From assembly GCA_900317565.1 (NCBI GenBank), contig ONHI01000027.1:1-37419 (forward strand): a stretch of 37,419 nucleotides of DNA, in the 5' to 3' direction. Below, piece by piece: positions 1 through 37,419 of the stretch (position 1 is the first letter of the stretch; the number at the start of each line of letters is the position of its first letter). The notes beneath the pieces are model-generated. The model had not been told where the DNA came from and did no database searches. It saw only the letters and a list, made by a program, of their open reading frames with translations. This DNA is from an uncultured Eubacteriales bacterium (GTDB taxonomy: Bacteria > Bacillota > Clostridia > Christensenellales > Aristaeellaceae). Both the position numbers and the translations under genes were made by a program.

Positions 1-657
1 CACCTCCTGCTTCCAGATCTCCGCGGCCATCATGGCGTCGTTCATGGTGTAGAGCCGGGAGGCCGCGTTGTAGCAGCGGTTCTCGATCTCGAAATTCAGC
101 TGGTACAGGCACACCTTCAGCACGTCCGCCATGCCCTTGAGCAGCGTGTTCTCCCCGCTGGGGAACAGCGTCAGCTTCGCGCCATACTGGGCGGCGGCCA
201 GGGCGAACTTCTGGGTGATGGCCGCGCCGGTGCACTCGTCCAGGGTGATGGCGATGCGCTTGTCCTCGGTGTTGGCCTTGTTGAAGATGGGCAGGAAGCC
301 CTCGCCGATGGGCTGGGGCCGCACCAGGGCGAAGGGCTCGTCCGGGTTGTAGGTGGGCGCGGGGGAGGGCGTCGGCTCCGGCGTGGGGCTGGGGGACGGG
401 GTCAGCACGGGGATCTGGCCGCCCTCGCCCTCAAAGCTGTCCGCCGTCAGCACCATCTCCAGGCCCCCCGTGGCCGCCGGGGCAGCGTCCGGGTCCAGGG
501 TGACCACCGGCTCCGCCGGCTTCGCGGGAGGCCCCATGCGGCTGGTGATCAGCAGCGCGGCGACCAGCGCCAGCGCCGCCACGGCCAGCAGTCCGATGGC
601 CCAGGACAGGCATCCGCCCTGCGCCCTGCGGCGGCGGTGGAGGGAACGACGTGACAT
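1..657 (-). CDS. NodB-like (polysaccharide deacetylase-like) membrane-anchored protein, partial
   Basis: The reading frame starts at ATG 657 and is still open at the window edge, so only the first 219 residues are visible. Residues 1-15 are basic, 17-39 form one membrane segment, and 84-105 are a Pro/Ser/Thr-rich linker, so the rest should lie outside the membrane. From about residue 133 the sequence resembles the NodB fold: RIAITLDECTG (134-144) sits where active deacetylases have TFDDG, and FEIENRCYNAASRL (189-202) sits where they have GHEIGNHTYSHP. The two metal-binding histidines are absent and the DD pair is DE, so catalysis is doubtful. The family assignment is inference from this partial domain; a non-enzymatic glycan-binding role is possible. 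It lies just downstream of the sensor kinase on the same strand, separated by a repeat hairpin. Confidence 0.6.
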   Translation of the reverse strand, partial: MSRRSLHRRRRAQGGCLSWAIGLLAVAALALVAALLITSRMGPPAKPAEPVVTLDPDAAPAATGGLEMVLTADSFEGEGGQIPVLTPSPSPTPEPTPSPAPTYNPDEPFALVRPQPIGEGFLPIFNKANTEDKRIAITLDECTGAAITQKFALAAAQYGAKLTLFPSGENTLLKGMADVLKVCLYQLNFEIENRCYNAASRLYTMNDAMMAAEIWKQEV

Positions 658-706
658 ATACTAAAAACCTCTCGTGACAAAGATGTGTGAAAAACAAAAG
701 AGTTTA

Positions 707-770
707 GAGTTAAGAGTTGAGATAATAGAGTTCTCAACGCTGTCTCCTCTGAACTCTAATCTCTTAACTC
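707..770 (-). terminator. Repeat-derived hairpin, candidate terminator of the sensor kinase operon
   Basis: Outer arms GAGTTAAGAG and CTCTTAACTC pair perfectly. Inner arms (GAACTCTAAT at 751-760 against 722-733) extend the hairpin, and a T-rich stretch follows on the minus strand. The words are of the GAGTT/AAGAG minisatellite type, related in style to the repeats at 10351-10668. The right arm overlaps the last codons and stop of the kinase gene. Confidence 0.45.
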
Positions 771-2282
771 TTCCGGAGATTCGTCTTCCTTTTTGGGAAG
801 ATGGATCGTAAAGCTGAACTCGGTCCCCACGCCCTTCTCGCTGTCGACCCAGATGTCCTCGTCCATCTGCCGGAGCAGCTCCTTGGCGATGGAGAGGCCG
901 AGGCCGCTGCCCTTGCCGCTGTGGGCCTTGTCCACCTTGTAGAACCGGTCGAACACATAGGGCAGATCGGTCTCCTCGATGCCGATGCCGGTGTCCTTCA
1001 CGTGCATCGTCACCTTTTCCTCGTCCCAGTCGGCGGAGACGGTGACGGAGCCGGCCTCGGTGTACTTGATGGCGTTGTCCACCAGGATGATCAGCAGCTG
1101 CTCCACCCGGTCGGCGTTGGCGAAGACCGGCGGGGCCTGGGTGAAGTCGGTGTCCACGCGCAGCTCCAGGCCGTGCTCTTTGGCGATGGTCACGTAGCGG
1201 TCGCAGACGTCGTAGACCACGTCGTCCAGGGTGATGACGCTCTTTTGGATGGCCAGGGTGCCGCTTTGCAGCCGGGACAGCTCCAGCTGGTCGTTGATGA
1301 GCCGGGACAGGCGCAAAATCTCCCGCAGGATGATGTCGTAGTAGCGCTGCCGGTCCGCCTCCCCGGTGACCATGCCCTCCTTCAGGGGCTCGATCAGCGC
1401 GCGCATGGCCGTCAGCGGCGTGCGCAGCTCGTGGGAGACGTTGGAGACATAGTCCCGGCGGGTCTTCTCCAGGCGCTCCATCTGGGTGATGTCGGAGAAC
1501 AGGCCCACCGCGCCGGCGATGCTGCCGATCTCGTCCACGATGGGCGTGATGGTCAGCCGCAGTATCATGTCCTTGGAATTCAGGTTCCGGGTGGAGGGCT
1601 CGCCGGTCTGGATCACCGCGTCCAGGTCCTCCCAGACGCTCTTGTCCGGGATCAGCTTCATCCGCGGGTCCGGCAGATGCAGCGCCAGCTTCTGCTTGGT
1701 GAAGAAGCGCTCCAGCGCCGGGTTGGTGTGGGTGACCCGGCCCTCGTGGTCGATGGCCACGATGCCCTCGCTCAGGCCGTTGAGCATGTTGCGCAGGCGG
1801 TTGCGCTCCACGATCAGGGTGTACAGGTTGCGGGACAGCTGGTAGGACAGCTGGTTCACCGCCCGGCCCAGCTCGCCCAGCTCGCCGTCGGCGGCCTCGT
1901 CGGCCCGGGCCTCCAGATCGCCCTCGGCCATGGCGACGGCCACGTCCCGCAGCTTCGCCACGGGCACCAGCGCCGGGGCCATGATCCGCCGGCCCAGCAG
2001 GCGCGCCGAAGCGAGCCCCGCCGCGACGGACGCCAGCGCCGCGATCGCCGCGGCCAGCAGGGCGGCATTCCCCGCCGCGTCCCCGAACGGGCGCAGCAAA
2101 ACGGCGGCGCAAAACACAGACAGACCCACGGCAACCGCGATGGTCACCGCGATTGCCGTTAACAGTGTCGCGCGCCGTATCAACACGCTGCTCTTTTTTT
2201 CCTCGGCCCGATCTGCGGACGGGAGCGATGCCATGTCGCGCGAGTCTGCGGAGGCCGCGGAACTTCGCCGACTTTCACTCAT
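756..2282 (-). CDS. Sensor histidine kinase, PhoR/WalK type
   Basis: This 508-residue membrane kinase should autophosphorylate on His and pass phosphate to the adjacent regulator. Two membrane segments (about 36-63 and 71-95) are separated by only a few residues, so there is almost no extracellular sensor. A HAMP-like stretch (about 97-150) and a PAS domain (about 160-268) follow. The H box is NVSHELRTPL with His284, the N box has Asn403 in DNAIKY, G1 is DTGIGI (430-435), the F region is VFDRFYK, and G2 is GSGLGLSIAKELL. ATG 2282 overlaps the regulator stop by 4 bp (ATGA), so the two are translationally coupled. The last five codons and stop lie inside a repeat hairpin. The domain order fits PhoR, WalK or a similar envelope sensor; which one cannot be decided here. 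Confidence 0.93.
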   Translation of the reverse strand: MSESRRSSAASADSRDMASLPSADRAEEKKSSVLIRRATLLTAIAVTIAVAVGLSVFCAAVLLRPFGDAAGNAALLAAAIAALASVAAGLASARLLGRRIMAPALVPVAKLRDVAVAMAEGDLEARADEAADGELGELGRAVNQLSYQLSRNLYTLIVERNRLRNMLNGLSEGIVAIDHEGRVTHTNPALERFFTKQKLALHLPDPRMKLIPDKSVWEDLDAVIQTGEPSTRNLNSKDMILRLTITPIVDEIGSIAGAVGLFSDITQMERLEKTRRDYVSNVSHELRTPLTAMRALIEPLKEGMVTGEADRQRYYDIILREILRLSRLINDQLELSRLQSGTLAIQKSVITLDDVVYDVCDRYVTIAKEHGLELRVDTDFTQAPPVFANADRVEQLLIILVDNAIKYTEAGSVTVSADWDEEKVTMHVKDTGIGIEETDLPYVFDRFYKVDKAHSGKGSGLGLSIAKELLRQMDEDIWVDSEKGVGTEFSFTIHLPKKEDESPEELRD

Positions 2283-2974
2283 GCGTTAACCTCAAACCTG
2301 TAGCCTACGCCATAGACCGTCTTCAGCGCCCACGGCACGTTTTCCTGGGGCAGCTTCTGGCGGATGCGCTTGATGTGGGCGTCCACCGTGCGGGTGTCGC
2401 CAAAGTAATCATAGCCCCACACCCGGGAGAGAATCTGCTCGCGGCTGAACACCTGGCCCACATTGCTGGTGAGCATGTGCAGTATCTCGACCTCCTTGGG
2501 CGTGCAGGGGATGACCTTTCCGGCCACCTTGACCTGATAATTTTCCAGGCTGATCTCCAGCTGGGGCAGCCTTATGATGCTGCTGTCCTCCTCGCTGGTC
2601 TTCTCGCTGAAGCGGCGCAGCACCGCCTTGATGCGGGCCAGCACCTCCCGGGGGGAGAAGGGCTTTACGATGTAATCGTCCGCGCCCAGCTCCAGGCCCA
2701 GTATGCGGTCGATCTCCTCGCCCTTCGCGGTGAGCATGATGATCGGCAGGCTGCTGGTCTGGCGGATGGTGCGGCAGACGTCGGTGCCCGAGACCCGGGG
2801 CATCATCAGATCCAGCACGACCATGTCGGGGTGGAGGCTCTCCACCATCTCCAGGGCCTGCTGGCCGTCGTAGGCGCTCTGGTGCTCATAGCCCTCGGAG
2901 CTCAGGTAGAGGCCCAGGGACTCATGGACCACCGGATCGTCATCGGCGATAAGAATAAGAGGATACATTGACAT
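2279..2974 (-). CDS. Response regulator, OmpR/PhoB family
   Basis: This 231-residue two-domain regulator pairs with the kinase just downstream. The receiver has the acidic pocket D11-D13, phospho-acceptor Asp55 in MVVLDLMMP, Thr82 and Lys104 in YIVKPFSPRE. The C-terminal winged helix (about 133-229) carries the OmpR-type recognition region RTVDAHIKRIRQKL and ends in VYGVGYRFE. The first ATG (2974) is preceded by GGGGTGG; an in-frame ATG two codons later is an alternative start. It is the first gene of the operon and has a strong promoter at 3008-3036. Targets are unknown; PhoP/WalR-like cell-wall or phosphate control is the usual role of this class. Confidence 0.93.
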   Translation of the reverse strand: MSMYPLILIADDDPVVHESLGLYLSSEGYEHQSAYDGQQALEMVESLHPDMVVLDLMMPRVSGTDVCRTIRQTSSLPIIMLTAKGEEIDRILGLELGADDYIVKPFSPREVLARIKAVLRRFSEKTSEEDSSIIRLPQLEISLENYQVKVAGKVIPCTPKEVEILHMLTSNVGQVFSREQILSRVWGYDYFGDTRTVDAHIKRIRQKLPQENVPWALKTVYGVGYRFEVNA

Positions 2975-3007
2975 TTATACCACCCCGAATATCACTTTTG
3001 TATATTT

Positions 3008-3036
3008 ATTATATACATTCCTTCAACTTAGTGCAA
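3008..3036 (-). promoter_or_regulatory. Sigma-A-type promoter for the two-component operon
   Basis: On the minus strand TTGCAC (3031-3036) and TATAAT (3008-3013) are separated by 17 bp. It lies 34 bp upstream of the regulator start codon and downstream of the ferritin-like gene end, so the two-component pair has its own promoter. Confidence 0.7.
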
Positions 3037-3070
3037 CCATATCCCGAAGAAGCCTATTTTTTATCATATT

Positions 3071-3508
3071 TCATGCGTTTTCCAGAAACAATTTCTGGCG
3101 GTCGATGGTCTCGTTCTGCTGCACCACGAATTTGCTGGCGAGGCTGCGCGCGCCGGGGTCCGCCGAGTCGTAGCTGTTCAGCGCCTTGGTCATCTCGATC
3201 ACGCCCATGGTGGCGCCCTGGATCACGATCTCGGCGATGTGGGCGTCGCTGCGGTCGGCCAACGTCTCCATCTCGATGCCCATCCACATGCCCGCCTTCG
3301 CCATCGGGCCCACCGGTTCGGCGCGGCCCCCGGCGTCCAGCAGCGCCTGCTCGCTCTCCCGCCGGGTGGCGGCGTATTCCTGCTGCTCCTTGCGCAGCTC
3401 GCTGCGCATGGTGGCGTCCTCCGCCTTCTTCATCAGCTGTGCCACCGCGTCCTCGCCCGTGCGAGCGTTGCGCACCACGTCCTGCAGGAGCTGTACCGTG
3501 TCGTTCAT
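3071..3508 (-). CDS. Ferritin-like four-helix protein of unknown function
   Basis: This is a 145-residue soluble, almost entirely helical protein without signal peptide or membrane segment. It resembles small clostridial proteins, often annotated as DUF2383/ferritin-like, that share the pattern of an N-terminal MNDTVQLLQDV helix, a central PMAKAGMWMGIEM and a C-terminal helix ending near KFVVQQNETIDRQKLF. Glu, Asp and His residues are spread over the helices, but I cannot assign a di-iron site with confidence. ATG 3508 is preceded by GGGAGG. The gene is followed by the separate promoter of the response regulator. Family naming is from recalled resemblance. Confidence 0.65.
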   Translation of the reverse strand: MNDTVQLLQDVVRNARTGEDAVAQLMKKAEDATMRSELRKEQQEYAATRRESEQALLDAGGRAEPVGPMAKAGMWMGIEMETLADRSDAHIAEIVIQGATMGVIEMTKALNSYDSADPGARSLASKFVVQQNETIDRQKLFLENA

Positions 3509-3535
3509 GAAAAGACCTCCCTTGATTTAGTCAGC

Positions 3536-3579
3536 AGATTCTTGACGCTTCGCCAGGCCTGGCGAAGCGTCAAGAATCT
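3536..3579. repeat. Perfect 44-bp palindrome, dispersed repeat
   Basis: Two 22-bp arms meet without a loop; the centre is GCCAGGCCTGGC. The right arm recurs almost unchanged at 7386-7406 inside the longer repeat downstream of murG. It belongs to the family whose common form reads like GATTCTTCGCTTCGCTCAG. It lies between the start of the ferritin-like gene and the RadC-like gene terminator. No T-run follows on either strand, so it is not a standard terminator. Confidence 0.85.
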
Positions 3580-3620
3580 ACTATTTTATTTTGCTCAAAG
3601 AAGATTTTTATATGGTTGGA

Positions 3621-3655
3621 AAAAACTGATCCGCCGGAATCCGACGGATCAGTTT
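3621..3655 (-). terminator. Rho-independent terminator of the dnaX-radC-like transcript
   Basis: On the minus strand AAACTGATCCG (3645-3655) pairs with CGGATCAGTTT (3623-3633) around an 11-nt loop, followed by a T-run. The stem begins in the stop region of the RadC-like gene. Confidence 0.85.
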
Positions 3656-4425
3656 GAATACCGCTCGTGCAGCTCCATGCACCCCGAACCGGCGCGTATG
3701 GCCTGCATCTTGCCGTGTATGTTCATGCTGTAAAACTCGCCCTCCCCCGCGATCAGGCAGTCCACCAGATCCAGGTCGGCGGCGCGGAGCGTGGCGGCGA
3801 TGGCCTCCAGCCGGGCGCAGTCCTGCCCGTCCATCTCCCGGGCGGGGCCGTCCAGCCAGCGCACCAGGTAGACGTAGCGCGCGCCGTTGCCGATGGCGTC
3901 GGCCAGCACCCGCCGCACGTTCCCGGCGTCCCACCAGGCTCCGCCGCGCAGCTCGGTGAAGGTGATGAGGTTGAAGTCGAAATCGGCGTAGACCGCCCAC
4001 AGCGCCGCGCCTTCTACATCTGTCGCCCTTGGCGCGAGGAAGGCCCGCACCTCGCTGTAGCAGCTCAGCCGGATGTCCCGCTCGGCGTGCAGGTCGTAGT
4101 AAGCCCGCATCAGCTCGCCGGTCAGGCCGATCCACTCCGCCAGGGCGGAGGTCATGCCGGGCACGGCCAGCAGCTGCTCCCGGGACGCGCCGAACACGCC
4201 GCCCACGGAGCCGAACCGGTCCACCAGCAGCCGGGCTATGTCGGTCAGGTCCTGCCGGGGCACCGCGGGGTACAGCGCCAGCTCCACCATCTCGTGGGGC
4301 TTCAGGGCGTCCCAGCCCTCCCGCTCCATGCGGCGGCGCAGCCGCTCCCGGTGGCCCTCCCAAAGGGGCCTGTCCCGCCCGGCCTCACTCGTCGATGTTG
4401 ATCTTGTCCCGTCCGAACACGTCAT
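3649..4425 (-). CDS. RadC-like (UPF0758-type) protein with degenerate JAMM domain
   Basis: This 258-residue protein starts with the RadC-type helical region: GHRERLRRRMEREGWDAL (24-41), HEMVELALYPAVPRQDLTDIA and a helix-hairpin-helix-like segment LLAVPGM (85-91). The second half has the length of the JAMM/MPN domain, but the family motif H-x-H-P-S-G-D is replaced by VRWLDGPAREMDGQD (188-202), so no metal site is evident. RadC proteins are linked loosely to DNA repair or recombination; a catalytic role is unlikely here. The frame overlaps the end of dnaX by 41 bp, and no better start exists before the conserved region. Co-transcription with dnaX is likely. Confidence 0.72.
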   Translation of the reverse strand: MTCSDGTRSTSTSEAGRDRPLWEGHRERLRRRMEREGWDALKPHEMVELALYPAVPRQDLTDIARLLVDRFGSVGGVFGASREQLLAVPGMTSALAEWIGLTGELMRAYYDLHAERDIRLSCYSEVRAFLAPRATDVEGAALWAVYADFDFNLITFTELRGGAWWDAGNVRRVLADAIGNGARYVYLVRWLDGPAREMDGQDCARLEAIAATLRAADLDLVDCLIAGEGEFYSMNIHGKMQAIRAGSGCMELHERYSN

Positions 4426-5974
4426 AGGCTTGATTGATGACCTCCCTGGCCACGTCGGAGACCTTCTTCTCCGCCGCGCCGCTGCCCTCCAGGCTCATGC
4501 TGATGCCCACCGGCGCGCCGAAGGCGTCCGCCAGCGCGCCTTCGATCAGCGCCTTCTTGCGCTCCAGCAGCTTCATGTGCATCATGCCCTTCTTGCTGAA
4601 CTCCACGACCACCTTCTGTCCGTCGAAGCGTATGAAGCGCATGGACTCCAGCGGCGCGCGGATGGAGGGGTTTTCGTCCTGCAGGCGGGCCAGCGCGTCC
4701 AGGTATTCCCGGGGCGGCTCCTCCGAGGGCGTGGGCGCGGGCTTCGGCGCGGCCTTCTCTGCCGGCTTTTCCGGCTTCCCGGCGGCGGGCCTGGCCGCGC
4801 TCCGGGCGGGACGCGCCGCCGCGCCGCTCTCGATCAGCTTCTCCACCCGCTCCAGGCGCTCGGCGACGCTGGCGTCCGGCTCCTTCTCCGGGTGGCAGGC
4901 CCGCACGGCGGCCAGCTCCAGTATCGTGCGGGGGCGGGAGGCCCACTTGGTGTCCGGCTCCGCCCGCATGAACAGCTCCAGCATGCGGTTCAGCCCCTCC
5001 GGGCCGATCCGCTTCGACTGCTCCGCGAAGTGCCCGGCGTCCTCCGGGGTGATCTCCAGCAGCTCCGCCAGTCCCTCCGGCACCGCCCCGGCCAGCATCA
5101 CGCCCCGCAGGTGGGCCACGGTATCCCGTATGAACACCTGGGGATCGCTGCCCCGGCGCATCACCTGGTCGATCTGGGTCAGCGCGCTGCCGGCGTCGCC
5201 GTCGATCAGCGCGTCCACGAAGTCGAACATCGCCGCCCGGCCCGCGGTGCCCAGCACGTCCCGGGCCAGCTGGCCGGAGACCTCGCCGTCGGTGTAGGAA
5301 AGGCACACGTCCAGCAGGCTCAGCGCGTCGCGCATGGCGCCCTCGGCGGCCCGGGCGATCTCGTTCAGCGCCTCGTCGGAGGCGCTCCTGCCGATGCCGC
5401 CCAGCACCACCATCAGCCGCTCCACGATCACGTCCATCGATATGCGGTGGAAGTCGAAGCGCTGGCAGCGGGAGAGTATCGTCGCGGGCAGGCGCTGGGG
5501 CTCGGTGGTGGCCAGTATGAACACGGCGTGCTTCGGCGGCTCCTCCAGCGTCTTCAGCAGCGCGTTGAACGCGCCGGTGGACAGCATGTGCACCTCGTCG
5601 ATGATGTATACCTTGTACTTCGTCAGCGTCGGGGGATACTTGATCTTCTCCCGCAGGTCGCGGATCTCGTCCACACCGTTGTTGCTGGCGGCATCGATCT
5701 CCACCACGTCCATGCTGGTCTCCTGCTTCAGCGCCCTGCAGATCTCGCACTCGCCGCAGGGATCGCCGTCCCGGGGGTTGAGGCAGTTGATGGCCCGGGA
5801 GAGCACCTTCGCCGCCGTGGTCTTGCCGGTGCCGCGGGTGCCGCAGAACAGGTAGGCGTGGGCGATGTGGCCGGTCATCACCTGGCGCTTCAGCGTGCGG
5901 GTGATGGCGTCCTGGCCGCAGATCTCGGTAAAGGTGTCCGGCCGCCACGCGCGGTACAGGGCCTGATAGCTCAT
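4385..5974 (-). CDS. dnaX: DNA polymerase III subunit gamma/tau
   Basis: This is the clamp-loader ATPase of the replicative polymerase, 529 residues. Walker A is GTRGTGKT (45-52). The zinc module has Cys64, 73, 76 and 79, Walker B is DEVH (126-129), and sensor 1 is in ATTEP (155-159). Residues about 375-410 are a Pro/Ala/Lys-rich linker leading to a tau-type C-terminal domain. ATG 5974 has GGAGG 9 bp upstream. The usual followers ybaB/ebfC and recR are absent; a RadC-like gene overlaps its 3' end instead. No frameshift signal of the E. coli type was recognised. Confidence 0.97.
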   Translation of the reverse strand: MSYQALYRAWRPDTFTEICGQDAITRTLKRQVMTGHIAHAYLFCGTRGTGKTTAAKVLSRAINCLNPRDGDPCGECEICRALKQETSMDVVEIDAASNNGVDEIRDLREKIKYPPTLTKYKVYIIDEVHMLSTGAFNALLKTLEEPPKHAVFILATTEPQRLPATILSRCQRFDFHRISMDVIVERLMVVLGGIGRSASDEALNEIARAAEGAMRDALSLLDVCLSYTDGEVSGQLARDVLGTAGRAAMFDFVDALIDGDAGSALTQIDQVMRRGSDPQVFIRDTVAHLRGVMLAGAVPEGLAELLEITPEDAGHFAEQSKRIGPEGLNRMLELFMRAEPDTKWASRPRTILELAAVRACHPEKEPDASVAERLERVEKLIESGAAARPARSAARPAAGKPEKPAEKAAPKPAPTPSEEPPREYLDALARLQDENPSIRAPLESMRFIRFDGQKVVVEFSKKGMMHMKLLERKKALIEGALADAFGAPVGISMSLEGSGAAEKKVSDVAREVINQAYDVFGRDKINIDE

Positions 5975-6203
5975 GGAAAGAACCTCCGGGTATGCTTGAT
6001 ATACCTATTTTAAACCATTTTGCCCCAAAGGGGAAGGGGGGAACGGAAAAAGACTTTTACCCTCCATCCCATTTTTGTGCCCATTTCAACATTTTTGTCC
6101 TCATTTTTTAACGGCGCGATAAAGGCGAATACATCTGGCGGGCATATAATGCAAAATGGTTGGAGCTTTGCTGAATATTTATGCAGCTTTGACGGAGGTA
6201 TAT

Positions 6204-7268
6204 ATGAAGAAGATCGTCCTAACGGGCGGGGGCACCGCGGGCCACGTCACGCCGAACCTGGCGCTGATTCCACGGCTGCAGGCCGACGGATGGGAAATCC
6301 ACTATATCGGCGCGGCCAACAGCGCCGAGGAGGAGCTGATCGGCCGTGTCCAGGGCGTGGAATTCCACCGCGTCTCCGTGGGCAAGCTGCGGCGCTATTT
6401 CGACCCCAGGAACTTCACGGATCCCTTCCGGGTGATCCGGGGCGTGCGCCAGGCGACGGGCATCATCCGCAGGCTCAAGCCCGACGTGGTGTTTTCCAAG
6501 GGCGGCTTCGTGTCGGTGCCGGTGGTCTACGGCGCAAAGCTGAACGGCGTGCCGGTGGTGACCCATGAATCCGACATGACCCCGGGCCTGGCCAACAAGC
6601 TGTGCCTGCCCTTTTCAAAGGTCCAGTGCTGCACCTTCCCGGAGGCCGTGAAGTACGCCAAGGGCAAGGGCGTGCACACCGGCAGCCCCATACGGCCCGA
6701 GATCCTGCAGGGCGACCGTCAGCAGGGCTACAGGCGCTTCGGCTTCAACGACAGCCGGCCGGTGCTGATGGTGGTGGGCGGCTCCAGCGGGGCGCAGGCC
6801 ATCAACCAGGTGGTCTGGAATGCGCTGCCCCGGCTGACCGAGAGCTTCCAGGTGCTGCACCTGTGCGGCAAGGGCAACCTGAACGTCGTGTACGAGGGCG
6901 CCGCCAACTACACCCAGCGGGAATACCTGAACGAGGAGATGGCCGACGCCTACGCCTGCGCCGACATACTGATCTCCCGGGCCGGCAGCAACGCCCTGTG
7001 CGAGATCCTGGCTGTCCGCAAGCCGGCGCTGCTGATCCCCTATCCCAAGGGAGCCAGCCGGGGCGACCAGCTGCTCAACGCCGAATCCTTCCGCGCCCGC
7101 GGCTTCAGCCAGGTGCTGTTCCAGGAGGACATGACGCCGGATACGCTGGTGAAGGCCGTGGAGCAGCTGTACCACGACCGGGGCGCGCTCTACGAGGCCA
7201 TGGCCACCGAGCCCACCGGCAACGGCGTGGACAGCGTGCTGGAGCAGATCTACAAGTACGCCAAATGA
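6204..7268 (+). CDS. murG: UDP-GlcNAc:undecaprenyl-PP-MurNAc-pentapeptide GlcNAc transferase
   Basis: This enzyme converts lipid I to lipid II at the inner face of the membrane. The product is 354 residues, a GT-B-fold glycosyltransferase. The N-terminal loop is GGGTAGHVTPN, followed by FSKGGFVSVPVV, HESDMTPGLANK, GGSSGAQAIN and the donor-binding SRAGSNALCEI. An upstream in-frame ATG at 6156 exists, but ATG 6204 has GGAGG five bases before it and starts exactly at the conserved MKKIVLTGGG, so it was chosen. A TATAAT at 6145-6150 is a possible -10 box; no clear -35 was found. It stands alone rather than in a division/cell-wall cluster, as does a second MurG type common in Firmicutes, so a paralogue elsewhere is possible. 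Confidence 0.93.
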   Translation: MKKIVLTGGGTAGHVTPNLALIPRLQADGWEIHYIGAANSAEEELIGRVQGVEFHRVSVGKLRRYFDPRNFTDPFRVIRGVRQATGIIRRLKPDVVFSKGGFVSVPVVYGAKLNGVPVVTHESDMTPGLANKLCLPFSKVQCCTFPEAVKYAKGKGVHTGSPIRPEILQGDRQQGYRRFGFNDSRPVLMVVGGSSGAQAINQVVWNALPRLTESFQVLHLCGKGNLNVVYEGAANYTQREYLNEEMADAYACADILISRAGSNALCEILAVRKPALLIPYPKGASRGDQLLNAESFRARGFSQVLFQEDMTPDTLVKAVEQLYHDRGALYEAMATEPTGNGVDSVLEQIYKYAK

Positions 7269-7448
7269 AAAAAGCGCATGTGCGCCAGAGTCATTAAGTA
7301 AGCAGATCCTTCGCTTCGCTCAGGATGACAAACGATCCGATATCGTCATTCTGAGCGGAGGCGCAGCCGAAGTCGTGGCCGCAGGCCTGGCGAAGCGTCA
7401 AGAATCCACTTCCTTTTCCGTTAATGACATTGGCCCAGGCGCTTTTTT
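7268..7448 (+). terminator. murG terminator split by a repeat insertion
   Basis: Outer arms AAAAAAGCGC (7268-7277, starting at the stop codon) and GCGCTTTTTT (7439-7448) are perfect complements. They are followed inward by GTCATTA (7290-7296) and TAATGAC (7422-7428). Between them lies a repeat of about 123 bp. The arrangement reads as a terminator hairpin whose loop was entered by a repeat. Confidence 0.6.
7298..7420. repeat. Dispersed GTCATTCTGAGCG-type repeat pair flanked by TTAA
   Basis: The left half (CCTTCGCTTCGCTCAGGATGAC, read in two parts at 7308-7329) and a longer right half starting GTCATTCTGAGCG at 7345 are in inverted orientation. The right half ends in GGCGAAGCGTCAAGAATCC, matching the palindrome at 3536-3579. 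TTAA is found directly on both sides (7294-7297 and 7421-7424). Related copies are at 25698-25728 and 28813-28888. Such repeats are known from many bacterial genomes; their mechanism is not established. Confidence 0.75.
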
Positions 7449-7476
7449 CATTTGACCACAACCCCTCCCTCCGCCC

Positions 7477-7584
7477 TGTGGACAATCCATTTTGACAAAA
7501 CCCGCGCGAAAAACGCGCTTTCTATGGCGCTGTCTGGACTTTTGGACGGCGCGATGCTACAATGAAACTGATATGTTATCCACA
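7477..7584. other. oriC: oriC left part: DnaA boxes upstream of dnaA
   Basis: A perfect DnaA box TTATCCACA lies at 7576-7584 and a one-mismatch box (TGTGGACAA, reverse) at 7477-7485. A weaker TTCCACA is at 7610-7616. The perfect box lies just past the predicted dnaA transcription start, so DnaA autoregulation is plausible. The 418-bp gap between murG and dnaA holds the interrupted terminator, its repeat and these sites. Confidence 0.75.
7535..7563 (+). promoter_or_regulatory. Probable dnaA promoter
   Basis: TGGACT (7535-7540), a 17-bp spacer and TACAAT (7558-7563) preceded by TG at the extended -10 position. The perfect DnaA box begins 13 bp downstream of the -10 box. Confidence 0.6.
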
Positions 7585-7686
7585 ACCTGTGCGTATATCC
7601 GCCGAGGATTTCCACAGGCGGACGCCCCCTGCGCGTTGACGGCAGGTCATCCGGGCGCGTCCGGGGGGACGGAGGAAAGAGATACC

Positions 7687-9012
7687 ATGAATTACACGCC
7701 TGAGGACAAGGCGAATTGGGATCAATTGATCCACATGATGGAGGAAACGCTGGTCAACTCCGGCCAGCGCGCCTTCTTCAATACCTTTATCAAGCAGCTG
7801 AAGCTCTACGCGGTCACGTCGGACACGCTGTACATCAGCGGGGACAACGCCTTCAATCTGAATTACATGAAGAACCGCTACGGCACGGTCATCTACAGCA
7901 CGGTGCCGCTGGTGTTCGGCAGAAAGTATGAGCTGGAATACTATCCGGAATCGGAGATCGCCAGCCTCGTGGACCGGCAGGTCAAGCCCTCCACGCTGAA
8001 CGAGCGCTACACCTTCGACAACTTCATCACCGGCAGCTCCAACAGCTTCGCCTATGCCGCGTCCCTGGCCGTGGCCCAGACGCCGGGCGAGGTCTACAAC
8101 CCGCTGTTCATCTACGGCGGCGTGGGCCTGGGCAAGACCCACCTGATGAACGCCATCGGCAATTACATCACCGCCGAGAACCCGAAGCTGAACGTGCTGC
8201 TGATGACCAGCGAGGCCATGACCAACGAGCTGATCGAGGGCATCGCCCGGAAGAAGACCCCGGAGCTGCGCAATCGCCTGCGCAACGCGGACGTGCTGAT
8301 GGTGGACGACGTGCAGTTCCTTTCCAAGACCAAGGCGACCCAGGAGGAGTTTTTCCACACCTTCAACAGCCTGCGGGACAACAAGAAGCAGATCATCATC
8401 GCCTCGGACCGCCCGCCCAAGGAGCTGCCCGAGATCGAGGAGCGCCTGCGCTCCCGCTTTGAGTGGGGCGTGATCGTGGACATCCAGAAGCCCGATTACG
8501 AGACCCGCGTGGCCATATTGATGCAGAAGGCCAACGAGATGGGCATCGACGTGCCCTACGACGTGGTGGAATACATCGCCCAGTACGTCAATTCCAACAT
8601 CCGCGAGCTGGAGGGCTGCCTGACCAGCCTGAACGCCAACGCGGAGCTGATGAAGACCCCCATCACGCTGGACATGGCCCGCACGGCCCTGGCCGGGCGC
8701 ATCGGGGCCCAGGCCGCCCGCGCCGTGACCGCGGAGCTGATCATCGAGATGGTGGCGCGCCAGTACGGCACGACGCCGGAGGACATCACCGGCAAGAACC
8801 GCAGCCAGCAGATCGCCCTGCCCCGGCAGGTGGCAATGTACATATGCCGCAGGATGACCCAGCTCTCCACCACCCGGATCGGCCAGGCCTTCGGCGGCAG
8901 GGACCACACCACGGTGATGCACGGCTGCGACAAGATCGCCGAGGCCATCGATTCCGACTTCGCCTTCAAAAAGCGGGTGGAGGAGATCATCGGGCTGATC
9001 GAAAACAGCTGA
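7687..9012 (+). CDS. dnaA: Chromosomal replication initiator protein DnaA
   Basis: This 441-residue AAA+ protein binds DnaA boxes and opens the origin. Domain I is N-terminal (about 1-75), followed by a short linker. The AAA+ core has Walker A GGVGLGKT (144-151), Walker B LMVDD (204-208) and the arginine-finger region RLRSRFEWG. Domain IV has the DNA-binding signature GGRDHTTVMH (403-412). ATG 7687 was chosen because the protein then aligns with normal DnaA length and has a GGAGGA upstream; the frame is open further upstream but that part overlaps promoter and DnaA boxes. dnaN follows after the unwinding region. Confidence 0.98.
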   Translation: MNYTPEDKANWDQLIHMMEETLVNSGQRAFFNTFIKQLKLYAVTSDTLYISGDNAFNLNYMKNRYGTVIYSTVPLVFGRKYELEYYPESEIASLVDRQVKPSTLNERYTFDNFITGSSNSFAYAASLAVAQTPGEVYNPLFIYGGVGLGKTHLMNAIGNYITAENPKLNVLLMTSEAMTNELIEGIARKKTPELRNRLRNADVLMVDDVQFLSKTKATQEEFFHTFNSLRDNKKQIIIASDRPPKELPEIEERLRSRFEWGVIVDIQKPDYETRVAILMQKANEMGIDVPYDVVEYIAQYVNSNIRELEGCLTSLNANAELMKTPITLDMARTALAGRIGAQAARAVTAELIIEMVARQYGTTPEDITGKNRSQQIALPRQVAMYICRRMTQLSTTRIGQAFGGRDHTTVMHGCDKIAEAIDSDFAFKKRVEEIIGLIENS

Positions 9013-9150
9013 CCTGTGGAAAAGATATCCCTTTTCCACGCGCCATCCACATGGGCTGTGGACGGCCCAATAGGCGCGGCTGCGGGGATTTGAAGGATTA
9101 TCCACAGTATCCACAGCGCCTACTACTACAACTATAAATATTTATATATA
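9013..9150 (+). other. oriC: oriC right part: DnaA boxes, DnaA-trio unwinding element and AT-rich region
   Basis: Reading rightwards: variant boxes at 9015-9023 (TGTGGAAAA) and 9057-9065, a perfect TTATCCACA at 9098-9106, a contiguous GTATCCACA at 9107-9115, a GC-rich GCGCC, then CTACTACTACAACTA (9120-9134), and an A/T-only stretch of about 20 bp ending near 9154. This order (double box, GC-rich spacer, DnaA-trios on the complementary strand, AT-rich DNA) is the basal unwinding system described for Bacillus subtilis and relatives. Confidence 0.88.
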
Positions 9151-9222
9151 ATAATACATAGACTCCGCGAAGGGCCGCACCCGCATCGCGGGGAAGAACC
9201 TTCACGCAAGGAGGAATGCCGC

Positions 9223-10335
9223 ATGAAATTCACCTGTTCGGCAGCGACGCTGATCGAAGCGCTGCAAATCGTCACCAAGGCGCTGCCCGGCCGCACCACC
9301 AACCAGATCCTGGAGGGCATACTGGTCGAGACGGACATGAATGAAGTGATACTGACCTGCTCCGACGAGCGGATCACCATCGTCACCCGTATGGAGGCCT
9401 ATGTCACCGAGCCGGGCCGGGGCGTAGTGCCGGGCAAGCTGTTCAGCGAGATCGTGCGCCGGCTGAGCGAGGGCGACATCGAGATCGACATGAACGACCG
9501 CTTCGTGTTCACGATCCGCGGCGCGGGCAACCGCACCAACATCTCCGGCCAGGACGCGGACCTCTATCCCGCGCTGCCCGCCATCAGCGGCGAAAAGGAG
9601 ATCGCCCTGCCCCAGGACATGCTGAAGGACATGATCCAGAAGACCGAGTTCGCCATCGCCGTGGAGGACATGCGCGAGGTGCTGACCGGCTGCCTGCTGG
9701 AGATCGCGAACGGCGACGTCACCATGGTGGCGCTGGACGGCTTCCGGCTGGCGATGAAGCGGGCCAAGTGCGGCGACGTGCTGGAGAAGCTGTCGGCCAT
9801 CATACCGGGCCGCGCCGTGGGCGACATCGGCAAGCTGCTGTCCGACGATCCCGAGGCCTTCGCCACGCTGTCCTTCGGCGGCGGCAAGCTGCACATCAAG
9901 CTGGAGAAGACCGAGATATTCGTGATCCTGGTGGAGGGCGAATACGTGCAGTACCGGCAGATCCTGCCGCCCCGCTTCGCCACCCGCGTGGTGGTGGACC
10001 TGGAGCCCTTCCGCCGGGGCATCGACCGCGCCGCGCTGATCGCCCGGGAGGGCAACAACAACCTGCTGATACTGAAGATCGCGGCGGGCGAGATGGCCAT
10101 CGAGGCCCACTCCCAGATCGGCGACGTCTATGAGAAGCTGGACGTGCAGCAGGAGGGCGCGGACCTGAACATCGCCTTCAACGTGAAGTACCTGACCGAC
10201 GTGGTGCGCTTCATCGACGCCGAGCAGATCGAGATCAACCTGAACAACGCCATCAGCCCCTGCATCATCACGCCCGTGGGTGACCCGGACTACGTGCACC
10301 TGGTGCTGCCGGTGCGGACGGGAGCGACGAACTGA
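9223..10335 (+). CDS. dnaN: DNA polymerase III beta subunit (sliding clamp)
   Basis: The product is the ring-shaped processivity clamp, 370 residues, with the three repeated clamp domains (about 1-120, 126-245, 250-370). Recognisable pieces are MKFTCSAATLIEALQ, GRTTNQILEGI, SGQDADLYPALP, VALDGFRLAM and the C-terminal VHLVLPVR, which is the usual clamp ending. The start ATG is preceded by AAGGAGG. In most Firmicutes recF, gyrB and gyrA follow; here a repeat-filled spacer and mnmE follow instead. Confidence 0.97.
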   Translation: MKFTCSAATLIEALQIVTKALPGRTTNQILEGILVETDMNEVILTCSDERITIVTRMEAYVTEPGRGVVPGKLFSEIVRRLSEGDIEIDMNDRFVFTIRGAGNRTNISGQDADLYPALPAISGEKEIALPQDMLKDMIQKTEFAIAVEDMREVLTGCLLEIANGDVTMVALDGFRLAMKRAKCGDVLEKLSAIIPGRAVGDIGKLLSDDPEAFATLSFGGGKLHIKLEKTEIFVILVEGEYVQYRQILPPRFATRVVVDLEPFRRGIDRAALIAREGNNNLLILKIAAGEMAIEAHSQIGDVYEKLDVQQEGADLNIAFNVKYLTDVVRFIDAEQIEINLNNAISPCIITPVGDPDYVHLVLPVRTGATN

Positions 10336-10350
10336 CGAATTGTAGATAAG

Positions 10351-10668
10351 AGTGGAGAGTGAAAGTTTAAAGTTTGGAGTTTGGAGTGTGGAGTGTGGAG
10401 TGTGGAGTTGCGGTGCAAATCCCTGCGGGATTTGTGGACATAGATGATCGCGGTCAAGGCAGTCACGTCGGCCATCATTGTGCAATTTCCTGCGGGAATT
10501 GTGGATACAGACTTTGGATTCTATAAGTTATGTGTCATTGCGAGGAGCGCAGCGACGTGGCAATCCGTTTTCCTGACACATGCCCCCTTCGCGGGAACAA
10601 AAGGATGATAATAGTTCTCCATACCGTGCGCGGCATATTAAAACTCCACTCTCCACTCTTCACTCTCC
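10351..10668. repeat. Repeat-filled dnaN-mnmE spacer
   Basis: The 363-bp spacer consists almost wholly of repeats. At 10351-10409 GGAGTGTGGAGTGTGGAGTG-type tandem words occur; related words in inverted orientation lie at 10641-10668 (CCACTCTCCACTC). Between them are two similar small hairpins: AAATCCC/GGGATTT at 10417-10433, and a second at 10483-10501. A GTCATTGCGAGGAGCG-type repeat ending GGCAATCC lies at 10533-10566. No terminator for dnaN and no convincing mnmE promoter were seen. Confidence 0.75.
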
Positions 10669-10698
10669 TTAGCCGAACCAGCTATCCAATAGAAAAGT

Positions 10699-12060
10699 AT
10701 GATTGATAAGAGGGATACCATCGCCGCCATCGCCACGGCGAGCGGCGCGGGGGGCATCGCCATCGTCCGCGTCAGCGGCGGCGACGCCGAAGACATATTA
10801 AGACAGCTCTTTATTCCCGCCTCCAAGCGGGAATATTTTGAATCCCACCGGCTGATGTATGGCCGCGCCGTCGACGGGGACGGCGGGACGCTGGACGAGG
10901 TCATGGCGGTGCTGATGCGCGCGCCCTCCACCTACACCCGGGAGGACGTGGCGGAGATCCACTGCCATGGCGGCGGCGTCAGCGCCGGCGCGGTGCTGGA
11001 GCGGGCGCTGGCGCTGGGCGCGCGGATGGCGGCCCCGGGGGAATTCACCCGCCGGGCGTTCATGAACGGGCGCATCGATCTGGCGCGGGCCGAGGCCGTG
11101 ATGCAGCTGATCGGCGCGAACGGCCAGGCGGCGGCGCGGGCCTCGCTGCGCCAGCTGGAGGGCGGCGTGTCGGGCTTTGTGCGGCGGGTCTCGGATCGCC
11201 TGACGGACGTGCTGGCGCTGCTGGAGGCATCCACGGACTTTCCCGAGGAGGTGGAGGAGGAGGTCGCCGCGGAGCGCGTGATCGGGGGCCTGAAGCCCGT
11301 GATCGAGGAGATTCGCGCCAACAGCGACCCGCGCAGCGCTCGTATGGTCCGGGAGGGCGCTTCCATCGTGCTGGCGGGGCGGCCCAACGTGGGCAAGTCC
11401 TCGCTGATGAACGCGCTGCTGAACCGGGAGCGGGCCATCGTCACCGACATTCCCGGCACCACCCGGGACGTGCTGACCGAGCGCATCAGCATCGGCGGCG
11501 TGGTGGCGGAGCTCTCCGACACCGCGGGGCGGCGGGACACCCAGGACCCCATCGAGCGGATCGGCGTGGACCGGGCCGAGCGGGCCGCGGAGGGCGCCGA
11601 CGTGGTGCTGATCGTGCTGGACGCCGCCCAGCCCCTGGACGAGGGGGATGCCGGGCTTGTGTCAACCGCCGACGCGCGGGCGGTGGTGTGCCTGAACAAG
11701 CAGGATGCGGAGACAGTGATCGACCCGGAGCGGATTAGGGCCATGACCGCCGCGCCGGTGCTGGAGCTGTCCGCCCGCACCGGGCAGGGCATCCCCGAGC
11801 TGATGGAGGAGCTGTCCAGGCGACTGTCCATCGGTGAGGAGAGCGACGGCAGGCTGACCGCCTGGCGGCACATCGAGCTGGCCGGGGCCGCAGCGGACCG
11901 GCTGGAGGCCGCCGTGGAGGCCATCAGGGCGGGCATGCCCCTGGACACCGCGACCATCGATATCCGCGAGGCCCTGGACGATCTGGCGGAGATCACCGGC
12001 GAAAACGCCACGGAGGCCGTGATCGACAGGGTGTTCGCCAATTTCTGCGTGGGAAAATAA
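10699..12060 (+). CDS. mnmE: tRNA modification GTPase MnmE
   Basis: With MnmG this GTPase makes the 5-carboxymethylaminomethyl group on wobble uridine 34. The product is 453 residues: the N-terminal formyl-THF-binding domain (about 1-118, DTIAAIATASGAGGIAIVRV), a helical domain, and an inserted Ras-like G domain. The G domain has G1 GRPNVGKS (227-234), G2/G3 DIPGTTRD and DTAGRR, and G4 NKQD. The C-terminal FANFCVGK carries the catalytic cysteine. The start has no good ribosome binding site; the repeat block ends only 30 bp upstream and may have displaced it. The usual partner mnmG is not next to it. Confidence 0.97.
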   Translation: MIDKRDTIAAIATASGAGGIAIVRVSGGDAEDILRQLFIPASKREYFESHRLMYGRAVDGDGGTLDEVMAVLMRAPSTYTREDVAEIHCHGGGVSAGAVLERALALGARMAAPGEFTRRAFMNGRIDLARAEAVMQLIGANGQAAARASLRQLEGGVSGFVRRVSDRLTDVLALLEASTDFPEEVEEEVAAERVIGGLKPVIEEIRANSDPRSARMVREGASIVLAGRPNVGKSSLMNALLNRERAIVTDIPGTTRDVLTERISIGGVVAELSDTAGRRDTQDPIERIGVDRAERAAEGADVVLIVLDAAQPLDEGDAGLVSTADARAVVCLNKQDAETVIDPERIRAMTAAPVLELSARTGQGIPELMEELSRRLSIGEESDGRLTAWRHIELAGAAADRLEAAVEAIRAGMPLDTATIDIREALDDLAEITGENATEAVIDRVFANFCVGK

Positions 12061-12180
12061 GGGTAATATGTCTTTAGCGAAAAGATAGAGATCGCTGTTA
12101 TTTGGGATGATGGTTTTCTGCTGATTGGTTTGTGCGAATAGCATCCGTTCGTTTAAGGGATACGAGGGACGCATCTTTTT

Positions 12181-12269
12181 GGCGGCTTGCCTTCAGAACC
12201 AGGAACTTCGCCGGCTGCCCACATCGCGGTCAGCCTGGCTCGTTCAATGGTTCTCGCCGGCAAGCCGCC
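12181..12269 (+). repeat. Structured module, subfamily I copy A1
   Basis: This 89-bp unit has terminal arms GGCGGCTTGCC/GGCAAGCCGCC, a second helix GAACCA/TGGTTC, a third helix GGCTG/CAGCC and an apical loop CCCACATCGCGGT. The same architecture recurs at 12562-12650, 22040-22127, 24360-24447 and 24749-24837 with compensatory changes. Confidence 0.85.
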
Positions 12270-12561
12270 GTTTGCGTGGAAAAACGACCGGGGACCTCTT
12301 CCGCCCCCTGCGGGGGCACCTCCCATGGGCCTGACCGGCCCGTCCTCACTGGAAAATGTCCACTGGACATTTTCCCGGGCGCTCGGACCCCCAAAGGGGA
12401 AGGCAAGGGATTGACGAGCAATGGACAGCAAATAGCCCCATCTGTCCCGCCTACGGCGGGTCAGATGGGGGTGAATTTGCAATCTGATGATCGTTGTTTC
12501 CAAAGCCTCCCCACCGCAGTGGGGAGGTGGCCCACAGGGCCGGTGGGGCTCTCCTCGTCAC

Positions 12562-12650
12562 GGCGGTTTGCCGGCGCAAACCATTTGGACAAGGCAGCGC
12601 GACCGCGATGTGGGCGCGCGCCGCAGTTCTGGTTTGGAAGGCAAACCGCC
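12562..12650 (-). repeat. Structured module, subfamily II copy A2
   Basis: Read on the minus strand it has terminal arms GGCGGTTTGCC/GGCAAACCGCC (a C-G pair changed to T-A relative to A1), second helix AAACCA/TGGTTT, third helix GCGCG/CGCGC and the same loop CCCACATCGCGGT. Confidence 0.85.
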
Positions 12651-12704
12651 AAAACTGATAGGGATGCGTGTGGAGAACCTGTATATGCATATTACTGTGC
12701 ATAT

Positions 12705-13649
12705 TTATTCGTTACTATTTTTTGCTATATTGCCATACATCCCAAACCCGCACGCACATCCGAGCAGGATCGCCATGCACACATACGGAATCTCCCGGAA
12801 CAGCGGATGGTCATAGCTGATCCATCCCGCCAGCTCAGGCGCACCCACCAGTACAGCGAGCAGGGCGACGATGAGCAGCGTCCAATTCATAGGCGCGGCC
12901 TCCCTGGGAGCCCTGCGGAAGGGCACGCGACAGGCCGCGTACACCGCGAGCCCCGCGTACAGCGGCAGGGCCGTGGCGCCGCCAAACCCCGTAAAATGCG
13001 CAATTCCAAGCCAAAGCGCCGGAAAGAGCGCGGTTTGTAGCAGCGCCAGCGGCGTGCGGCGCAGCGGCTCCGGGTTCAACCGGGGGCGAAGCCTGCCGCC
13101 CACGCACAGGCTGACCGCCAGTCCCACCAGCGCGGAGGCGCCTGCGGCGATCAGCGGCCAGAGCATGTTCCAATCCTTGGGGTCGGCAGAAGCGCCCTCC
13201 CGCGGGGCGCAGAGAAGCATGCCCGCCAGCGTCAGTCCGGAGGTGATGCAGCGGCACAGCTGCGCGCTGCCCGGGTCTCCCACCGCGAATAAATATTCAT
13301 AAAATACATGCTCGACGTTGAGCAGCAGCCCGCAGCCCACCAGCGGCAGCAGCATGGGCACGGGATGGAAACGGCGTCCCAAAACCATGGCGATGCCAGC
13401 GCCCGCGCATTGCATCAGCAGCGCGATCAGGGCGCTGCCCTGGGCATAGCGCCCGGAGGGCTGGGCGGCGAAGGCGGTCCGCAGGCCGTCGGCAGTGGCC
13501 AGCGCGCACAGCTTGACGCCGTACCAGGCCAGAAACAGTTCAAAGGCGAGATTGCCGCGCCTCAGCAGCGCGGCCACGAGAAAGGCCAACGGCAGCAGCG
13601 CGTCCGTCGGCCTGAAAAGTCTGTAGGGCAGTTTTCGGGTCGGTCTCAT
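12705..13649 (-). CDS. Polytopic membrane protein of unknown function
   Basis: The product has 314 residues with about nine to ten hydrophobic segments (roughly 15-30, 38-55, 72-90, 98-115, 132-147, 162-184, 200-217, 222-240, 254-270, 286-304) and short basic loops. No family motif was recognised. ATG 13649 is preceded by GGAGAA at a slightly long distance. It is followed by composite element A and preceded, on the same strand, by the YycJ-like gene about 100 bp away, so co-transcription is possible but unproven. The reading frame is well supported by the GC-rich third codon positions typical of its neighbours. Confidence 0.7.
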   Translation of the reverse strand: MRPTRKLPYRLFRPTDALLPLAFLVAALLRRGNLAFELFLAWYGVKLCALATADGLRTAFAAQPSGRYAQGSALIALLMQCAGAGIAMVLGRRFHPVPMLLPLVGCGLLLNVEHVFYEYLFAVGDPGSAQLCRCITSGLTLAGMLLCAPREGASADPKDWNMLWPLIAAGASALVGLAVSLCVGGRLRPRLNPEPLRRTPLALLQTALFPALWLGIAHFTGFGGATALPLYAGLAVYAACRVPFRRAPREAAPMNWTLLIVALLAVLVGAPELAGWISYDHPLFREIPYVCMAILLGCACGFGMYGNIAKNSNE

Positions 13650-13751
13650 GGGTTGTATTCTCCATAATTTTTTTTTGCAGATTTATGAGGAGTTGCCCCT
13701 TCCCCGGGTTTCTGTGATGAATATATATTCCACATTTTCCGCGACTATGCC

Positions 13752-14561
13752 TCACACCATCTGCGCGGAGATGCTGAACATGCCGGTGGTGCCGTCCCGG
13801 CGGGCGATGTACAGCTGCACGTCCTCGTGGGGCACGATCCCGGCCATTTGCAGCGTCAGCTCGCAGGAGCGCATGGCCAGCTCCGGGAAGTTGTTCTCCT
13901 TGCTCAGGTGGCCCAGTATGATCTGCCGGGTGCCGCTGCGCACCAGCTCCACGGCCACCGCCCCGGCGTCGTCGTTGGAAAGGTGCCCGTGGCGGGACAT
14001 GATGCGCTTTTTCAATTCATAGGGATATGGCCCGGCCTTCAGCATGTCCGGATCGTAATTGGACTCCAGCAGCACCGCGTCGGAGCCCAGCACGTGGTTC
14101 AGCCAGCCGTCCCGCACGCAGCCCAGGTCCGTGGCCACGGCCAGCTTCGAGCCGTCCAGCTCGAAGGTATAGCCCACCGATTGGGCGGCGTCGTGGGGCG
14201 TGGAGAAGGGCGTCACGTCGATGGAGCCGATAAAAAAGTCCTGCTCCGGCTCGAAGAGTATCCGGTTTTTGTCGGCGATGGGGCCGATCTTGTTGTACAT
14301 GGCCTGCCAGGTGCCCTCCGTGGCGAACACGGGCAGGTCGTATTTCCGGGAGAGTATGCCGATGCCCTTGATGTGGTCGGCGTGCTCGTGGGTCACCAGT
14401 ATGGCGTCCAGGCAGCGCGGGTCGATGCCCACCCGGGCCAGCTCCGTGCAGACCCGGGTGCCCGACATGCCCGCGTCCACCAGTATCTGGGCGTCGTCGC
14501 AGCCCACGTATAGCGCGTTTCCGCTCGACCCGCTGAAAAGCGGCGAGAAGCGAAGCTCCAT
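13752..14561 (-). CDS. Metallo-beta-lactamase-fold hydrolase, YycJ/WalJ-like
   Basis: The product has 269 residues with the metal-binding motif THEHADH (57-63), further ligands at STPHDAAQS and in ATDLG, and a late H in LGHLSKENN. Opening residues FSPLFSGSSGNALYVG are typical of YycJ/WalJ. In Bacillus-type genomes this gene belongs to the walRK cluster and is linked to cell-wall and DNA-repair phenotypes; the molecular substrate is uncertain, with single-strand nuclease activity proposed. Here the two-component pair lies 11 kb away across the origin. ATG 14561 has GAGAGG about 12 bp upstream. The PflX-like gene lies upstream on the same strand. Confidence 0.85.
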   Translation of the reverse strand: MELRFSPLFSGSSGNALYVGCDDAQILVDAGMSGTRVCTELARVGIDPRCLDAILVTHEHADHIKGIGILSRKYDLPVFATEGTWQAMYNKIGPIADKNRILFEPEQDFFIGSIDVTPFSTPHDAAQSVGYTFELDGSKLAVATDLGCVRDGWLNHVLGSDAVLLESNYDPDMLKAGPYPYELKKRIMSRHGHLSNDDAGAVAVELVRSGTRQIILGHLSKENNFPELAMRSCELTLQMAGIVPHEDVQLYIARRDGTTGMFSISAQMV

Positions 14562-14636
14562 CTGCTTTAGTACCTCTCTTTTTGCAATAAATATGACGAA
14601 ATATCGCCCGTTATCGGGGTAAATATGACAAAATCG

Positions 14637-15515
14637 CTACACGCCCGTCAAATCAAAGGCGGGGATGTACTTTTCGTCCGACGAGGAGAGCTCCTGCACG
14701 AAGCCGTCCTCCAGGCCAAGCTCCAGCAGATGGTCCACCACCGCGTTGTATTCCTCCTGGTTCAGGCGGCGGTCCAGCTGGTCCAGTCCCGCGACGCTGC
14801 CGAAGGGCAGGTATTGGGCCATCAGGCTCACCCACGCCCCGGGCAGGTTCTCCGCGATCCAGTCCAGTATGGCCTTGGATTCCTCCACGCAGCCCGGCAG
14901 GATCAGGTGCCGCACGATCATCCCCCGGCGTATGATGCCATCCCCGTCCAGCTCCACCGGCCCCACCTGGCGCAGCATCTCCCGCAGCGCGGGCCCTGCC
15001 TGGTCGAAATAGTCCCTGGCGGCGGAGTATTTCCGGCCGGAATCCGGGAAAATGTACTTCAGATCCGGCAGATAGACCTGTACCTTGCCCTCGAAGCGGC
15101 GCAGGGTCTCCACGTTTTCGTAGCCGCCGCTGTTCCAGACCACCGGCACAGGCAGCCCGCCCTCCAGCGATTCCAGTATCGCCCGGGCGAAGTGGGTCGG
15201 GTTCACCAGATTGATGTTCAGCGCGCCCTGGTCGATCAGCTCAAAGTAGATCTCCCGCAGTCTTTCGACGCTGACCCTCCTGCCAAACCCATCATGAGAG
15301 ATGGGATAGTTCTGGCAGAAGCGGCAGCGCAGCGCGCAACCGGAGAAAAACACCGCGCCGGAGCCCTTCGTGCCGCTGATGACGGGTTCCTCGTCGAAGT
15401 GGAGCGCCGCCCGGGCCAGCACCGGCTCCGCGCCCATGCGGCAGAAGCCGCTGCCGGTCTCGCCCCGCAGGACCTCACAGGCCCGGGGACAGTCTGAGCA
15501 GATATAGGGCGTCAT
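14637..15515 (-). CDS. Radical SAM protein, PflX-like (COG1313 type)
   Basis: The product has 292 residues. The N-terminal Cys-rich stretch CSDCPRACEV and GFCRMG precedes the radical SAM cluster motif CALRCRFCQN (Cys-x3-Cys-x2-Cys), with the SAM-binding region in NLVNPTHFA and VVWNSGGYE. This matches the PflX-type subgroup related to pyruvate formate-lyase activating enzymes; the substrate of this subgroup is not established. ATG 15515 has GGGAGG eight bases upstream, and an extended -10 element TGTATAAT lies near 15558-15565. No formate-lyase-like glycyl radical enzyme is in the window. Confidence 0.85.
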   Translation of the reverse strand: MTPYICSDCPRACEVLRGETGSGFCRMGAEPVLARAALHFDEEPVISGTKGSGAVFFSGCALRCRFCQNYPISHDGFGRRVSVERLREIYFELIDQGALNINLVNPTHFARAILESLEGGLPVPVVWNSGGYENVETLRRFEGKVQVYLPDLKYIFPDSGRKYSAARDYFDQAGPALREMLRQVGPVELDGDGIIRRGMIVRHLILPGCVEESKAILDWIAENLPGAWVSLMAQYLPFGSVAGLDQLDRRLNQEEYNAVVDHLLELGLEDGFVQELSSSDEKYIPAFDLTGV

Positions 15516-15591
15516 GGCGCATGCCTCCCATCCGGTGAACGCATTTCAGGTCTGTCCATTATACACCGCCAATGTTATCATCGCTCGGCAA

Positions 15592-15607
15592 TGTTTCACG
15601 TGAAACA
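15592..15607. other. parS: parS site 1 (ParB/Spo0J centromere)
   Basis: TGTTTCACGTGAAACA, a perfect 16-bp palindrome identical to the Bacillus-type parS consensus. Confidence 0.93.
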
Positions 15608-15661
15608 TTGTTTTTCGCAAAAACCCGACGGGGTTCGAGGGGCGTTCGACGCGAACCGAAT

Positions 15662-15677
15662 TGTTTCACGTGAAACA
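15662..15677. other. parS: parS site 2
   Basis: TGTTTCACGTGAAACA, identical to site 1 and 70 bp from it. Confidence 0.93.
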
Positions 15678-15723
15678 TTATGGATTGCGCGAATGTGGAG
15701 GGTGTGTAGATGCGATATAGGAA

Positions 15724-15842
15724 ACTCCCTCCGTCAGCCCTTCGGGCTGCCACCTCCCTCGAGGAGGGAGGCTATATATACCTTTGTCCACAAAAGGCTC
15801 CCTCCCTGAGGGAGCTGGCACGCGAAGCGTGACTGAGGGAGT
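15724..15842. repeat. Inverted pair of CTCCCTC-hairpin repeats between parS sites
   Basis: A unit of about 48 bp at 15724-15772 (hairpins AGCCC/GGGCT and CCTCCCTC/GAGGGAGG) faces a homologous unit in reverse orientation at 15796-15842 (GGCTCCCTC…, CACGCGAAGCGTG, ACTGAGGGAGT). The pair could fold into one large cruciform. This repeat type is common in gut Clostridia. Together with the parS sites it fills the 410-bp gap between the PflX-like gene and the phosphoesterase. Confidence 0.8.
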
Positions 15843-15907
15843 AAAATATCTTTCTCCTCTCCGACAGTCGAAAAGAAATCACCTGTTATTTCAACTCATC
15901 AATAGAT

Positions 15908-15923
15908 TGTTTCACGTGAAACA
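15908..15923. other. parS: parS site 3 in a 30-bp palindrome
   Basis: TGTTTCACGTGAAACA with the palindrome extended to 15901-15930 by AATAGAT/ATCTATT. The extension contains the stop codon of the minus-strand phosphoesterase gene. Confidence 0.93.
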
Positions 15924-15925
15924 AT

Positions 15926-16843
15926 CTATTGCCGCCGCAGCGTGATCAGCCATACCTCCGGCGCGGTGCCCAGGCGCAGGTTCAGGCCCTCGCAGCCGAC
16001 GCCCTCCGTGACCAGTATGGGCAGGTAGTTCTCGATGGTCCAGCCCGTGCGATAGCGCTGCTCCTGGGTGTTCAGCGGCAGCATATTCCTGCCGAACAGC
16101 CGCACCTGGCCGCCATGAGTGTGGCCGCACAGCGTCAGATCGGACCACTGGCCGCCGTCGGAGGCCTCGCTGGTCAGCAGCACAGGCAGCACCGCCGGAC
16201 CGTAGGCCGTCACGATCACGCAATCGTCCCGCTGAAACGCGCTTCCGGCAGAATTCAGCGCGGCGTTCTCCTCGCATACGCCCACCAGCCACAGCGCGTC
16301 CTCTCCGCGGCGCAGCGCCACGCGGTCGTCGAACAGCGGCAGCACGCCCGCCTCGCTCATCTGGCGGGTGAGGGTATCCCGGTCCGCGTCCTCCGGCGCG
16401 GCGATGGCGTATTTACCCAGGGGCGCGTGAAACTGCCCTATATAATGGAAGAAATCCGAACGCGCGGACAGCTTTTTCCCCGCGATATCCGCGGCCTCGC
16501 CGCCCCTGTTCAGCACGTCCAGCAGGGAAGGTGCGGTGTAATCGCCGCCCAGCAGCAGCACGTCCGGCTCCAGCGATTGCAGGCGGTCGAACAGCGCCCC
16601 GGCCTTCGCGGCGGTGTTCAGCCCGCAAAGATCGATGTCGGAGGCGTAGAGTATCCGCGTGCCGTCGAAGGAGGCGGGCAGGTCCGGCAGGATGACCTCC
16701 GCCTTGCGCACGCGCACCACGGAGGCATTCACGACCCCGATGCCCGCCAGCAGCAGTATAAAGAGCAGCAGCGCCGCGAACGCGGCCAGCATGATCCTGC
16801 CCGCGCGACCCATCCTCTTGTTTTTCCTCTGACTTCTGGCCAT
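15926..16843 (-). CDS. Metallophosphoesterase-like membrane-anchored protein, degenerate
   Basis: The product has 305 residues with an N-terminal membrane anchor (about 17-40). The frame resembles YkuE-type calcineurin-like phosphoesterases: ILYASDIDLCG (64-74), LLLGGDYT (97-103) and CGHTHGGQVRLFG (239-251). Several ligands of the family are missing: the His of D-x-H is Asp71, GNHD is replaced by APED (149-152), and the H-N-P block reads AYGP (213-216). Activity is therefore doubtful. ATG 16843 has GAGGG five bases upstream; the frame is open 28 codons further, but that part lacks a binding site. The stop codon sits in the parS-3 palindrome. Transcription diverges from the next gene. Confidence 0.8.
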   Translation of the reverse strand: MARSQRKNKRMGRAGRIMLAAFAALLLFILLLAGIGVVNASVVRVRKAEVILPDLPASFDGTRILYASDIDLCGLNTAAKAGALFDRLQSLEPDVLLLGGDYTAPSLLDVLNRGGEAADIAGKKLSARSDFFHYIGQFHAPLGKYAIAAPEDADRDTLTRQMSEAGVLPLFDDRVALRRGEDALWLVGVCEENAALNSAGSAFQRDDCVIVTAYGPAVLPVLLTSEASDGGQWSDLTLCGHTHGGQVRLFGRNMLPLNTQEQRYRTGWTIENYLPILVTEGVGCEGLNLRLGTAPEVWLITLRRQ

Positions 16844-16965
16844 AAAACCCTCAAAAACACCGCAATAACGGCTTTTTTGCGACAATTCGGACCGCATTGC
16901 GCCGCAGGTGTGACGCCTTTGCCCCAAATATACGCTTTTTGCCCGCTTTTGTTACAACAGCGTCG

Positions 16966-16994
16966 TTGCAACGGGGACCGACTTCTATTATAAT
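16966..16994 (+). promoter_or_regulatory. Strong promoter for the beta-propeller/cvpA genes
   Basis: TTGCAA (16966-16971), a 17-bp spacer and a perfect TATAAT (16989-16994). Predicted transcription starts near 17001, leaving a leader of about 70 nt before ATG 17070. Confidence 0.75.
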
Positions 16995-17069
16995 AAGATT
17001 TGGTATGGCATACAAGGGATAGTGTCTCCACTTGTGCCCTGCCCACTAATGAAATAACGGGAGGATTCC

Positions 17070-18170
17070 ATGGAGAGGAACCGAACGGCTCGCCTTCCAT
17101 GGGCAATCGCTCTGTTGATCGTCGTGTTCGTCTGCGTCATCGCGCTGGTGGCCGGACGGATCATCAGCAACGCCACCCACCGCAGCTCCTACGACTACAA
17201 GGCCGTGCAGCTGGCCTCCAACCTGGGGCTCGAGGTCGTGGACGACGGATTTGTCTACTATGACGGCAGCTATATCGGCGCGGTGACCACGGAGGGCCGG
17301 ATCAAATGGTCCTACCTCATCGGCAGGAACGCGGATTTCGACGCCAACGCCAACGGCGTGGCCGCCTGGACCGGCGAATCGCTGACGCTGATCGACAACC
17401 AGACCGGAACGCCGTCCTTCAGCGGCGCGATGGAAAACGACGTGCTCTCCGCCTGCATCGGGGATCGATACACCGCCGTACTGCTGGGGCCGGAATACAA
17501 CAGCACGATTGTCCTGATGGAACCGGGAGGCCGGCGCGTGAACAGCATCACGCTGACCAACCAGACCGTCATTGAATACGGATTTTTCTCGAATGGCTCG
17601 CTGCTGTGGGTCATGAGCCTGGACACCAGCGGCACGGTGCCCAGCTGCACGGTGAACACCTACCGGCCGGGCAAGGAGATGGTGGGCTCCATACACGACA
17701 ACGAGCAGATGATGTACGGCGTCGTGTTCCAGTCCTCCTACTTCTGCTGCGCGGGCGACAACTTCCTGAAGGTCTACGATTACACCGGCAAGGAGGACAG
17801 GACCCGGCGGCGCAAGGTGTACGGCTGGTACATGGCCGCGCTGGACGGCAGCGTGCTGGACGACCCGATGATGGCCTTCGTGCCAAACGCCCAGTATGAC
17901 TCCGAAAAGGGCATGCAGGACGTGCGCATGATCCGCGCCAACCTGGACCAGCAGGTGCGCATGCCCTACGGCTGCCAGTCGCTGATCGCGCGGAACGACC
18001 GCGTCTACGGCTTTTCCACGGAGGGCTTCGTGGCCATCGCCACCCAGGGCAGCAGCACCGTGGAGGCCTACGCCCTGCCGATGCTGTTCGACAAGGTGTA
18101 CGGCGTCACCGCCAACAACATGGCGATTCTCGGGAACGGCAATATCATCTATATATTGAATCTGTCGTGA
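17070..18170 (+). CDS. Membrane-anchored beta-propeller-like protein (DUF5711-like)
   Basis: The product has 366 residues: one N-terminal membrane segment (about 10-32), then a long domain of repeating beta-rich units such as FVYYDGSYIGAVTTEGRIKW, NSTIVLMEPGGRRV and IIYILNLS. This is typical of a propeller facing outward. The pattern resembles clostridial DUF5711 proteins, whose function is unknown; the match is from memory of the family's appearance. ATG 17070 has GGGAGG upstream. cvpA follows after 73 bp, so both probably share the promoter at 16966-16994. Confidence 0.7.
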   Translation: MERNRTARLPWAIALLIVVFVCVIALVAGRIISNATHRSSYDYKAVQLASNLGLEVVDDGFVYYDGSYIGAVTTEGRIKWSYLIGRNADFDANANGVAAWTGESLTLIDNQTGTPSFSGAMENDVLSACIGDRYTAVLLGPEYNSTIVLMEPGGRRVNSITLTNQTVIEYGFFSNGSLLWVMSLDTSGTVPSCTVNTYRPGKEMVGSIHDNEQMMYGVVFQSSYFCCAGDNFLKVYDYTGKEDRTRRRKVYGWYMAALDGSVLDDPMMAFVPNAQYDSEKGMQDVRMIRANLDQQVRMPYGCQSLIARNDRVYGFSTEGFVAIATQGSSTVEAYALPMLFDKVYGVTANNMAILGNGNIIYILNLS

Positions 18171-18243
18171 CCGGCGCGTATGTCCCGCCAAAAAATGGGT
18201 AAACTGGGGACGTGCGCAAACTTCCTTCAAAGGGGGATAGGAT

Positions 18244-18981
18244 ATGAACCTGAATCTGTTGGACATCACGATCATCGTGATACTCGCGTTCTACCTGATA
18301 TCGGGCATGTACCGCGGGTTCATCACTTCGCTCCTGGGGACCTTCGGGTTTGTCGGCGCGTGGTTCGGCGCGCAGCAGCTCTACCCGCGGGTGGCGCAGC
18401 TGGCGCTGGGCAACCAGACGCTGATGGCCGTGCTGAACCAGTACCTGGAGCCGGAGACCTTCTTCACCACCCACAGCCAGGCGGTCAGCACCGTCTCGGA
18501 GGTCATCGCCGGGGGCGAATCAGCCATACAGAACGCCGTCTCCCCGGTGGCCCAGAAGCTGGCGGTGGTCGCCAAGGCCTTCGAGGCCAACGTGCGGGCG
18601 CAGATGTTCCAGCGCCTGGGCATCAACACCCTGGCGGATTACCTGGACCAGACGATCTGGCAGGCCGTGTTCAACGTCACCGCCTTCATACTGTGCTTCA
18701 TCGCGCTGTATGTGCTGGCCTGCCTGGTGGTCAACCTGCTGGATCACGTGATCTCCTTCCCGCTGGTGCGCGGCTTTGATTGGCTGCTGGGCGGCATATT
18801 CGGCATCGCCCGGGGTCTGGTGGTGGTCGTGCTGGTGCTGTGCCTGCTGCCCTCGCTGGTGCAGATCGTGTCCCCGGAATTCGCGGACAACCTGCGAACG
18901 GGATCGTCGCTGTACAGCTTCGTCACCCAGATGGACTTTTTGAACGTCAACAACCTGGTGACGAGCCTGATCGGCGGCTGA
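18244..18981 (+). CDS. CvpA family membrane protein
   Basis: The product has 245 residues with four hydrophobic stretches (about 7-24, 26-45, 143-168, 183-206). It opens with NLLDITIIVILAFYLISGMYRGF, quoted here only to its first part as the typical CvpA start with the motif Y-R-G-F. Family members are linked to colicin V production and envelope homeostasis in Gram-negatives; in Firmicutes the role is unclear. The start ATG has AAAGGGGG upstream. It ends in a terminator-like hairpin at 19005-19049, ahead of ftsK. Confidence 0.85.
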   Translation: MNLNLLDITIIVILAFYLISGMYRGFITSLLGTFGFVGAWFGAQQLYPRVAQLALGNQTLMAVLNQYLEPETFFTTHSQAVSTVSEVIAGGESAIQNAVSPVAQKLAVVAKAFEANVRAQMFQRLGINTLADYLDQTIWQAVFNVTAFILCFIALYVLACLVVNLLDHVISFPLVRGFDWLLGGIFGIARGLVVVVLVLCLLPSLVQIVSPEFADNLRTGSSLYSFVTQMDFLNVNNLVTSLIGG

Positions 18982-19004
18982 CCTGAATTGGACATCACTG
19001 TGAC

Positions 19005-19049
19005 AAAACCCCATCTGATACCGTTAAATGCGGGTCAGGTGGGAGTTTT
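19005..19049 (+). terminator. Terminator after cvpA
   Basis: AAAACCCCATCTGA pairs with TCAGGTGGGAGTTTT (one bulged base, one G-T pair) and ends in TTTT. The outer A and T runs allow function mainly on the plus strand. Confidence 0.65.
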
Positions 19050-19095
19050 GCGTCAAGAGGCGCTGCATCAATCCTGATACGGAGGTATTCATCCC

Positions 19096-21918
19096 TTGGC
19101 TTCAAGAACTGTAAACAGTCGACAGCAATATGAGGAGCGGGACGCGGGCTCCAGCGCGCCGATGCTGATTTTGGCGGCGGTGGCGCTGTTCGGTGTGGCG
19201 ATACTGCTCATTTACATCTGCGTCGCCTCCCCCCAGCAGGGCACCAGCATGGGCGCGATCCGGGACGTGATGCTCGGCCTGGGCGGCAGCCTGGCCGTGG
19301 CGCTGCCGCTGGTGCTGGTGTGGGCCGGCGTGCTGTGCATCGGTGCGGCACGGGGCATGCGCCTGTCGCCGCTGCGGGTCGCCGCCGACGCGCTGCTGAT
19401 CATATGCCTGTTCACCGCCGTGCACATATTCTTCGCCGAGCGCATACGGCTGGAGCGCATGACCATCATGGGCTACGCCAACTTCGTCTCCAAGTCCTAC
19501 GGCTACGGCATGGGCGGCGGGGCCATCGGCGCGCTGCTGGCCTGGCCGCTGTACCGCAACCTGGGCGTCGCCGGGGGCTTCATCGGCACGCTGCTGATCG
19601 CCGTGCTGCTGCTCACCGCCACGGGCAGGCTGGGCAAATTCATACGGTACATGAACAACCGCGGCGAGGAGACCCGGGAGCGCCGCAAAAACGAACGTGA
19701 GTTCGATGATTTTGAGCAAAAACCGGCCCGTCCGGCGGCCCGCAGCCGCGCCAACCGGGATCCCTTCAGCGAATCCGTGCTGGGCAGCGCGGGCGGCAGC
19801 GCCCAAAAGCCCCGCCGGACGGCGCAGCAGCCCTCTCGCGGCCAGGAGCCGCGGCGCAGGAGCGATCCTATGAGCGACGACGCCTTCAACGGCAGGCCCG
19901 CCCGGGCGGCGAACCAGCCCGCCCGCAAGCGCCGTCCCGCCGGTGACGCCGTCGTGGATAGTGCAGGTGTCCGCGCGGCCGCGAAGCCGAAGCCGGAGGC
20001 CCCGAAGAGCGCGCCGAAGAAGCGCAAGAAGCTGTACAACGAGGTCATGGAGGAGGCGCCGGAGAAGAAGGACGAGCTGTTCGACGACTTCGACGATTTC
20101 GACCGCCTGGAGGCGGAGAGCAACGCCTACGAGGAGGTCCGCGGCACGGCGAAGAAGGCCCGCAAGCCCTTCACGCCGGACAGGCCCTCCATGCTGAAGC
20201 GGGATGTTGAGATCGTGGACATTCCGGACGCGGCGCCTGAGGATGTGCCGCCCGCCGAAGACATCCCGGTGGTGAAGGCGGACAGGAAGAGCAACGTGTC
20301 CATCGACGATCTGAAGATCCAGCCGGACGCCTACGAGCTGCCGGACGACGAGGACGAGCCGCCCTTCGACGTGCCGGACAAGAAGAAGGCCGGGAAGGCG
20401 GATACCGTGGAGGCGGGCATCGCCGAGAAGAAGCTGCCGAAGCTGAAGCGGATCAAGGAACCGGAGCCCGCGGACGACGATCCGCCGCCCTACAACTATC
20501 CGCCCATCGACCTGCTGGCCCAGGGCGAGGTGGAGGACACCTCCGCCCACGGGCAGCGCGACATGCAGAAGGCCAAGCTGCTGGAGGAGACGCTGGCCAG
20601 CTTCGGCATATCCGCCAAGCTGACGGGCATCGCCCACGGCCCGGCGGTCACCCGCTTCGAGCTGCAGCCGGCCCCGGGCGTGAAGGTGAGCCGCATCACG
20701 TCGCTGTCGGACGACATTGCGCTGAACCTGGCGGCGATGTCGGTGCGCATCGAGGCGCCCATCCCCGGCAAGGCCGCCGTGGGTGTGGAGATCCCCAACG
20801 ACAAGGTGGAGATGGTGCGCCTGCGCGACGTGCTGGAGTCCTCCGAGGCGCGCAAGCATCCGTCCCGCATCGCGGTGGGCCTGGGCAAGGACAACTCGGG
20901 CCGATACATCGTGGCGGACATTGCGAAGATGCCCCACGTGCTGATCGCGGGCCAGACCGGCTCCGGTAAGTCGGTGTGCATCAACGCCATCATCGCGTCG
21001 ATACTGTTCCGCTCCTCGCCGGAGGAGGTCAAGCTGATCCTGATCGACCCCAAGGTGGTGGAGCTGTCCATCTACAACGACATCCCCCACCTGGTCTGCC
21101 CGGTGGTCACCGACCCGAAGAAGGCCGCCAGCGCCCTGGATTGGGCCGTGGCGGAGATGACGAAGCGCTACAAGCTGTTCGCAGAGCGGGGCGTGCGCGA
21201 CATCAAGGGCTACAACAAGGCGCTGAAGCCCGGCGAGAAGTTGATGCCTCAGATGGTCATCATCATCGACGAGCTGGCCGACCTGATGATGGTCTCCCCC
21301 GGCGAGGTGGAGGACAGCATCTGCCGCCTGGCCCAGCTGGCCCGCGCCTGCGGCATGCACCTTGTCATCGCCACGCAGCGCCCGTCGGTGAACGTCATCA
21401 CCGGCATCATCAAGGCCAACATCCCCACCCGCATCGCCTTCTCGGTGGCCTCCCAGGTGGACAGCCGCACGATGATCGACCACGGCGGCGCGGAAAAGCT
21501 GCTGGGCAACGGCGATATGCTGTTCGTGCCCAACGGCATGAAGTCCATGCGCGTGCAGGGCGCCTGGGTGTCCGACGAGGAGGTCCACTCCATCGTGGAG
21601 TACATCAAGCAGTCCGGCGAGGCCAATTACGACCCCGACATGCTGGAGCACATGGAGAACGCCACCCGCACCGACGCCGAGAAGGAGGAGGTCGATTCGG
21701 AGTACGATCCGAAGCTGCCCGAGGCCGTGGACATCGCCATCGACCTGGGCCAGGTCTCCATATCGATGCTGCAGCGCAAGATGCGCATCGGCTATGCCCG
21801 CGCGGGCCGCATCATCGACGAGATGTCCCGCCGGGGCATCGTGTCCGAGGCCGACGGCTCCAAGCCCCGCGAGGTGCTCATCACCCGCGAACAGGCCCAG
21901 CAGATGTTCGAAGAATAA
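19096..21918 (+). CDS. ftsK: DNA translocase FtsK/SpoIIIE
   Basis: This septum-located DNA pump moves chromosome ends through the closing septum. The product has 940 residues: four N-terminal membrane segments (about 20-180), then a charged Arg/Lys/Pro/Glu-rich linker (about 195-480). The ATPase motor has Walker A GQTGSGKS (619-626) and Walker B MVIIIDE with Asp725-Glu726. The C-terminal winged-helix gamma domain SMLQRKMRIGYARAGRIID reads polar sequence guides. The start is TTG at 19096 with GGAGG 10 bp upstream; no ATG fits. In many Clostridia rimO and pgsA follow; here they lie 7 kb away in opposite orientation. Confidence 0.96.
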   Translation: MASRTVNSRQQYEERDAGSSAPMLILAAVALFGVAILLIYICVASPQQGTSMGAIRDVMLGLGGSLAVALPLVLVWAGVLCIGAARGMRLSPLRVAADALLIICLFTAVHIFFAERIRLERMTIMGYANFVSKSYGYGMGGGAIGALLAWPLYRNLGVAGGFIGTLLIAVLLLTATGRLGKFIRYMNNRGEETRERRKNEREFDDFEQKPARPAARSRANRDPFSESVLGSAGGSAQKPRRTAQQPSRGQEPRRRSDPMSDDAFNGRPARAANQPARKRRPAGDAVVDSAGVRAAAKPKPEAPKSAPKKRKKLYNEVMEEAPEKKDELFDDFDDFDRLEAESNAYEEVRGTAKKARKPFTPDRPSMLKRDVEIVDIPDAAPEDVPPAEDIPVVKADRKSNVSIDDLKIQPDAYELPDDEDEPPFDVPDKKKAGKADTVEAGIAEKKLPKLKRIKEPEPADDDPPPYNYPPIDLLAQGEVEDTSAHGQRDMQKAKLLEETLASFGISAKLTGIAHGPAVTRFELQPAPGVKVSRITSLSDDIALNLAAMSVRIEAPIPGKAAVGVEIPNDKVEMVRLRDVLESSEARKHPSRIAVGLGKDNSGRYIVADIAKMPHVLIAGQTGSGKSVCINAIIASILFRSSPEEVKLILIDPKVVELSIYNDIPHLVCPVVTDPKKAASALDWAVAEMTKRYKLFAERGVRDIKGYNKALKPGEKLMPQMVIIIDELADLMMVSPGEVEDSICRLAQLARACGMHLVIATQRPSVNVITGIIKANIPTRIAFSVASQVDSRTMIDHGGAEKLLGNGDMLFVPNGMKSMRVQGAWVSDEEVHSIVEYIKQSGEANYDPDMLEHMENATRTDAEKEEVDSEYDPKLPEAVDIAIDLGQVSISMLQRKMRIGYARAGRIIDEMSRRGIVSEADGSKPREVLITREQAQQMFEE

Positions 21919-21945
21919 ATAGGTTGCTGTGGGTAAAATGTATCC

Positions 21946-21980
21946 GTCCCCTTGCGCCTTTGATTCAGGCGCAAGGGGAC
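21946..21980. terminator. Stable hairpin after ftsK, candidate terminator
   Basis: GTCCCCTTGCGCCT and AGGCGCAAGGGGAC form a perfect 14-bp stem with a 7-nt loop. No T-run follows on the plus strand, so termination is likely but not certain. Confidence 0.55.
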
Positions 21981-22035
21981 GTTATATATGTCGCAGTCGG
22001 TTTGTGAAGCATCGGATTTCCACAGAATGCGCTTG

Positions 22036-22330
22036 TCACGGCGGCTTGCCTTACAAACCAGAACTGCGGCGCGCGCCCACATCGCGGTCGCGCTGCCTTG
22101 TTCAATGGTTTGCGCCGGCAAGCCGCCGTGACAGAGGGTGCCCCACCGGCCCTTCGGGCCACCTCCCCACTGCGGTGGGGAGGCTTTTGGAACAGCGAAA
22201 AATAGGGTACAAATTCGACCTCATCCGACCCGCCGCTTCGCGGCGGCCCACCTGACGCTCGTATAATTCGCTGGGCTTTCGGCCCCCATGAGGGAAGAAT
22301 TGGTTTCCATTACTCGTCCAACTATCCGTG
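22036..22330. repeat. Half composite element B
   Basis: A structured module (22040-22127, arms extended to a perfect 15 bp TCACGGCGGCTTGCC / GGCAAGCCGCCGTGA at 22036 and 22131) is followed by hairpins CCGGCCCTTCGGGCC and CCTCCCCAC/GTGGGGAGG (22162-22183). Further hairpin-rich DNA (GCCGCTTCGCGGC near 22232-22244) continues to the end of the 423-bp gap. About 145 bp (22049-22193) is repeated almost exactly, in the same orientation, at 24369-24513. The partner module I is missing. Confidence 0.85.
22040..22127 (+). repeat. Structured module, subfamily II copy B
   Basis: This 88-bp unit has arms GGCGGCTTGCC/GGCAAGCCGCC, second helix AAACCA/TGGTTT, third helix GCGCG/CGCGC and loop CCCACATCGCGGT. 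It is the least decayed copy. Confidence 0.85.
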
Positions 22331-22341
22331 AAGAGCCTTTT

Positions 22342-23874
22342 TTATTCTATTACCTCGCATTTGGTAAGTTCTGGATCACCAAACAACCCTAAACCATCGC
22401 ATACTCCTCGAATAACGACCTTTTGATCTTTTCTCAAAGAGGCTACTTCATTCAGCTTTTCTTCTCCAAAATAACAATATACATCGTTAATTCCCCATTC
22501 ATCCACATATAGTAAAACAGTGTATGTTGTACTAAAAAGGAAGGATGTTGAATCAATTGAATATATGGTTCCGGATACTTCGATGGTTTTTCCTTTCAGT
22601 TCCGCATCTGCAGCAACCTCGTTCTGTTTGTACTGTTCATATAGTTCGACGCTTGTATATCTTTGCACTTTTTCAGGAACAGATGTTATACTCTGTTCTA
22701 TCAAATCAAATAGAGATTGTGTCACATTTCCATCTGCAGTTAGTTTATTGGCTTTCTGGAAGGATAAAACTGCCTTCTTTGTCTTGTTTCCAAAATTGCC
22801 ATCGGCACTGCCGGAGAGAAAACCCAGTTCATGCAGATATTCTTGTAGAATTCTGACATCCTCACCTGTAGAACCGAGTTGCATAATGACCGGTTCAGTA
22901 TCAGTATCTAAGCTGCTGGATATGCCGTTATTACCGGAAACAGCACTGTTTACAGCAGATACATCAATAGAAGAGGACATGTCTGTATCCGAGTTTACGA
23001 GTTCTCTGTTATCAAGGACAATATCATCTCCAATAGAAAGATACGTCAAGGTATATTGGCCATTAATGGGATAGGCTTCAGAATAGACATCCATATCACT
23101 CTTTCCCGCACTACTTTTGACAGTTACAGGTGCGGTGAAGGTGTAGAGGTCCCAATCATTGGTATATGTATAGTCAAACCAAGGCCAAGAAATGGTGGAA
23201 TCTCTTTCGGATAAGTATTTTTCTGTTGCAGTAACTGTCATAGAGCGAATAGTATCCGTTACAGATGACTTCGGCTCGTGATTTCTTTTCAGTTCATCAG
23301 TTGTTTGATTGAGCAAACTATGAAGTTCATCAGTAGTATAATCAGTCAGGTTTAATCCTGTGATGGAGCTGATGATAGGTTCCGGTTCTTTATCCCAGAT
23401 GGAATTTGGAAGCATATTTCTTGAATCTATGATAGCTTCATTTCCAATAGTTAAATAATAGATTTGTATATTATCATCAACTGAGAATAATTCTGAATAT
23501 ACATTGGGTTCTTGTTTTTTATTATTTGAATCACGATATTCTACATGTGTGGACACGGTATACAAGTCTCCATCTCTGGAATACGAATAATCAAACCACG
23601 GCCATGAAACAGAGATGTCCTTTTTATCAAAATAGGATTCAACAGAGGTCTTAACACGACCAAGTAGCTCGGATTCCAGGTTAGAAGATGTACTGTGGTA
23701 TAGATCGATCACTGAACTGATTTCATCCATGAATTGTAGTAATTCTTCACGAGAAGTTCTTGATAGATTCAATTGGGACACTTCAGCTGATCCAAATGAG
23801 TATAGGAAGAGACTGGCGATCACGATGAGAATGAGAATTCGAAGCAGAGCTTTAAGTGATGTGTGCCTATTCAT
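22342..23874 (-). CDS. Secreted protein with duplicated N-terminal domain, peptidoglycan-binding domain and OB-fold-like C-terminus
   Basis: The product has 510 residues. A signal peptide or anchor lies at about 9-30. Two tandem units of about 118 residues (36-153 and 175-292) share VSWPWFDYSYSRDGDLYT / ISWPWFDYTYTNDWDLYT and a later LTIGNEAIIDSR / LSIGDDIVLDNR. A Ser/Asp-rich linker follows, then a PG_binding_1-type domain (332-392: GSTGEDVRILQEYL, DGNFGNKTKKAVLSFQ). The C-terminus (409-510) looks like a tRNA_anti-like OB fold. The function is unknown; an envelope-bound role is inferred. Base composition is far more AT-rich than the surrounding genes, which points to transfer. ATG 23874 has GGAGG. 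The promoter has an operator in its spacer (23912-23940), facing an Xre gene. Confidence 0.8.
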   Translation of the reverse strand: MNRHTSLKALLRILILIVIASLFLYSFGSAEVSQLNLSRTSREELLQFMDEISSVIDLYHSTSSNLESELLGRVKTSVESYFDKKDISVSWPWFDYSYSRDGDLYTVSTHVEYRDSNNKKQEPNVYSELFSVDDNIQIYYLTIGNEAIIDSRNMLPNSIWDKEPEPIISSITGLNLTDYTTDELHSLLNQTTDELKRNHEPKSSVTDTIRSMTVTATEKYLSERDSTISWPWFDYTYTNDWDLYTFTAPVTVKSSAGKSDMDVYSEAYPINGQYTLTYLSIGDDIVLDNRELVNSDTDMSSSIDVSAVNSAVSGNNGISSSLDTDTEPVIMQLGSTGEDVRILQEYLHELGFLSGSADGNFGNKTKKAVLSFQKANKLTADGNVTQSLFDLIEQSITSVPEKVQRYTSVELYEQYKQNEVAADAELKGKTIEVSGTIYSIDSTSFLFSTTYTVLLYVDEWGINDVYCYFGEEKLNEVASLRKDQKVVIRGVCDGLGLFGDPELTKCEVIE

Positions 23875-23911
23875 GTCAATTGACCTCCTAGCGTAATTGT
23901 CTCTTATAACT

Positions 23912-23940
23912 ATTTTAGATAAATATTATCTAAAAGTCAA
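23912..23940 (-). promoter_or_regulatory. Promoter with palindromic operator in its spacer
   Basis: On the minus strand TTGACT (23935-23940), 17 bp, TAAAAT (23912-23917). The palindrome TTTTAGATA/TATCTAAAA (23913-23935) fills the spacer, so a bound repressor would block the secreted-protein promoter. The divergent Xre protein is the obvious candidate. Confidence 0.7.
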
Positions 23941-23993
23941 TAGCTAAATATTTTCTATGCTATATTTTGGGCAATCTATTTGCCGGTGGTGAG

Positions 23994-24212
23994 ATGAGGT
24001 TGGACAATAGGATAAAAGACATGCGAGAAGATTCTGACCTTACCCAGCAGCAGATAGCAGATGCAATAGGTATTACACAAAGAAAGTACAGTTATATTGA
24101 AACAGGAACTCAACCACTTACAGACGAATTGTTGGTCAAATTGGCCAATTACTATCGAGTAAGCATTGATTATCTATTAAGGCAGACAAATAACCCACAA
24201 AGAAACAAATAG
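23994..24212 (+). CDS. Xre-family transcriptional regulator
   Basis: The product has 72 residues and is essentially one helix-turn-helix domain: LTQQQIADAIGITQRKYSYI followed by TDELLVKLANYYRVSIDYLL. It has no effector domain. ATG 23994 follows GGTGGTGAG; a TTG nine codons upstream is possible but less likely. It is AT-rich like the divergent secreted-protein gene, and the two probably entered together. The shared 119-bp spacer holds the palindrome at 23913-23935, the likely operator, so autoregulation and control of the neighbour are inferred. Confidence 0.85.
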   Translation: MRLDNRIKDMREDSDLTQQQIADAIGITQRKYSYIETGTQPLTDELLVKLANYYRVSIDYLLRQTNNPQRNK

Positions 24213-24359
24213 GCAGCATATTCTTTGAAGGATGTGCTGCCTTGTTGTAATATATTCATTGTGCAATTAAGGCGTGCTTTGTTGGTCGTCGATCCCCTCG
24301 CTTCCCCACCGCAGTGGGGAAGTACCCGCGAAGCGGGGGATAGGGCGCCTCTCTGGCAC

Positions 24360-24447
24360 GGCAGCATGCCTTCCAAACCAGAACTGCGGCGCGCGCCCAC
24401 ATCGCGGTCGCGCTGCCTTGTTCAATGGTTTGCGCCGGCAAGGCGCC
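24360..24447 (+). repeat. Structured module, subfamily II copy C1
   Basis: Terminal arms GGCAGCATGCC/GGCAAGGCGCC carry three mismatches, but helices AAACCA/TGGTTT and GCGCG/CGCGC and loop CCCACATCGCGGT are intact. Confidence 0.8.
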
Positions 24448-24748
24448 GTGACAGGAGGTGCCCCACCGGCCCTTCGGGCCACCTCCCCACTGCGGTGGGG
24501 AGGCTTTGGGAGTGACGAGCAATGCAGTACAGAAACGACCACATCTGTCGCGGCCCGAAGGGCCGTGAAGGATGTGGTCGATTTCGCTGTCCATCACTCG
24601 TCCATCCCCTGCCTTCCCCTTTGGGGGTCCGAGCGCCCGGGAAAATGTCCGGTGGACATTTTCCAGTGAGGACGGGCCGGTTAGGCCCATGGGAGGTGGA
24701 CCGCCGTAGGCGGGACGAAAGAGGTCCCCGGTCGTTCCCCACACAAAA

Positions 24749-24837
24749 GGCGGCTTGCCGGAAGGAACCATTGAACGAGCCTGGCTGGCCGCGATGTGGA
24801 CAGCCAGCGAAGTTCCTGGTTCAACAGGCAAGCCGCC
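24749..24837 (-). repeat. Structured module, subfamily I copy C2
   Basis: On the minus strand: arms GGCGGCTTGCC/GGCAAGCCGCC, second helix GAACCA/TGGTTC, third helix TGGCTG/CAGCCA and loop TCCACATCGCGGC. Both closing loop positions differ from A1. Confidence 0.85.
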
Positions 24838-24936
24838 AAAAATCTGCGTTCCCCGTTTCCCCGAACGGAGGGATGCTTTTCAAACGAAGCCCTTCAACAG
24901 AAAAGTAATCCCCCAGTCGGGACGAAAAAACTTGTC

Positions 24937-25257
24937 CTATTCTCCCTGCCGCTCCAGCAGGTGGTCGATCATGATATCTATAATCTTCAGGTCGGAGTAG
25001 TTCAGCTTGTCCAGCTTCTCCCAGATGGCGTTCCGGGCCCTGCTCTTGTCGGGGTTGTCGTCGAAAAAGTCCATGGGCGAGATGCCAAAATAGTCGAAGA
25101 TGTTGTACAGCTGCTTCAGGGAGGGCAGCGCCTTGCCCGATGATATGCTCTGTATATAGCCCTTGCTCATGCCAAGGTCCAGGCTCATCTGGTACTCCGA
25201 AACGCCCTTATCCATGCGCAGTCTGGTGATCCGTGTTCGCACAAAATCAGTATCCAA
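24937..25257 (-). CDS. Xre-family transcriptional regulator
   Basis: The product has 106 residues. The helix-turn-helix occupies about 8-62 (ITRLRMDKGVSEYQMSLDLG, SKGYIQSISSGKALPS), followed by a helical tail (KLNYSDLKIIDIMIDHLLE). The pattern is common in clostridial regulators beginning MDTDFVRTRI. The start is TTG at 25257, with AGGTGG six bases upstream. It diverges from the Xre gene at 25390 across a palindromic spacer. The GC content is like the core genes, unlike the island at 22.3-24.2 kb. Target genes are unknown. Confidence 0.85.
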   Translation of the reverse strand: MDTDFVRTRITRLRMDKGVSEYQMSLDLGMSKGYIQSISSGKALPSLKQLYNIFDYFGISPMDFFDDNPDKSRARNAIWEKLDKLNYSDLKIIDIMIDHLLERQGE

Positions 25258-25318
25258 AATAGACCACCTACCTTCTAAAGATAGGATAACAAAATATTAT
25301 TTTTTTAATTACTGTTTT

Positions 25319-25371
25319 AAATTGCTAAATTTGTCAAAGCTGTGCTATAATACCGCTGTAATTAGCAATTT
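25319..25371. promoter_or_regulatory. Divergent promoter region with inverted repeat
   Basis: AAATTGCTAA (25319-25328) and TTAGCAATTT (25362-25371) are perfect complements. They bracket a plus-strand promoter TTGCTA (25322-25327), 18 bp, TATAAT (25346-25351, extended by TG). A TTGACA on the minus strand (25332-25337) could be the -35 of the divergent gene, with a poor -10. The arms are likely operator half-sites. Confidence 0.6.
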
Positions 25372-25389
25372 TGGGGAGGTGTATCTGAT

Positions 25390-25686
25390 TTGAATGGTAA
25401 TAATGTGGATTTTATGTCGATGGGGAAGCGTATTCGCCAGGTGCGGGAGGAGTTGAACCTGACACAGAGCGCGCTCGCGGCCAAGGTGCGTACTTCCACT
25501 TCCTTCGTCGGACACCTCGAGCGCGGCGAGAAGCTGCCATCCCTGGAAGTGTTCTGCCGCTTCTGCGAGGCGCTGGGCGTCACCGCGGATTACCTGCTTT
25601 GCGGACGCAAGCACATGTGCAATAAGGCCGACTGCGGCGTGGTGAAGGACCTGGCCGAGCTGGTGGAGCAGTACAGGGGCGAATAG
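25390..25686 (+). CDS. Xre-family transcriptional regulator with C-terminal cysteines
   Basis: The product has 98 residues: a helix-turn-helix (about 12-67: RIRQVREELNLTQSALAAKV, SFVGHLERGEKLPSLEVF) and a short tail with three cysteines (CGRKHMCNKADC) that could bind metal or sense redox state; this is speculation. The start is TTG at 25390 with GGGAGG 10 bp upstream; ATG codons 8 and 10 residues later lack a binding site. Expression is likely from the promoter in the divergent spacer. The gene is followed by a repeat hairpin and a bidirectional terminator. Confidence 0.85.
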   Translation: MNGNNVDFMSMGKRIRQVREELNLTQSALAAKVRTSTSFVGHLERGEKLPSLEVFCRFCEALGVTADYLLCGRKHMCNKADCGVVKDLAELVEQYRGE

Positions 25687-25697
25687 AAAAATGTGGA

Positions 25698-25728
25698 TTC
25701 TTCGCCGCGCTCAGAATGATGCGCGGCG
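25698..25728. repeat. Half-copy of the dispersed ATTCTTCGC repeat turned into a hairpin
   Basis: ATTCTTCGCCGCGCTCAGAAT resembles the common repeat in shortened form (25698-25718). CGCCGCGC and GCGCGGCG (25703-25728) form a perfect 8-bp stem. Confidence 0.6.
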
Positions 25729-25731
25729 ATA

Positions 25732-25769
25732 AAACAGCGCCGGGAGCCGCAATGGCCCCGGCGCTGTTT
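25732..25769. terminator. Bidirectional terminator between Xre gene and bglucosidase gene
   Basis: AAACAGCGCCGGG pairs with CCCGGCGCTGTTT around a 12-nt loop. The A/T ends serve both converging genes. Confidence 0.85.
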
Positions 25770-25778
25770 GACGCTTTA

Positions 25779-28193
25779 TCAATCCAGCTTCAGGATCAGG
25801 CCCAGTATGTGGCGCGCGGCGCGCTCCATCTGCTCCCGGGTCAGCACACCCTTCTCCATGGCCGCCAGCAGCCTGTCGGGGAAGCCGGCGCCCATCTTGA
25901 CGTCGTTGCCGGCGGCGCACTCCTTGTAGTGCTCGCCGCAGGTCCACCAGTCGGTGGTGACCATGCCCTCGTAGCCCCACTCCTCCCGGAGGATGCCGTT
26001 CAGCAGGTCGGCGTTCTCGCTGGCGCGGTGGCCGTTGATGATGTTGTAGCTGGTCATGATGCTCCACACATCGTAATCCCTGCAGATGATCTCAAAGGCC
26101 TTCAGGTAGATCTCGCGGATGGCGCGCTCGGAGGCCCGGGAATCCGACTCCTTGCGGTTGCTCTCCTTGTTGTTCAGCGCCAGGTGCTTCGCCGTGGCGG
26201 CCACGCCGTTGCTCTGCACGCCCCGCACCATCGCGCCGGCCAGGTGGCCCGTGAGCAGCGGGTCCTCGGAATAATATTCGAAATTGCGGCCGCACAGCGG
26301 GTTGCGGTGAATGTTCACGGCGGGGGCCAGCCACACGGCGATGTTGTTCTCCTTGACCTCCTCGCCGGCGGCGCGGCCCACGGCCTCGGTGACCTCGGCG
26401 TCCCAGGTGCAGGCCAGCAGGCAGGCGCAGGGGAACGCGGTGGTGACCACGCCCACCTCGGGCTGTATGCGCAGGCCCGCGGGGCCGTCGGCGGTCATGG
26501 CGTTGGGCACGCCGTAGCCGGGCAGGTTGCCGTAGCCGAAGGTGTTGGCCACGCCCGTGTTGGGCTGTCCGCCCAGCAGCCAGGCCAGGTCCTCGTCGGA
26601 GAGCTGCGCGATGAAGGCGTCCAGCGTCGCCTCGCCCTTCGCCACGTCGATCAGCTGTATGTCGTCCCGCTTCCCGATGCGGCTGACGGAGGGCACGGCC
26701 CGCGTCGCCGGCATCACCCAGCCGGACTCCATCTCGCTCATGTGCTCCAGCGCGTCGGCGTTGGGATCGTTGGGCGTGCCCTGGGGCAGCTTTTCATAGC
26801 TGCCGTCGGCCAGCATGCGCTTCTCCAGCTGGGTGGGGGCCATGCGCTGCTTCAGCTGCTCCACGACGCGCAGGCTCTCCAGCCTCCAGCAGAAATCCGC
26901 CTGGGGCGCGCGCACGTCGGTGCCCACGAAGAAGCGGTATTCGCCCGGCTCCAGCAGCCACGCGGACTTCTGGACCTTGCCCAGATCGTCGTAGGAGGCC
27001 ATGCGGTTCACGGGCACGCGCACCTCCACGCGCTGGCTCTCCCCGGGCAGCAGCCTGCGGGTCTTCTGCCAGCCGCCCAGCTGGCGGGCGGGCTTGCCCA
27101 GCTTGCCCTGGGGCGCGGAGAAGTAGACCTGCACGACCTCCCGGCCCGGATAGGCGCCGGCGTTGGTCACGGTCAGCGCGGCGGTGATCACCTCGCCGTC
27201 GGCGCGGAATTCGGGCTTGGACAGCTCGAAGCGGGTGTAGCTCAGGCCGAAGCCGAAGGGATAGTTTACCTTTTCGGCCGCGCCGGGGATGGTCTCGAAG
27301 TAGCGGTAGCCCACGTAGATGTCGTCCTCATAGTCCACGAAGTCGTCGGAGGCGTAGAACCCCGGCGAGGAGGGATAGTCCTCCAGGGACGCGGCGAAGG
27401 TGTCCGCCAGCTTGCCCGACGGTGTCTCGATGCCCAGCAGCAGCTCCGCCTCGGCCAGGCCGCCCTCCAGGCCCGCCTGCCAGGCCATCAGCGCGGCGTC
27501 GATGGCGGGATCGTCCTTGAACCAGCTGGTGTCAAACACGCCGCCCACGTTCAGCACCACCACCACGCGGTCGAAGGCGGCCTTCACCTTCTCCACCATG
27601 GCGATCTCGGCGTCGGTCAGCACGAAGTCCCCCTTGGGGAACATGTCCTGGCAGAGCATGAAGGACGGGTTCTCGTACCAGACGCCCTTGTGCTTCTCGA
27701 TGGTGTCAAAGGCGCTCTTGCGGTCCCAGCCCTCGCTGGAGAAGCGGCTGATGGAGATCACGGCCACGTCCGCAAAGGCGGCGGCCCGCTTCACCAGGTC
27801 GTCCGGCAGCTCCGGCTCGTCCACGGCCCCGGGCACGAGGCCCTCGGCGTAGCGGGCGCTGACGTGGGCGCGATAGAAATCGTCCGTCTCGCCGAACAGC
27901 GTCACCCTTTCGGGATAGGCCTTCATGCCGTCGGAGAGGTTGTGGACGTAGGGCACGGTCACGTCGCCGCTGCCGCCGCCGCCCTTCACGTAGTCGAAGG
28001 TGCCCTTGCCGAACAGCGCCACCTTCGCGCCGCGGCGCAGCGGCAGGCAGCCGTCCTCGTTCTTCAGCAGCACCATGCCCTCCCGGGCGGCGTTCTTGCT
28101 CAGCAGGATGTGCGCCTGCCCGGCGGTCAGCTTTTCGCCGTTCGCGCCCAGGGGCAGGTTGGGGATGTACTTGATGCGGGACCACTTGTTCAT
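25779..28193 (-). CDS. Glycoside hydrolase family 3, circularly permuted (beta-glucosidase-like)
   Basis: The product has 804 residues and should release terminal sugars from beta-glycosides. It has no signal peptide, so it is likely cytoplasmic. Domains are in permuted order. The GH3 C-terminal alpha/beta domain comes first (about 20-330: REGMVLLKNEDGCLPL, VVVLNVGGVFD, PFGFGLSYTRF). A Fn3-like domain follows (about 340-430), and the TIM-barrel domain is last (about 510-804: TADGPAGLR, GRNFEYYSEDP, KHLALNN). The likely nucleophile is Asp748 in VTTDWW. Permuted GH3 enzymes are known from gut and rumen Clostridia. ATG 28193 has AGGAGG. pgsA lies 19 bp upstream on the same strand; a functional link is not obvious. 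No sugar transporter is adjacent. Confidence 0.95.
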   Translation of the reverse strand: MNKWSRIKYIPNLPLGANGEKLTAGQAHILLSKNAAREGMVLLKNEDGCLPLRRGAKVALFGKGTFDYVKGGGGSGDVTVPYVHNLSDGMKAYPERVTLFGETDDFYRAHVSARYAEGLVPGAVDEPELPDDLVKRAAAFADVAVISISRFSSEGWDRKSAFDTIEKHKGVWYENPSFMLCQDMFPKGDFVLTDAEIAMVEKVKAAFDRVVVVLNVGGVFDTSWFKDDPAIDAALMAWQAGLEGGLAEAELLLGIETPSGKLADTFAASLEDYPSSPGFYASDDFVDYEDDIYVGYRYFETIPGAAEKVNYPFGFGLSYTRFELSKPEFRADGEVITAALTVTNAGAYPGREVVQVYFSAPQGKLGKPARQLGGWQKTRRLLPGESQRVEVRVPVNRMASYDDLGKVQKSAWLLEPGEYRFFVGTDVRAPQADFCWRLESLRVVEQLKQRMAPTQLEKRMLADGSYEKLPQGTPNDPNADALEHMSEMESGWVMPATRAVPSVSRIGKRDDIQLIDVAKGEATLDAFIAQLSDEDLAWLLGGQPNTGVANTFGYGNLPGYGVPNAMTADGPAGLRIQPEVGVVTTAFPCACLLACTWDAEVTEAVGRAAGEEVKENNIAVWLAPAVNIHRNPLCGRNFEYYSEDPLLTGHLAGAMVRGVQSNGVAATAKHLALNNKESNRKESDSRASERAIREIYLKAFEIICRDYDVWSIMTSYNIINGHRASENADLLNGILREEWGYEGMVTTDWWTCGEHYKECAAGNDVKMGAGFPDRLLAAMEKGVLTREQMERAARHILGLILKLD

Positions 28194-28212
28194 GATAGCA
28201 TCCTCCTGTATA

Positions 28213-28773
28213 TTACATGTCCTTGATGCAATCCCAGTTCTTGACGATATAATCCGCGCCGCTGACGACGGTCAGCGCCAGCGCGACGTACATCAGCACC
28301 CGGGCGAAGATCTCCCCGCCCTGGCCCAGCGGCGAGGCCTCCGGGCCCGCCACGGACACCAGCAGCATCAGCGCGATGGTGCTTACCATCTGGAACACGG
28401 TCTTCAGCTTGCCCAGCGGCCCAGCGGCAATCACGCGCCCGTTCTCCACCGCCACCAGCCGGAAGCCGCTGACCAGGAATTCCCGGGCGAGCATCAGTAT
28501 GCACACCCAGTCCGGCATGCGGCCCTGGGCGGTCAGCACCACCATGGCGCTCATCACCAGCAGCTTGTCGGCGATGGGGTCCATGAACTTGCCGAAGTTG
28601 GTGACCAGGTTGCGGGACCGGGCGATGCGCCCGTCCAGCGAATCGGTGATGCAGGCGACGATGTAGATGGCCACCGCGATCATCTGCATGCCCAGGCCCT
28701 CCAGCTTTGCGAACAGCACGAAGAAGGGGATCAGGCATACGCGCAGCATCGTCAGCTTGTTGGGAAGATTCAT
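28213..28773 (-). CDS. pgsA: CDP-diacylglycerol-glycerol-3-phosphate 3-phosphatidyltransferase
   Basis: This enzyme makes phosphatidylglycerophosphate in the membrane. The product has 186 residues with several membrane segments and the complete CDP-alcohol phosphotransferase motif: Asp44, Asp47-Gly48, Ala51-Arg52, Gly61, Asp65 and Asp69. The start is ATG 28773 (MNLPNKLTMLR) with AGGAGAG upstream. The frame continues 39 codons further up, but those codons lie in a dispersed repeat (translated as …RCAQDD…RHAERSEESA) and should not be annotated as protein. The order rimO then pgsA is conserved in Clostridia. Confidence 0.95.
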   Translation of the reverse strand: MNLPNKLTMLRVCLIPFFVLFAKLEGLGMQMIAVAIYIVACITDSLDGRIARSRNLVTNFGKFMDPIADKLLVMSAMVVLTAQGRMPDWVCILMLAREFLVSGFRLVAVENGRVIAAGPLGKLKTVFQMVSTIALMLLVSVAGPEASPLGQGGEIFARVLMYVALALTVVSGADYIVKNWDCIKDM

Positions 28774-28812
28774 AACGCTCTCCTTTGGCGGGGTCATTGC
28801 CGTTGGGGATGA

Positions 28813-28888
28813 GTAAGCGGATTCTTCGCTTCGCTCAGCATGACGGCGTTGCGCTGTCGTGTCATCCTGAGCGCAGCGAAGGATCTGC
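28813..28888. repeat. Dispersed GTCATCCTGAGCG repeat pair
   Basis: GATTCTTCGCTTCGCTCAGC (within 28813-28844) faces GTCATCCTGAGCGCAGCGAA (from 28861) in inverted orientation, forming a hairpin between rimO and pgsA. It is the same family as 7298-7420. Confidence 0.8.
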
Positions 28889-28929
28889 ATCCTTTGGCTC
28901 TCTCCCTTAGGCGGTAAGTCACTCGGGTC

Positions 28930-30267
28930 TCATTCCAGCACGTCGCCCTCCAGGTCGTAGGCGTCCGCGCCGGTGATCTCCACGTTCACGTATTCGCCGG
29001 GGCTCAATTCCCGGCCAGGCCCGGCAACGTTCAACCAGATGCAGCCGTCGCTCTCCGGGGCCTCCAGCAGGCTGCGCCCGTAGAAGCGGCCGCTCTCCTC
29101 GTCGAAGCCGTCCACCAGCACCTCGCAGCGGGTGCCGATGCGGGCCTCGTTGATCTCCATCGATATGGACTGTTGCAGCATCATCAGCTGGTCCAGCCGC
29201 GCGTTCTTCACGTCCTCGTCCACCTGCTCCGGCATCTTCGCCGCCGGGGTGCCCTCCTCGGCGGAGTAGGTGAACGCGCCCAGCCGGTCGAAGCGGGCCT
29301 GCTTCACGAAGTCCAGCAGCGTCTGGAACTGCGCGTCCGTCTCGCCGGGGAAGCCCACGATCATCGTGGTGCGCAGTATGATGCCCCGCCGGTGGCACTC
29401 GGCCACGCGGCTCTTGATCCAGTCCGCGCTGCCGCGCCGGTTCATGCGCTTCAGCAGGTCGTCGTCGATGTGCTGCAGCGGCAGATCCAGGTAGGGCGCG
29501 ACCTTCGGCAGCCGCTGGATCGCGTCCAGCAGCCGGTCCTCGGTGCTGTCGGGATAGCAGTACAGCACCCGCACCCAGTGGACCTTTTCGATGGCGCTCA
29601 CGGCCTCCAGCAGCTCCGGCAGCATGTAGTGCCCGTCCCCCAGGTCGCAGCCGTAGCGGCTGGTGTCCTGGGCGATCAGCGTGATCTCCGTCACGCCGCC
29701 CTCGGCCAGCGCGCGGCATTCGCTCACGATGTCGTCGAAGGGCCGGGAGCTGTAGCCGCCGCGGATCAGCGGTATCGCGCAGTAGGTGCAGCGGTTGTCG
29801 CAGCCGTCGGAGATCTTCACGTAGGCGCTGTAGCCCGGGGTGGTCAGCACCCGGGGCGTGTGCAAAAACCGCGCGCCGTTGGCGGTGTAGCAGGGGCGCT
29901 CCCGGCGGTCCGCGGCGTCCATCATCTCGAACAGCCGCGCGTACTCCGCCACGCCCAGTATGCCGTCGATCTCCGGAATCTCCGCCATCAGCGCGTCGGG
30001 ATAGCGCTGGGCCAGGCAGCCGGTGACGAACAGCTTCTTGTCGCCCTGCTTTTTGTACTGGGCCATCTCGAAGATCGCCTCGATGGATTCCTCCTTGGCG
30101 CTCTCGATGAAGCCGCAGGTGTTCACGAACAGCACGTCCGCCTCGGCGGGGTCGCTGACGATCTCAAAGCCGCGCTCCCGCAGCATGCCCAGCATGTTTT
30201 CGCTGTCCACGCGGTTCTTCGCGCAGCCCAGGGATACGAGTCCGACTTTTTTCATGTTATTTGCCAT
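28930..30267 (-). CDS. rimO: Ribosomal protein S12 methylthiotransferase RimO
   Basis: This enzyme methylthiolates an aspartate of ribosomal protein S12. The product has 445 residues: the N-terminal UPF0004 domain with cluster cysteines 15, 51 and 84 (SLGCAKNRVDSE opening), then the radical SAM motif CDNRCTYC (Cys156, 160, 163) followed by AIPLIRGGYSSRP. A C-terminal TRAM domain follows (about 375-440). The opening VSLGCAKNRVDSE is the RimO rather than MiaB pattern. ATG 30267 overlaps coaD by 11 bp; a second ATG at 30255 is also possible. It is co-transcribed with coaD. Confidence 0.96.
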   Translation of the reverse strand: MANNMKKVGLVSLGCAKNRVDSENMLGMLRERGFEIVSDPAEADVLFVNTCGFIESAKEESIEAIFEMAQYKKQGDKKLFVTGCLAQRYPDALMAEIPEIDGILGVAEYARLFEMMDAADRRERPCYTANGARFLHTPRVLTTPGYSAYVKISDGCDNRCTYCAIPLIRGGYSSRPFDDIVSECRALAEGGVTEITLIAQDTSRYGCDLGDGHYMLPELLEAVSAIEKVHWVRVLYCYPDSTEDRLLDAIQRLPKVAPYLDLPLQHIDDDLLKRMNRRGSADWIKSRVAECHRRGIILRTTMIVGFPGETDAQFQTLLDFVKQARFDRLGAFTYSAEEGTPAAKMPEQVDEDVKNARLDQLMMLQQSISMEINEARIGTRCEVLVDGFDEESGRFYGRSLLEAPESDGCIWLNVAGPGRELSPGEYVNVEITGADAYDLEGDVLE

Positions 30268-30757
30268 ATTTGCCGTTTTCCTGTTCTGTAATTTCGATCA
30301 TCCCCGCCACCGCCTCCGGCAGGAAATCCCCGACGCCCTTCCCAAAGGCCAGCAGCTCGCGGATCATGCTGGAGGATATGGCGGGCTCGTCGCTGCGCAG
30401 GTAGATGGATTCCAGCTGCGGATTGATCAGGTGGTTGATCTGGGCGATGTTCTCCTCGTAGTTGTAATCCATGTTGTTGCGCAGGCCCCGCACATACCAG
30501 CGGATGCCGTTCGCGGCGCAATAGTCCGCCACCAGCCCGGTGTGCAGCACCGCCCGGGCGTTCAGCCCGTCGGCGTCCAGCGCCGCCTGTATGGCGTCGC
30601 GCATGGCGTCCGCGTCGAAGCTGCGCCGCTTTCCGGTGTTCACGGCGATCATCACCACCACCTCGTCGAACAGCGCCGCCGCCTTGCGCACGATGTCGTG
30701 ATGGCCGTTGGTGTAGGGATCGAAGGAGCCCGCGTACAGGGCGATTTTGTGGGACAT
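30257..30757 (-). CDS. coaD: Phosphopantetheine adenylyltransferase
   Basis: This enzyme carries out the penultimate step of coenzyme A synthesis, joining 4'-phosphopantetheine and ATP. The product has 166 residues, a nucleotidyltransferase fold with GSFDPYTNGHHD (10-21), RGLRNNMDYNYE and the ISSSMIRE signature. ATG 30757 was chosen: GGAGG lies seven bases upstream, while the ATG two codons earlier is too close to it. It overlaps rimO by 11 bp and follows the PHP gene by 13 bp, so the three form one operon. Confidence 0.96.
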   Translation of the reverse strand: MSHKIALYAGSFDPYTNGHHDIVRKAAALFDEVVVMIAVNTGKRRSFDADAMRDAIQAALDADGLNARAVLHTGLVADYCAANGIRWYVRGLRNNMDYNYEENIAQINHLINPQLESIYLRSDEPAISSSMIRELLAFGKGVGDFLPEAVAGMIEITEQENGKYGK

Positions 30758-30770
30758 TTCCATTCCTCCG

Positions 30771-31592
30771 TCAAAGCGGGTATTCCGCGGGTTCGCCGCC
30801 CCGGTATTCCCAGGCGGTCCTGAAGCCGCAGGCCTTCGCCAGGGCGACGGCGTCCGTAAATCCGCAGTCCAGCCAATCCGAATTGTGGCAGTCGCTGGAG
30901 AACAGTATCCGCCCGCCGCAGGCCGCGATCCGGCGCAGCATGGCCTCGCCGGGATAGGGCCTTGTGCGATAGCCCTTGGCGACAGCCCCGGTGTTGATCT
31001 CGATCAGCCTGCCGCTGCGGGCGGCCAGCTCCGCGCATTCCAGCGCGGGCGCGAGATAGCGCGGGTCGGCGTCGTCGAACAGGTCCCGGGCCTCGTTGAA
31101 CTTCATCACCAGCTCGATGTGGCCCAGTATGTCCGCGCCGGTGCCCTCGACGGACTGGCAGACCGTGCGGAAGTAGTCCCGGCACAGGGCATACATGTCC
31201 CCGCCGTACAGCGTCCGGCAGGCCTCGACCTGCCTTTCCCGGGTCGCGTCCACGCACCAAAGCTGCCCGTCCTTCGGAACATAGTGCACCGATTCGATCC
31301 AGTAATCGTATTCCGACACGTTGGCCGGGGACAGCCAGTCGTGCTCGTAGCCCAGCAGCACGTGGATCCGCCCCGCGTATTCTTCCTTCAGGCGCCGGAT
31401 CTCATTCCGGTATCGGGGCTCCGTCTCCACGGGCATGGAGCAGTCGTCGTAGTCCGCGTGGCCGTGGTCGGAAAAGCCCAGCGTGTGAAAGCCCTTCGCC
31501 AGGGCCGCGCGCAGCATCCCCTCGGCGGTGTCGCGCCCGTCGGAGAAGGTGGTGTGGGTATGAACGTTTGATAAAATCCGATATACTTCCAT
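30771..31592 (-). CDS. PHP-domain phosphatase, histidinol-phosphatase (HisJ/HisK)-like
   Basis: The product has 273 residues. The metal-binding motifs of the PHP family are present: SNVHTHTTFSDG (8-19), FSDHGHADY, YEHDW, GHIELVMKF, EINTG and SSDCHNSDWL. This subgroup includes HisK-type histidinol-phosphate phosphatases; no other his gene is in the window, so the substrate is uncertain. ATG 31592 lies only seven bases after a perfect -10 box and has no ribosome binding site, and no other start precedes the conserved H-T-H motif, so the mRNA is probably leaderless. It heads an operon with coaD and rimO. Confidence 0.88.
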   Translation of the reverse strand: MEVYRILSNVHTHTTFSDGRDTAEGMLRAALAKGFHTLGFSDHGHADYDDCSMPVETEPRYRNEIRRLKEEYAGRIHVLLGYEHDWLSPANVSEYDYWIESVHYVPKDGQLWCVDATRERQVEACRTLYGGDMYALCRDYFRTVCQSVEGTGADILGHIELVMKFNEARDLFDDADPRYLAPALECAELAARSGRLIEINTGAVAKGYRTRPYPGEAMLRRIAACGGRILFSSDCHNSDWLDCGFTDAVALAKACGFRTAWEYRGGEPAEYPL

Positions 31593-31599
31593 ATTAAGT

Positions 31600-31629
31600 A
31601 TTATAAGGTCTATCGGCGATGCGTGTCAA
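31600..31629 (-). promoter_or_regulatory. Consensus promoter producing a leaderless PHP-coaD-rimO mRNA
   Basis: On the minus strand TTGACA (31624-31629), 18 bp, TATAAT (31600-31605). The start codon A is at 31592, about where transcription should begin. Confidence 0.8.
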
Positions 31630-31662
31630 CCAAAAAGCCGCCCGTTTCGGGCGGCTTTTTGG
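31630..31662. terminator. Terminator after the YegP-like gene
   Basis: CCAAAAAGCCGCCCG and CGGGCGGCTTTTTGG form a perfect stem with a 3-nt loop. A and T runs make it usable in both directions. It directly abuts the next promoter. Confidence 0.92.
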
Positions 31663-31679
31663 CGGCGAGGGGGAATTTA

Positions 31680-32063
31680 TTATTTGTCCCCGGCGTCCAC
31701 GACCACGATGGGGGCGTCCGGCGCGTTCTTCGCGATGCTGGCGATGCCCTTCTTGGCGCTGGCCTTGGCCTTGTAGGCCTCGGACTTGCCGATGATCTGG
31801 CCGTTGGCGGCCTTCATGCGGAAGCGGAACTCGCCGCCCTTGTCCTTGTAGAGCTCGAACTTCGGGTGGGCCTGCTTCTCGTCCCGGGTCTGGTCCTCGA
31901 TCAGCGCGCCCGCGTTCTTCTTGACGGAGGCGATGCCGTTTTCACAGGCAGACTGGGTGGTGTAGGTCTCGGAGGCGGTGAGTATGACCTCGCCGTTGGA
32001 GGCTTTCAGATTGAAGGTGAATTCGCCGTTTTTCGCGGTGGTGATGATAAACTTGCCGGCCAT
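31680..32063 (-). CDS. YegP-like protein with two DUF1508 repeats
   Basis: The product has 127 residues and two tandem units (about 1-60 and 68-125), each with the DUF1508 pattern: GEFTFNLKASNGEVIL…SACENGIASVKKNA, and GEFRFRMKAANGQIIG…SAKKGIASIAKNA. Each quoted pattern is a contraction. The family is small, soluble and of unknown function. ATG 32063 has AAGGGG eight bases upstream; an ATG six codons earlier overlaps the binding site and is rejected. It is monocistronic, with its own consensus promoter and a strong terminator, which suggests high expression. Confidence 0.9.
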   Translation of the reverse strand: MAGKFIITTAKNGEFTFNLKASNGEVILTASETYTTQSACENGIASVKKNAGALIEDQTRDEKQAHPKFELYKDKGGEFRFRMKAANGQIIGKSEAYKAKASAKKGIASIAKNAPDAPIVVVDAGDK

Positions 32064-32113
32064 GGTGATATCCCCTTTCAATTATTTGTTATAGCGGAAT
32101 TACAACTGATTAT

Positions 32114-32142
32114 AGTATACAGGGAATGGCGGCAAATGTCAA
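32114..32142 (-). promoter_or_regulatory. Consensus promoter of the YegP-like gene
   Basis: On the minus strand TTGACA (32137-32142), 17 bp, TATACT (32114-32119), about 50 bp upstream of the start codon. Confidence 0.82.
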
Positions 32143-32165
32143 TTTGAAATCGCCTGTTTTTGTCG

Positions 32166-32188
32166 AAAAAACCCCAAAAAACCGGGGA
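32166..32188 (-). terminator. Weak terminator after the rRNA methyltransferase gene
   Basis: On the minus strand CCCC and GGGG flank an 8-nt loop and are followed by six T. The stem is short, so read-through is likely. Confidence 0.45.
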
Positions 32189-32214
32189 ATTTGTTTGGTT
32201 ATACACAGTCAATA

Positions 32215-33552
32215 TCACCGGGGCCTCCGCAATCCCTTCGGCATATGGTTTTTCAGCAGCCCGTCGCTGCGCTTGCCCCAGCCCAGGGGCATGCCGCGCC
32301 ACAGCGCCAGCGCCCAGCCCTTTTCGCCCGCGTCGGCGATGGCCTCGCCCCGCAGCCAGGCCCGGGCGGCCTCATCATCCAGCGACGCGGTGCGCAGCGC
32401 GCATTCCGGCGGCAGCGCCATGGCCAGCGCGTGCTCCGGCTCCAGGTGGTTCCGGCCCAGCCGCGCCAGGCAAAGCCCCGGGCTGACGACCTTCAGCCCC
32501 CGGGTCTGGGGCGCGTCCGCCGGGCGGCAGTACAGCCTGTCCCCCTGGACGAAGAACTCCATGGCGCGGATGAATTCCGGCAGCCGGCAGGCTTCCCGCT
32601 CCAGGGCGTCCAGGTAGCCGGCAAGGGTCCTGTCGATCCGGGCGGGCCCGGGCGTATCGTGGCGCGGCACATCCCCGGCCTTGCGCAGCTTCGCCACGAA
32701 GTGGCCGTCGCCCCGCACCCGGTTCGGCAGCAGCCGCAGCGCGCCGTTCGACGACGCGCCAACCCCGGGCAGCTGGAATGCTTCGGGCGCGAATTCCGGG
32801 TGGCGGGCCAGGAAGCCCTCGACGCTGCCCTCGTTTTCGGCGGCGTTGAAGGTGCAGGTGGAGTAGACCAGCCGCCCGCCGGGCCGCAGCAGCCTTGCCG
32901 CGGCGTCCAGTATGCCGGCCTGGCGCTTCGCGCAGCCCTCCGGCGCGGCGGGGCTCCACGCGTCCCGGGCGGCGGGGTCCCGGCGGAACATGCCCTCGCC
33001 GGAGCAGGGGGCGTCCACCAGCAACGCGTCAAAGCGCTCCGGCCACAGCGCCGCCAGCCGGTCCGGCAGCGCGCTGACCACCAGCGCGTTGGCCGCGCCC
33101 ATGCGCTCCAGGTTGCCGGCCAGCGCCTTCGCGCGGGAGGGCTCCGGGTCGTTGGACACCAGCAGCCCCGCGTCGCCCATCGCCGCGGCGATCTGGGTGC
33201 TCTTGCCCCCCGGCGCGGCGCACAGGTCCAGCACCCGCTCGCCCGGGCGGGCGTCCAGCACCGCGGCGCTGGCCATGGCGCTGGCCTCCTGGAGATAGAA
33301 GGCCCCCGCCGCGTGGGCGACGGACCCGCCGGGCTTCAGCGCCTCGTCCCGGACCAGGTACCGGCCCCATTCGGCCCAGGGCACCGGGCCATCGATGTAC
33401 GCCCCGGCGGCGGCCTCCGCGCCTGCCCGCTTGGGGTTCAGCCGCAGCGCCAGCGCGGGTGGCAGGTCCAGGGCACGCAAAAATGCCGGGTATTCATCGC
33501 CCAGCATGTCTTGCATATTCTTCAAAAAGGCTTCCGGCAGCGGATGGCTCAT
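32215..33552 (-). CDS. RsmF/RsmB-type rRNA (cytosine-C5) methyltransferase
   Basis: This NOL1/NOP2/Sun-family enzyme uses SAM to methylate C5 of a cytosine in 16S rRNA. The product has 445 residues. SAM-binding motif I is VLDLCAAPGGKSTQ, motif IV is DAPCSGEGMFRRD, and the catalytic motif VI is YSTCTFN with its cysteine. The N-terminal part FLKNMQDMLGDEYPAFLRAL and the C-terminal extension (about 300-445) resemble RsmF/YebU-like proteins of Firmicutes; the exact cytosine cannot be told. ATG 33552 follows the HAD gene by 7 bp, so it is in the AI-2E-HAD operon. Confidence 0.93.
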   Translation of the reverse strand: MSHPLPEAFLKNMQDMLGDEYPAFLRALDLPPALALRLNPKRAGAEAAAGAYIDGPVPWAEWGRYLVRDEALKPGGSVAHAAGAFYLQEASAMASAAVLDARPGERVLDLCAAPGGKSTQIAAAMGDAGLLVSNDPEPSRAKALAGNLERMGAANALVVSALPDRLAALWPERFDALLVDAPCSGEGMFRRDPAARDAWSPAAPEGCAKRQAGILDAAARLLRPGGRLVYSTCTFNAAENEGSVEGFLARHPEFAPEAFQLPGVGASSNGALRLLPNRVRGDGHFVAKLRKAGDVPRHDTPGPARIDRTLAGYLDALEREACRLPEFIRAMEFFVQGDRLYCRPADAPQTRGLKVVSPGLCLARLGRNHLEPEHALAMALPPECALRTASLDDEAARAWLRGEAIADAGEKGWALALWRGMPLGWGKRSDGLLKNHMPKGLRRPR

Positions 33553-33559
33553 GGCGGCG

Positions 33560-34249
33560 TCACCCTTCGATCAGCGCGTTCAGCTCCTCAAAGCTGTGCG
33601 CCACGGGGCCGTCCCAGATCTCCGCAGGCAGGAACGCGGGTCGCGCCATCTGCACGCCCCGTATGCCCAGCTCCGCCGCGCCCGCCAGGTTTCCGGCCCG
33701 GTCGTCCACGAACAGGCAGTCCTCGGGCCGCGCGTTCAGCGCGTCCAGTATGGCCTGGTACATGCGCCGGTCGGGCTTGGTCGCGCCCACCTGGGTGGAG
33801 ATCACCACCGCGTCGAACAGGTCGTATATGCCAAACTGCTTCATGAACTTCAGTATCGAGGGGAAGGCGTCGGACAGCACGCCCAGGGAATAGCGGCCCC
33901 GCCAGCGCTTCAGCCAGGGGTCCACGTCCTCAAACATGCCGTAGCGGCGGGGGTTGTCGGTGAAATCGTCGGTCAGCCGCTCGATCTCCTCCGGCGTCAT
34001 GTGCCAGTCCATCCGCACGTCCATGGCGCGGATGTACTCCCGGCGCAGCCTGCGCTCCTCCTCGATGTCGTTCACCAGCCGTCCCTCGTCCAGCCAGCCG
34101 ACGGATTCGCGGTGGGCCAGCAGGTATTTCGAGGTATGGATATCCTTGGCGCGCTCGCCCAGGATATCCGCCGTCTTCAGCGGCAGGCACCAATCCCCCA
34201 TGCGGGGATAGACCAGCACGCCGCCGCAGTCAAATATCAAATGCTTCAT
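33560..34249 (-). CDS. HAD-superfamily hydrolase
   Basis: The product has 229 residues and is probably a phosphatase of subclass IA. Motif I is IFDCGGVLV (5-13) with nucleophile Asp7; the usual second Asp is Gly, as in many DxGGVL members. Motif II is in LGVLSDAF, motif III is around GATKPD, and motif IV is LFVDDRAGN. A helical cap lies between about 20 and 110. The start ATG overlaps the stop of the AI-2E gene (ATGA), so translation is coupled. The substrate is unknown. Confidence 0.92.
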   Translation of the reverse strand: MKHLIFDCGGVLVYPRMGDWCLPLKTADILGERAKDIHTSKYLLAHRESVGWLDEGRLVNDIEEERRLRREYIRAMDVRMDWHMTPEEIERLTDDFTDNPRRYGMFEDVDPWLKRWRGRYSLGVLSDAFPSILKFMKQFGIYDLFDAVVISTQVGATKPDRRMYQAILDALNARPEDCLFVDDRAGNLAGAAELGIRGVQMARPAFLPAEIWDGPVAHSFEELNALIEG

Positions 34250-35445
34250 GCATCCTTTTCCTCCAGTAGGTTTTCGGGCGCCTTCTCATAGAAGCGGGTG
34301 TCCACCGGCATGTTGCGCTGGCGCAGGCGGGTCTCCAGGCTGGCGCGGACGATGGCGTAGATCAGCGCGAACAGCGGCACGCTCAGCAGCATGCCCGCAA
34401 AGCCGAACAGCCCGCCGCCCACCATGATGGACAGCATGATCCAGAAGGGGGAGAGGCCCACGTAGTCGCCCAGTATGAAGGGCCCGATCACATTGCCGTC
34501 CAGCTGCTGCAATATCACGATGAACACCAGGAACCACAGCGCGCTCAGCGGATTCACCAGCAGCAGTATCAGCCCGCTGGGAATCGCGCCGATGAAGGGG
34601 CCGAAGAAGGGAATCACGTTGGTGATGCCCACGATCACGCTGATCAGCAGCGGATATTCGATCCTGAACACCAGCATGCACACATAGCAGATCACGCCGA
34701 TGATCATCGAATCCAGTATCTTGCCGGTGATGAACCCGGCGAAGATCTTGTGGGCGCGGCGCGTCCAGTAGATCAGCTTCTGGCAGGTCACGGGCTTGAA
34801 CAGGCCGAAGCAAACCTTCTTGGCCTGGGCGCAGAAGGTCTCCTTCTCCATCAGCAGATAGAAGGCCGCGATCATGCCCACGAACAGCTGGAACACCACG
34901 GTGTAGATGCTGCTGGAGATGGCCATCAGGTTGTTCACCAGCAGGGAGGTGTAGTTCATCATCTGGGAGACCACGTTCTCCCAGGCGATCACCAGCTTCT
35001 CGCCCTCGATGCTCAGGAATTCGTATTTCAGCAGCAGCTGGTTGATGGTCTCCCGGTTCATCTGGACGAAGTTGGCGATGTATTGCAGTATCGACTTTAT
35101 GGATGTGATCAGCTGGGGCACCAGTATGGCGAAGAAGCCGGACAGCAGCGCCAGCAGCACGATGTAGGCGACGACCGTCGCCAGGGACCGGCACAGCTTT
35201 GGATGGGGCTTGCGCCGGGACAGCAGCTTGCTGAACAGCGCCTCCACGCGGTTCACGATGGGCAGCAGCAGGAAGGCGATGGCAAAACCGATGATGAAGG
35301 GCATGAGCGTGTGCAGCACGGCCCGGACCACGCTCCATATCTCGCCCAGATGCAGCAGCGCTGCCGCCAGGGCGCAACCGGCGCACACAACGATGATGTT
35401 GGAGATCGTCCTTCCGCGCAGATCCTTTGGTATAAACGGTTTCAT
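34246..35445 (-). CDS. AI-2E family transporter (YdiK/PerM-like permease)
   Basis: The product has 399 residues with about eight membrane segments, and the family signatures AFYLLMEKE, ITNVIPFFGPFIGAIPSGL and LQQLDGNVIGPFILGD. The family is named after TqsA, but members transport various or unknown substrates, including ions. ATG 35445 has GGAGG upstream. It heads the operon with the HAD hydrolase and RsmF-like gene; the promoter is at 35575-35603, leaving a leader of about 120 nt that contains two hairpins (35521-35539 and around 35542-35570). Confidence 0.92.
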   Translation of the reverse strand: MKPFIPKDLRGRTISNIIVVCAGCALAAALLHLGEIWSVVRAVLHTLMPFIIGFAIAFLLLPIVNRVEALFSKLLSRRKPHPKLCRSLATVVAYIVLLALLSGFFAILVPQLITSIKSILQYIANFVQMNRETINQLLLKYEFLSIEGEKLVIAWENVVSQMMNYTSLLVNNLMAISSSIYTVVFQLFVGMIAAFYLLMEKETFCAQAKKVCFGLFKPVTCQKLIYWTRRAHKIFAGFITGKILDSMIIGVICYVCMLVFRIEYPLLISVIVGITNVIPFFGPFIGAIPSGLILLLVNPLSALWFLVFIVILQQLDGNVIGPFILGDYVGLSPFWIMLSIMVGGGLFGFAGMLLSVPLFALIYAIVRASLETRLRQRNMPVDTRFYEKAPENLLEEKDA

Positions 35446-35574
35446 GCTTGCCTCCGTATGGTTTCGCAGCCTTTTCGGTCAACTGCTGACGAACGATATC
35501 ACTGGAATTGTACATGATTAGGAAAACGGAACGTTTTCCGGGTCGGCGACATCCGCAGGATGGCGTCGACAATC

Positions 35575-35603
35575 ATTATAACACACACCGCCCGCCCCCA
35601 CAA
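35575..35603 (-). promoter_or_regulatory. Promoter of the AI-2E-HAD-RsmF operon
   Basis: On the minus strand TTGTGG (35598-35603), 17 bp, TATAAT (35575-35580), with TG at the extended position. The leader that follows has hairpins GGAAAACG/CGTTTTCC and a GTCGAC-type stem. Confidence 0.7.
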
Positions 35604-35682
35604 GGGTTGTCTATATTTCATCAATATTTGTCCGGTTTCTTTCCTATTATATAAGCACGATTTGCCGGTCTATCGGGGCGGA

Positions 35683-36927
35683 CTATGAATTAATGTTCGG
35701 GATTTCGGCCAGCCTGTCCGTGAAACGCCGCCACAGCTGCCGGGGATCGCCGCCTCCGGCGATGAATTCCCGAACGATCCCTGCGGCGGCCTCCGGCCAT
35801 CCTGCGTCAAAGGCGTCGGGCACGCACAGCCCCGGGTCCCGCAGCGCCGCGTCCAGTGTTGCCAGCGAATCCCCCGGGACATAGCCCGAGGCGGCGTCCG
35901 TCACGGCGAAGGCCGAGGCCCGGCACAGCTCGCCCTGGCTCTCGTCGGAGAGCATCGCCTCCAGGAATTCCCGGCACAGCGCCGCGCGCGCGTCCCCCTC
36001 CGGCTTGGCCGTCACCGCCAGCATCAGCAGCTGGTCCGTGAACGCGCCGCAGGGGGACAGCCGCCAGTCCGGCCCGCGGCCACGGTCCGCCAGCGCCTCC
36101 AACCGCCGGACCTCCCATTGGGTGGCGGCCAGCGCCGGGGCCTCCCCATTGATGAAGCGCCGCCAGGCGTCCGCGTCGAATGCAAAGGAATCCGGCAGGC
36201 GGCAGGTCAGTGGCGCCGGGGCTTCCGGCGGCGTCGAAGGCGCGGGCGTCGGTCCGTCCGACAGCGCCAGGCCCAGGTCGAGCCCGGGCAGGGTATCCGT
36301 CGGGGGGTGCGCCTCCCCTTCAATGGGGGAAGCCTCCGGGAGCCGGGTGCACAGCGCCAGCAGCGCCGCGTCCCAGTGTCGCCAGCGCTCCGGCTCCGGT
36401 ACCGCGGGCATGAGGCCCGCCTCCGCCCAATCCCCGGGGATGCCGCCGGTCAGCGCCGGGTTCCAGGCCCACAGATACCCGCCCAGGGCCACCGGCACGG
36501 CGTAGGTCGCTCCACCGCACATGCCGCACCGGGCAAGCGCCGGGCGAAGACCGTCGGGCGGCTCCAGCGGCGAAAGCCCCGCCGGCGCGTCCAGCAGTCC
36601 CGGCGGGAGCAGCAGCATATCCGGGGGCAGTATGCCGCTGTCGTTCAGCGCAGCGATCGCGCCCTCGTCCACATACTGCGGCTGCACGTAGACCCCGGGA
36701 TGCCGCTTCTCAAACCGGCTGGCGCAGCGGTTTATCCAGCCGGACAGGCTTCCGGAGCCGCTGCGCCAGCCTTCAAATACCCACAGCCGCAGCACGCCGC
36801 TCCAGCCCGCGTATTTCTCCGCCACCAGGGGACGGGTGTCCACCGGAAGCACGCGCATGGCGTGGCCCAGCAGCGGGATCAGCAGTGCCAGGCCCAGCGC
36901 CGCCGCGGCGCAGCGCAATCTTCCCAC
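35683..36927 (-). CDS. Extracellular solute-binding-like protein (ABC family 1 type), orphan
   Basis: The product has 414 residues. An N-terminal signal or anchor (about 5-24) has no lipobox cysteine. The mature part starts GVLRLWVFEGW, followed by INRCASRFEKRHPGVYVQPQYVD, the look of a family-1 solute-binding protein. A Pro-rich stretch at about 225-240 is unusual. No permease or ATPase gene is nearby, so transport is not assured; a sensor or envelope role is possible. GTG 36927 was chosen because GGAGG lies eight bases upstream and it directly precedes the hydrophobic segment; the frame is open 50 codons further, into DNA next to the rRNA promoter. Confidence 0.72.
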   Translation of the reverse strand: MGRLRCAAAALGLALLIPLLGHAMRVLPVDTRPLVAEKYAGWSGVLRLWVFEGWRSGSGSLSGWINRCASRFEKRHPGVYVQPQYVDEGAIAALNDSGILPPDMLLLPPGLLDAPAGLSPLEPPDGLRPALARCGMCGGATYAVPVALGGYLWAWNPALTGGIPGDWAEAGLMPAVPEPERWRHWDAALLALCTRLPEASPIEGEAHPPTDTLPGLDLGLALSDGPTPAPSTPPEAPAPLTCRLPDSFAFDADAWRRFINGEAPALAATQWEVRRLEALADRGRGPDWRLSPCGAFTDQLLMLAVTAKPEGDARAALCREFLEAMLSDESQGELCRASAFAVTDAASGYVPGDSLATLDAALRDPGLCVPDAFDAGWPEAAAGIVREFIAGGGDPRQLWRRFTDRLAEIPNINS

Positions 36928-37070
36928 GGTCAAGACCTCCTCGCCGGGATGGGTGCGCCGACGAGGGTACACCGATCCTGCAATTCTCAGAAGAATATGC
37001 ATCGTTTCCGTTAAATACCCCGTTTTAAGGTCAAAAACGGTAAAGATTTGGAAAATTACGAAATTTGGTG

Positions 37071-37099
37071 TTGACAACGGGAGGCCATTTTGATATACT
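37071..37099 (+). promoter_or_regulatory. rRNA operon promoter
   Basis: TTGACA (37071-37076), 17 bp, TATACT (37094-37099) with TG at the extended position. An A/T-rich stretch (about 37040-37068) precedes it and can serve as an UP element. Confidence 0.88.
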
Positions 37100-37105
37100 A
37101 ATCAA

Positions 37106-37339
37106 GCTGTCGCGAGCGGGGTACGGAAAACACCCCAGCGGACGACAACAGCGAACCTTGAAAACGATACAGAGAAGAGAGAGAAAAGCCACCGAGTGGA
37201 GCTGCGAAGAGAGCCTAAGAGGCAGGAGCGGCGAAGCGAGGTGGGGAACAGTCAGAATTCATTGAGTGAAACGCCGTTTCAACAGCGAACCGTGAGGCTT
37301 TGGCGAGCCGAGTGGGGAGCTGGAGAGATGGTAAGGATT
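37106..37339 (+). other. 16S rRNA leader
   Basis: About 235 bases of leader with GAACCTTGAAAACGATAC (37153-37170), of the type seen in clostridial rRNA leaders. Partial internal repetition is visible: CAACAGCGAACC occurs at 37147 and 37279, and CCGAGTGG occurs twice. No gene or tRNA is visible. With the promoter and upstream DNA it fills the 412-bp gap after the solute-binding gene. Confidence 0.7.
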
Positions 37340-37419
37340 AAACATCAGAGTTTGATCCTGGCTCAGGACGAACGCTGGCGGCGTGCTTAACACATGCAAG
37401 TCGAACGGGGATACGTTGA
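37340..37419 (+). rRNA. rrs: 16S ribosomal RNA, 5' end (partial)
   Basis: AGAGTTTGATCCTGGCTCAG begins at 37347, which is position 8 in E. coli numbering, so the mature end is near 37340. GACGAACGCTGGCGGCGTGC and ACACATGCAAGTCGAACGGG follow as in Clostridia. The gene is cut by the window edge after about 80 bases. Confidence 0.98.

Follow-up and report, generated by a model that had tools for sequence, protein, structure and literature searches.

A genus-restricted, probably BIME-like family of structured intergenic repeats in uncultured Clostridia

The window analysed here, the whole stretch of 37,419 nucleotides from an uncultured member of the Clostridia (genome G000), holds five copies of a module, H, whose paired arms covary with almost no G-U pairs. 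Across the family, H lies between genes, neighbouring copies mostly alternate in orientation, and subtypes differ from species to species. We read H, with a probability of roughly 55%, as a new, BIME-like repeat family confined to one genus, non-autonomous, intergenic, and copied and kept as DNA. Because its covariation comes with almost no G-U, H resembles alternating DNA repeats rather than a new RNA. The initial annotation had offered a structured RNA, a non-autonomous mobile element or a protein-binding repeat, and the mobile element fits best of the three (per-species subtypes, mosaic composites, alternating orientation); its transposition we infer, because the analysis turned up no clean empty site bearing a target duplication.

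Module H and its composites

All five copies proposed by the initial annotation were verified in the sequence, with their coordinates and strands, and each of these 88-89 nt modules carries CCACATCGCGG:

12181-12269, + strand: H subtype A (loop TTCG/CTCG), from the copy check, predicted pairs, folding and covariance model
12562-12650, - strand: H subtype B (loop TGCG/CTTG), inverted relative to 12181 and forming an inward pair with it
22040-22127, + strand: H subtype B, pairing of the feet extending 6 bp outward
24360-24447, + strand: H subtype B, three broken pairs in the outer stem
24749-24837, - strand: H subtype A, inverted relative to 24360 and forming an inward pair with it

In G000, H is an imperfect palindrome of four stacked helices with an asymmetric internal loop and the apex CAC-NNN-GCG; on the top strand the internal loop sets TTCG against CTCG or, in subtype B, TGCG against CTTG. 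Measured against dinucleotide shuffles, the five window copies folded with z of -2.9 to -7.1, shuffles folding as well in 2 of 200 cases for copy 24360 and in 0 of 200 for each of the other four, and in both copies tried the bottom strand folded better than the top. The arms had been described as covarying, and two-sided change was indeed present in 7 of 33 predicted pairs among these five; the arms at 24360-24447 (GGCAGCATGCC/GGCAAGGCGCC), however, contain three broken pairs, and arm matching is therefore not universal among them.

The five copies are not independent, since subtypes A (12181, 24749) and B (12562, 22040, 24360) are arranged in composites. Positions 12181-12650 and 24360-24837 are one A...B composite present twice in opposite orientation, with inverted arms of 116, 123 and 129 nt, and 22040 belongs to a partial A...B composite. 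The regions around the modules are as follows:

12157-12180, + strand: part of the outer (tail-side) linker, with a TTTTT end at the foot of the A module, as at the 24749 copy and, by eye, at most other A copies
12270-12561, no strand assigned: inner region of the first A...B composite, a chain of small G+C-rich hairpins
12290-12404, no strand assigned: repeat of ~115 bp within the composite, found at 18 further places on 14 contigs without an H match
22128-22232, + strand: B-side inner region, common to the 24360 copy
24448-24748, no strand assigned: inner region of the second composite, partly inverted copies of 12270-12561
24838-24936, - strand: outer linker adjoining A module 24749, by an inverted-repeat match to 24861 and by eye for the remainder, lacking here the B module that at other loci closes this linker

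Tail-to-tail linkers between units measure ~70-98 bp and have inverted ends (AAAAA...TTTTT), and head-to-head junctions are formed by the variable inner region. The composites are mosaics in which H is combined with the independent 115-bp repeat. A GGRACG motif occurs near the foot, in the H outer linker.

Covariation, G-U content and the RNA alternative

In the wider family (80 rows), 31 of 33 pairs changed on both sides, with 482 two-sided cells against 132 after shuffling; none of 500 shuffles reached 482, and slid structures gave 39-80. This 80-row set, on which the G-U count was also made, still includes three opposite-strand echo rows. With these removed (77 rows), 28 representatives of <80% identity showed two-sided change in 29 of 32 pairs, and 189 two-sided cells (shuffled mean 51, maximum 66) stood against only 4 one-sided cells; the model's outermost pair was omitted here and from the G-U count (32 of 33 pairs used). 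The compensatory change claimed for the five copies is thus strong in the wider family, whose covariation excludes duplication with random decay alone, one of the two outcomes named in the initial annotation as its refutation. G-U pairs made up 0.88% of H stem cells versus 12.4% in 6S RNA of the same genus, a single control that is more conserved than H, and 1-2% when either strand is read, a scarcity to which models built from Watson-Crick copies may contribute by favouring such copies. Given the few one-sided cells and the scarcity of G-U, we conclude that the arms change by Watson-Crick steps, like DNA palindromes; the folded RNA or DNA first envisaged holds as to structure, and the data favour DNA.

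A structured RNA is possible, although less likely than a DNA repeat and, in our estimate, unlikely. It would be a small RNA or part of an mRNA, most likely on the bottom strand, where the loop reads GAG/CGAA (tandem G.A type) and a G.U at the apex is kept. Retention of the apex CAC-NNN-GCG in 83 of 89 copies from ten genomes would suit such a molecule, as would the better folding of the bottom strand. Single mismatches within helices, read on the top strand, were A.C (G.U on the bottom strand) in 21 distinct contexts versus 10 for G.T (binomial p 0.07; this count, like that of the apex triplets, leaves out the 5 of 89 modules without a pattern-readable apex). The G-U content on either strand and the ratio of 189 two-sided to 4 one-sided changes argue against an RNA, as does the gene context, copies lying in convergent (20), tandem (26) and divergent (15) gaps alike (n=89, 28 unplaced). 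No Rfam family covered H in the window at the gathering score, and permissive scans of two stretches returned only matches below gathering scores, the best being a microRNA family (28.9 bits versus 66, E 0.0008) mostly beside H at L104:3965.

The annotated inference from compensatory change to selection is another matter: the change is real, but for a DNA palindrome the inference goes too far, since multi-base two-sided changes can also arise by template switching at hairpins (accessible part of PMC8794818). The kept apex together with the mismatched loop is a better argument for selection than covariation, although the five copies overstate how uniform the loop is. Invariant within the five, as had been noted, the apex has several middle triplets across the family, and the internal loop of the 89 copies is TTCG/CTCG in 53, TGCG/CTTG in 13 and of other forms in 23. 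The loop 11-mer occurs 32 times in G000 versus 4 for the pattern read backwards.

More doubtful than an RNA is an H devoid of selected function; it would then be an ancient palindromic repeat, copied from time to time, with arms kept matched by template switching. Beyond the multi-base changes that such switching produces, one copy (L103:2125) has a long near-perfect palindrome in place of the usual core, the feet pair outward over at least 5 bp in 7 of 33 own-genome copies versus 28 of 1010 crossed pairs, and the 23 other loops are mostly changed in one arm, as would be expected. Switching should, however, erase mismatched loops, yet 66 of 89 copies hold one of the two forms and 83 keep the apex.

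Distribution, gene context and mobility

A covariance model and genome searches, proposed initially as a check, gave 33 distinct copies in G000 and matches restricted to its genus. The model (R2) matched 10 of 27 congeners, one of them weakly and only once; over all 28 genomes of the genus, 11 have an H match and 17 do not. Search R1 found H in 10 of 60 relatives and in 0 of 32 outside the genus, and of 297 genomes of the order put through a stricter-filtered search, two had H, both from this genus. Sequence-pattern matches outside the genus (Saprospiraceae, Opitutia, Myxococcales, Micrarchaeota, Verrucomicrobia, RI_301, Anaeromyxobacter, Acidobacteria and one viral contig) were taken as chance because they had no significant model match, the only outside locus listed by the model being L116 (E 0.3, at a different place); the pattern covered the ACTTCGC...CTCGTTC forms, and other forms could escape it. 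Phage and plasmid collections queried with one composite gave no match, and in a literature search, largely without full texts (including those of stem-loop family papers), we recognised no description of the H family.

Some species of this one rumen-type genus carry dozens of copies. Subtypes turn over among species, and by eye near-identical subtype copies occupy unrelated loci in G000, G024, G002, G019 and G014. Two sister species ~95% identical have eight H sites in common and differ at four or more, as placed by hand, the differences involving tandem copies in two of four and rearranged flanks in another. None of the 89 modules touches a gene call, although 75.5% of those loci is called coding. 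According to the ORF list, each of the three window sites falls in a convergent gap, which at first hinted at a 3'-end role; the crude gene caller overlooked two low-G+C genes there. Of 28 neighbouring pairs at most 700 bp apart, 24 were oppositely oriented, or 22 of 26 once the G016 and G017 pairs, which had been picked for being pairs, were removed. A Rho-independent terminator or fixed 3'-end element was rejected on the mixed gene contexts and on the T run, which precedes the hairpin on the top strand; on the bottom strand an A run follows the hairpin. Among 303 clustered proteins near H, the recurrent clusters listed (up to 25) resemble by eye ordinary host proteins, including ABC-transporter ATPases and glycosidases, and none of them looks transposase-like. 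A host-selected chromosomal protein-binding repeat with a nucleoid, gyrase-like or terminator role appears improbable: the intergenic position, high copy number in some genomes and sites common to sister species would agree with it, but 17 of 28 genus genomes have no match, gene orientation is mixed and subtypes turn over.

As a mobiliser of H, RAYT/Y1 was rejected. Y1 (PF01797) was not found in G000 (89.8% complete), G020 or G024, and its presence does not track H: it occurs in 16 of 28 genus genomes, 7 of the 10 that bear H (R1) and 9 of the 18 others. Among H-rich genomes, G000 and G024 gave no Y1 match, whereas G002 and G019 have Y1 genes. H was not found in the 13 Y1 loci listed for H-bearing genomes or in four further ones (L212, L213, L216 and L217). 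A candidate autonomous element bounded by two H modules (G002 C1:72125-75091) was also discarded, its contents being host-type genes by eye. MITEs have terminal inverted repeats and a target site duplication; around H the linkers and inner arms are inverted, but no clean empty site came to light. The ftsK-GH3 interval, considered as an orthologous insertion, holds H in G000 and G014, but its intergenic sequence is too diverged to define an empty site, and among 25 ftsK loci searched the only significant match was at that of G014. That H is the end of an ordinary DDE transposon or its MITE is very improbable, for although a MITE with terminal repeats CAGGGCGACATCATTTACTTT encloses many G024 copies, some G024 copies and those of the other genomes read are free of it, the MITE copy G024:C227 lacks H, and the G002 C1 pair flanks host-type genes. 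An H-less G024 MITE is not usable as an empty site; a direct repeat of 8-9 bp (GGGATTTT) marks its junction, and deletion therefore explains it equally well.

Known repeat systems and a proposed mechanism

ERIC is a 127-bp enterobacterial repeat, a long imperfect intergenic palindrome known as single units and with no known transposase; compared by description only, H is alike as a long intergenic imperfect palindrome and differs from these single units. H shares more with BIME/REP systems: many intergenic palindromes, alternating orientation, two kinds of linker, dimers of two subtypes and species-specific stems. Membership of the REP family nevertheless fails. The REP unit measures ~21-65 nt, shorter than H, and REP/BIME (TnpA-REP) has a Y1 transposase flanked by the repeat, whereas none was found in G000. 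By definition, a REP hairpin carries the tetranucleotide GT[AG]G or CGTC at its foot (accessible parts of PMC6006769 and PMC3733652). The feet of the 33 own-genome copies are TTTTT, GTCAC or other, with no GTAG/CGTC tag, and many copies have a GGGACG motif some 8-10 nt from the foot. Short REPs (~25-30 nt, much shorter than H) beside the Y1 genes of the genus have a GGGGACGGTTC-like loop and a stem that differs per gene, the loop being kept as stems vary, as in H, whose outer-linker GGRACG motif is a further resemblance. BOX, RUP and SPRITE of Streptococcus pneumoniae are, in the part of the source available, likewise small, intergenic, extensively structured by prediction, devoid of their own transposase, nearly confined to one species group and slow-moving, like H (PMC3049150). 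BOX is built as boxA-boxB(n)-boxC, ends in inverted repeats and duplicates its target (PMC3049150, same part), whereas H units alternate in orientation and gave no sign of a duplication.

Under the BIME-like reading, the H family would be propagated and maintained as DNA. A trans-acting enzyme, analogous to TnpA-REP on REP hairpins, could use the apex and the mismatched loop to recognise either one folded strand (perhaps the bottom strand) or a cruciform, and template switching at the hairpin may help to hold the arms matched. More tentatively, H may be the substrate of a novel hairpin-recognising mobilisation or replication enzyme outside Y1/RAYT, which would recognise the shape of a long single-stranded DNA fold by its fixed apex (bottom strand CGC-NNN-GTG) and mismatched loop, leaving the stems free to diverge.

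Covariation is commonly accepted as proof of functional RNA. In H very strong covariation goes with a near-absence of G-U, so that counting G-U pairs may offer a simple way of separating DNA-level from RNA-level constraint in candidate RNA repeats. H would bring a BIME-like system to uncultured Clostridia, in which stems diverge among species and the apex stays, and it raises the question of which enzyme copies such repeats where RAYT is not found; if that enzyme does lie outside Y1/RAYT, H would represent a new BIME class with its own machinery.

The H module in the window and the genus

All five copies of the 88-89 bp hairpin module (H) that the initial annotation had placed in the window are present there, and they belong to two subtypes, A and B, which differ in the internal loop:

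Site 1, 12181-12650: H at 12181-12269 (+), subtype A, and 12562-12650 (-), subtype B; gap flanked by mnmE and a gene lacking any Pfam match, a convergent pair (ORF list)
Site 2: H at 22040-22127 (+), subtype B; gap separating ftsK from a gene that encodes peptidoglycan-binding domains, a convergent pair (ORF list)
Site 3, 24360-24837: H at 24360-24447 (+), subtype B, and 24749-24837 (-), subtype A; gap between two helix-turn-helix genes, a convergent pair (ORF list)

Folded on these strands, the five lie below dinucleotide shuffles, and RNAalifold gives 33 pairs, 7 with two-sided change. With a repeat finder, sites 1 and 3 proved to be one composite present twice in opposite orientation, and 22040 part of the same composite. 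A short repeat around CCTTCGCTTCGCTCAGGATGAC has three copies elsewhere in the window (7297-7329, 28812-28844 and 28860-28894), one inverted.

The covariance model built from these copies recovered 33 distinct copies (E <= 3.4e-13) in the 3.55-Mb assembly of the window's own genome, besides echoes on the opposite strand and a marginal hit to contig C126 (E 0.085). It also extended the family to relatives in the genus: of 60 genomes searched, the own one included, 10 gave H, and the 32 that lie outside the genus gave no match. In the own genome the loop 11-mer is present 32 times and the reversed pattern 4 times. A second model, of 80 rows, detected H in 11 of the 28 genomes in the genus, in the case of G021 by a lone match (E 5e-4); in an order-wide sample of 297 genomes, searched with stricter filters and 13 candidates scored per listed genome, so that weak or diverged copies could escape, two carried H, both of this genus. 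Scanning an 84,980-species collection with a degenerate pattern returned 21 stretches, 13 of them in Clostridia MAGs (RUG14601, RUG11065, RUG103 and RGIG5017, the last labelled roe deer rumen; RUG names denote rumen genomes). The other eight were rejected as H copies, none giving a significant model match.

Read over 89 modules, 33 of them own and the other 56 contributed by nine relatives, H has four stems: the outer one, which is GGCGG...CCGCC in most modules, is followed by a second and a short third, and an asymmetric internal loop separates the third from the fourth, which carries the apex. The apex reads CAC-NNN-GCG in 83 of the 89. Of the internal loops, 53 are TTCG/CTCG, 13 are TGCG/CTTG (12 being subtype B of the own genome) and 23 have another form; read on the bottom strand, the most frequent of them is GAG versus CGAA, letters that would allow tandem sheared G.A pairs. 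Outer-arm sequence varies between species (seven different perfectly matched 9-mers). By eye, modules of other species usually have CCGRGGAACG...TTTTT on the 5' side and GGGGANCAGCGAG after about 8 nt on the 3' side. Where own copies lack the T run, pairing often continues outward beyond their feet (C45:1345, C222:37371 and window 22040, for example); outward pairing of at least 5 bp occurs in 7 of 33 own copies versus 28 of 1010 crossed pairs.

Evolution of the paired positions

The initial annotation took the covarying helices as a sign of a folded RNA or a DNA cruciform. In 80 aligned rows, an alignment fitted to the model, 31 of 33 pairs show two-sided change. The two-sided cells number 482, versus 132 in shuffles, with none of 500 shuffles reaching that count, and slid structures give 39-80. 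The signal stays far above shuffles when 28 representatives below 80% identity are used: two-sided cells then number 189, versus a mean of 51 and a maximum of 66 in shuffles, and one-sided cells 4, so redundancy does not explain the covariation.

For comparison we used the 6S RNA of the same genus, from 27 of 28 genomes, a single control that is more conserved than H. Stem cells of H are 93.4% Watson-Crick, 0.88% G.T and 2.03% A.C, although a model derived from Watson-Crick copies may preferentially recover copies of that kind, whereas 6S stems hold 12.4% G.U and 0.4% A.C and, by hand count, 33 one-sided versus 13 two-sided cells. Both strands of H therefore change in Watson-Crick steps, a pattern that, unlike the behaviour of 6S, fits a DNA palindrome under template switching or selection as DNA. 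Compensatory changes can arise by template switching (PMC8794818). In one copy (L103:2125-2210, contig C1 of G002) the core has turned into a long palindrome that is nearly perfect, the product expected of template switching.

The mobile-element and cruciform readings of the initial annotation are better supported than its RNA reading. H as an RNA is possible but less likely: A.C exceeds G.T on the top strand (21 versus 10 distinct contexts, p 0.07), which hints at the bottom strand, but the scarcity of G.T relative to G.U in 6S and the dominance of two-sided changes weigh against it.

Arrangement and possible mobility

None of the 89 modules touches a gene call, at loci 75.5% called coding by a home-made caller trained on window genes, which can miss low-G+C genes; the same caller puts 20 modules in convergent, 26 in tandem and 15 in divergent gaps, with 28 unplaced. 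Among the listed copies of G000 (the own genome), G019, G002, G024, G016 and G017, 28 neighbouring pairs at most 700 bp apart comprise 15 inward, 9 outward and 4 tandem (binomial p 0.00018); without the G016 and G017 pairs, which were selected for being pairs, 22 of 26 are in opposite orientation (p 0.0005). Outward pairs are spaced 155-187 start to start, and their linker has inverted ends, AAAAAAACCGTTCCCCGGTTCC...GGAAACCGGGGAACGGTTTTTTT, as its full-length form next to a lone H in G002 shows. Inner regions in the own genome are mosaics; a component some 115 bp long (window 12290-12404) recurs at 18 places, spread over 14 contigs that have no H match. In its arrangement H follows the BIME plan, but its palindromes are longer.

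Near-identical subtype copies occupy unrelated loci. G002 and G019 have about 95% identity and, across the fetched stretches, are mostly syntenic; by hand placement, which did not cover every copy, they share eight H sites and differ at no fewer than four.

H sites differing between G002 and G019
G002 near C30:12310: flanks differ too
G002 within C30:29240-29790: composite seen by eye, absent from the model's list
G002 C36:39460: second tandem copy
G019 C18:6913 and 7127: tandem pair; flanks repeat, core of another subtype

G019 also has a deleted remnant at the site matching G002 C30:24565. No clean empty site with a duplication turned up for H, so its mechanism of spread is inferred. H modules lie at synteny breakpoints between the two genomes (L300:19013, L322:19126-19497 and L304:5265). 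Compared with G019, G002 has three clean insertions of about 160 bp, of three different sequences (L310:18516-18677, L309:16222-16382 and L315:14824-14988).

In G024, many copies lie inside a MITE with terminal repeats CAGGGCGACATCATTTACTTT, of about 380-420 bp (for example C127:4086-4463 in L075, terminal repeats CAGGGCGACATCATTTACTTTTG), whose ends we take to resemble those of the ISAs1 family. MITE copies reaching both ends carry H, and some ends show, by eye, apparent duplications of about 10 bp; one short copy without H (C227, about 3450-3555) has its junction at a short direct repeat.

As for a copying enzyme, PF01797 (Y1 transposase) was found in 16 of 28 genomes of the genus, including copy-rich G002 and G019, and was not found in the own genome, G020 or G024. 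Seven Y1 genes (L247, L248, L249 and L251-L254) are flanked by short hairpins of their own, whose loop is GGGGACGGTTC-like and whose stems vary from gene to gene (GTGAAAT/ATTTCAC, GAGATA/TATCTC and AGACA/TGTCT, for example), and none of the 13 fetched Y1 loci, all those listed for H-bearing genomes, contains H. Gene clusters recurring beside H appear, by eye, to be ordinary host families.

Relation to known repeats

REPs, as defined in PMC6006769 and PMC3733652, have a tetranucleotide guide at the hairpin foot and a length of 21-65 nt; H departs from both. BOX, RUP and SPRITE (PMC3049150) are similar in kind to H. We conclude that H is best explained as non-autonomous DNA, and that it is a new form of BIME-like palindromic repeat, restricted to one genus.
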